NCBI GenBank assembly: GCA_904379015.1
Contig: CAJFHG010000029.1
Location: 1 to 35,797 of the forward strand
Reading direction: 5' to 3'
Length of the DNA stretch: 35,797 bases
From: Candidatus Paralachnospira caecorum
GTDB lineage: Bacteria > Bacillota > Clostridia > Lachnospirales > Lachnospiraceae
The translations under genes were made by a program, and so were the position numbers. Below are positions 1 to 35,797 of the stretch, piece after piece (positions within the stretch are counted from its first letter, which is position 1; each line of letters opens with the position of its first letter). Under the pieces are notes generated by a model that was given only the letters and a program-made list of their open reading frames with translations, was not told where the DNA came from and searched no databases.

Positions 1-354
1 CGCGTCTGCCAGATGTCCGTAGCAGGGCTCGCTGTAAGGCTCCGCCCCGTCGATATATTTCAGTACTTCAATAAATTCTGCGCAGAGGGCTGTCGCAACG
101 CCGGACATGAAGGCGTCGTTCAGTCTCTTTTCTCTTGTCATCAGGCTCTTTGCCACGCCAAGGGCCTCTTTCAGTTCGCCCAGGTTTGTTACCTTTGTTC
201 CTGTCACCGCGTAATAGCAGGGCAGGCTGTAAGCAGTGTTGGGGAAGGAAACCGCTTTGTCAGCACCGTATTTTTCGATGGCAGCATCGATGGCGCCCTC
301 AGTCAGGCCGTATACCGCATCGGAACCGTTAAATACTCTGTCAAATAATGTCAT
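1..354 (-). CDS. acsB: acetyl-CoA synthase (CODH/ACS alpha subunit), N-terminal part
   Basis: Partial gene: the first 118 codons, running off the left edge of the window. The product would condense CO, a corrinoid-bound methyl group and CoA into acetyl-CoA in the cytoplasm, in complex with the CO dehydrogenase encoded just upstream. The start is the ATG at 354, preceded by a full AAGGAGGT ribosome binding site, only 13 bases after the cooS stop, so the two are co-transcribed. The peptide (MTLFDRVFNGSDAVYG..., then ...AYSLPCYYAVTG) resembles the N-terminal CODH-binding domain of AcsB. The A-cluster ligands lie in the C-terminal part, outside the window, so catalytic competence cannot be judged. 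Identification rests on this N-terminal similarity and on the cooS neighbour. Confidence 0.85.
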   Translation of the reverse strand, partial: MTLFDRVFNGSDAVYGLTEGAIDAAIEKYGADKAVSFPNTAYSLPCYYAVTGTKVTNLGELKEALGVAKSLMTREKRLNDAFMSGVATALCAEFIEVLKYIDGAEPYSEPCYGHLADA

Positions 355-367
355 TTCCGATACCTCC

Positions 368-2260
368 TTAAATTCCAAGGGCCGCGCGCTTCTCTTCGAT
401 CCGCGCCAGCATTGCGTCGCCCAGTTTCTCTGTGTCTGTCTCAACAGTATAAGCAGCCTCAACCCAGTCGCGGATTCCCTCTGTCAGCCACCATACCATC
501 TGATCAGAACCGCTTACCTGAGGATCCACGCCAAGGAAGGTATCAATTCCCGTCGCAACCACGTAATTGCCGATGGAAACGGCCTTCTCCGACATCCACT
601 CGGGCGCGCAGCCCACCAGCGGAAGCTGAGAAATATTCAGCCCGGAGTCCTTCGCGATCTGAGAAGCCAGCACCATCATACGGGAAATATCCACGCAGGA
701 TCCCATATGCAGCACAGGCGGAATGTCTGCCAGCTCACATACTCTCTTAAGGCCGGCTCCGCAGAGATTCTTTGCCTCCTTGTCCATCAGGCCGGCTCTC
801 GCCGCCGCCTGCGCGGAACATCCGGAAAGGATCACGATCACGTCGTTGGCGATCAGCTTCTTCATCAGCTCAATATGAGCATGGTCAGCCCGTACTTTCG
901 GATTGTTGCAGCCCACCATGGCCGCCGCGCCCCGCAGTACGCCGGAGGTAATGCACTCGATCAGAGGCTTTGTGGTTCCGGTCACATCCACCTGGGAATT
1001 GGTCACGCCGTCCAGCACCTTCACGATGGCCTCTGTGGAATATCCCACCGTAGCCTTCTGCTTCAGCTGAGGAATATAGACGAGATCTTTATTTCTGTTC
1101 ACGAAATTCTCCACAGCAGTGCGGACAATGTTTCTGGCATTTTCGCCGGCAGTTTCCGCGTTGAACCGGATAAAATCAGAATCCGGCATCTGGGCAATGG
1201 GAGACGTGGTAATGAACTTCGTATGGAAACATTTGCTCAGGGGACCGAGGGCAGGGAAGATACACTGTACATCCACCACGATCGCCTCGCAGGCTCCGGT
1301 CAGGACCACGTTTTCCTGCTGCAGGAAATTGCCTGCCATGGGAACGCCGCGGCGCATGGCGACTTCATTGGAGGTGCAGCACACACCCGCCACATTGATG
1401 CCGTTGGCGCCCACAGATTTGGCAAGGGCGATCATTTCCGGAGATTCCGCATATTCACAGATCATCTCGGAAAGGCTCGGATCATGGCCGTGCACGATGA
1501 TGTTGACCATGTCCTCTTTCATGACGCCCAGGTTCGCCTCTGTATCCACCGGCTTGGGCGTTCCGAACATCACGTCTGAAAACTCTGTTCCGCACATGGA
1601 ACCGCCCCATCCGTCGGACATTCCGGAGCGGAGCGCCTGGCGCACCAGCGCCTCCGGCTTGCAGGAATTGCCCATATGGGTCATGTGCATGGCTGTGGAT
1701 ACTTCTCTGTCAATGGCGCGGGGCTCGATCTCCGCGTCGTGCCACAGCTTCTGGGTATGTTCCGGCGCGCGCTTCAGCCAGCGCTGTACGCCGAAGGGTT
1801 TTCCGTATTCCAGAAGAGCCAGCTCAGACATTTCATGAGCCAGATCATAAATATCCTTTCCTTCTGTCTCCACGCCCCACTCCTTCGCGATGCGCAGCAG
1901 CTTCTCCGGATCCTTCACCTTATAATTTCCGTCCGGCGCCACTGTATGCAGCGTATGACAGATCTCACGTCCATGATCAGAATGCGTTGCCGCTCCGCCG
2001 GCTGTAAATCTCAGGAAATTCCTTCCCGCGATGCCGTGCGCGTCGCATCCGCAGATGCCTCTCGGCGCCTTGGGCGTGATCCGGCAGGGACCCATGCTGC
2101 AGATCCTGCAGCAGATTCCCTTTTCACCGAATTTGCAGTGAGGCGTCTGGTTTTTCACCCGCATCTGCCAGGAATCCGCGCCAACTTTCTTTCCCGTCTC
2201 AAGGAGCCGCTCTGTTGCCGCTTCAAACTCTTCTACGGTCGTAAGTTTAAAGTTTCCCAT
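368..2260 (-). CDS. cooS: anaerobic carbon monoxide dehydrogenase, catalytic subunit
   Basis: 630 aa, a normal length for the Ni-Fe CO dehydrogenase subunit (CooS/AcsA), which interconverts CO2 and CO and passes CO to acetyl-CoA synthase. The N-terminal cysteines that bind the D and B iron-sulfur clusters are visible: C42, C50, C51, C54, C59 and C70/C72, in the context CCRICSMGPCRI. Further conserved Cys/His segments follow, for example GVCCTSNE and LSGCSAQAAAR, expected around the C-cluster. The ATG at 2260 has a GGGAGG ribosome binding site. acsB follows after 13 bases. No cooC maturation gene is visible here. The gene is monocistronic at its 5' side: a terminator at 2445-2484 separates it from the LysR-type gene, and a promoter-like region with a palindrome lies between. 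Function is confident; whether it runs in the acetogenic or CO-oxidising direction is not visible. Confidence 0.95.
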   Translation of the reverse strand: MGNFKLTTVEEFEAATERLLETGKKVGADSWQMRVKNQTPHCKFGEKGICCRICSMGPCRITPKAPRGICGCDAHGIAGRNFLRFTAGGAATHSDHGREICHTLHTVAPDGNYKVKDPEKLLRIAKEWGVETEGKDIYDLAHEMSELALLEYGKPFGVQRWLKRAPEHTQKLWHDAEIEPRAIDREVSTAMHMTHMGNSCKPEALVRQALRSGMSDGWGGSMCGTEFSDVMFGTPKPVDTEANLGVMKEDMVNIIVHGHDPSLSEMICEYAESPEMIALAKSVGANGINVAGVCCTSNEVAMRRGVPMAGNFLQQENVVLTGACEAIVVDVQCIFPALGPLSKCFHTKFITTSPIAQMPDSDFIRFNAETAGENARNIVRTAVENFVNRNKDLVYIPQLKQKATVGYSTEAIVKVLDGVTNSQVDVTGTTKPLIECITSGVLRGAAAMVGCNNPKVRADHAHIELMKKLIANDVIVILSGCSAQAAARAGLMDKEAKNLCGAGLKRVCELADIPPVLHMGSCVDISRMMVLASQIAKDSGLNISQLPLVGCAPEWMSEKAVSIGNYVVATGIDTFLGVDPQVSGSDQMVWWLTEGIRDWVEAAYTVETDTEKLGDAMLARIEEKRAALGI

Positions 2261-2297
2261 TTCATAAACCTCCCGATTCTTTGTCTAATTTTTATCT

Positions 2298-2331
2298 ATT
2301 ATACTAAACTCTGATATTGGAAAGGTATCAA
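2298..2331 (-). promoter_or_regulatory. candidate cooS-acsB promoter
   Basis: On the minus strand there is a perfect TATAAT at 2298-2303, about 38 bases before the cooS ATG. The only TTGA-like hexamer (TTGATA, 2326-2331) is 22 bases upstream, too far for a good sigma-A promoter, and the correctly spaced position (ACCTTT) is poor. A strong -10 with a weak -35 next to a palindrome suggests an activator-dependent promoter. This is inference. Confidence 0.45.
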
Positions 2332-2335
2332 TAGA

Positions 2336-2355
2336 TTGTTGACAGCCATCAACAA
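2336..2355 (-). promoter_or_regulatory. palindromic putative operator upstream of cooS
   Basis: TTGTTGA, six bases, TCAACAA: a perfect 7-bp inverted repeat centred about 54 bases upstream of the likely cooS start point. This position suits an activator. Candidates are the LysR-type regulator encoded next door or a redox regulator. The half-sites resemble Rex sites, but the spacer is two bases longer than the usual clostridial Rex operator. Confidence 0.5.
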
Positions 2356-2382
2356 ACCTGGCCCTGTCCGGCTGTTTTCCGC

Positions 2383-2418
2383 GATCGGATAGGGAAGATT
2401 TCATCTTTCCATCCGATC
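2383..2418. repeat. long inverted repeat (hairpin) upstream of cooS
   Basis: GATCGGAT pairs with ATCCGATC and, after one bulged A, GGGAAGAT pairs with ATCTTTCC across a 3-base loop. The stem has 16 pairs. One pair is G-T on the plus strand, which would be C-A on the minus strand, so an RNA would fold slightly better from the plus strand. No T-run follows on either side, so it is not a standard terminator. It sits between the terminator of the LysR-type gene and the cooS operator. Confidence 0.6.
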
Positions 2419-2444
2419 ACCCGCAATCCCTGCTCATCGCACAG

Positions 2445-2484
2445 AAAAACCCGGCGGGACTCCTTTCGGAACGGCCCGCCGGGC
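2445..2484 (-). terminator. intrinsic terminator after the LysR-type gene
   Basis: Arms 2450-2458 and 2475-2483 form a perfect 9-bp GC stem (CCCGGCGGG/CCCGCCGGG). On the minus strand it is followed by GTTTTTCTG. It lies about 70 bases past the LysR-type stop codon and isolates cooS-acsB from upstream transcription. Confidence 0.85.
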
Positions 2485-2556
2485 AGGTTTATAATGGGTA
2501 TCTTTATGGTAGCACGGACAGCGCTGTTTTTTCCATCAACATTTTGTTTCCGGCCG

Positions 2557-3447
2557 TCAACTTTTCTGTTTTCCCAGCGCTTCCATCGTATAATCTTTCC
2601 ATTTTCTGATATGCCGGAAATTTCTGAATTTCTCTTTGCAGATCATTTTCACTTCCCAGCGGAAGGCATCCTCAAAGGGAATCCGTTTCATCCCCTGCTT
2701 TGTCATATCATCGCTGATCCTGTCCACGATCACGGAAATCCCCCGCTTCTGGGCTGTCAGCTTATGACAGAGACTGAATCCACTGGTATTGAATATGATA
2801 TTGGCCTCAAAGCCGGCTGCCCGGCAGTATTCCCGCACCAGCTGGTGGATCTTGAAAGCTCTTGATTCCAGGATCAGCGCTTCTCCCTCCAGATCAGAAA
2901 AACGCACCCTGTCCCGCCCGGAAAGGGGATGCCCCTCGTACACCAGAAGGCTCACCGGCGAACTGAACATGGGAATCACTTCCAGCTCCGGATTCTTTAC
3001 AGGACCCACCGCAAATCCCACGTCAAAATTTTCTTTTCCGATCTCCTCTTCCACATACAGATCCGGATATTCCATATAATCAAGACTGATATCCGGATTC
3101 TGTTCCTCAAACCGGAAAATAAAATCCGGCCCCAGGATCCGGAAAACTCCATAGGAGCTGCAGACCCGCAAAAATCCCCGTTCCTGCTGCTTGAGCATTT
3201 CAAACTCAGACAGAATTTCTTTGAAATCCTTTAACAGCACGTCTGAGCTTTTATACAGGCTTTCTCCGTAAGGCGTCAGGGAAATCCCGTTGGGCGTCCG
3301 TTCCAGGAGCACAACTCCCAGCTCCGTCTCCAGATTTCTGATCCCGCGGCTCAGCCCCTGAGGTGTGATAAACAGACTGGCCGCGGCTTTTGTGATACTC
3401 TTGCATCTGCATACTTCCTGAAACCAGATCAGATCCTTACTGTCCAT
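2557..3447 (-). CDS. LysR-type transcriptional regulator
   Basis: 296 aa, the usual length for the family. Residues 1-60 are a winged helix-turn-helix of LysR type (FQEVCRCKSITKAAASLFIT, then a PQGLSRGIRNLE recognition helix). Residues from about 90 to 290 look like the two-lobed effector-binding domain. The ATG at 3447 is preceded by GGGGTG. It is read toward cooS but ends in its own terminator. Most LysR proteins control an adjacent gene, and a palindrome lies upstream of cooS, so control of the CO dehydrogenase genes is plausible but not shown. The effector is unknown. The gap to nth is only 51 bases, so it may be co-transcribed with nth. Confidence 0.9.
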   Translation of the reverse strand: MDSKDLIWFQEVCRCKSITKAAASLFITPQGLSRGIRNLETELGVVLLERTPNGISLTPYGESLYKSSDVLLKDFKEILSEFEMLKQQERGFLRVCSSYGVFRILGPDFIFRFEEQNPDISLDYMEYPDLYVEEEIGKENFDVGFAVGPVKNPELEVIPMFSSPVSLLVYEGHPLSGRDRVRFSDLEGEALILESRAFKIHQLVREYCRAAGFEANIIFNTSGFSLCHKLTAQKRGISVIVDRISDDMTKQGMKRIPFEDAFRWEVKMICKEKFRNFRHIRKWKDYTMEALGKQKS

Positions 3448-3498
3448 TTTTTCACCCCGTTTCTCCGCGCCGCGCCGGGCTGAGGGATCAGTTCAGCC

Positions 3499-4134
3499 CT
3501 ATATTCCGTTCTTTCCGCAGATGTCTTCCAGACAGCACCTGTCACAGTAGGGCTTTGTCCTGGCCGTGCAGACATCGCGTCCGTGATAGACCAGCCTGTG
3601 GCAGAAATCACTGCCTTCTTCAGGAGGAATGATCTTCCACAAAGCCATCTCTACCTTTTTCGGCTCTTTGATATTGTCCACCAGGCCGATCCGGTTGCAC
3701 AGCCGGATACAATGGGTGTCGGTCACGATCGCCGGCTTTCCGAACACGTCTCCCATGATCAGGTTGGCGCTTTTCCTGCCTACTCCCGGCAGCTTCAGAA
3801 GCGCATTGAAGTCATCCGGCACCTTTCCGCCGTACTGCTCCTTCAGGATCCGCATGCAGGCGCTGATGTCCCTGGCCTTGCTTTTTCCCAGCCCGCAGGG
3901 CCGCACGATCTCCTCAATCTCCTCAGGCGACGCCTCCGCCAGCGCATCCACCGTCGGGTATTTTTCATACAGCTTCTCCACCACCACATTGACTCTGGCA
4001 TCGGTGCACTGGGCCGCCAGACGCACACTGACCAGAAGCTTCCAGGCCTGATCGTAATCCAGGGTGCATCCCGCGTCCGGGTACTCCCTTTTCAGCCTGT
4101 CTATGGTCTCAAGAGCCAGCTCTTCCTTTGTCAT
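3499..4134 (-). CDS. nth: endonuclease III (base-excision repair)
   Basis: 211 aa. This is a DNA glycosylase/AP lyase that removes oxidised pyrimidines. The helix-hairpin-helix LPGVGRKSA holds the catalytic lysine K121, and the catalytic aspartate D139 lies in VTDTH, matching K120/D138 of the E. coli enzyme. The C-terminus carries four cysteines for a [4Fe-4S] cluster, but with C-x7-C-x2-C-x5-C spacing, one residue more in the first gap than in E. coli. The start chosen is the ATG at 4134 because GGAGG lies 6 bases upstream; an in-frame ATG 12 codons earlier lacks such a site. It probably belongs with the upstream DUF1848 gene or has its own promoter in the 125-base gap. Confidence 0.95.
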   Translation of the reverse strand: MTKEELALETIDRLKREYPDAGCTLDYDQAWKLLVSVRLAAQCTDARVNVVVEKLYEKYPTVDALAEASPEEIEEIVRPCGLGKSKARDISACMRILKEQYGGKVPDDFNALLKLPGVGRKSANLIMGDVFGKPAIVTDTHCIRLCNRIGLVDNIKEPKKVEMALWKIIPPEEGSDFCHRLVYHGRDVCTARTKPYCDRCCLEDICGKNGI

Positions 4135-4259
4135 ATTGTTCCTCCGCTGTTTCGTTTTTCGTTCTTTCACTATCTGATCCCCGTAAGGATCCGGCCGCCC
4201 GCGCCCCCGCAGGACCGCCGCTTTCCGTCTGACTTTCCGCAGACGCCCGGCACAGGCCG

Positions 4260-5192
4260 TCAGAAAAACAGACGCATCTGCCGGTCCTTCCAGGATACCT
4301 GCCTGGCATCCGTGATCCGGTCGTATTTCCGGCTTCCGCCGATCAGGAACGGAGAATCCGGATCATGCAGCCGTCTGTTCCGCTCCACAGTCTCCCTGTC
4401 ATAATTGGCATAGCAGTAAAGACAGCCGTGCCCGCAGGTGTTGTAGGCGCCGATATCGCTGCCGAGCAGACAGCTGCATCCTTCTCTGATATGCGTTTTT
4501 CCCGCCGGGACCTGGAGGCCGCAGCCAAGAGCCCGCTCATAAATCTCCCGGGTCATGCAGCCGGAAACATCCGCGCCGTACAGCGCAGGACGCTCCCCCT
4601 CACAGCAGGTCAGGATCCTCATTCCGTGCCGTTCTCCGGCTTCCACAAAGCCTCTGCACAAAAGCTCCCTTTCTCTCTGTCCCACTTCCCTCGCCTCCGG
4701 AAAATTTTTTCTGGTTTTGGCGTACAGATCGATGAAGCTGATCACACAGCGATTGACATATCCTTCCAGGAACGCCGCCATCTGCTCAAACCGTTCCAGA
4801 TGGACTTCCAGTGAATACGCTTCCGTGATCAAAACCGGATCGTACCGCCATAAGACTGCATCCGGCGAAAAACGCCGCGACAGCTCCCGCACGGCCTCCA
4901 GCACAGACTGTTTGCGGGGTACGCCCGGCTCAATATCGGTTCCGTAGGGCGTCACGGTCACATACCAGAGCTGTCCGAAATCCGCGATCTCATCCAACCG
5001 CGCCAGCATGGGCAGCGGATTTTTCGTACAGAAACTGATGCAGTCCACCACATCCGGAGCCAGTCTGTAGCGGCTCACCTGCTCCGGATTATAGGGATTT
5101 CTCACCAGCACATATCCCTCCCGGATCCGGTTGTAAAACCAGCGGCTGTAAAAGGCCGGAATATCGGTCCGGCTCCCTGTATTAATGATCAT
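4260..5192 (-). CDS. DUF1848 family protein with C-terminal Cys cluster
   Basis: 310 aa, similar to the DUF1848 family; the biochemical function is unknown to me. It opens with MIINTGSRTDIPAFYS, typical of the family. Near the C-terminus C253-x3-C257-x2-C260 (NTCGHGCLYCYANY) matches the spacing of a radical-SAM iron-sulfur motif, with further cysteines at 212, 224, 239 and 241. Such a motif at the C-terminal end is unusual for radical-SAM enzymes. The start at 5192 overlaps the last 11 bases of the dehydrogenase gene (ATGATCATTAA) and has GGTGG upstream inside that gene, so translation is probably coupled. A longer reading frame starting at 5237 lies entirely within the dehydrogenase gene and is unlikely. 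Confidence 0.85.
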   Translation of the reverse strand: MIINTGSRTDIPAFYSRWFYNRIREGYVLVRNPYNPEQVSRYRLAPDVVDCISFCTKNPLPMLARLDEIADFGQLWYVTVTPYGTDIEPGVPRKQSVLEAVRELSRRFSPDAVLWRYDPVLITEAYSLEVHLERFEQMAAFLEGYVNRCVISFIDLYAKTRKNFPEAREVGQRERELLCRGFVEAGERHGMRILTCCEGERPALYGADVSGCMTREIYERALGCGLQVPAGKTHIREGCSCLLGSDIGAYNTCGHGCLYCYANYDRETVERNRRLHDPDSPFLIGGSRKYDRITDARQVSWKDRQMRLFF

Positions 5193-6171
5193 TGACAATA
5201 TCCACCGGCTTCTCGCCCTTCCATACGCGCCCGGCATTCTGCCACATCTGCAGATGGAAGCGCCTGAAGGAGCTCTTCGTAATGCCTCCGATATGGGGCG
5301 AATAAAGGACTCTGGCGGGACAGTCCTCCTTCAGAGCCACCAGCGGATTGTCCGCTGTGGTCGGCTCCGGCGCGATCGTGTCAAATCCGGCGCCGGCGAT
5401 CCGGCCCTTCTCCAGCGCTTCCTTCATCGCCTCATTGTCCACCAGTTCTCCCCGGGAAGTATTGACAAAATAAGCCGTCTCTTTCATCCTGGACAGGAAT
5501 TCTCTGCCGATCATTCCCTTTGTCTCCGGCGTCACCGCCACATGAATGCTGACGATATCACTGATCCGGGCCAGCCTGTCCAATGAAACGTACTCCACAC
5601 CGTACCGTGCTTCTTCCTCCTCCGGTTTTCTGTGCCGGTTATAGTACACCACCCGGCATCCAAAGGGCTTCAGGCGCACGGCCGTGGCCTTCGCGATATT
5701 TCCGAAACCGATCAGCCCCACCGTGCAGTCCGCCAGCTCCGTGATCCCTTCCACCATTTTCTGCTGTTTCACCTGGATCTGCCTGCCCTGGCGCACACTG
5801 GCATGGCCGGCGGCCACGTCCCGGAGAAGCCCCAGCATGAGAAGGACCGTCTGCTCTGCCACAGCGCCCGCGTTCATTCCGCGGTTATTGCACACATAGA
5901 TTCCCCTTTCACTGGCCGCCTCCACATCGATTCCATTATAGCCAACCCCTTCTGAATGGATCAGCTTCAGATTGGGCATCTGCCGGATCAGAGAGCCGGG
6001 CACCTTCGCAATGGCGTCCGCAAAGATCACATCCGCGTCCTGTGCCCTGGCAAGCAGCTCCGCCTCATCCGTTCCCATCTCAGCGTATACCGTTTCGGCC
6101 TCCTCCACAATGGGAAGATCCGGCATATAGGCCTCGCTCCGCTCCTGTTCTCCGATAATCAGTATCTTCAT
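5182..6171 (-). CDS. D-isomer-specific 2-hydroxyacid dehydrogenase
   Basis: 329 aa, a standard length. NAD(P)-dependent reduction of a 2-keto acid is expected. The Rossmann motif is VGLIGFGNIA (residues 151-160), where the third glycine is alanine, a tolerated variant. The catalytic triad is present: R240 (NTSRGELVD), E269 (APEP) and H293 (SPHIGG). The substrate cannot be read from the sequence; D-3-phosphoglycerate, D-lactate or glyoxylate-type acids are possible, and the lack of a C-terminal ACT domain argues against a classical SerA. The ATG at 6171 has AGGAGAG upstream. It is coupled to the DUF1848 gene by an 11-base overlap. Confidence 0.9.
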   Translation of the reverse strand: MKILIIGEQERSEAYMPDLPIVEEAETVYAEMGTDEAELLARAQDADVIFADAIAKVPGSLIRQMPNLKLIHSEGVGYNGIDVEAASERGIYVCNNRGMNAGAVAEQTVLLMLGLLRDVAAGHASVRQGRQIQVKQQKMVEGITELADCTVGLIGFGNIAKATAVRLKPFGCRVVYYNRHRKPEEEEARYGVEYVSLDRLARISDIVSIHVAVTPETKGMIGREFLSRMKETAYFVNTSRGELVDNEAMKEALEKGRIAGAGFDTIAPEPTTADNPLVALKEDCPARVLYSPHIGGITKSSFRRFHLQMWQNAGRVWKGEKPVDIVNDH

Positions 6172-6244
6172 GACATTCTCTCCTTTTCGCTGCTTCTATC
6201 TATCGGTCTCAAAATCAGCCATAGGCAGGCCGCGCGGCGCCCGC

Positions 6245-7432
6245 TCAGAAATTAAAGTCCGGGCATCCCCTGTATTTTGGCGGTATTTCCTCCAGACTTC
6301 TGATCCAGCCTATATCCTCCACAAGCCTTGACTCATATTCGGGAAAAACCCATCGATTGAGATAATCAATAAAATCTTTTTCCGTATAGCAGAGATAACC
6401 GGACCGGCGGTATGGTTCTGCCTCCGGACTGTTTTTCAGCCAGTCATCGCAGAATTCCAGACAGTATTGCTTCAGATGATCTGCCACCACTGCCGGCACC
6501 TGGTACACGCAGGGACTGCTGTCCGCGCTCAAAATCACATATTTCATGACCTCCGCGTTTCCTTCCGTCCCGGTCTCTCCATTCTCCGCGTCTGACGACG
6601 CGGCGCGCGGTTCTTCCCCGTCAAAGTCCGGCATCTGTTTTTTCACCTCATACAAAGCAGTCCGGTCCGGGTCCCCGCGGCCGCTCCGTCTTAATCTGGC
6701 CCAGAAACCTTTGAAATCCTCCTTTGTCACCTGAGTATTCCACTTCAGCAGAACCTCATCATGATGGATCTGACTGTCTGTCTCCGGATCTGATTCCACC
6801 TGTTCAGGCATCGGATAAACTTCTCCGTTCTCTTTCGCCTTCCTGAATTTTTGCCATTCATTCTGATATTCGCGCAGACGTTTCTGGTATCCGGCATAAG
6901 CGGGCGACTTGTCGATCATCATCTGTCCCCAGACAAAAATTGAAGCAGGGTCTGTAAACATTCCCTCCTCCCGGTCTTGATAGGAATAGTGGTAAAAATA
7001 ATCCTTTATATATTTCCTGAACAGACGGACCGTTCCGGGACGGCGGTACAGCTGAAGCACTCTCCGGCCCTCTGAAGGATGATCTTTACAATAATTCCGG
7101 ATTTTCCGCATCACATGTCCCAGGACCGGATCCGGCATCCGGCAGGTATGTACGCTCCCGACAGCCAGCGCTGCGAAGCTCATCAGCTCATACTCCGGAT
7201 TTTCTGCTTTGTAATGACCCGGTTCTTCATTTTCAAACACCGGCAATGTCTGGTATTTCTCCCATTTTCTCCTGTAGTCCCATCCATAGCAGACCGCGTC
7301 CCGCATTTTCTGAAGTACAGACTCATAGCTCTGCGCCGACATTTCCTTGCCGCATCTGGGACATTTCAGAACCGGTTCCTGGTCCGCCTTAAAAATCCAG
7401 GCACAGTTAAAACAGATTCTTATTTTTTCCAT
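6245..7432 (-). CDS. unrecognised protein with N-terminal zinc ribbon
   Basis: 395 aa; I do not recognise the family. Residues 7-27 form a treble-clef or zinc-ribbon pattern (C7-x2-C10, C24-x2-C27; CFNC...CPRC). The rest is rich in aromatic and charged residues with helix-like stretches (roughly 100-210), an acidic, poorly conserved-looking linker about 260-290, and a C-terminal part rich in Tyr/Trp. No signal peptide or membrane segment is seen, so it is probably cytoplasmic. The ATG at 7432 is preceded by a ribosome binding site made of a run of eight G (7441-7448). It has its own likely promoter at 7495-7523. The coding frame is long and intact, with no overlap with neighbours, which supports a real gene. 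Confidence 0.8.
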   Translation of the reverse strand: MEKIRICFNCAWIFKADQEPVLKCPRCGKEMSAQSYESVLQKMRDAVCYGWDYRRKWEKYQTLPVFENEEPGHYKAENPEYELMSFAALAVGSVHTCRMPDPVLGHVMRKIRNYCKDHPSEGRRVLQLYRRPGTVRLFRKYIKDYFYHYSYQDREEGMFTDPASIFVWGQMMIDKSPAYAGYQKRLREYQNEWQKFRKAKENGEVYPMPEQVESDPETDSQIHHDEVLLKWNTQVTKEDFKGFWARLRRSGRGDPDRTALYEVKKQMPDFDGEEPRAASSDAENGETGTEGNAEVMKYVILSADSSPCVYQVPAVVADHLKQYCLEFCDDWLKNSPEAEPYRRSGYLCYTEKDFIDYLNRWVFPEYESRLVEDIGWIRSLEEIPPKYRGCPDFNF

Positions 7433-7466
7433 TGCCGCTTCCCCCCCCTGACATATCCAGAATTCT

Positions 7467-7523
7467 CTGTCCGCTGAACGGGACAGTCACAATCAGTGTA
7501 TCACATTTCCCGGCTGTCTTCAA
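7467..7523 (-). promoter_or_regulatory. promoter and 5' hairpin of the zinc-ribbon gene
   Basis: On the minus strand TTGAAG (7518-7523), 17 bases, TACACT (7495-7500). Transcription would start near 7488, directly at a hairpin CTGTCC/GGACAG (7467-7472 with 7481-7486). Confidence 0.5.
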
Positions 7524-7562
7524 TCCGCGGCTCCGCAGCCTCCCGGGGCCCGCGGAAGCGCT

Positions 7563-8075
7563 TCACAGCAGCGCTTCTCTCCACAGCCCGGCCAGCCGCT
7601 CCACGGAATAGGCGGCATTGGCAGGACTGGTGGACGGGAGCTTCACGGCCGGCCGCCCGGTCTGCTCCCTCAAGAACTTTTCATACAGTTTGTAGGAGGT
7701 TCCTCCATTGCAGCCGATCCGTTCAATATGCGCGGTTTCCAGGATCACTGACAGATCATTGGGAACCACATTCCGGATGCTGCTGTCGCTGGAACCTTCA
7801 ATTTCACAGCTGGCGATCACATCCCATACGGCGATTCCATTCTTCAGAAGAAACGCCTTTTTCTCTTCCGTGGTCTGCGGAACACTGCCCCGGCAGACAT
7901 TCCCGCTGCATGCGCAGTCTCCGAACAAAACCGCCATCACCTTCCAGAACCGGTTCTGGGGATGACCGTAAAAAAACGCGGCCTCTCTCGATTTCACCGA
8001 GGGAAAACTGCCCAGGATCAGAATCCTGGAATGACAGTCAAATACCGGCGGTATCTCATGCACTACTTTTTCCAT
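7563..8075 (-). CDS. uracil/hypoxanthine-DNA glycosylase-like protein
   Basis: 170 aa. It belongs to the uracil-DNA glycosylase superfamily and looks most like the DNA-deoxyinosine (hypoxanthine-DNA) glycosylase branch, family 6. Visible motifs are ILGSFPS (residues 20-26), the aromatic YGHPQNRFW (36-44) and the C-terminal LPSTSPANA (146-154). The role would be removal of deaminated bases from DNA. The ATG at 8075 has GGGAG upstream. The nitroreductase gene lies 57 bases upstream in the same direction, so a shared transcript is possible. The exact substrate within the superfamily is inferred from motif resemblance only. Confidence 0.85.
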   Translation of the reverse strand: MEKVVHEIPPVFDCHSRILILGSFPSVKSREAAFFYGHPQNRFWKVMAVLFGDCACSGNVCRGSVPQTTEEKKAFLLKNGIAVWDVIASCEIEGSSDSSIRNVVPNDLSVILETAHIERIGCNGGTSYKLYEKFLREQTGRPAVKLPSTSPANAAYSVERLAGLWREALL

Positions 8076-8132
8076 TTTGTTCTCCCGTCCAGCCTTTTCT
8101 CTCTGTCCTCCGGCATTTCTGCCCTGTCCCGT

Positions 8133-8651
8133 TTATACCCGGATGATATATCCTTCCTTCCTGGGCTTCGCTTCCGGATATTCCCCGTCCGCGTAGCCAA
8201 GAATGCAGTGGCCGATGCCTTCATACCGGTCATCCAGTCCCCACTCCTTCAGAAGCGCTTTTCCCTCCTCCGAGGAGAAGACCTCTCTCGCTCTGTGGAT
8301 CCAGCAGGAGCCGAGTCCCGCCGCGTGGGCGGCATTCAGCAGATTTCCCATTACCAGGCTTCCGTCTTCCCTGTAAGTGGGAATGGTACTGTCGGCAAGT
8401 ACGACAATGACGGTAGGCGCCCCGTAGAACGGATCTGAGGAGAGGCCCATGACTGCCGCGTTCATGGCAGAAAGCTTTTTCACCATATCCGGATCCTGCA
8501 CAACAACCATGACCGGCGACTGGCGGCCCATTCCCGTAGGGGCATAAAGACCTGCCTCCAGAACCTGGTTCAGCTCTTCTTCCGTAATCTGCTCCGGCTT
8601 ATAGGCTCTGATGCTCCGTCTTGTTTTTAAATCTTTCAGTGTTTCTCTCAT
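8133..8651 (-). CDS. nitroreductase family flavoprotein
   Basis: 172 aa. An FMN-dependent oxidoreductase of the nitroreductase superfamily. The N-terminal RRSIRAYKPEQITEEEL is the usual FMN phosphate-binding start, and LNAAHAAGLGSCWIH and the C-terminal ILGYADGEYP are typical. The natural substrate is not predictable. The start chosen is the ATG at 8651, with GGAGGT eight bases upstream; an in-frame ATG 16 codons earlier at 8699 lacks a site. It is divergent from the DUF4190 gene across a 199-base region. Confidence 0.9.
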   Translation of the reverse strand: MRETLKDLKTRRSIRAYKPEQITEEELNQVLEAGLYAPTGMGRQSPVMVVVQDPDMVKKLSAMNAAVMGLSSDPFYGAPTVIVVLADSTIPTYREDGSLVMGNLLNAAHAAGLGSCWIHRAREVFSSEEGKALLKEWGLDDRYEGIGHCILGYADGEYPEAKPRKEGYIIRV

Positions 8652-8740
8652 AAAACAGACCTCCAATCCTGATTGACTTTTACATTCCCATTGTATCATA
8701 TTTCACATTCCAGCAGGACATATGTTTTTTGATTCCGTCA

Positions 8741-8769
8741 TTGAGTTTTGGCGTTCCCTGTCATATAAT
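8741..8769 (+). promoter_or_regulatory. sigma-A promoter of the DUF4190-NYN pair
   Basis: TTGAGT (8741-8746), 17-base spacer, perfect TATAAT (8764-8769). The predicted start is near 8776, inside the left arm of the hairpin at 8774-8825. Confidence 0.8.
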
Positions 8770-8773
8770 AAAG

Positions 8774-8825
8774 ATAGCGCCGGCCTGAAACCTGCAGCAG
8801 AATTTCTTTCACGCACCGGCGCTAT
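8774..8825 (+). repeat. 10-bp inverted repeat at the mRNA 5' end
   Basis: ATAGCGCCGG (8774-8783) and CCGGCGCTAT (8816-8825) are perfect complements with a 32-base loop. It lies at the predicted transcript start and before the ribosome binding site, so it probably forms a 5' stem-loop in the leader. Confidence 0.75.
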
Positions 8826-8850
8826 TCTTGAAGAAAGGCGGAAGATAGAT

Positions 8851-9405
8851 ATGTATTGTACCAATTGCGGCAAAGAGCTTCCCGACGGCGCGTCTGTCTG
8901 CGACGAATGCGGCACGCCCACCGGCAGCCAGGATGCCAGACAGGAAAATACAGCCGGAGGACACCGTCCTTACATGGATTATCAGCCCTTTTCAGGCGGA
9001 GAAACCACGTATGGGCAGCAGGATTCCAGGCAGGAAAACTCTTATGGACAGCAGGATCCTTACGGACAGCAGAACGCATATGACTACGACCAGCAGAATC
9101 CCTACCGGAACAGCCAGTACGGCGGCCGGAGAGACCCGGAGGGGCATACGGGACTTGCCATCGCAGGATTTGTCCTTGGCATCATCGGGATCTGCAGCTG
9201 CTGCATTCCCATATTAAGCATTCCCATCGGCGTTCTCGGACTGATCTTCAGCATCATCGGCCTGAAATCCTCCTACCGCGGACTTGCCATCGCGGGCGTC
9301 GTCTTAAACGTGATCGCCATCGTTCTCGGCATCCTGATGATCCTCGTGGTCCTGGTCAGCGACGACCATTACATTCATTATTACTGGAATCTGTATGACT
9401 ACTGA
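8851..9405 (+). CDS. zinc-ribbon / DUF4190 membrane protein
   Basis: 184 aa. Residues 1-22 are a zinc ribbon (CTNCGKELPDGASVCDEC). Residues about 25-95 are a disordered, Gln/Tyr-rich stretch with repeated YGQQD/YGQQN units. The C-terminal part has two hydrophobic segments (about 100-135 and 140-170) of DUF4190 type (LAIAGFVLGIIG...RGLAIAGVVLNVIAIVLGI). It is an integral membrane protein of unknown role. The start at 8851 is chosen because the zinc ribbon begins there and GGCGGAAG lies just upstream; the frame is open further upstream, but that part overlaps the promoter. The NYN gene follows after 43 bases, probably on the same transcript. Confidence 0.85.
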   Translation: MYCTNCGKELPDGASVCDECGTPTGSQDARQENTAGGHRPYMDYQPFSGGETTYGQQDSRQENSYGQQDPYGQQNAYDYDQQNPYRNSQYGGRRDPEGHTGLAIAGFVLGIIGICSCCIPILSIPIGVLGLIFSIIGLKSSYRGLAIAGVVLNVIAIVLGILMILVVLVSDDHYIHYYWNLYDY

Positions 9406-9448
9406 CCGCGTTCCGAATCCGATACTATGAAACCGGGGGAGTTTATTT

Positions 9449-10300
9449 ATGAATAAGGACTTAAAATTCGCCATACTGATCGATGCTGACAATATTTCCG
9501 AAAAATACGTGAAGATCATCCTGGAAGAAACCGCAAAAAGCGGCATCGCCACCTACAAAAGAATCTACGGAGACTGGACCAATCCCCAGTTGGGTTCCTG
9601 GAAAAAGATCCTGCTGGACAATTCCATCATCCCGATCCAGCAATACGGCTACACCACGGGAAAAAGCTCCACCGATTCGGCCATGATCATTGACGCCATG
9701 GATATTTTATATTCCGGCACTGTAGACGGCTTCTGCATCTGCTCCTCGGACAGCGACTTTACCCGCCTGGTGGCCAGGCTCCGGGAGTCCGGCATGCAGG
9801 TGATCGGGATGGGGGAAAGCAAGACGCCGAAGCCTTTTATCTCTGCCTGCAATCAGTTTAAATATCTGGATATCCTGTTTTCCAACCAGCAGGAGGAAGA
9901 AACGCCCAAGGCTTCAGCCAAAAAAGCGGAACCGGCGTCTGCCTCGAAGGGGAAGGCCGATGCCTCTCCCGCTTCCCAGCCGCAGGAAAATGCCAAAGCC
10001 AGGAAAAAGGAGCTGGAACCCCAGACCAATTTAAAGGAAATCAAAAAGGCAATCCTCTCTCTGGTGGACGAATGCTCCGACGACGACGGGTGGATCTTTT
10101 CAGCGGAGCTTGGAAACCAGCTCGCCAAACGTTATCCGGATTTTGATGTGCGCAACTTCGGTTTTTCCAAATTCACGCCGTTTATCAATTCTCTTGGCCT
10201 CTTCGACGTCAAGCGGAACCAGGCCAATTCCAACAGCAACGTACAGCTGGTATACTTTAAGATCAAAGATCCGAAAGACTTATCAAAAAAAGGAAAATAA
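9449..10300 (+). CDS. NYN domain protein with C-terminal OST-HTH/LOTUS domain
   Basis: 283 aa. The N-terminal NYN (LabA/DUF88-like, PIN-related) domain covers residues 5-145; acidic residues expected at the metal site are visible at D12, D76, D101 and D103 (ILIDADN, SSTDSAMIIDAMD, SSDSDF). An Ala/Lys/Glu-rich linker (about 147-193) leads to an OST-HTH/LOTUS-like domain (194-275, with KRYPDFDVRNFGFSKFTPFI). Known relatives are linked to RNA metabolism, so a ribonuclease or RNA-binding role is likely but unproven. The start has GGGGGAG upstream. It ends directly in a terminator hairpin shared with the convergent aldehyde dehydrogenase gene. Confidence 0.9.
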   Translation: MNKDLKFAILIDADNISEKYVKIILEETAKSGIATYKRIYGDWTNPQLGSWKKILLDNSIIPIQQYGYTTGKSSTDSAMIIDAMDILYSGTVDGFCICSSDSDFTRLVARLRESGMQVIGMGESKTPKPFISACNQFKYLDILFSNQQEEETPKASAKKAEPASASKGKADASPASQPQENAKARKKELEPQTNLKEIKKAILSLVDECSDDDGWIFSAELGNQLAKRYPDFDVRNFGFSKFTPFINSLGLFDVKRNQANSNSNVQLVYFKIKDPKDLSKKGK

Positions 10301-10324
10301 AAGGGGCCGGAAGCCCCTTTTTTA
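10299..10324. terminator. bidirectional terminator between convergent genes
   Basis: AAAAGGGGC pairs with GCCCCTTTT around the loop CGGAA, overlapping the NYN stop codon. T-runs follow on the plus strand (TTTTTTATTTT) and on the minus strand (TTTTATTTTCC), so it serves both the NYN and aldehyde dehydrogenase genes. Confidence 0.9.
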
Positions 10325-10349
10325 TTTTCCTCTCTGAAAACCGCCGCTG

Positions 10350-11720
10350 TCATTTCAGGAAAAACTTCAGGAGCTTTTCCTTTCCTTTTGTGTACGGCTG
10401 ATAGCGGATCGGCAGGTCGATCCAGTTATATTTCTTTACAATGCTCTTCTCGTGGCTGAATGTCTCAAAGCTCCATTTTCCGTGATAGCTGCCCATTCCG
10501 CTGCTGCCAACGCCTCCAAAGCCCATGCGGGAAGTGGCCAGATGGATGATGGTGTCATTGACGCAGCCGCCGCCGAAGCTCAGATTCTGAAGCAGCCGTT
10601 TCTCCACATCCTTTCTGGTGGTAAAAATATAGCAGGCCAGCGGCTTTTCCCGCTCCCTGACAAACCGCTCCGCCTCATCGACGGAAGAAAACGTGAGGAC
10701 CGGAAGGACGGGGCCGAAAATCTCTTCCTGCATCACCGGCGCCTCCGCCTTCACACCGTCCAGGATCACCGGCGCGATCTGAAGCGTAGTCTCATTCGCC
10801 TCCCCGCCGGTCAGGACCGTTTCTCCCTCCAGCAGTCCCAGGATCCGGCGGTAATGCTTCTCATTGATGATCTTCGGATAATCCGGATTCTCCAGAGGCT
10901 TCTCTCCGTACATGTTTCGGATCTCCTGCTTCAGGAGCGCCAGGAACGGTTCCTTCACAGAATCCTGGACCAGAAGATAATCCGGCGCCACGCAGGTCTG
11001 CCCCGCGTTCAGGTATTTTCCGAAGGCCAGACGCCTGGCGGCAATCTTCAGATTTGCCGATTCCTCCACGATACAGGGGCTCTTCCCGCCCAGTTCCAGC
11101 GTGACCGGCGTCAGATGCCTGGAAGCCTTCTCCATGACCAGCTTTCCCACTGTGACTCCGCCCGTGAAAAAAATGTAATCAAAGCGCTGCTCCAGAAGCG
11201 CCGTGTTTTCCACCCGGCCGCCTTCGACTACCGCCACGTATTCCGGAGGAAAGACGGCCTCGATCAGCTCCCTGATGACCGCTGACGTAGCCGGCGCGTA
11301 AGCAGAAGGCTTCAGGATGCAGCAGTTTCCCGCCGCAATGGCGCCCGCCAGCGGTTCCATGCAGAGCATAAAGGGATAATTCCAGGGGGACATGATCAGG
11401 ACCACCCCGTAAGGCTCCCTCATCCGGAAGCTTTTGCTGTGGAACTGGGCCAGGGGAGAGAGGGATCTCTTCGGCCGCGCGTACCCCCGCAGATGCTTTT
11501 TCATGTATCCGAGCTCCGAAAGCGTCAGGCCGGTCTCTGTCATATAAGACTCAAAATCCGACTTATGCAGATCCTGTTTCAGCGCCTCATGGATCTGCGG
11601 CTCCCGTTTCCGGATCTCCTCACGCAGTCTTTCAAGAGCCTGCAAACGAAAAACCACGGGCCTGGTAGAGCCTGTGGCAAAATAGCTTCTCTGCTTCTCA
11701 ACAAGTGCCTGAATATCCAT
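10350..11720 (-). CDS. aldehyde dehydrogenase (class 3 / fatty-aldehyde type)
   Basis: 456 aa, similar in length to the class 3 and fatty-aldehyde dehydrogenases. It would oxidise aldehydes to acids with NAD(P). Catalytic residues are visible: N114 (SPWNYP), K137 (LKPSA), E209 (LELGGKSP) and nucleophile C243 (AGQTCVAP). The C-terminus (after about 430) is basic and hydrophobic. The ATG at 11720 has GGAGGG upstream; that site overlaps the end of yjbQ, whose stop is only 6 bases away, so the two are in one operon. The physiological substrate is not evident. Confidence 0.92.
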   Translation of the reverse strand: MDIQALVEKQRSYFATGSTRPVVFRLQALERLREEIRKREPQIHEALKQDLHKSDFESYMTETGLTLSELGYMKKHLRGYARPKRSLSPLAQFHSKSFRMREPYGVVLIMSPWNYPFMLCMEPLAGAIAAGNCCILKPSAYAPATSAVIRELIEAVFPPEYVAVVEGGRVENTALLEQRFDYIFFTGGVTVGKLVMEKASRHLTPVTLELGGKSPCIVEESANLKIAARRLAFGKYLNAGQTCVAPDYLLVQDSVKEPFLALLKQEIRNMYGEKPLENPDYPKIINEKHYRRILGLLEGETVLTGGEANETTLQIAPVILDGVKAEAPVMQEEIFGPVLPVLTFSSVDEAERFVREREKPLACYIFTTRKDVEKRLLQNLSFGGGCVNDTIIHLATSRMGFGGVGSSGMGSYHGKWSFETFSHEKSIVKKYNWIDLPIRYQPYTKGKEKLLKFFLK

Positions 11721-11726
11721 CTGGTC

Positions 11727-12131
11727 TTATCCCTCCATCACCTTCACATAAAACGTCCGCTGCCTCGGCCCGTCAAATTCACATAAATACAGATCCTGCC
11801 AGACCCCGAGAATGATCTCTCCCTCTTCCAGTATGAGGGTCACCGACGCCCCCATCGTGGAGGCCTTCACATGAGCATGGGAATTCCCCTCATAATGTCT
11901 GTAGCGGATATCCTTTGTCGGATATGCCTTTTCCATCGCGTAAAGCATATCCTGGATCACGTCCGGATCCGCGTTTTCATTGATGGTGAGACCTGCCGTT
12001 GTATGAGGACAGTGAACGACGACAATGCCGTTTTTTATGCCGCTTTCCTTAACATCCTTTTTGACTGTATCGGTAATTTTTACCATGTCCCGACGCTCTG
12101 AAATAATGATATTGTGTTTGAACAAATTCAT
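11727..12131 (-). CDS. yjbQ: YjbQ / UPF0047 family protein
   Basis: 134 aa, full length for the family, some members of which are annotated as secondary thiamine-phosphate synthases; the true physiological role is uncertain. The conserved blocks are HCPHTTAGLTINENADPDV (40-58), SHAHVKASTMG (84-94) and VWQDLYLCEFDGPR (110-123), holding the histidines H43, H85 and H87 expected for metal or phosphate binding. The ATG at 12131 follows a clear GGAGGG. The aldehyde dehydrogenase gene follows after 6 bases. Confidence 0.9.
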   Translation of the reverse strand: MNLFKHNIIISERRDMVKITDTVKKDVKESGIKNGIVVVHCPHTTAGLTINENADPDVIQDMLYAMEKAYPTKDIRYRHYEGNSHAHVKASTMGASVTLILEEGEIILGVWQDLYLCEFDGPRQRTFYVKVMEG

Positions 12132-12182
12132 AAAAATCCCTCCACACGAAAACAGTATCGCGATTTCATCAAATATACATAT

Positions 12183-12210
12183 AGTATATCACATTTCTCA
12201 CTAAATCAAA
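12183..12210 (-). promoter_or_regulatory. candidate yjbQ promoter
   Basis: On the minus strand TTTGAT (12205-12210), 16 bases, TATACT (12183-12188), in an AT-rich gap between the small zinc-ribbon gene and yjbQ. The -35 match is partial. Confidence 0.45.
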
Positions 12211-12222
12211 GCGTTTTCTCAA

Positions 12223-12408
12223 TTATGAATCCTGATTCCTGAACTTCTCTGAGATCTGCTCCCGTTCCTCCCGGCTCATCTCCACCCATTCTGTATAGGG
12301 GATGCCGCAGGGCTTCATCTGCGCCCCGCACTGATAACATTCCGCCTTCAGAAATTTTGAGACGATCCGGATCTTGCCGCATTCAGGACATACGAATACC
12401 CGAATCAC
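12223..12408 (-). CDS. small zinc-ribbon protein
   Basis: 61 aa, unknown function. Two CxxC pairs (C7/C10 and C24/C27) form a zinc ribbon; the remainder (PYTEWVEMSREEREQISEKF) looks helical. The start codon is GTG at 12408, with AGAGGAAG just upstream. It lies 90 bases after prfA in the same direction, so it is probably the last part of the rpmE-prfA transcript. The compact zinc ribbon, the good ribosome binding site and the lack of overlap make it a real gene. Confidence 0.75.
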   Translation of the reverse strand: MIRVFVCPECGKIRIVSKFLKAECYQCGAQMKPCGIPYTEWVEMSREEREQISEKFRNQDS

Positions 12409-12498
12409 AACACTTCCTCTTTTCCCGTCTTTTTTTGCGGCGCGATCCGTCCCGCGCCGTCTCCGCGCTCTCCGCCGGCAGCCCGCTGCTTCTGTCTG

Positions 12499-13572
12499 TT
12501 ATTCCTCATTGAGACTGCTCAGCTTGGCCGCCTGGTCCGCGGCGATGCACGCGTCAATGATCTCCTGGATATCGCCGTTCAGGATCTTTTCCAGCTTGTA
12601 CAGGGTCAGGCCGATCCTGTGATCCGTCACCCGTCCCTGGGGGAAATTATAGGTCCTGATCTTTTCTGAACGGTCCCCGGTGCCGATCTGGCTTCTCCGG
12701 GCCTCCGCCTCCGCGTCGTGGGCCTTCTGCCGTTCTATGTCGTACAGCTTCGCCCGCAGCAGCGCGAATGCCTTGGCTTTATTCTGAAGCTGGGATTTTT
12801 CTGTCTGGCTGTACACCACGATTCCGGTGGGATAATGAGTCAGCCGCACTGCCGAATCCGTAGTGTTGACGCACTGCCCGCCGTTTCCGGAGGCGCGCAT
12901 CACATCGATGCGGATATCCTTCTCATCAATATGGACATCGACCTCCTCCGCTTCCGGCATCACCGCCACCGTCACCGTGGAGGTATGGATCCGTCCGCCC
13001 GATTCGGTCTCCGGCACCCTCTGTACCCTGTGAACGCCGGACTCGTACTTCATCACAGAATAAGCGCCCTGGCCCTTGATCATAAAGCTGACGCTCTTCA
13101 TGCCGCCGATGCCGATCTCATCCGCCTCCATCAGCTCCACCTTCCAGCGTCTGCTCTCAGCATAATGTACGTACATCCGGTAGATCTCGGCCGCGAAAAG
13201 AGCCGCCTCGTCGCCGCCGGCGCCGGCCCGGATCTCCACGATCACGTTCTTGTCATCATTGGGATCCTTCGGAAGAAGCAGGATCTTGAGCTTCTGCTCC
13301 AGCTCTTCTGCCTTCTCTCTGGCTGAAGAAAGCTCCTCCTTGAGCATTTCCCGCATTTCCTCGTCGTTCTCCTCCTCCAGCATGGCCAGGCTGTCCTGAA
13401 TGTCCTGCTTCGCGCTTTTATATTCTTTATATGTCTCCACCACAGGAGCCATATCATTCTGTTCCTTCATCAGCTTCCGGAATCTTGTCTGGTCCTCTAC
13501 CACATATGGATTATTCAGTTCTTCCATGATCTCCTCAAACCGGATCACTAAATCATCCAATCTGTCAAACAT
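12499..13572 (-). CDS. prfA: peptide chain release factor 1
   Basis: 357 aa. RF1 recognises UAA and UAG and triggers peptide release on the ribosome. The GGQ motif is at residues 231-233 ([17 protein letters not shown]), and the codon-reading tripeptide is PET at 187-189, the PxT form of RF1 rather than the SPF of RF2. The ATG at 13572 has GGGAGG upstream. Its first 8 bases overlap the end of prmC, whose product methylates the GGQ glutamine, so enzyme and substrate are translationally coupled. Confidence 0.97.
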
Positions 13573-14485
13573 GGCAAATCCTCCCTTTCACAACCCTGTC
13601 ATTTCCTGCCAAATCTCTGATCACTGCCACCTCCGCGAACTGCGCGGCCTCAAACAGTTTCTTTACCGGTTCTCCCTGGTCCCAGCCGATTTCCACATAG
13701 AGCCGTCCGCCGGGATTCAGGTGATCCGGCGCCTGGGCCGCGATCCTTCTGTAAAAGGCAAGACCGTCCGCCTCGCCGTCCAGCGCCAGTCTGGGCTCAT
13801 GATCCTTCACCTCCGGCGCCAGCGTCCCGATCACGCCGCTGGGAATATAAGGCGGATTGGAAACGATCACATCAAAACGGGCAGGCAGACGGCCTGCCTG
13901 TCCAAACACTTCAAACAAATCCGAGCGGACCGTACTGCACCAGGATGCGCACTGCAGCCGCCGGATATTTTCTCCGGCAACCCGGAGGGCTTTTTCCGAA
14001 ATATCGCTGAGAACCACCTGAAGGGACGGACCCGCGCCCTCCGTGAAATACGCTGCCAGATACCGGGCCAGGCTGATTCCGATGCAGCCGGAACCGGTGC
14101 ACAGATCCAGCACCGCCAGATCTCCCGCCCCGTCCTGCTTCCGCTCCGGAATCAGATCCTTCAGGATCTCCTCCACCAGCACCTCCGTATCCTGCCTGGG
14201 GATCAGCACATCTCCATTCACCGCGAATTCCAGCCCCATAAACTCCTGCACGCCCAGGATCTGCTGAAGCGGGATCCTGCTCCCGCGCTGCTCCAGCAGA
14301 TTCCGGAACCGGACGGCAGCCTCTGTTTCTTCCTCCGGGACCGCTGAAGCCGCCCGGAGAAAATAAGAAGCCCGGTCCATGGAAAAACAGTCGGAAAACA
14401 GATACCAGGCGTCCGTCCGGTTCTCTTCGATCCCGCACCACTCCAGGTACTGCTCCGCCTCCCTCAGAAGGCCTCCGTAAGTCAT
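13565..14485 (-). CDS. prmC: release factor glutamine methyltransferase
   Basis: 306 aa from the chosen start. It transfers a methyl group from S-adenosylmethionine to the GGQ glutamine of release factors. The SAM-binding motif is [11 protein letters not shown] (126-136), and the substrate glutamine is held by NPPY (210-213). The start is uncertain: the ATG at 14485 begins [12 protein letters not shown], as family members do, with AAGGGG 11 bases upstream; an ATG at 14548 and a TTG at 14563 would add 21 or 26 residues and overlap the DUF1385 gene. The 3' end overlaps prfA by 8 bases. Confidence 0.93.
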
Positions 14486-14513
14486 CTCTGTCACGGCCCC
14501 TTTTTCTGAGCCG

Positions 14514-15431
14514 TCATGAATAAGATTTTCCGAAATTTTCTTCTTCATATTTTTTCCAGTCAAATACTGCTTCCACCGAGCGGATTCCCACTTCGATCAT
14601 ATCGTCATCCGGCTCTCTGGTAGTCAGTCCCTGCAGCATCAGCCCCGGCTTGCTGATCAGATTGACAAACCAGTTGTCGCTTCTCCCGGCCAGCCGGAGG
14701 ATCTCGTAGGAAATCCCGGCCACCACAGGGATCAGAAGAATGCGGAGCAGGATCCGAAGCCAGAGCACATCCGTCTGGATCACCATGGAAAACACAATGC
14801 TGACCACTACGATAAACAGCAGGAAGCTGGTGCCGCACCGTTTGTGCCGCTTGGAGCTTTTCCGCACATTCTCCACTGTCAGATCCAGACCATGCTCAAT
14901 GCAGTTGATGCACTTATGTTCGGCGCCGTGATACATAAAAACCCGCCGGATATCCTTCATCAGCGAGATCAGAAGAACGTACCCGATAAAAATAGCCAGG
15001 CGGATCAGCCCCTCGATCAGGCCCATCAATACCTTGGAATCGATCCAGTTCCTCAGCAGATTGGAGAGAGACATGGGAAGGATCACGAAAATCCCCACGG
15101 CAAGGCAGACCGCCACACACATGGTAATTCCCATAATAACGCCGTCCCGCTTCTCCGCTTTTGGATCCTTCTCCTGTTCCTCCTCTTCCTCGTAAAAGCT
15201 GGCAGAATAGGAAAGGATCTGCATGCCCAGCTTCATGGAATCCACGAAATTGAAAATTCCTCTGATAAAAGGAATGTTCAGGGCCTTATGTTTATCAATA
15301 AACGACTGATGCGAATCTGTTTTTACTTCAATTTCCTGGTTCGGTTTTCTGACGGCCACCGCGTACTTCTCCTGATTGCGCATCATTACGCCTTCGATCA
15401 CGGCCTGTCCGCCAATCCCTGATGATTTCAT
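14514..15431 (-). CDS. DUF1385 membrane protein (YqhQ-like)
   Basis: 305 aa. The N-terminal IGGQAVIEGVMMRN is diagnostic of the DUF1385 family. Hydrophobic segments about 100-130, 140-165, 200-225 and 225-245 make it a multi-pass membrane protein, with a Cys/His patch YHGAEHKCINC (about 165-176) that could bind metal. The function is unknown. The start chosen is the ATG at 15431, with AGGAGG upstream; a longer frame to 15476 lacks a site. As I recall, the gene commonly sits between rpmE and prmC-prfA in Clostridia, as it does here. Confidence 0.88.
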   Translation of the reverse strand: MKSSGIGGQAVIEGVMMRNQEKYAVAVRKPNQEIEVKTDSHQSFIDKHKALNIPFIRGIFNFVDSMKLGMQILSYSASFYEEEEEQEKDPKAEKRDGVIMGITMCVAVCLAVGIFVILPMSLSNLLRNWIDSKVLMGLIEGLIRLAIFIGYVLLISLMKDIRRVFMYHGAEHKCINCIEHGLDLTVENVRKSSKRHKRCGTSFLLFIVVVSIVFSMVIQTDVLWLRILLRILLIPVVAGISYEILRLAGRSDNWFVNLISKPGLMLQGLTTREPDDDMIEVGIRSVEAVFDWKKYEEENFGKSYS

Positions 15432-15496
15432 CTGTCCGCCTCCTTTTTCACATCTCCGGACCTGCGACGGCAACAATATTCTCCGTATACTAAATA

Positions 15497-15531
15497 AGGT
15501 TGAGATTCCTCCAATACCGAAATCTCAACCT
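15497..15531 (-). terminator. hairpin after rpmE (weak terminator or attenuator)
   Basis: AGGTTGAGATT (15497-15507) and AATCTCAACCT (15521-15531) form a perfect 11-bp stem with a 13-base loop. On the minus strand it is followed by TATTTAG, a weak T-run. It may partly stop transcription after rpmE, so that ribosomal protein L31 is made in excess of the downstream products. Confidence 0.65.
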
Positions 15532-15546
15532 CAATATGTGCATTGC

Positions 15547-15756
15547 TTATTTTGCTGTGTTTACACCATACTTACGGTTAAACTTTTCAATACGTCCGCG
15601 CGCTGCTGCCGCTTTCTGCTGACCGGTATAGAACGGATGGCATTTGGAGCAGATCTCCACATGGATATCTTCCTTTGTAGAGCCAGTCACAAACTCGTTG
15701 CCGCAGTTGCATACTACCTTTGCCTGATGATATTCAGGATGAATTCCTTCTTTCAT
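15547..15756 (-). CDS. rpmE: ribosomal protein L31 (zinc-binding form)
   Basis: 69 aa, a normal length. It is a component of the 50S subunit. Cysteines C16, C18, C36 and C39 ([18 protein letters not shown]) show that it is the zinc-containing C+ form rather than the zinc-free paralogue. The start is the ATG at 15756 with AGAGGTG upstream; the longer reading frame to 15807 runs into the leader. It has its own strong promoter at 15832-15860 and a leader of about 70 bases containing the palindrome CGCATATGCG. Confidence 0.96.
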
Positions 15757-15831
15757 TTTTTTCACCTCTCTTACGCTTCTTCTATCGCCTGACGCATATG
15801 CGCCCATCTTCTTACTAAAACAGCGAACTCA

Positions 15832-15860
15832 ATTATAACACAGGGAATCTTCTATTGCAA
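15832..15860 (-). promoter_or_regulatory. sigma-A promoter of rpmE
   Basis: On the minus strand TTGCAA (15855-15860), 17 bases, perfect TATAAT (15832-15837). The start point is predicted near 15825. Confidence 0.8.
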
Positions 15861-15871
15861 GCTTTTTTCTG

Positions 15872-17254
15872 TCAGATCTTCATTTTTCCCACCATCGCCA
15901 TAAACTCTCTGTTGTTCCGGGTGTGCTTGAACAGATCCAGGATCCGCTCCACAGCCTCGTCGGCTTTCATGCCGCTGGTCGCCTTCCGGACGATTTCCAC
16001 CGCCGACTGCTCCTCTTTGGTCAGAAGCAGATCGTCCCTCCTGGTGCCGGATTTGAGAATGTCGATGGCCGGGAAGATCCGTTTCTCCGACAGCTTCCGG
16101 TTGAGCATCAGCTCCATGTTGCCGGTTCCCTTGAACTCCTCAAAGACCACGTCGTCCATACGGCTGCCGGTCTCCACCAGCGCCGTCGCCAGAATGGTCA
16201 GGCTGCCGCCCTCCCGCATATTCCGGGCCGCGCCGAAAAACCGCTTCGGCATATGAAGCGCCGCCGGGTCCAGCCCGCCTGACAGGGTCCTGCCGCTGGG
16301 CGCCACCGTCAGGTTATAGGCTCTGGCCAGTCTGGTAATGCTGTCAAGCAGGATCATCACGTCCCGTTTGTGCTCCACCAGCCGTTTTGCTCTCTCCAGA
16401 ACCATTTCCGACACCCGTTTATGATGCTCCGGCAGTTCGTCAAAGGTGGAATAGATCACTTCCACATTGGGGCCCTCAATGGACTCCTTGATGTCCGTCA
16501 CTTCCTCCGGACGCTCGTCGATCAGGAGCACAATGAGATGCATGTCCTTGTGGTTGGCGGTCACCGCCCTGGCAATCTCTTTCAAAAGGGTCGTTTTTCC
16601 TGCCTTCGGCTGGGATGCGATCATGCCTCTCTGTCCTTTGCCGATCGGAGAGAGCAGATCCACGATCCGCATGGCGATGCTGCCCCCCGGCATCTCCAGA
16701 TGAATGCGCTCGTTGGGGAAAATCGGAGTCAGATCTTCAAAATTGGGGCGCTTTTCCGCCACGCCCACAGGCAGCCCGTTGATCTGGGAAACATACAGAA
16801 GAGCCGCGAATTTTTCCGCTGATGTCTTGACCCGCTTGCTGCCGCTTACAATGTCTCCCGTTTTCATATTGAAGCGCCGGATCTGAGACGGGGATACATA
16901 CACATCGTCATCCCCGGGAAGATAATTGGCGCAGCGGATAAAGCCGAAGCCGTCGGGCATCACTTCCAGGATCCCGTTGGCCGGAATGCCGCTGTCCAGC
17001 GTCTGCAGCTCCTCCGGATTGATATTGGGGGCGATGGCAGGCTGTGTCCGCTCCGGCGCCCTTTCCGTCTTCTGTTTTTCTCTTTCTTTCTTCTTCTCCT
17101 GTTCTTCCTCCGCCTCTTTTTTCTTTCCGGCATCGCTTTTCAGGATACACTCAATAAGCTCGGCCTTTCTCAAAGCCGTGATATTCTTAATCCCAAGGCC
17201 TCTTGCGATCTCACGCAGCTGCGCCAGAGGCAGGGTCTCCAGTTTCTCTCTCAT
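15872..17254 (-). CDS. rho: transcription termination factor Rho
   Basis: 460 aa. A hexameric RNA-dependent ATPase that ends transcription. Order of parts: N-terminal helical domain (1-40), a Lys/Glu-rich low-complexity insert (about 41-75), the cold-shock-like primary RNA-binding domain (about 88-150, DGFGFIRC and the following segment), and the RecA-like ATPase with Walker [11 protein letters not shown] (213-222), Walker B LLIDER (243-248), and Q- and R-loop regions after that. The charged insert is a feature of many Gram-positive Rho proteins. The ATG at 17254 has AAGGAG upstream. A good promoter at 17341-17369 gives an 80-base leader that starts with hairpins. Confidence 0.97.
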
Positions 17255-17302
17255 AATTTCTCCTTTTCCTTCTGTTTATGTCTGGGAAATATAAAGACTT
17301 TT

Positions 17303-17334
17303 CCGCGAAAGCGGCATGTTAGATTTGTACATGC
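17303..17334 (-). promoter_or_regulatory. structured leader of rho
   Basis: At the predicted start point GCATGT/ACATGC (17314-17319 with 17329-17334) forms a stem. It abuts a second stem CCGC/GCGG (17303-17306 with 17311-17314). Both lie upstream of the rho ribosome binding site. Confidence 0.5.
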
Positions 17335-17340
17335 ACGTTT

Positions 17341-17369
17341 ATTATAGCATTCCTTTTACGAATTTACAA
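17341..17369 (-). promoter_or_regulatory. sigma-A promoter of rho
   Basis: On the minus strand TTGTAA (17364-17369), 17 bases, perfect TATAAT (17341-17346). Confidence 0.8.
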
Positions 17370-17434
17370 ATTAAATCGGCATAAATTTGCGGATCCGTTC
17401 CCGTTTCCGGATCCGGGCCGCGGCAATGTTCGGC

Positions 17435-17463
17435 TTGATTTCGGCTTTTAAACTTGATATGAT
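17435..17463 (+). promoter_or_regulatory. sigma-A promoter of the DUF4364 gene
   Basis: TTGATT (17435-17440), 17 bases, TATGAT (17458-17463). A hairpin CGGCAG/CTGCCG (17480-17497) follows about ten bases after the predicted start point, before the AAAGGGGG ribosome binding site. Confidence 0.75.
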
Positions 17464-17525
17464 ACTAAAGGGAAGAATACGGCAGGATTTTCTGCCGCGG
17501 CGGCAAAACTGAAAGGGGGATATTC

Positions 17526-18044
17526 ATGTCTGAACCACTTACACTCTACAAACTGATGATTCTGTATATGCTGAAACAGGTCAAATTTCCCTTGTCAGGC
17601 TCCCAGATTTCAGAATTTTTTCTGGATAAAGAATACACCACTTATTTTACTCTGCAGCAGGCTTTATCAGAATTAATCGAAGCACACCTGATCAAGCTGG
17701 AAACGACCCGGAACAGCTCCCGCTATGAAATTACCAGCGAGGGGGAAGAAACTCTGACATTCTTTGGAAAGAAGATCTCTTCCGCCATCATCGACGATAT
17801 CAATGAATATTTAAAGGAAAACAAAGTCCGTCTCCGTGATGAGGTCGGCGTACTGTCGGATTACTACAAATCCACCAACCAGGACTATATCGTCCACTGC
17901 GCCATCCGCGAGGGAAAGACTCAGCTTCTGGAAATCAATCTTTCCGTTCCGGACAGAGAACAGGCAGACCATATGTGTGCCCGATGGAACAGAGAAAGCC
18001 AGAAAATTTACTCCTTCCTGATGCAGACACTGATGAAAGAATAA
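17526..18044 (+). CDS. DUF4364 family winged-helix protein
   Basis: 172 aa. The N-terminal 80 residues look like a winged helix (YKLMILYMLKQV, then LQQALSELIEAHLI and a wing SSRYEITSEGEETL), and the C-terminal half is a mixed domain of unknown role. The DUF4364 family is found in Clostridia and is thought to be a DNA-binding regulator; targets are unknown. The ATG has AAAGGGGG upstream. It is a single-gene transcript on the plus strand between two minus-strand operons, with its own promoter and terminator. Confidence 0.85.
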   Translation: MSEPLTLYKLMILYMLKQVKFPLSGSQISEFFLDKEYTTYFTLQQALSELIEAHLIKLETTRNSSRYEITSEGEETLTFFGKKISSAIIDDINEYLKENKVRLRDEVGVLSDYYKSTNQDYIVHCAIREGKTQLLEINLSVPDREQADHMCARWNRESQKIYSFLMQTLMKE

Positions 18045-18078
18045 GCTTGATACCGGTACCGGAATTTTCCCCAAAAAG

Positions 18079-18125
18079 AATCCCTCTGGAAGCAGATTTT
18101 CCTGTTTTCCAAAGGGATTTTTTGT
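18079..18125. terminator. terminator between the DUF4364 gene and engB
   Basis: Arms 18079-18091 and 18107-18119 (AATCCCTCTGGAA / TTCCAAAGGGATT, one mismatch) with T-runs on both outer sides (TTTTTTG on plus, CTTTTTGG on minus). It probably works in both directions for these convergent genes. Confidence 0.85.
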
Positions 18126-18162
18126 TTTGACTTCCGTTTTTTATTTCAGTCCGGGACGGCGC

Positions 18163-18774
18163 TCAGGCCCTCTGCTCCCCTCCGTCATCCTGACTGCAGA
18201 GCGTCTCGATCAGATCCCAGATCTCCTCTCTTCCCTGCTTTGTCTCAGCGGAAAACGGAATGACTGTGACCTCTTTTCCCAGCCCCAGTCCGGTCCTGAT
18301 CAGCTTGATCTGCTTATCCTTCTGGCTGCGCTTGATCTTGTCCAGTTTTGTGGCGATGATCACAGGCTCATAACCGTTATGGACCACCCAGTCATACATC
18401 TGCCTGTCGTTGGCGGAGGGCTCATGGCGGATGTCCACCAGCAGGAACACGCATTTCAGCTGCTCCGATTTTTTCAGGTAATTCTCGATCATCCGCCCCC
18501 ATCGTTCCTTTTCTGTTTTGGACACCTTCGCGTACCCGTATCCGGGAAGGTCCACATAATAGAGGGCGTCATTGATGTTGTAAAAGTTGATGGTCTGGGT
18601 CTTTCCCGGCTGGGCGGAAGTCCTGGCATAGGATTTCCGGTTCATCAGCGCGTTGATCAGGGAAGACTTTCCCACGTTGGACTTTCCGGCAAAGGCGATT
18701 TCCGGCTTATCGTTCCGCGGAAGAACGCTGGTCACGCCGCAGACCGTTTCCAGATTGACACTTTTTATGATCAT
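18163..18774 (-). CDS. engB: ribosome biogenesis GTPase EngB/YsxC
   Basis: 203 aa. An essential GTPase for 50S subunit assembly. G1 is GKSNVGKSS (30-38), G3 is DLPG (75-78), G4 is TKLD (142-145) and G5 is SAE near residue 175. The ATG at 18774 has AAGGAG upstream. It is the last gene of the tig-clpP-clpX-lon-engB operon, 48 bases after lon, a linkage shared with other Firmicutes. Confidence 0.96.
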
Positions 18775-18822
18775 AGGCTCTCCTTATGCTGAATCTGGCC
18801 CGGAAGCCCTGTCAGGAACGGA

Positions 18823-21123
18823 TCAGATCAGGGCTTCCTTCAGTACCTCGTCCATATTTCCCACGTATTTGATATCCATGCCTTCCACGATCTCCCTTGA
18901 AAGCTCCTGCACGTTGGGCCGGTTCGTGCCGGGCACCAGCACAGTATGGATATCCGCCATCTTGGCCGCCAGAAGCTTCTCCTTCAGGCCTCCGATGGGC
19001 AGCACCCGGCCTCTCAGGGTGATCTCGCCGGTCATGGCCAGGTCCGCCTTCACCTTTTTATTGGTCACGGCCGACATCATGGCCGTTGCCATGGTGATTC
19101 CGGCAGAAGGACCGTCCTTGGGAACAGCTCCCTCGGGAATATGTACGTGAATGTCATTTTTCTCATAAATATCGCTGTCGACCTGGTAAGCCGGGCTGAC
19201 GGAGCGGACATAGGTCAGAGCCGCCTCCGCGGACTCCTTCATCACATCCCCCATCTGTCCTGTCAGCTGCAGCTTTCCGCTGCCGGGCATCAGATTCACC
19301 TCCACCTCCAGGGTGTCTCCGCCCACGCTGGTCCAGGCCAGGCCCCTCACGATTCCGACTGCGTCCTCTTCATTGGCTGTCTCATACCGCACAAGCTCTT
19401 TGCCCAGATATTTTTCCAGGTTGCTCTCCGTGACCCTCACATGGGTCTTTTTCCCTTCCAGGATCTCTCTGGCGGCTTTTCTGCACAGATCGCCGATCTT
19501 TCTCTCCAGCTCTCTGACGCCGGCCTCCCTCGTGTAATTGTGGATGATCCTGCGGACCGCGTTCTCGGAAACAGAGAACTGATCCTCCTTCAGACCGTTC
19601 TTCTTTCTCTGCTTTTTCACCAGGTACCGTTCGGCGATATGGAATTTTTCATTCTCCGTATAGCTGCTCACTTCTATGATCTCCATACGGTCCAGAAGCG
19701 GCTTCGGTATGGTCTGGGTCGTATTGGCCGTCGCGATAAACAGAACATTGGACAGATCCAGCGGAAGCTCCACGTAATGATCCCGGAATTTACTGTTCTG
19801 AGCGCTGTCCAGGATCTCCAGGAGCGCCGACGAAGGATCTCCCTTATAATCGCTCCCCACCTTGTCCACCTCATCCAGGAGCATCAGCGGGTTGGCGGTG
19901 CCGGCCTGGATCAGGGCCGAAGCGATCCGCCCCGGCATGGCGCCCACATAGGTCCGCCTGTGTCCGCGGATCTCGGCCTCATCCCGGACGCCTCCCAGAC
20001 AGATCCGCACATATTTTTTCCCCAGCGCCCGCGCGATCGACTGGGCAATGGAGGTTTTTCCGGTTCCCGGAGGCCCCACAAGACACAGGATCGGGCTTTC
20101 CCCCTTTCCGGTCAGCGTCCTGACCGCCAGAAATTCCACGATCCGTTCTTTGATCTTCTCCAGGCCGTAATGATCCTCCTCCAGGATCTGCTCGGCGCGG
20201 ATCAGGTCCTTGCTGTCCCTTGACATTTTATTCCAGGGAAGCTCCAGCAGCGTCTCAATATAATTCCGGCTCACATAAGCCTCCTGGCTTCCCATGGGCA
20301 TGGTTTTATAGCGTCCGATCTCTTTTGAGATCTTCTCCTTGATATCCTTCCCCGCCTTCAGGCCGGAAAGCTTCTTCTCGAACTGCTCCGCATCCGCCTG
20401 AATCGTATCCTCACCCAGCTCCTCCTTGATCAGCTTCATCTGCTCCCGGAGAATATATTCCTTCTGATTCTTGTCGATCCGCTCTTTTACTTTTTCCTGA
20501 AACTCCTGCTTGAAATGGCTGATCTCCACCTCTGTCCCGAGGATCTTCTCGATCAGGACATACTTTTCAGCCACTGTGGAGGCTTCTATGATCTGCTGTT
20601 TGTTTTCCAGGCTCAGGGGAATATGGGCGGGAATCTCATCCAGAAGCTCTTCCAGCGTGCCGATCTCCATCAGCACCGCGGCTGCCTCCCTGCTGAGAGA
20701 AGAATTTGCGAGGGCGTAGTCTTCTATATGCTCCTTCAGGATCCGGCACATGGCCTCCCGGGTGACCTCGTCCGCCTCCAGAGGTTCTTCCGCCGGGCAG
20801 ACTTCCACCTCTGCCTGAAGATATCCGTCAGAGCTGTCAAGGCTGCTCAGGCTTGCCCGCTCCAGGCCTTCCACCAGGACCCGGACCACGCCTCCGGGCA
20901 GCTTCAGGATCTGCTTGATGGTCCCGATCGTCCCGATACGGTAAAGGTCATCCTGTCCCGGTTCTTCATCCTGCACCGACTTCTGCGCGATCAGAAAAAC
21001 CTTCTGGTCCTCAACCATGGATTTTTCCAACGCAAGAATCGATTTTTTCCTGCTGACATCAAAGTGTATTACCATCTTCGGCAGCACACAGAGACCGCGC
21101 AGGGCAATCGCAGGTATCGTCAT
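18823..21123 (-). CDS. lon: ATP-dependent protease Lon (LonA)
   Basis: 766 aa. A cytoplasmic AAA+ protease for damaged and regulatory proteins. Parts: N-terminal substrate-binding domain (1-about 200), coiled coil (about 200-280), AAA+ module with Walker [10 protein letters not shown] (350-358) and Walker [11 protein letters not shown] about 60 residues later, and a C-terminal protease domain with the Ser-Lys dyad S673 (KDGPSAG) and K716 (GGLKEKL). The soluble LonA form is indicated by the long N-terminus and the absence of membrane segments. The ATG at 21123 has GGAGGAAG upstream; an upstream ATG at 21156 has no site and falls in the hairpin region. Confidence 0.97.
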
Positions 21124-21155
21124 ACTCTCTTCCTCCTTCTGGAAAATCAGCCGCA

Positions 21156-21189
21156 AATGGGGCGCTGCAGAAATCTGCGGCCCCCCATT
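21156..21189 (-). repeat. intercistronic hairpin between clpX and lon
   Basis: AATGGGG/CCCCATT (21156-21162 with 21183-21189) closes on an inner stem GCAG/CTGC with a 4-base loop. With one mismatch and one G-T pair the stem is about 14 pairs. It is not followed by a T-run, so it is more likely an mRNA stability or processing element than a terminator. Confidence 0.65.
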
Positions 21190-21190
21190 C

Positions 21191-22450
21191 TCAGGCTGTC
21201 TCGTCTTTTCGTGTCCTGACCTCAGCGTTCCGATAGGTAAGCTTCGGCTTCTCTGTTCCTTCCACCACGCCTCTGGTGATCAGGCAGCGTCCGATATTCT
21301 CATCTGACGGGATCTCATACATAATATCCGTCATCACTTTTTCCATGATCGCTCTCAAACCTCTGGCGCCGATCTTCCGCTCCACGGCCTGATCCGCGAT
21401 CAGCTCCAGCGCGTCCTGGGTAAACTCCAGTTCCACTCCATCCAGATCGAACAGCCTCTTATACTGCTTCACTATGGCATTCTTCGGCTCTGTCAGAATC
21501 CGGATCAGGGCATCCCGGTCAAGAAGCTCCAGGGATTCCACCATGGGCACCCGGCCGATGAACTCGGGGATCAGCCCGAATTTGATCAGATCCTGGGGCA
21601 TCACCTGAGCCAGCAGCGCGCTGATATCTGTCTTATCCTTTTCTTTAATATCCGCTTCAAATCCGATGGAACCGGATCCAAGCCGTCCCTCTATGATCTG
21701 CTCCAGGCCGTCAAAGGCGCCTCCGCAGATAAAGAGAATATTGGTCGTATCGATCTGGAACATCTCCTGATGGGGATGCTTTCTTCCGCCCTGGGGCGGC
21801 ACACTGGCCACAGTGCCCTCCAGAATCTTCAGGAGCGCCTGCTGCACGCCCTCTCCGGACACATCCCTGGTAATGGATACGTTCTCAGACTTCTTTGTGA
21901 TCTTGTCGATCTCATCGATGTAAATAATGCCGTACTCGGCCCGGTGTATATCATAATCTGCCGCCTGAATGATCTTCAGCAGAATATTCTCCACATCCTC
22001 GCCCACATACCCGGCCTCTGTCAGCGCCGTAGCGTCGGCAATGGCGAAGGGCACATTGAGGATCTTTGCCAGCGTCTGGGCCAGGAAGGTCTTTCCTGAA
22101 CCCGTGGGTCCCAGAAGAAGGATATTGCTTTTCTGGACCTCCACATCTGAATCCGCCGGAGCAGTGATCCGCTTGTAATGATTGTACACAGCCACGGAAA
22201 GCACCTTTTTGGCCTCATCCTGTCCGATCACATACTCATCCAGGAACTTTTTGATCTCCTTCGGCTTCAGAAGATTGATCCCGGTCAGCTGCTCAGTCCT
22301 GTCATGTTCAAGCTCTTCGTCGATCAGCTCCGCGCACAGCTCCACGCATTCGTCGCAGATGTAAACATCCTTCCCGCCTGCGATCAGCTTTCTCACCTGT
22401 TCCTGCGTCTTTCCGCAGAAAGAGCAGCGAACGTCAAATTTTCCTGCCAT
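21191..22450 (-). CDS. clpX: ClpX, ATPase subunit of the Clp protease
   Basis: 419 aa. An AAA+ unfoldase that feeds substrates to ClpP. The N-terminal zinc-binding domain has C9, C12, C32 and C35. The AAA+ core has Walker A GPTGSGKT (114-121), pore loop GYVG (147-150), Walker B IYIDEID (176-182), the RKH loop (223-225) and the ClpP-docking loop IGF (262-264). All functional loops are intact. The ATG at 22450 has AGAGGT upstream; clpP ends 6 bases before it. Confidence 0.98.
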
Positions 22451-22456
22451 CCATAT

Positions 22457-23044
22457 TTACCTCTGGCGGCTTTCGATCACCTGGTCAATGATGCCATATT
22501 CCATGGCCTCAGCCGCACTCATATAATGATCACGCTCAGTATCCACTTCGATTACATCAAGCGGCTGTCCCGTATTCTGAGCCAGCAGCTGATTCAGTTT
22601 TTTCTTGGTCGCGAGGATCTTGTCTGCCACGATCTTGATATCCGTAGCCTGACCCTGCGCGCCGCCGGAAGGCTGATGGATCATGATCTCCGCATTGGGC
22701 AGAGCCATACGTTTTCCCTTGGTGCCGCCCGCCAGGAGGAACGCGCCCATGCTGGCCGCCATGCCGATGCAGATGGTGGATACGTCGCATTTGATATAAT
22801 GCATGGTATCATAGATCGCCATCCCGGCCGTCACAACGCCGCCGGGGCTGTTGATGTAAAGCTGGATATCTTTTCCCGGGTCCTCTGACTCCAGGAACAG
22901 AAGCTGGGCCACCACCAGGCTGGCTGTTACCTCATTGACTTCCTCTCCCAGGAAAATGATCCTGTCCTTTAAAAGTCTGGAATAAATGTCATAGGAGCGT
23001 TCTCCTCTGCTTGTCGACTCGATCACGTAAGGAACTAAACTCAT
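22457..23044 (-). CDS. clpP: ClpP, proteolytic subunit of the Clp protease
   Basis: 195 aa. The catalytic triad S98 (GMAASMGA), H123 (IMIHQP) and D172 (TERDHYM) is complete. It forms tetradecameric serine protease chambers with ClpX. The start chosen is the ATG at 23044 (MSLVPYVIE) with GGGAGG upstream; the open frame extends 13 codons further, without a site. It lies between tig and clpX in the operon. Confidence 0.98.
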
Positions 23045-23105
23045 AATTATGCCTCCCATCTGTCTGATTCCCGCCCGCAGCAATCCGTCTGAAGATCCCG
23101 GTCCG

Positions 23106-23120
23106 CCCGGAATCTCCGGG
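23106..23120 (-). repeat. short hairpin between tig and clpP
   Basis: CCCGGA/TCCGGG with a 3-base loop directly after the tig stop codon. There is no T-run, so it is probably an intercistronic stem rather than a terminator. Confidence 0.4.
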
Positions 23121-23122
23121 AA

Positions 23123-24409
23123 TTAAACCTCTTTTGCCTCTGAAGCCAGCAGGTCGACAGCCTTCTGAACGGCCATATCGGTCTTCATCTGCTCAAGCTC
23201 TGCATCGCCCAGATATTTCTTAAGCTGTTCTTTCTCAAGTTTATAGGCTTCTGCCATCTTTTCTACTTCTTTGTCCAGCTCCTCATCAGAGATCTGGATA
23301 TTCTCAGCCTTCGCCACTGCCTCAAGCGTCAGTCTGACCTGGATCCGCTTCTTTGCCTGATCCTTCATCTGGTCTTCCATCTGCTCTCTCGTGCTTCCGG
23401 TAAACTGCATATACTGCTCCATGGTCAGTCCCTGGCTCTGCATCCTCTGAGCAAACTCATTGACCATATTGGAAGCCTGGGTATCGATCATCGCCTGGGG
23501 AATCTCCATGGAAGCATTCTCCACGGCCTTATTCACGACCTCATCTTCCTTCTTTCTCTTCGCCTCAGCTTCCTTCTGGCTTCTGATCTTGTCTGCCACT
23601 TCCTTCTTATACTCATCCAGTGTGTCAAACTCGGAAACCTCGCTGGCGAACTCATCGTCGATCTCAGGCAGCTCCTTTGCCTTCAGCTCTTTGATGGTCA
23701 CTTTGAACATGGCGTCTTTGCCTTCCAGGGATTTTTCCTGGTAAGGAGTGGGGAATGTAACGTTTACTTCCACTTCGTCTCCCACGTTCCTGCCGATCAG
23801 CTGATCCTCAAATCCGGGAATGAACTGTCCGGAGCCGATCACCAGCGGGAAATCGGTTCCCTTTCCGCCTTCAAACGCGACACCGTCGCAGAATCCCTCA
23901 AAATCGATCACTGCCGTGTCGTCCTTCTGAACAGGACGGTCCTCCACGTTGATCACCGTGGCGTTCTTCTCCTGCTCCTTCTTGATCTCTTCCATCACGT
24001 CGTCGTCTGTAACGATGACTTCCTGTCTCTCTACCTCAAGGCCCTTGTATTCGCCCAGAGTCACCTCCGGCTTCACAGCGACGGTGGCAGTGAAGATCAT
24101 GGGCTTTCCGGCTTCAATCTGAGTCACATCGATCTCAGGGCGGGAAACGATATCCAGTCCGCTCTCCTCGCATGCCTTCTCATAGGCAGAGGGAAGCATC
24201 GCGTTCACGGCATCCTCATAAAAAACGCCGACGCCGTACATTTTCTCGATCATCTTCTGAGGCACTTTTCCTCTTCTGAATCCGGGCACATTGAATCTGT
24301 TTTTATTCTTCTGATACGCTCCCTGGATTGCTTTCGTGACCTCTTCAGCCGGTACTTCAATCGTCAGCTTCGCCATGTTCTTCTCTAAATTTTCCACCTG
24401 TACACTCAT
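23123..24409 (-). CDS. tig: trigger factor chaperone
   Basis: 428 aa, a standard length. A ribosome-bound chaperone and peptidyl-prolyl isomerase. The N-terminal ribosome-binding domain shows the signature FNVPGFRRGKVP (about 39-50) that docks to protein L23. The FKBP-type domain covers about 150-245, and the helical C-terminal arms about 250-428. The ATG at 24409 has GGAGGAG about 10 bases upstream. It is the first gene of the operon. Confidence 0.97.
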   Translation of the reverse strand: MSVQVENLEKNMAKLTIEVPAEEVTKAIQGAYQKNKNRFNVPGFRRGKVPQKMIEKMYGVGVFYEDAVNAMLPSAYEKACEESGLDIVSRPEIDVTQIEAGKPMIFTATVAVKPEVTLGEYKGLEVERQEVIVTDDDVMEEIKKEQEKNATVINVEDRPVQKDDTAVIDFEGFCDGVAFEGGKGTDFPLVIGSGQFIPGFEDQLIGRNVGDEVEVNVTFPTPYQEKSLEGKDAMFKVTIKELKAKELPEIDDEFASEVSEFDTLDEYKKEVADKIRSQKEAEAKRKKEDEVVNKAVENASMEIPQAMIDTQASNMVNEFAQRMQSQGLTMEQYMQFTGSTREQMEDQMKDQAKKRIQVRLTLEAVAKAENIQISDEELDKEVEKMAEAYKLEKEQLKKYLGDAELEQMKTDMAVQKAVDLLASEAKEV

Positions 24410-24474
24410 TTTCCGTGTGCTCCTCCTTAAATATATAGAACGTATTTCTATTAATCATAATCTAGCAAGTTATC

Positions 24475-24483
24475 ATTATAGCA
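24475..24483 (-). promoter_or_regulatory. extended -10 promoter of the tig operon
   Basis: On the minus strand TGCTATAAT (24475-24483) gives a perfect extended -10, without a good -35. The ribosome binding site lies about 45 bases downstream. Confidence 0.65.
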
Positions 24484-24504
24484 TAGAAATGACACAATTA
24501 CCAG

Positions 24505-24523
24505 AGAAATTTTGAAAATTTCT
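24505..24523. repeat. 19-bp AT-rich palindrome upstream of tig
   Basis: AGAAATTTT, G, AAAATTTCT: perfect 9-bp arms around one base, centred about 45 bases upstream of the likely tig start point, where the -35 would be. It may be a regulator site or an UP-like element. Confidence 0.5.
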
Positions 24524-24572
24524 GCCGCTGTCCCCCGCGTCCGGACGCACACGGACGGATTCCGGTACAGCA

Positions 24573-24615
24573 AACAGCAGTCCGGAAGGCTTTTTCTCCT
24601 CTCCGTACTGCTGTT
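24573..24615. repeat. hairpin without T-run downstream of the DJ-1 gene
   Basis: AACAGCAGT and ACTGCTGTT, extended by CGGA/TCCG after one mismatch, with a 15-base loop. It lies about 60 bases after the DJ-1 stop. The lack of a T-run means it is not a typical intrinsic terminator; Rho-dependent termination is possible. Confidence 0.5.
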
Positions 24616-24673
24616 CTGACCTCATCTGTTCATCTGTCTTTCCTCCCGGGCGCCGCTGTCCTGCCCGGTTCCG

Positions 24674-25228
24674 TCACGCCTGGGGATGCTGGATCTCCGC
24701 CTTCACTCTCGCGGCCGTTTCTTCTCCCGCCAGAACCTTTACGATCTCCAGCCCCTCATCGATGGCAAATCCGACCCCTCTGCCTGTGATCACATTTCCG
24801 TCGCGGACCACGCCGTCCTGTACATGTTCCGCCCCCAGAAGCTCCTTTTCCCATCCGGGATAACAGGTGGCTTTCTTTCCCTCCAGGCAGTGATATTTCC
24901 CCAGCACGCTGGGCGCCGCGCAGATGGCTGCCAGAAGCTTTCCCTCCGCCATAAATTTCCGGATCATCTCTCCCAGCTCCTCATGCCCGGCCAGATGCTT
25001 TGTTCCGGGCATTCCGCCGGGCAGAAAGATCGCGTCGCATCTGTCACAGGCCTCCTTCGACCACATGCTGTCCGCTTTTATGGTAATATTATGGGACCCT
25101 GTCACCATCAGATCGCCGCCCATGGAAACCAGCTCAGTCTCCACGCCGCCTCTCTTCAGCATATCCACCACTGCCAGGCACTCGACTTCTTCCAGTCCCG
25201 GCGCCATACATACATATACTCTGCTCAT
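24674..25228 (-). CDS. DJ-1/PfpI family protein (YajL/DJ-1 type)
   Basis: 184 aa. A class I glutamine amidotransferase-like fold. The nucleophile-elbow cysteine is C103 (AICAAPSVLG) and its partner glutamate E16 lies in GLEEVE, as C106/E18 in human DJ-1. Members act as oxidative-stress proteins, chaperones or deglycases; the exact activity is debated. The start chosen is the ATG at 25228 (MSRVYVC), with AGGAG 7 bases upstream. The same frame stays open for about 50 codons upstream through an Arg-rich stretch that is most likely the leader. Confidence 0.88.
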   Translation of the reverse strand: MSRVYVCMAPGLEEVECLAVVDMLKRGGVETELVSMGGDLMVTGSHNITIKADSMWSKEACDRCDAIFLPGGMPGTKHLAGHEELGEMIRKFMAEGKLLAAICAAPSVLGKYHCLEGKKATCYPGWEKELLGAEHVQDGVVRDGNVITGRGVGFAIDEGLEIVKVLAGEETAARVKAEIQHPQA

Positions 25229-25604
25229 ATTCATTCTCCTTCTCCGGCTCGGTCCGTCCGGCATCCGCTGTCTGCAGTTTCCCGCGCTCAGCCGGCATGT
25301 CCTCCGGCCGGAACGTTTCTGGCTGACTGCCTGTTTTGATTTCATAAGAGACTGCGTCCCCCATGAAACAAACATGCTTTGCAGGATTCTTTTTTATTTT
25401 AACAGATTCCCGCCGGCCGCACAATCCATTCTGCCTCTTTTTCACGCTTTTCCTCTGAACTCCCGCCGCCATTTCATTCTGCCCGGCAGCACGCCGCACT
25501 TCCGGTCTCATGTTTCTGATTTCAAAATGATAATCCGGAGCATTTTATGATAGAATAAAAAGGAACCCCGTACCCCATATCGCAGTAGAAAGGATCGATC
25601 AATT
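25229..25604. other. divergent intergenic region, DJ-1 gene and CYTH gene
   Basis: 376 bases without a convincing gene. It holds a minus-strand promoter candidate for the DJ-1 gene (TTGTGC at 25419-25424, 17 bases, TAAAAT at 25396-25401), giving a leader of about 160 bases. It also holds a plus-strand extended -10 candidate (TGATAGAAT, 25548-25556) for the CYTH gene. No other element was found. Confidence 0.5.
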
Positions 25605-26036
25605 ATGGAAATCGAACGGAAATTTCTGATCAAAAGGCTGCCGGAAGATCTGGAGCAGTACCCCTGCCTGCTGATTGAACAGGCTTATCTCTGCACCAAT
25701 CCCGTCATCCGCGTCCGGCGGCAGAATGACGAATATTACATGACTTACAAAGGACAGGGGCTGATGGTCCGCGAAGAGTACAACCTGCCGCTGAATGAAG
25801 AGGCCTATCGCCATCTGAAGGCCAAGGCGGACGGCAGAACCATCGCCAAAAAGCGCTACCGCATTCCTTTCGGAGAATTTGTCATTGAACTGGATCTTTT
25901 TTCTTCCCCTGAGGGACTGATTCTGGCGGAAGTAGAATTTCCCACAGAAGAAGCGGCCCTCTCCTTCTCGCCGCCGGAATGGTTTTCCGAAGACGTGACC
26001 GGAGACAGCCGCTATCACAACAGCAATATGATCTGA
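25605..26036 (+). CDS. CYTH domain protein
   Basis: 143 aa. The CYTH superfamily handles triphosphorylated substrates (inorganic tripolyphosphate, thiamine triphosphate or ATP) in a metal-dependent tunnel. The ExExK signature is at the very N-terminus (MEIERKFLI, E2-E4-K6), followed by RVRR (35-38), alternating charged strands, and VIELDLF and LAEVEF with acidic metal ligands. It is shorter than most bacterial members but complete at both ends. The substrate cannot be assigned. The ribosome binding site is weak (AAAGG, about 11 bases upstream). Confidence 0.9.
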   Translation: MEIERKFLIKRLPEDLEQYPCLLIEQAYLCTNPVIRVRRQNDEYYMTYKGQGLMVREEYNLPLNEEAYRHLKAKADGRTIAKKRYRIPFGEFVIELDLFSSPEGLILAEVEFPTEEAALSFSPPEWFSEDVTGDSRYHNSNMI

Positions 26037-26070
26037 CGGCAGGGGAATGATCCCCCCTGCCGCCCGGTTT
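26037..26070 (+). terminator. terminator after the CYTH gene
   Basis: CGGCAGGGG (26037-26045) and CCCCTGCCG (26054-26062) form a 9-bp stem directly after the stop codon. A T-rich tail (TTTTCGTTTTATT) follows five bases later on the plus strand. Confidence 0.7.
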
Positions 26071-26075
26071 TCGTT

Positions 26076-27191
26076 TTATTCATTTACAAAGGATACCACT
26101 TTGCTGTATCCGCCGGGAAGCGGCTCGATCAGCACGCCGTACTGCTCACTTCTGGCATGAACGCACATGCCCTCTCCCACATACATGACAACATGATAAA
26201 TCCTGCCCTGCTCATCCGCGTAAAACACCAGATCACCGGGCTGCATCCGGGAAACGTCAACCTCTGTGCCGTTCACCGCCTGCTGCCTCGTGGTCCTTCC
26301 GATGGAAATCCCGAACTTCTCGTAAACTCTCATGGTGAGTCCGGAACAATCCACGCCCTTTTCCAGACTGGTACCGCCCCATACATAGGACAGTCCCGCA
26401 TAGCTCTGGGCCTCTGCCACGATCGCGGCACGCAGCGGCGTGGTCTCAGGCGTCACCGCGCTGTATACCACAGCCTGCCGGGCCTGGGCCTCTGCCTGGG
26501 CCGCCAGCGCCGCCTGCTGTTCCTGCCAGTCCGCCCGGTCGGATGCCAGCTGGGATTCCATCTCCGGCAGATCTGCCGCCAGAAGCTCCGCTTCCCTGGC
26601 TGCCTTTTCTTCCTCTGAGATCAGGGTCAGCTCACACTGCTCACCGTCTACAAATCCCAGGCCGTCCAGCTCCAGAAGGCCGTTCCACACGCACAGCACG
26701 TTGTAAAGCTCCCCTGTGGGACCATCCTGGGTCTTCCCATAATTCTTCTCCGTCGTCTGATAGATGGTCGCTTCTGTATTTTCCTTTATATCCGCGTAAA
26801 TCCGGCCCGTGGCCATCAGATAATCCTGCAGTGCCTGTCCGTGGAGAAAATAATCATATTTCGTATAGCCCGTCGCCCCTTCGCCGAGGCTCACCCGGTA
26901 CCACAGCTCCGTTCCGTCTTCGGTCTCTTTGTCTCCGGGAACCACCTGGATGCTCTCCAGCACCTGTCCGGGATAAATCTCCGCCACAATCTCACTGTCA
27001 AGCCTGGGCTCCTTCCGTACATTCACACATTCCCCCGCCGACACGATAAATTTGTCAAACGCGCGGGAGTACTGCTCCTCCGCGCTGGCCGGCACCATCA
27101 TTCCGACAATCAGGGCCGCCGCCGTCAAAATCCCCAATGTGCGTCTCAGTCTGTTCTTTACTTTCTGTCCCCATTCTGTCATTGTTTCCAT
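26076..27191 (-). CDS. exported NlpC/P60 cell-wall hydrolase with SH3 domains
   Basis: 371 aa. A signal peptide (residues 1-37, basic start, hydrophobic 19-33, cleavage after ASA) leads to a bacterial SH3-like region (about 46-115), a second possible SH3-like part (about 128-190), a Glu/Ala-rich coiled coil (192-240) and a C-terminal NlpC/P60 peptidase domain (255-371). Catalytic residues are C282 (GVDCSGL), H333 (YHVVMYVG) and a polar residue near H345. It probably cleaves stem peptides of peptidoglycan outside the cell. The start may be the ATG at 27191 or 27182; the GAAGG upstream fits either. It follows the spoIIQ-like gene beyond a strong terminator, so it is a separate unit. Confidence 0.92.
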   Translation of the reverse strand: METMTEWGQKVKNRLRRTLGILTAAALIVGMMVPASAEEQYSRAFDKFIVSAGECVNVRKEPRLDSEIVAEIYPGQVLESIQVVPGDKETEDGTELWYRVSLGEGATGYTKYDYFLHGQALQDYLMATGRIYADIKENTEATIYQTTEKNYGKTQDGPTGELYNVLCVWNGLLELDGLGFVDGEQCELTLISEEEKAAREAELLAADLPEMESQLASDRADWQEQQAALAAQAEAQARQAVVYSAVTPETTPLRAAIVAEAQSYAGLSYVWGGTSLEKGVDCSGLTMRVYEKFGISIGRTTRQQAVNGTEVDVSRMQPGDLVFYADEQGRIYHVVMYVGEGMCVHARSEQYGVLIEPLPGGYSKVVSFVNE

Positions 27192-27253
27192 TCCCGCCTT
27201 CTCTCTTTTTCCGCAGCAGATGAACGGCCGCTCCGGACATCTTCGCGAAAAAC

Positions 27254-27289
27254 AAAATCCATGATAAATTATATTTTATCATGGATTTT
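27254..27289 (-). terminator. terminator after the spoIIQ-like gene
   Basis: A perfect 15-bp stem, 27254-27268 with 27275-27289 (arms AAAATCCATGATAAA), with a 6-base loop. On the minus strand it is followed by GTTTTTCG. Confidence 0.85.
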
Positions 27290-27296
27290 TCGTCAT
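27268..27296 (-). promoter_or_regulatory. possible promoter of the NlpC/P60 gene inside the terminator
   Basis: On the minus strand ATGACG (27291-27296), 17 bases, perfect TATAAT (27268-27273); the -10 lies in the loop of the terminator hairpin. No better promoter is seen before the gene. This is an inference. Confidence 0.4.
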
Positions 27297-27352
27297 TACA
27301 ACCAGATTTCCTATTTGCAAATGAAAATATCTGGTAATTTTTATCAAGTTTT

Positions 27353-28138
27353 TTATTCCTGGGCATAGTCTGTATAATCCAGAGGATCAATGGGCGCTCC
27401 GTCCTTTGTCATCTGAAAATACAGATTGGCGCCCTCCACCACATAATATTTGGTCGGCTCCGCCAGAGTGCCGATCACCGCGCCGGATTCCACATAGTCT
27501 CCCGGGTTCAGCGTGATCTCATTGAGCTGCCCGCATGTGACCTCATAGGAATTCCCCAGATCCAGCGTGATATAATTTCCCAGCTCTTCATTGGATCCCA
27601 CCACCTTCACAATTCCGTCAGCGGCCGCCCTGACCTCTGTTCCCGCCGCTCCCTGAATCAGAACAGCCGGACTGCATTTATATTCCTCCAGTGTGGGAAA
27701 ATAAACCGTATGATCCATGGAATACTCCATGATCACATTGCCCTCGATGGGCCAGATCAGCCTGTCCGCCTCGCTGAAGCTCACTGACTGCACCTGATCC
27801 GCGGCTGCCGGCGCCTCAGAGGGAAGCTCCATCTGTTCCGCCTCCTCACTGGAAGGTTCTTCGCTGTTCTGTCCGGCGCTGCCGTCCGAACCGGCCTGCG
27901 CGTTGTCCGTTTCCTCTGTCTGTGTGTGTTCTCCGGCTTCTGCCGTTTCTTCCTCTGTTCCCTTCGTTTCCTCGTCATTCCACAGGAGTTCCTGGGAAGG
28001 ATCCGTCAGTTCCATATACTGATGTGTTCCATCCTCTTCCTTCCTGTCCGTCCCCTGCCATACCAGAACACCGGCAATGGCGGTCACAGTCACAAGACAC
28101 CCCAGCAGTATGACCAGCAATCCTTGCTTCTTTTTCAC
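27353..28138 (-). CDS. spoIIQ: SpoIIQ-like protein with degenerate LytM/M23 domain
   Basis: 261 aa. One N-terminal membrane segment (about 6-28), an acidic Ser/Glu/Thr-rich linker (35-115) and a LytM/M23 fold (about 125-250). The zinc ligands of active M23 peptidases are lost: the HxGxD position reads S156...L160, and the HxH position reads N238-L-Y240. It probably acts as a structural channel partner during engulfment rather than as an enzyme. Position right after spoIID supports the assignment. The start is GTG at 28138, because an earlier in-frame GTG (28147) lies inside the GAGGTG ribosome binding site. Confidence 0.8.
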   Translation of the reverse strand: MKKKQGLLVILLGCLVTVTAIAGVLVWQGTDRKEEDGTHQYMELTDPSQELLWNDEETKGTEEETAEAGEHTQTEETDNAQAGSDGSAGQNSEEPSSEEAEQMELPSEAPAAADQVQSVSFSEADRLIWPIEGNVIMEYSMDHTVYFPTLEEYKCSPAVLIQGAAGTEVRAAADGIVKVVGSNEELGNYITLDLGNSYEVTCGQLNEITLNPGDYVESGAVIGTLAEPTKYYVVEGANLYFQMTKDGAPIDPLDYTDYAQE

Positions 28139-28178
28139 GATAATCACCTCGGTATTAGTCTTGCCCGATTACCGTGTC

Positions 28179-29099
28179 CTATTCAAAAAAAGCAATGGTA
28201 ATATTTTTATAATAATATGAGAGGATGGCCGCCGCGTCCTGTCCTTCTGCCGCCAGCTTGTTGGCGCCCCACTGGCTGAGTCCGTATCCGTGGCCAGAGC
28301 CCTTGTCAACAAATTTCAGTCCTGTTTCCGTCCTGGAAACCGAAAACGCCGGCGAAGGCAGCCCCAGCGCCGCCGCGGTCTCATCTCCGCTGTACTCCTC
28401 CGTCCCCGCCATAACAGTCTGCACATATCCCGCCTCATCCCTGGATACGATCTGAATGTTCATGGCTTCCTCCTCAGTGAGGGACTGGCCCCGCAGGGCT
28501 CCGATGGCAGAGACCAGTTCTGACGGCCGGAATTCCCGGATCGTCACATATCCGTCCATATCGACATCCTGGTTGCTGTCTGTACTGGCCAGATAGGGGA
28601 ATTCTTCTCCCGCGGCCCGGGTCATGCCCGCGCTGGCCCGATGGAACATGGCGTCGATCAGCTGTCCTTCATAAAACAGCACCTGCCCTGCCGTTTCCTG
28701 TCCGGCCCTGCTGAATTTTTCCTGATACTCGGCGAACTGCTCTCCCCAGGCTTCCTCCCGGTCTGCCGTATCCCAATATCCGCAGGAAAAGGCCTGACTG
28801 TCCATCACATCGGCGTCTCCCATGGTCTTATACAGATATGTGCGGACGATGATCATCTGCGCCTTAACGGCTTCTTCCTCATAATCACCGGGAATCTGGG
28901 ACGCCGCCGCCCCGACCGCATACGCCTCCAGATCGATCTCCGTCACTCCGAATTCATCTTCCACGCGGATCCGTTTCCCGCTTTCTGCCTGCTCCTCCTG
29001 CTCCCGCACAAAGGTTCCCGTCATGAACAGGGTCACGATGTAAGGAAATAAAAGCAGGAGGAGGATTCCTCCCGCTGCCATGGCCAGATTTCGTTTCAT
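28179..29099 (-). CDS. spoIID: stage II sporulation protein D
   Basis: 306 aa. A membrane-anchored lytic transglycosylase needed for engulfment of the forespore. One N-terminal membrane segment (about 6-27), then the SpoIID domain with the catalytic glutamate E76 in EEEAVKAQ and conserved GHGYGLSQWGA near the C-terminus. The ribosome binding site is poor (AGGCAGATC), unlike its neighbours. It is followed after 40 bases by the spoIIQ-like gene, as in other spore formers. A sporulation-sigma promoter is expected; a weak candidate lies at 29134-29163. Confidence 0.93.
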   Translation of the reverse strand: MKRNLAMAAGGILLLLLFPYIVTLFMTGTFVREQEEQAESGKRIRVEDEFGVTEIDLEAYAVGAAASQIPGDYEEEAVKAQMIIVRTYLYKTMGDADVMDSQAFSCGYWDTADREEAWGEQFAEYQEKFSRAGQETAGQVLFYEGQLIDAMFHRASAGMTRAAGEEFPYLASTDSNQDVDMDGYVTIREFRPSELVSAIGALRGQSLTEEEAMNIQIVSRDEAGYVQTVMAGTEEYSGDETAAALGLPSPAFSVSRTETGLKFVDKGSGHGYGLSQWGANKLAAEGQDAAAILSYYYKNITIAFFE

Positions 29100-29133
29100 A
29101 TCAAGATCTGCCTGCCTGTCTTGCCCTTATCAA

Positions 29134-29163
29134 AGTATACGCGGAAAAACCGCGTTCTATGAC
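29134..29163 (-). promoter_or_regulatory. tentative spoIID promoter region with palindrome
   Basis: On the minus strand GTCATA (29158-29163), 16 bases, CGTATACT (29134-29141). This is only loosely like a sigma-E promoter. The spacer contains CGCGG, five A, CCGCG (29140-29154, plus-strand reading), an inverted repeat. Confidence 0.3.
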
Positions 29164-29191
29164 ATTTCTTTTGAAAGGCCTCAGTCCGCGG

Positions 29192-29917
29192 TTACCGGAC
29201 GCGCCCGATGGCCATGCTGAGCAGAAACACCTTCTCCGCCCCTGCCTCCAGAAGCGCTTCTGTGCAGGCCTGGGCCGTGGCTCCCGTGGTGTAGATGTCA
29301 TCGACCAGAAAAACGGTTCCCAGATCTTCTCCCCGTTTCACCGCCGCAAATGCCTTCTTTTCATTTTTCTGGCGCTCCGCAAATCCCAGCTTTTTCTGCG
29401 CTCTGGTATTTTCTGTCCGGATGATCAGATCCTTCCTTACGGGAATCCGCAGCCGCTTTCCCAGCTCTCCGGCCAGAAGCTCGGCCTGATTGTATCCCCG
29501 CTCCCGTCTCCTTTTTTTATGGATCGGAACCGGCACCAGGCTTCTTCCTCCCATCCGCAGGATCTGCCTGCCGTGTCTCTTTGCCATTTCCTCTGCCAGA
29601 AATCCGGCATATTCTCTTCTGTTCTGGTATTTGAACTGCCACATGAGCGTTCTCGCCGCATCATTGTAATTGAGCAGGGCGATCCCGCCGGAAAAGCTTC
29701 TGTTCAGTCTGGCGCAGTCCGGACAGTACTCGGGCGCGGACCACCGGTCTCCCGCATCCAGCTCCTTTCCGCAGCCCATACAGGCCGGCTGGCGGACATA
29801 TGACAGTTTTCCTTCGCAGCCGCCGCAGAGGCCCTTCCTGCCGTAGGGAAGCACCTCGCCGCAGACAGGACAGCTGCAGGGATAGATCAGATCCAGAATA
29901 CTCAAAAACCGCTTCAC
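29192..29917 (-). CDS. comF: ComF family phosphoribosyltransferase-like protein
   Basis: 241 aa. Related to the competence protein ComF. Cys pairs C16/C19, C31/C34, C46/C49 and C65/C68 form two N-terminal zinc ribbons, followed by a type I phosphoribosyltransferase fold with PRPP loop VFLVDDIYTTGAT (202-214). The molecular role (DNA uptake or recombination) is not settled. The start is GTG at 29917, overlapping the recD2 stop (GTGA, 4 bases), so translation is coupled to that helicase. The pairing of recD2 and comF suggests a shared role in handling single-stranded DNA. Confidence 0.9.
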   Translation of the reverse strand: MKRFLSILDLIYPCSCPVCGEVLPYGRKGLCGGCEGKLSYVRQPACMGCGKELDAGDRWSAPEYCPDCARLNRSFSGGIALLNYNDAARTLMWQFKYQNRREYAGFLAEEMAKRHGRQILRMGGRSLVPVPIHKKRRRERGYNQAELLAGELGKRLRIPVRKDLIIRTENTRAQKKLGFAERQKNEKKAFAAVKRGEDLGTVFLVDDIYTTGATAQACTEALLEAGAEKVFLLSMAIGRVR

Positions 29918-32133
29918 CGCTCTTTCATTTCTTCCAGGCGCCTGTCCAGACTGGAATAGCGCCGTTTCTCCGACTCATTTTCGATCATAGCCTGAAAGGT
30001 CTCCGGCAGGCCCACGATACACACGCAGGTCTTTGCCCTGGTCACCGCCGTATAAAGGAGGTTCCGCGTCATCAGCAGGCGGGGGCCGGAAAGCAGAGGG
30101 ATCACCACCGCCGGGTATTCGCTGCCCTGGGCCTTGTGGATGGTGATGGCGTACGCCAGCTCCAGCTCCTCCAGTTCGCTGAAATCATAAACCGCGATCC
30201 TGCCCTCGTCAAACTCCACTGTGACTTCCTCCGCGAAGGCGTTGATCCCGCGGATGATCCCAATGTCTCCGTTGAACACGCCTGCTCCCGACTCTGTCAC
30301 GATTCCGTACCTGCTCCTGATCTCCCATTCCCGCTGATAATTGTTTTTGATCTGCATGACCTTGTCGCCCTCCCGGAATACTCCCAGGGCATATTCCTTC
30401 TCCGCCTTCTTTTCATCCGGCGGATTCAGGAATTCCTGAAGGATCCGGTTGAGGCGCTCCACTCCCAGCGCCCCCTTCCTCATGGGCGTGATCACCTGAA
30501 TCTCAAACATGGGCACCTGCAGATAATCCGGGAGCTTTTTGATGATCAGTCCCAGCGCCGCGTTGATGACGGAATTGGCGTCCTGCCGCTTCACGAACAG
30601 AAAGTCCCGGCTTTTCGCGTTCACATCTACCGCTTCTCCCCGGTTGATCTTATGGGCGTTGAGGATGATGTCGCTGGCGGCCGCCTGACGGAAAATCCTG
30701 GTCAGCCGGACCACATGGAAGCAGCCGGACTGGATCAGATCCTTCAGTACATTTCCGGGACCCACGCTGGGAAGCTGGTCCCTGTCTCCCACCAGGATCA
30801 GCCGTGTTCCTACCGCCACGGCTTCCAGAAGGCACTGCATCAGCTGGATATCCACCATGGACATTTCATCGATGATGATCACATCCGCCTCCAGCGGGTT
30901 TGCCCGGTTCCTGGAAAAATGGGCTTCGGCAGAGCCTTCCTCCTGCAGGCCCGTCAGTTCCAGCATCCGATGGATGGTCCTTGCTTCCCGTCCGGTGGCC
31001 TCCGACATCCGCTTGGCCGCTCTGCCCGTAGGCGCCCCCAGATCCACTGTCATGCCCTCCATCTCAAAAAACCGGATCAGGGCCGTGATCGCGGTGGTCT
31101 TTCCGGTTCCGGGGCCGCCGGTGATCACCAGGACTCCGTGCCTGGCCGCCTCCAGAACCGCTTCCCGCTGATGCTCATCCAGGACAAGTTTCCCTTCCGT
31201 CTCAATGCGGCGGATCATGGACAGCGCTTCTCCCTCTTCCACCGCCCAGACAGAATCCAGTTCGAGAAGCTGCCTCGCCACGCTCATCTCCATATAATAA
31301 TATTTTGCCGCGTAAACAAGCACCTGATCCTCTTCTTTTTTGACCACCAGCCGCTTGTCCATGACCAGATCCATGATCTGGTCTTCTATGGAATCCAGCT
31401 CCACTCCCAGCAGCGTGCTGGTTCCCTTCAGGAGTTCCTCCATGGGAAGATAGGTATGTCCGTTGGTCATGGCCTGCAGCAGCGTATACAGGATCCCGCT
31501 GCGGATCCGGTAATCGGAATCGGCCCGGATCCCGGCCTTTTCCGCAATCTCATCTGCTATCTTAAACCCTACGCCGGCAATGTCGTCAGCCAGCCGGTAC
31601 GGATTTTTTTCTATGACAGAATACAGCTCCGTTCCATATTCTTTATAGATTTTGGCTGCCAGGTTCAGAGAAATGCCGTATCTCTGGAGGAACACCATCG
31701 CCTGCCGCATATCCCGCTTTTCGGCGGCCTGGCTGCCCAGCTCCAGGGCCATCCGGCTGCTGATGCCCCTGACCTCGGCCAGCCGCTCCGGCTCCTCCTC
31801 CAGAATGCGGAAGGTATCCTCGCCGAATTTCTTTACAATACGGGCAGCCAGGGCGGCGCCGATCCCCTTGAGCGCTCCGGAAGCCAGATACCGCTCTATG
31901 GAAAGCGTATCCTCGGGAACGCTGCTCTGATAAGCTTCTACTGCCAGCTGCTCCCCGTAGACCGGATGTTTCTTCAGCGTCCCGCTGGCCTTGATATATT
32001 CGCCCTCTTCCAGCATCGGAAGGATTCCGACGATGGTCTTTTCCTCTCCGCCGCCGAAAAGCTCCGCCACCGTATAGCCGTTCTCGTCGTTGCGGAATAC
32101 AATTTTATTCACATAGCCCGACATGGTATCCAT
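29914..32133 (-). CDS. recD2: RecD2-type DNA helicase
   Basis: 739 aa. A superfamily 1B 5'-3' helicase of the RecD/TraA type, working without RecBC. An N-terminal OB-like part (1-75), a tandem helix-hairpin-helix region (about 85-205), then the motor with Walker A GGPGTGKTT (339-347), Walker B VIIIDEMSMVD (418-428), motif GDRDQLPSVGPG (449-460) and a C-terminal TIHKAQGSEYP motif (UvrD_C_2). All helicase motifs are intact. The ATG at 32133 has AAGGA 11 bases upstream; a second ATG lies three codons later. It lies 171 bases after mreB/mbl, past a weak terminator-like hairpin. Confidence 0.95.
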   Translation of the reverse strand: MDTMSGYVNKIVFRNDENGYTVAELFGGGEEKTIVGILPMLEEGEYIKASGTLKKHPVYGEQLAVEAYQSSVPEDTLSIERYLASGALKGIGAALAARIVKKFGEDTFRILEEEPERLAEVRGISSRMALELGSQAAEKRDMRQAMVFLQRYGISLNLAAKIYKEYGTELYSVIEKNPYRLADDIAGVGFKIADEIAEKAGIRADSDYRIRSGILYTLLQAMTNGHTYLPMEELLKGTSTLLGVELDSIEDQIMDLVMDKRLVVKKEEDQVLVYAAKYYYMEMSVARQLLELDSVWAVEEGEALSMIRRIETEGKLVLDEHQREAVLEAARHGVLVITGGPGTGKTTAITALIRFFEMEGMTVDLGAPTGRAAKRMSEATGREARTIHRMLELTGLQEEGSAEAHFSRNRANPLEADVIIIDEMSMVDIQLMQCLLEAVAVGTRLILVGDRDQLPSVGPGNVLKDLIQSGCFHVVRLTRIFRQAAASDIILNAHKINRGEAVDVNAKSRDFLFVKRQDANSVINAALGLIIKKLPDYLQVPMFEIQVITPMRKGALGVERLNRILQEFLNPPDEKKAEKEYALGVFREGDKVMQIKNNYQREWEIRSRYGIVTESGAGVFNGDIGIIRGINAFAEEVTVEFDEGRIAVYDFSELEELELAYAITIHKAQGSEYPAVVIPLLSGPRLLMTRNLLYTAVTRAKTCVCIVGLPETFQAMIENESEKRRYSSLDRRLEEMKER

Positions 32134-32269
32134 CCGGTTTCGCGTCCTTTCTTTTTATCCTATCAGTCCCGCCATAAAATGCCATACAGGCCATTGCCGT
32201 GATACAACGAAAGAGGCCGCAAAAGCCCGCAGCTTTCAACAGCCCCTGAAATCGTCTCTGAAATTCATT

Positions 32270-32293
32270 CCCGCGGGCCGTGAGCCCGGCGGG
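32270..32293 (-). repeat. GC hairpin after mreB/mbl
   Basis: On the minus strand CCCG-C-CGGGC pairs with GCCCGCGGG (one bulged C, 5-base loop), 12 bases after the stop codon. Only a weak T-content follows (AATGAATTTC), so it is a partial terminator at best. Confidence 0.5.
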
Positions 32294-32304
32294 CACCGGA
32301 TTTT

Positions 32305-33309
32305 TTATTCCGGCTCCTTCTCTCTCTGGCCATGCATGAATTCAATGAATTTCCCTGTACCGATGGCCACCGCCGTGAGCGGCTCTTCCGCGATCACCGT
32401 GTTGATCCCGGTCTTTTCTTCGATCAGGGCGTCCAGACCGCTCAGCAGACTGCCGCCTCCGGTCATAACGATTCCCCTGTCATACACGTCCGCCGCCAGT
32501 TCGGGCGGAGTCCTCTCCAGAACATTGTGTACCGCATCCACGATCTGCATGGCAGGCTCGCGGAGCGCCTCCAGTGTCTCATCAGACGTAATGGTGATGG
32601 TCTTGGGAAGTCCTGTCACCAGATTCCGTCCGCGGACATCCATCGCCACCAGCTCCGGACGCTTGTAAGCGCATCCGATCTGGATCTTGATCTCTTCTGC
32701 CGTTCTCTCACCGATCAGAAGATTGTGCTTCTTTCTCATAAAGCGGACGATCGCCTCGTCAAAGTCATCGCCGGCCACCTTCACAGAAGTGCTCACAACC
32801 GTGCCGCCCAGGGAAATCACCGCGATATCCGCCGTACCGCCGCCGATATCCACGATCATATTTCCGCATGCCTTGGAAATGTCAATGCCTGACCCGATGG
32901 CTGCCGCCACAGGCTCCTCAATGATGGATACCTCTCTGGCACCTGCCTGATAGGTCGCGTCCTCCACTGCCTTCTTTTCCACTTCTGTCGCCCCGCTGGG
33001 GATGCAGACGCTGATTCTCGGCTTGCGGAGCGTCTTCTTGCCCAGCGCCTTGCGGATAAAATATTTGAGCATCTTTTCCGTCACGGTATAGTCAGAAATC
33101 ACACCCTGGCGCAGCGGTCTCACCGCCACGATGTTGCCCGGAGTCCTTCCGATCATCAGACGCGCTTCCTCACCAATGGCCTTGATCTGATTGGTATCTC
33201 TGTCGAAGGCCACTACAGAAGGCTCCTTCAGCACAACGCCCTTTCCTTTTATATACACCAGAATGCTGGCTGTACCCAAGTCAATTCCAATATCAGTTGA
33301 CAGTAACAT
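32305..33309 (-). CDS. mbl: MreB/Mbl actin-like cell-shape protein
   Basis: 334 aa, a standard length. A membrane-associated actin homologue guiding cell-wall synthesis. Phosphate 1 motif IDLGTASILVYIKGKG (9-24), phosphate 2 motif DIGGGTADIAVI (about 154-165), connect motif EEPVAAAIGSGID and the adenosine motif MTGGGSLLSG are all present. The proximity of spoIID and spoIIQ fits Mbl (in Bacillus subtilis mbl lies near spoIID-spoIIQ), but MreB cannot be excluded. The ATG at 33309 has AGGAGG upstream. It has its own promoter at 33500-33527 and a long leader of about 184 bases. Confidence 0.92.
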   Translation of the reverse strand: MLLSTDIGIDLGTASILVYIKGKGVVLKEPSVVAFDRDTNQIKAIGEEARLMIGRTPGNIVAVRPLRQGVISDYTVTEKMLKYFIRKALGKKTLRKPRISVCIPSGATEVEKKAVEDATYQAGAREVSIIEEPVAAAIGSGIDISKACGNMIVDIGGGTADIAVISLGGTVVSTSVKVAGDDFDEAIVRFMRKKHNLLIGERTAEEIKIQIGCAYKRPELVAMDVRGRNLVTGLPKTITITSDETLEALREPAMQIVDAVHNVLERTPPELAADVYDRGIVMTGGGSLLSGLDALIEEKTGINTVIAEEPLTAVAIGTGKFIEFMHGQREKEPE

Positions 33310-33453
33310 CTTTGTTTCCTCCTATGCTTTTCCAAAACTGCCTGTTTCACAATGCTTCCATCTATCTGCTTCACCGGTATGCAACAAACATACTGTGTCT
33401 TCGTCCTGCGCCGGTCCGGACCTGTCCGCCGCTCAAAACCGCGGCTCCGGATG

Positions 33454-33483
33454 CCAGGCTATACAAACCCTGAGTATACAAAC
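33454..33483. repeat. two tandem 15-bp direct repeats in the mreB/mbl leader
   Basis: CCAGGCTATACAAAC (33454-33468) directly followed by CCTGAGTATACAAAC (33469-33483), 12 of 15 identical. They lie about 10 to 40 bases after the predicted start point and could be a regulator site or an RNA element. Confidence 0.6.
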
Positions 33484-33499
33484 CATGTCAATCCTTTAT

Positions 33500-33527
33500 A
33501 TTATAAACAATTTTTGCAGTTTTTCAA
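33500..33527 (-). promoter_or_regulatory. sigma-A promoter of mreB/mbl
   Basis: On the minus strand TTGAAA (33522-33527), 16 bases, perfect TATAAT (33500-33505). Start point predicted near 33493. Confidence 0.7.
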
Positions 33528-33632
33528 TTCCCTTTTTGCAGATCATGGGAATTTTTGTGTTTTCCTAAATATTCTTTTAGGTTTTTAATATTTTTTTCAC
33601 AGACTGAACATATTTTAGTCACATTTTCTCTT

Positions 33633-33638
33633 TATACT
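33633..33638 (+). promoter_or_regulatory. -10 element of the putative small RNA
   Basis: TATACT on the plus strand, seven bases before the first hairpin. No good -35 is seen at the right distance, so the promoter may be weak or use an activator or another sigma factor. Confidence 0.4.
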
Positions 33639-33644
33639 AAAGAC

Positions 33645-33755
33645 ATACCAATTGAGATTGGTATAAACAAGCTTTTTCATACTCACGCTCGGCAGCCTCG
33701 GGCTGCCGAGTCCCCCCCCTAAAATTCCACCCTGATGTTCAGGGTGTTTTTTTAT
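33645..33755 (+). ncRNA. putative C-rich small regulatory RNA
   Basis: About 110 bases on the plus strand between two minus-strand genes, with no protein frame of note. Three stems in a row: ATACCAAT/ATTGGTAT with loop TGAG (33645-33664); CTCGGCAGCC/GGCTGCCGAG with loop TCG (33688-33710); and CACCCTGA/TCAGGGTG with loop TGT (33728-33746), followed by seven T, a classic terminator on the plus strand only. Between stems two and three lies an unpaired TCCCCCCCCT (33711-33720). Several Gram-positive trans-acting small RNAs use such C-rich stretches to pair with G-rich ribosome binding sites. The 3' end overlaps the last codons of the CmpB-like gene in antisense. No known RNA family was recognised. 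Confidence 0.55.
33728..33753 (+). terminator. plus-strand intrinsic terminator
   Basis: Perfect 8-bp stem with 3-base loop and TTTTTTT directly after it on the plus strand. On the minus strand the tail is GGAATTTTAG, so it can at best weakly end the CmpB-like transcript. Confidence 0.85.
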
Positions 33756-34767
33756 TGCCCAGGGAACGGCGTTTTCTGCGCTCTTCTTTTTTCGCTTTCC
33801 TGCGCTGCTCATACTGCCTGAACTGCTCAGAACGGAAGATCGAAAATTCCTCTGAAAATTTTCTGGAAGTAGCCGAAGGATTTCTCTTCAGCATCTTGAT
33901 TTCGAGCCAGGATATTTTCTTCTCCTGAGACTCATATTCTTTCTTCAGCGCTTTCAGGCGCTCACTCAGACGCGACAGAGAGCTTGTCCCTGCAATATCC
34001 CTGTCTTCCGCCAGCCTGAGCAGCGCGTTCAGTTTTTCATTGGTCGCATCGATCAGATCCTCCAGTCTCCCGCCTACGGAACCGGACAGATCTGTCAGCT
34101 TCTCTCCCACAGAATCCAGCAGCACATTCAGCCTCTCACCGGCCGCGCCGGATTTTTCTGTTATATTTTTCCGCATAAGCGCCACGCGTTCAGAAAACTG
34201 TCCGCGCATTTCCTCAAATTCCTTCCTGACATGAGAAACCGCGTCCAGCATATCCCGCAGGCCCAGCGCCACCCTGACAGACACCACGGTATCACAGATA
34301 AAAACAACCGAGATCACGCTCACCGCAATGGTCACGGCCAGGTCCGGAAGTCCCAGCACAAAGCTCTCCACAGGCTTATGGATCCATTTATTGAGCAGCA
34401 CGGTGAACAGTCCCCAGCACAGAGACGAAGACAGACAGATCACACCCTTAAAATTGAATCTCTGATTGCTGTAATCCCAGTATTTGATCTTGAAGACCGC
34501 CTCCATGATCAGTCCCACCGCCAGCTCCAGAGCCGTCGCCCCGATCATGCCGGCGAAAAACATCAGCACAATATGATCCCGGATCTTTATGGTCACCAGA
34601 AGCATGACCACCGCTCCGGATCCGTAAATCGGCAGCAGCGGCGAATGAAGAAATCCTCTGTTCACAAAACGCTTTTTTCTGATCGAAACATAGGCGCTTT
34701 CAAAGCACCATCCCACAAAGCAGTAAATATAAAAAAACAGCAGCCACTGCTGAACTGTGTAATGCAT
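33739..34767 (-). CDS. CmpB-like putative membrane protein with coiled-coil tail
   Basis: 342 aa. The N-terminal half resembles the putative ABC-transporter permease CmpB family of Firmicutes, whose function is uncertain: about five membrane segments (8-28, 44-60, 65-92, 106-126, 140-168) with motifs VGWCFESAYVSI and NRGFLHSPLLPIYGSGA. The C-terminal half (170-342) is cytoplasmic, highly charged and coiled-coil-like, with four tandem 11-residue repeats at 210-253, and ends in a basic stretch. No ATPase partner is seen nearby. The ATG at 34767 has GGAGGGA upstream, and the gene has its own promoter at 34789-34818. Its stop codon lies inside the terminator hairpin of the antisense small RNA. 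Confidence 0.85.
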   Translation of the reverse strand: MHYTVQQWLLFFYIYCFVGWCFESAYVSIRKKRFVNRGFLHSPLLPIYGSGAVVMLLVTIKIRDHIVLMFFAGMIGATALELAVGLIMEAVFKIKYWDYSNQRFNFKGVICLSSSLCWGLFTVLLNKWIHKPVESFVLGLPDLAVTIAVSVISVVFICDTVVSVRVALGLRDMLDAVSHVRKEFEEMRGQFSERVALMRKNITEKSGAAGERLNVLLDSVGEKLTDLSGSVGGRLEDLIDATNEKLNALLRLAEDRDIAGTSSLSRLSERLKALKKEYESQEKKISWLEIKMLKRNPSATSRKFSEEFSIFRSEQFRQYEQRRKAKKEERRKRRSLGNKKTP

Positions 34768-34788
34768 CTCACGTCCCTCCTGCTTACC

Positions 34789-34818
34789 AGTCTAGTGCAT
34801 GCCCCTGTGCCCTGTCAA
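34789..34818 (-). promoter_or_regulatory. sigma-A promoter of the CmpB-like gene
   Basis: On the minus strand a perfect TTGACA (34813-34818), 18 bases, TAGACT (34789-34794). It lies downstream of the terminator at 34854-34883, so this gene is transcribed independently. Confidence 0.7.
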
Positions 34819-34853
34819 CATACGGCTGCTTTCTTAAGAAAAAAATAAAGATT

Positions 34854-34883
34854 GCCCCTGGACCAAACGAGATTGGGAGGGGC
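34854..34883 (-). terminator. minus-strand intrinsic terminator
   Basis: GCCCCT/AGGGGC (34854-34859 with 34878-34883), with inner CCAA/TTGG. On the minus strand it is followed by AATCTTTATTTTTTT. It ends transcription coming from the recombinase end. Confidence 0.8.
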
Positions 34884-34887
34884 AGCT

Positions 34888-35168
34888 TTTCATACTCCGA
34901 TTCAGACTCTGCCGTTCCATCTGATTCACCCTCATCCAAACGGCCCGCCCAGGCTTCAAAACCCCCCTCCCTGCCGCACCCTCCTGACAGGCCGTCAAAT
35001 CATATGTTCTCAGAACCTTTTCCGGAAGAACTCCGGCGGGCTGCGCATAGAGATATAAGAAATGTATACCTTCATTATACATAAATATTCACTTTATCCC
35101 CAAATTCGCCCTGAATCGACATAAAATGAAGTTTTCCTTACCAAAAAAGACTCCCGTCCCACTGTTTT
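34888..35168 (-). other. non-coding stretch next to the recombinase end
   Basis: No convincing gene. It holds a perfect TATAAT on the minus strand (35074-35079) without a good -35, then about 215 GC-rich bases up to the terminator at 34854-34883, so an independent short transcript is possible. A hairpin CCGGA/TCCGG lies near 35020-35035. An 82-codon frame (34834-35082) starts at this -10 and runs through the terminator, so it is not accepted as a gene. An attachment site of the mobile element may lie here but cannot be located without the other end. Confidence 0.4.
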
Positions 35169-35357
35169 TTATTTTCCCAGATGAAGATACTTTTCCTTTG
35201 TCGCCATCCCTCCCCGAATATGGCGTTCCGATTTATTCACGTCCAAAACAATCCGTGCCTGGGATGCAAGCGCCGGGTTGATCTGCGCAAGACGATCTGT
35301 TACATCTTTATGTGCGGTCTTGATGATTTTGAACTGTTTTATTTTCAGCAGATCCAT
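35169..35357 (-). CDS. small protein overlapping the recombinase 3' end
   Basis: 62 aa, function unknown. Its ATG at 35357 lies inside the recombinase gene in another frame, with a 50-base overlap and a weak ribosome binding site (GATCGAAG). The C-terminal part, NKSERHIRGGMATKEKYLHL, is basic and looks like a structured, conserved segment rather than a random frame. It could be an accessory factor made by coupled translation with the recombinase, or a displaced piece of a recombinase-associated protein. Confidence 0.5.
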   Translation of the reverse strand: MDLLKIKQFKIIKTAHKDVTDRLAQINPALASQARIVLDVNKSERHIRGGMATKEKYLHLGK

Positions 35358-35797
35358 CTTCGATCAATACCGTTTCATCCAGTCCCAGATCTCCCAGAAG
35401 TTTCAGGTAAATATCCACGTTTCCGTCCTTGTCCACCTCGATCTTCTGAATGATCTTTTTCAGCTGCGTGTTCGTCATCTGGTGCACATCCGTAATATCC
35501 TCGATTTCCCTGAAAGTTGTATTCAGCAGTTCCTCCAACTGGTCGCCCTTAGTGATCTGATAGGAAACCATTTTCAGTTCATTTTCCAGGCGCTCGATTT
35601 CCTGCCTCGCCCCGCCGATCCGGTCATTGAGCTCCTGGCGTGTGATCAGATCATCGGTGTACATGTCCATGTATTTCTCTCGCATGGCTTTCCGTTTGGA
35701 AAGCTTGTCCCGCAGTTCTTTTTCGTACTCCACATTTTCATCTTTCGCCTTATATACCCGCTGGAATTCCTTTACCACATACTGGATCACTTTCTTT
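35308..35797 (-). CDS. large serine recombinase, C-terminal part
   Basis: Partial: the last 162 codons, entering from the right edge. The visible part is a long coiled coil rich in Lys/Glu (about the first 100 residues, e.g. ELRDKLSKRKAMREKYMDMY, then TRQELNDRIGGARQEIERLENEL) followed by a compact end (IIQKIEVDKDGNVDIYLKLLG). This pattern is typical of the C-terminal coiled-coil region of large serine recombinases of integrative elements in Clostridia; the catalytic domain is outside the window. The intact C-terminus suggests a functional integrase gene at one end of a mobile element lying to the right. Confidence 0.8.
   Translation of the reverse strand, partial: KKVIQYVVKEFQRVYKAKDENVEYEKELRDKLSKRKAMREKYMDMYTDDLITRQELNDRIGGARQEIERLENELKMVSYQITKGDQLEELLNTTFREIEDITDVHQMTNTQLKKIIQKIEVDKDGNVDIYLKLLGDLGLDETVLIEDGSAENKTVQNHQDRT

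What the first reader, a model, noticed from the sequence alone, without database searches (positions are those of the whole stretch)
33633..33755. Probable undescribed C-rich small RNA antisense to the end of the CmpB-like gene
Seen: on the plus strand, between two minus-strand genes, a TATACT -10, two perfect hairpins (8 bp and 10 bp), an unpaired run of eight C, and a perfect hairpin followed by seven T. The T-run is on the plus strand only, so this is not a terminator for either neighbour. Known: several Gram-positive small RNAs use C-rich stretches to block ribosome binding sites. Inference: a trans-acting regulator, with possible antisense effect on the last codons of the CmpB-like gene.
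Basis: partly seen in the sequence, partly recalled or inferred. Interest (0 to 1): 0.7.

Follow-up and report, generated by a model that had tools for sequence, protein, structure and literature searches.

The report
Small RNA family beside mreB
The stretch looks like a real small regulatory RNA gene, one of a family not yet in the public RNA catalogue and found in many Lachnospiraceae bacteria, whose switch resembles that of the stress protease gene htrA and which probably blocks the translation start of messenger RNAs, perhaps those of exported proteins.

Summary
It is conserved in 8 of 10 other genomes of its genus and, by covariance model, in 65 of 397 Lachnospiraceae genomes; an order-wide sample hit only that family. 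Its stem covaries strongly. Most copies examined lie divergent from mreB (68 of 89). No Rfam family fits. The promoter is an 11-bp direct repeat in place of the -35, shared with htrA (11 of 13 genomes) and with other small RNAs of the same design, two more in this genome. Antisense action on CmpB is not the conserved function. Best reading: an envelope-stress small RNA regulon, like streptococcal csRNAs and listerial LhrC but unrelated in sequence, repressing translation initiation. Expression, regulator and targets are untested; target evidence for this RNA by itself is weak.

The parts
33609..33627 (+). 11-bp direct repeat CATATTTT-AGT-CACATTTT, presumed response-regulator box replacing the -35
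   Evidence: 0 mismatches to the family pattern; 155 of 181 copies score >=19 vs 4 of 181 shuffled; pattern drawn from the copies; also near the start of htrA
33633..33638 (+). -10 element TATACT
33645..33753 (+). predicted small RNA, about 109-111 nt (start inferred from the -10, end from the T-run)
   Evidence: transcription itself not tested
33645..33664 (+). 5' hairpin, 8 bp
   Evidence: in 9 copies of the genus 6 pairs never vary, one has one-sided and one has two-sided changes; a 5' hairpin is predicted in 130 of 143 family copies
33669..33685 (+). core AAGCUUUUUCAUACUCA, anti-start (complement UGAGUAUGAAAAAGCUU)
   Evidence: identical in all 9 copies of the genus, which were found with the whole region; elsewhere copies were mostly found by the core itself
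33688..33710 (+). GC-rich stem-loop, 10 bp, sequence variable but covarying
   Evidence: 9 of 9 pairs with two-sided changes, 72 cells vs 19.7 +/- 3.8 in shuffles
33712..33719 (+). C8 run, anti-Shine-Dalgarno
   Evidence: longest C-run of 5 or more in 135 of 143 class-1 copies
33728..33753 (+). intrinsic terminator with T7
33500..33527 (-). separate sigma-70-like promoter, presumably of mreB (TTGAAA-16-TATAAT, 11 of 12)
32305..33309 (-). mreB/mbl, divergent neighbour of most copies
   Evidence: PF06723, 473 bits
33739..34767 (-). CmpB-like gene (PF06541), convergent; last 15 nt overlap the terminator

Best explanation
A stand-alone, about 110-nt small RNA, transcribed divergently from mreB under an activator that binds an 11-bp direct repeat placed where a -35 would be; a like box lies before htrA and before two further small RNAs of the same design in this genome. 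The RNA carries a split antisense of a translation start: the core (UUUUUCAU...) pairs with AUGAAAAA at the start codon, the C-run pairs with the Shine-Dalgarno sequence, and the GC stem between them stays folded and holds the two arms side by side, giving a three-way junction on the mRNA. It thereby blocks ribosome binding on a set of mRNAs, preferentially those that begin AUG AAA AA and encode lipoproteins and other exported proteins, lowering the load on the envelope under stress. Shown here: gene architecture, conservation, covariation, the box shared with htrA, complementarity. Inferred: transcription, the regulator's identity, stress induction, the three-way junction, repression, and the target set.
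For: Conserved family: 8 of 10 other genomes of the genus, 65 of 397 family genomes at E<=1e-3, covarying stem. Of 143 copies, 138 gave a scored stem: the stem-loop differs in length (20-27 nt; 78 distinct 5' arms), yet lies 1-2 nt after the core in 128 of 138 (0-4 were allowed) and 0 nt before the C-run in 125 of 138, as a fixed junction would need. Sister RNAs keep the order UUUUUCAU - stem - anti-SD with other letters: CUCCUC, UUCCUCC, CCUCCC. Box: 58 sites in 24 genomes vs 12 for the reversed pattern, 13 of the 58 being mreB-side copies; 6 sites precede Trypsin_2 (HtrA-type) genes and a 7th such gene follows a small RNA copy. Independent of the small RNAs: a box of >=16/22 lies near the start of htrA in 11 of 13 genomes, own genome 18/22, vs 0 of 17 shuffled regions. 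In a 400-kb sample of the own genome 8 of 10 ATGAAAAA genes have a hydrophobic N-terminus vs 33 of 210 others (p 2.7e-5; own gene calls). Exported mRNAs pair better with the window RNA (p 0.004), and the sister RNAs C11 and C21 prefer starts over internal windows beyond all 60 shuffles each.
Against: For the window RNA the preference for starts is marginal: 4 of 60 shuffles do as well; its core arm by itself 10 of 60, its C-run arm 12 of 60. The core is predicted at least 80% unpaired in only 76 of 143 copies. Invariance of the core outside the genus is partly by construction, since copies were sought by it. The 14-nt core complement is only moderately in excess: 70 sites vs 39 for the reversed pattern in the own genome; 66 vs 43 in nine other genomes, 12 of the 66 being small RNA genes. 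The best target of the C11 sister (an epimerase-like gene, -36.7 kcal/mol) has a match in 1 of 9 relatives, where only an SD and AUGAAAAA remain. In loci of other genera the ATGAAAAA/exported link is weaker (6 of 15 vs 67 of 377, p 0.04). The regulator is unidentified. A simple terminator was found for 72 of 143 copies only. The family is patchy: 332 of 397 family genomes gave no hit.
Confidence: 0.58

Rival explanations
1. The core is a binding site for a protein (an RNA chaperone or a sequestered regulator) and the RNA acts as a sponge or needs the protein; the C-run by itself does the base pairing.
For: The core is identical over 17 nt in the genus although its complement is hardly enriched elsewhere and its arm by itself does not prefer starts beyond shuffles (10 of 60); U-rich tracts beside stems are typical protein sites (general knowledge).
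Against: Sister RNAs change the core (UUUUUCAUAAU) but keep CAU and the order anti-start - stem - anti-SD.
Confidence: 0.22
2. A local element: the RNA or its transcription tunes mreB (divergent promoter interference) or CmpB (convergent transcription, or pairing with the CmpB start).
For: 68 of 89 copies divergent from mreB; terminator overlaps the CmpB end by 15 nt; the CmpB start pairs at -21.2 kcal/mol, 21 of 220 sampled starts being as strong.
Against: A separate promoter on the mreB side lies 82 nt away; the mreB start pairs weakly (-10.8; 184 of 220 as strong); tandem and unlinked copies exist; a CmpB-like gene is in the locus for only 23 of 89 copies.
Confidence: 0.1
3. The direct repeat belongs to a response regulator of another type (WalR, PhoP or other), so the signal is not envelope or secretion stress but cell-wall homeostasis or phosphate.
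For: 11-bp direct repeats are general for OmpR-family regulators (recalled); no regulator was identified; the C21 sister lies beside a gene with DHH, DHHA2, DRTGG and CBS domains, the make-up of family II pyrophosphatases (recalled).
Against: Shared with htrA in 11 of 13 genomes. No pst gene was recognised among the neighbours by eye, but this was not searched for.
Confidence: 0.25

Closest known systems
csRNAs of streptococci (CiaRH regulon)
   Same: Multicopy small RNAs under an 11-bp-period direct repeat in the -35 place, unpaired anti-SD and anti-AUG (CAU) sequences, htrA under the same regulator (PMC3091779, passages seen).
   Different: Box TTTAAG-N5-TTTAAG there, CACATTTT-N3-CACATTTT here; there anti-SD and anti-start lie in unpaired regions, here they are split by a conserved GC stem; another family of bacteria. 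Sequence relation was not tested beyond the Rfam scans.
LhrC1-5 of Listeria monocytogenes
   Same: Multicopy, controlled by a two-component system (LisRK), cell-envelope stress, UCCC motif, predicted to block the Shine-Dalgarno of the mRNA of a cell-wall protein (PMC4132741, passages seen).
   Different: No match of that name in the Rfam scans (that Rfam holds LhrC is recalled); CU-rich motifs in loops and linker; no anti-start core mentioned in the passages seen.
mmgR / suhB (RF00519)
   Same: C-rich linker (CCUCCC) before a terminator stem; sub-threshold score 23.6 bits, E 0.014, the lowest E-value of the eight weak matches.
   Different: Gathering score is 41; a family of alphaproteobacteria (recalled).
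sigma-E small RNAs MicA/RybB of enterobacteria (recalled)
   Same: Envelope-stress RNAs that lower synthesis of envelope proteins while the same response raises proteases.
   Different: Hfq-dependent 5' seeds, outer-membrane targets; likeness of logic only.

Membership tests
csRNA (CiaR-dependent) | CiaR box TTTAAG-N5-TTTAAG, -10 at 10 nt | tested here: not met
   Box is CATATTTT-N3-CACATTTT-N5-TATACT; consensus from PMC3091779
csRNA (CiaR-dependent) | unpaired anti-SD and anti-AUG | tested here: met
   Core with UUUUUCAU and C8 unpaired in the minimum-energy fold of the window RNA; across the family the core is >=80% unpaired in 76 of 143 copies
csRNA (CiaR-dependent) | activation by CiaR | not testable with these tools
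   No expression data; regulator not identified
LhrC | match to an Rfam model of that name | tested here: not met
   No gathering-level match in the window; none named LhrC among the 8 matches at E<=10
LhrC | UCCC motif | tested here: met
   GUCCCCCCCC, 33710-33719
LhrC | two-component control and envelope-stress induction | not testable with these tools
   Only the box and the htrA link were tested
mmgR/suhB RF00519 | score at or above gathering (41) | tested here: not met
   23.6 bits
any Rfam 15 family | gathering-level match over the RNA | tested here: not met
   Window, 20 loci, 18 loci; besides seven tRNAs the only match is skipping-rope in L050, between two copies and not over one

The most novel reading that the evidence does not exclude
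Lachnospiraceae run a Gram-positive counterpart of the sigma-E small RNAs: a regulator that also drives htrA switches on a set of small RNAs, each a split antisense of a generic start site (anti-AUGAAAAA, stem, anti-SD), so that a single seed recognises signal-peptide mRNAs as a class by their shared MKK start and shuts down export traffic under envelope stress.
Probability: 0.37. Interest if true: 0.82.

Novelty: new variant of a known kind. Interest (0 to 1): 0.65.

Why it matters
Lachnospiraceae are abundant gut anaerobes (general knowledge). The literature searches listed no described small RNA regulon for them (two returned nothing; two showed only the top 15 of 111 and 10 of 1,941). This gives a defined family (model, promoter box, core), a protease gene with the same box and a testable targeting rule. 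It suggests that anti-start small RNAs coupled to htrA arose more than once in Gram-positive bacteria. A split antisense held by a stem would be a simple design for recognising a class of mRNAs and not a single one.

Tried and rejected
Antisense control of CmpB as the main function: set aside, the neighbour is in the locus for 23 of 89 copies; pairing with the CmpB start is not excluded. A small protein: no ATG lies in the RNA before the terminator loop (by eye). A mobile element: no match in plasmids or phages. Known Rfam family: none. Pho-box reading of the repeat: considered; htrA was found in its place, but a phosphate-type regulator is not excluded. Autoregulated response regulator as the activator: one case with 3 mismatches (L359). 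Among the 30 fetched loci of its relatives in six genomes the best box score anywhere was 17 of 22; a 16-of-22 site lies about 24 nt before the regulator in L389; left open. Exact core complements as targets: in G000 three sites, two of them small RNA genes and one the start region of a secreted protein (L141); in nine other genomes 12 sites, all small RNA genes. Conserved-target test: not possible, a match of the epimerase-like gene in 1 of 9 relatives, and whether that genome has the C11 sister was not tested. The promoter pattern was written after looking at copies, so its contrast with mononucleotide shuffles is partly circular; the htrA test is the more independent check. In one search four of 21 loci gave no open frame to score, and G003 was scored wrongly and redone. 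Literature: searches found no paper; searches listed none on this RNA by title and abstract (the two papers are on E. coli enterotoxin). PMC8040213 has no mention of mreB, htrA or Lachnospiraceae in its main text (term search); its supplementary motif lists could not be read, so an unnamed earlier prediction there cannot be excluded.

Full report
OBSERVATION. The strand folds at -42.4 kcal/mol against -22.45 +/- 3.35 for shuffles (z -5.96, 0 of 200). No sigma-70 -35 is present; what lies there is an 11-bp direct repeat, CATATTTT-AGT-CACATTTT, 33609-33627.

CONSERVATION. The own genome holds one such locus by DNA. Among 98 genomes searched with 201 bp, the strong hits (E<=1.1e-36) were the own genome and 8 of the 10 other members of the genus; the two without are 87% and 80% complete. 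In the nine copies of the genus the core is identical and the two stems are 100% paired, with two-sided changes at 4 of 17 pairs (0 of 500 shuffles reach this; the number of pair types is not exceptional, 201 of 500). A pattern from the core with one mismatch hit 52 of 397 family genomes; the reversed control shows none in the rows listed. A covariance model of core, stem and C-run (R1, 31 sequences) hits 65 of 397 family genomes (54 of 334 genera) at E<=1e-3, with up to four matches. In a sample of 295 genomes of the order 6 hit at E<=1e-4, all in the same family. The stem covaries: 9 of 9 pairs have two-sided changes, 72 such cells against 19.7 +/- 3.8 in shuffles, 95% paired. Because copies outside the genus were mostly sought by the core, its sameness there is partly by construction; weaker model hits show looser cores around UUUUUCAUACUCA.

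PLACE. In 80 of those 118 stretches I found 89 core matches: 68 lie divergent from mreB within 1.5 kb, 5 lie at contig ends, 16 elsewhere. Of the 16, 4 are divergent from mreB at 1.8-4.9 kb, and 4 (L212, L223, L230, L275) lack the C-run and are taken as chance. Tandem pairs occur in seven of the genomes. A CmpB-like gene lies somewhere in the locus for 23 of the 89. The other side of the divergent region has its own promoter-like site at 33500-33527.

ANATOMY. Over 143 non-redundant class-1 copies (chosen by the core) a 5' hairpin is predicted in 130, a C-run of 5 or more in 135, a core at least 80% unpaired in 76, and a simple intrinsic terminator within 200 nt in 72 (shuffled: 1). Of the 143, 138 gave a scored stem: the stem-loop is 20-27 nt long with 78 different 5' arms, yet sits 1-2 nt after the core in 128 (0-4 allowed) and directly before the C-run in 125. 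The stem's sequence is free, its position hardly.

PROMOTER AND REGULON. In 181 copies with the short core (one mismatch allowed), 155 score at least 19 for CAYAWTTT-N3-CACATTTT-N(4-8)-TATAMT, against 4 of 181 shuffled upstreams; the pattern was drawn from the copies. Searching 24 genomes with the promoter pattern (<=3 mismatches) gave 58 sites against 12 for the reversed control; many of the 24 were chosen because they carry the RNA. I read the sequence downstream of 49 of the 58. By my reading 29 precede small RNAs: 13 of the mreB-side type; 3 with core, stem and UUCCUCC or CCUCCC (L343, L358, L362); 6 with UUUUUCAUAA, stem and a CUCC-type stretch (L318, L348 in the own genome, L349, L356, L357, L367); 6 hairpin-UCCCC(C)CUCAU (L319, L321, L339, L341, L354, L355); 1 less clear (L364). 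Six precede HtrA-type genes; one a response-regulator gene (L359); one a lipoprotein-like gene (L327); 12 have nothing I recognise. Pfam finds Trypsin_2 in all seven HtrA-type proteins, the six and the one behind the small RNA of L358, and PDZ in four (two are cut by the locus end). The own genome also has a C11 RNA (L140: core, stem, UACUCCUCUC, terminator) with a box of 18 of 22. Turning the test round, htrA was sought in 13 genomes: in a region from 300 nt before to 200 nt after the start of the open frame a box of at least 16 of 22 occurs in 11 of 13, own genome 18; the other two reach 14-15; none of 17 shuffled regions exceeds 15 (G003). The regulator stays unknown.

MECHANISM. Reverse complement of the core: UGAGUAUGAAAAAGCUU. 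A start site reads SD - spacer - AUG - codons 2 and 3, so its antisense reads anti-start - stem - anti-SD, the order found in the three types with a core. In 400 kb of the own genome (330 ORFs by a simple caller of mine, 220 with ATG and an SD) 10 genes begin ATGAAAAA and 8 of them have a hydrophobic N-terminus, against 33 of 210 others (p 2.7e-5; for AAR-ARR codons 6 of 9 against 35 of 211, p 0.0016). In loci of other genera the link is weaker: 6 of 15 against 67 of 377, p 0.04. With the stem left out, the C11 and C21 RNAs prefer start regions to internal windows more than any of 60 shuffles; the window RNA does so less clearly (4 of 60 as good; core arm 10, C-run arm 12). Exported genes pair better with the window RNA (p 0.004), C21 (0.025) and, not significantly, C11 (0.07). 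Of the 12 starts paired best with the window RNA 6 are exported-like (41 of 220 overall); among them a lipoprotein with GAGGGGG...UAUGAAAAAG (third, -26.4) and a secreted protein with GGGGG...AUGAAACAG (fifth, -23.9). The CmpB start would reach -21.2, the mreB start -10.8. Against the model: exact core complements are scarce, and the extended pairing of the best C11 target is not kept in the one relative that has the gene.

COMPARISON. Passages of PMC3091779 describe the csRNAs: direct repeat TTTAAG-N5-TTTAAG, -10 at ten nt, anti-SD and anti-start sequences, CAU in 53 of 61, htrA strongly regulated by CiaR. Passages of PMC4132741 describe LhrC: five copies, LisRK, envelope stress, UCCC, predicted blocking of the SD of lapB. 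The present family works like these but is not a member of either: the CiaR box is not met and no Rfam model matches.

VERDICT. A real small RNA gene and a family not in Rfam; function as an envelope-stress repressor of translation starts is the best-supported reading but is untested.

Noticed in passing
L140 minus strand (G000:C11, core complement at 12747-12760): Second small RNA of the design in the own genome: CUUUUUCAUACUCA, stem, UACUCCUCUC, terminator; box 18 of 22 upstream.
   Followed up: partly
L348 from 2017 (G000:C21 from 27516), orthologue L349; similar L357: Third small RNA of the design (UUUUUCAUAAU, stem, CUCCUC), divergent in L348 and L357 from a gene with DHH, DHHA2, DRTGG and CBS domains.
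   Followed up: partly
L341, L354, L355, L321 (G025), L319, L339 (G013): Multicopy small RNAs with a hairpin, a C-run and CUCAU behind the same kind of box, in two genomes without a hit of the core pattern.
   Followed up: partly
L358 2037-3208 (G264:C25): A small RNA copy sits between the box and an htrA-type gene, so it may double as a leader.
   Followed up: no
L050 1704-1781 minus: Rfam skipping-rope RNA (RF02924) between two tandem copies of the mreB-side RNA.
   Followed up: no
e.g. L041, L048, L050, downstream of the C-run: A further motif, UACCUACCAUUCC (one mismatch), 40-150 nt after the core in 57 of 143 copies; function unknown.
   Followed up: partly
L327 (G136:C5): Box (3 mismatches) 43 nt before a lipoprotein-like gene, a possible further regulon member.
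   Followed up: no
L389 (G264:C53) 1448-1477: A weak box (16 of 22) about 24 nt before a response-regulator gene, a lead to the regulator.
   Followed up: no
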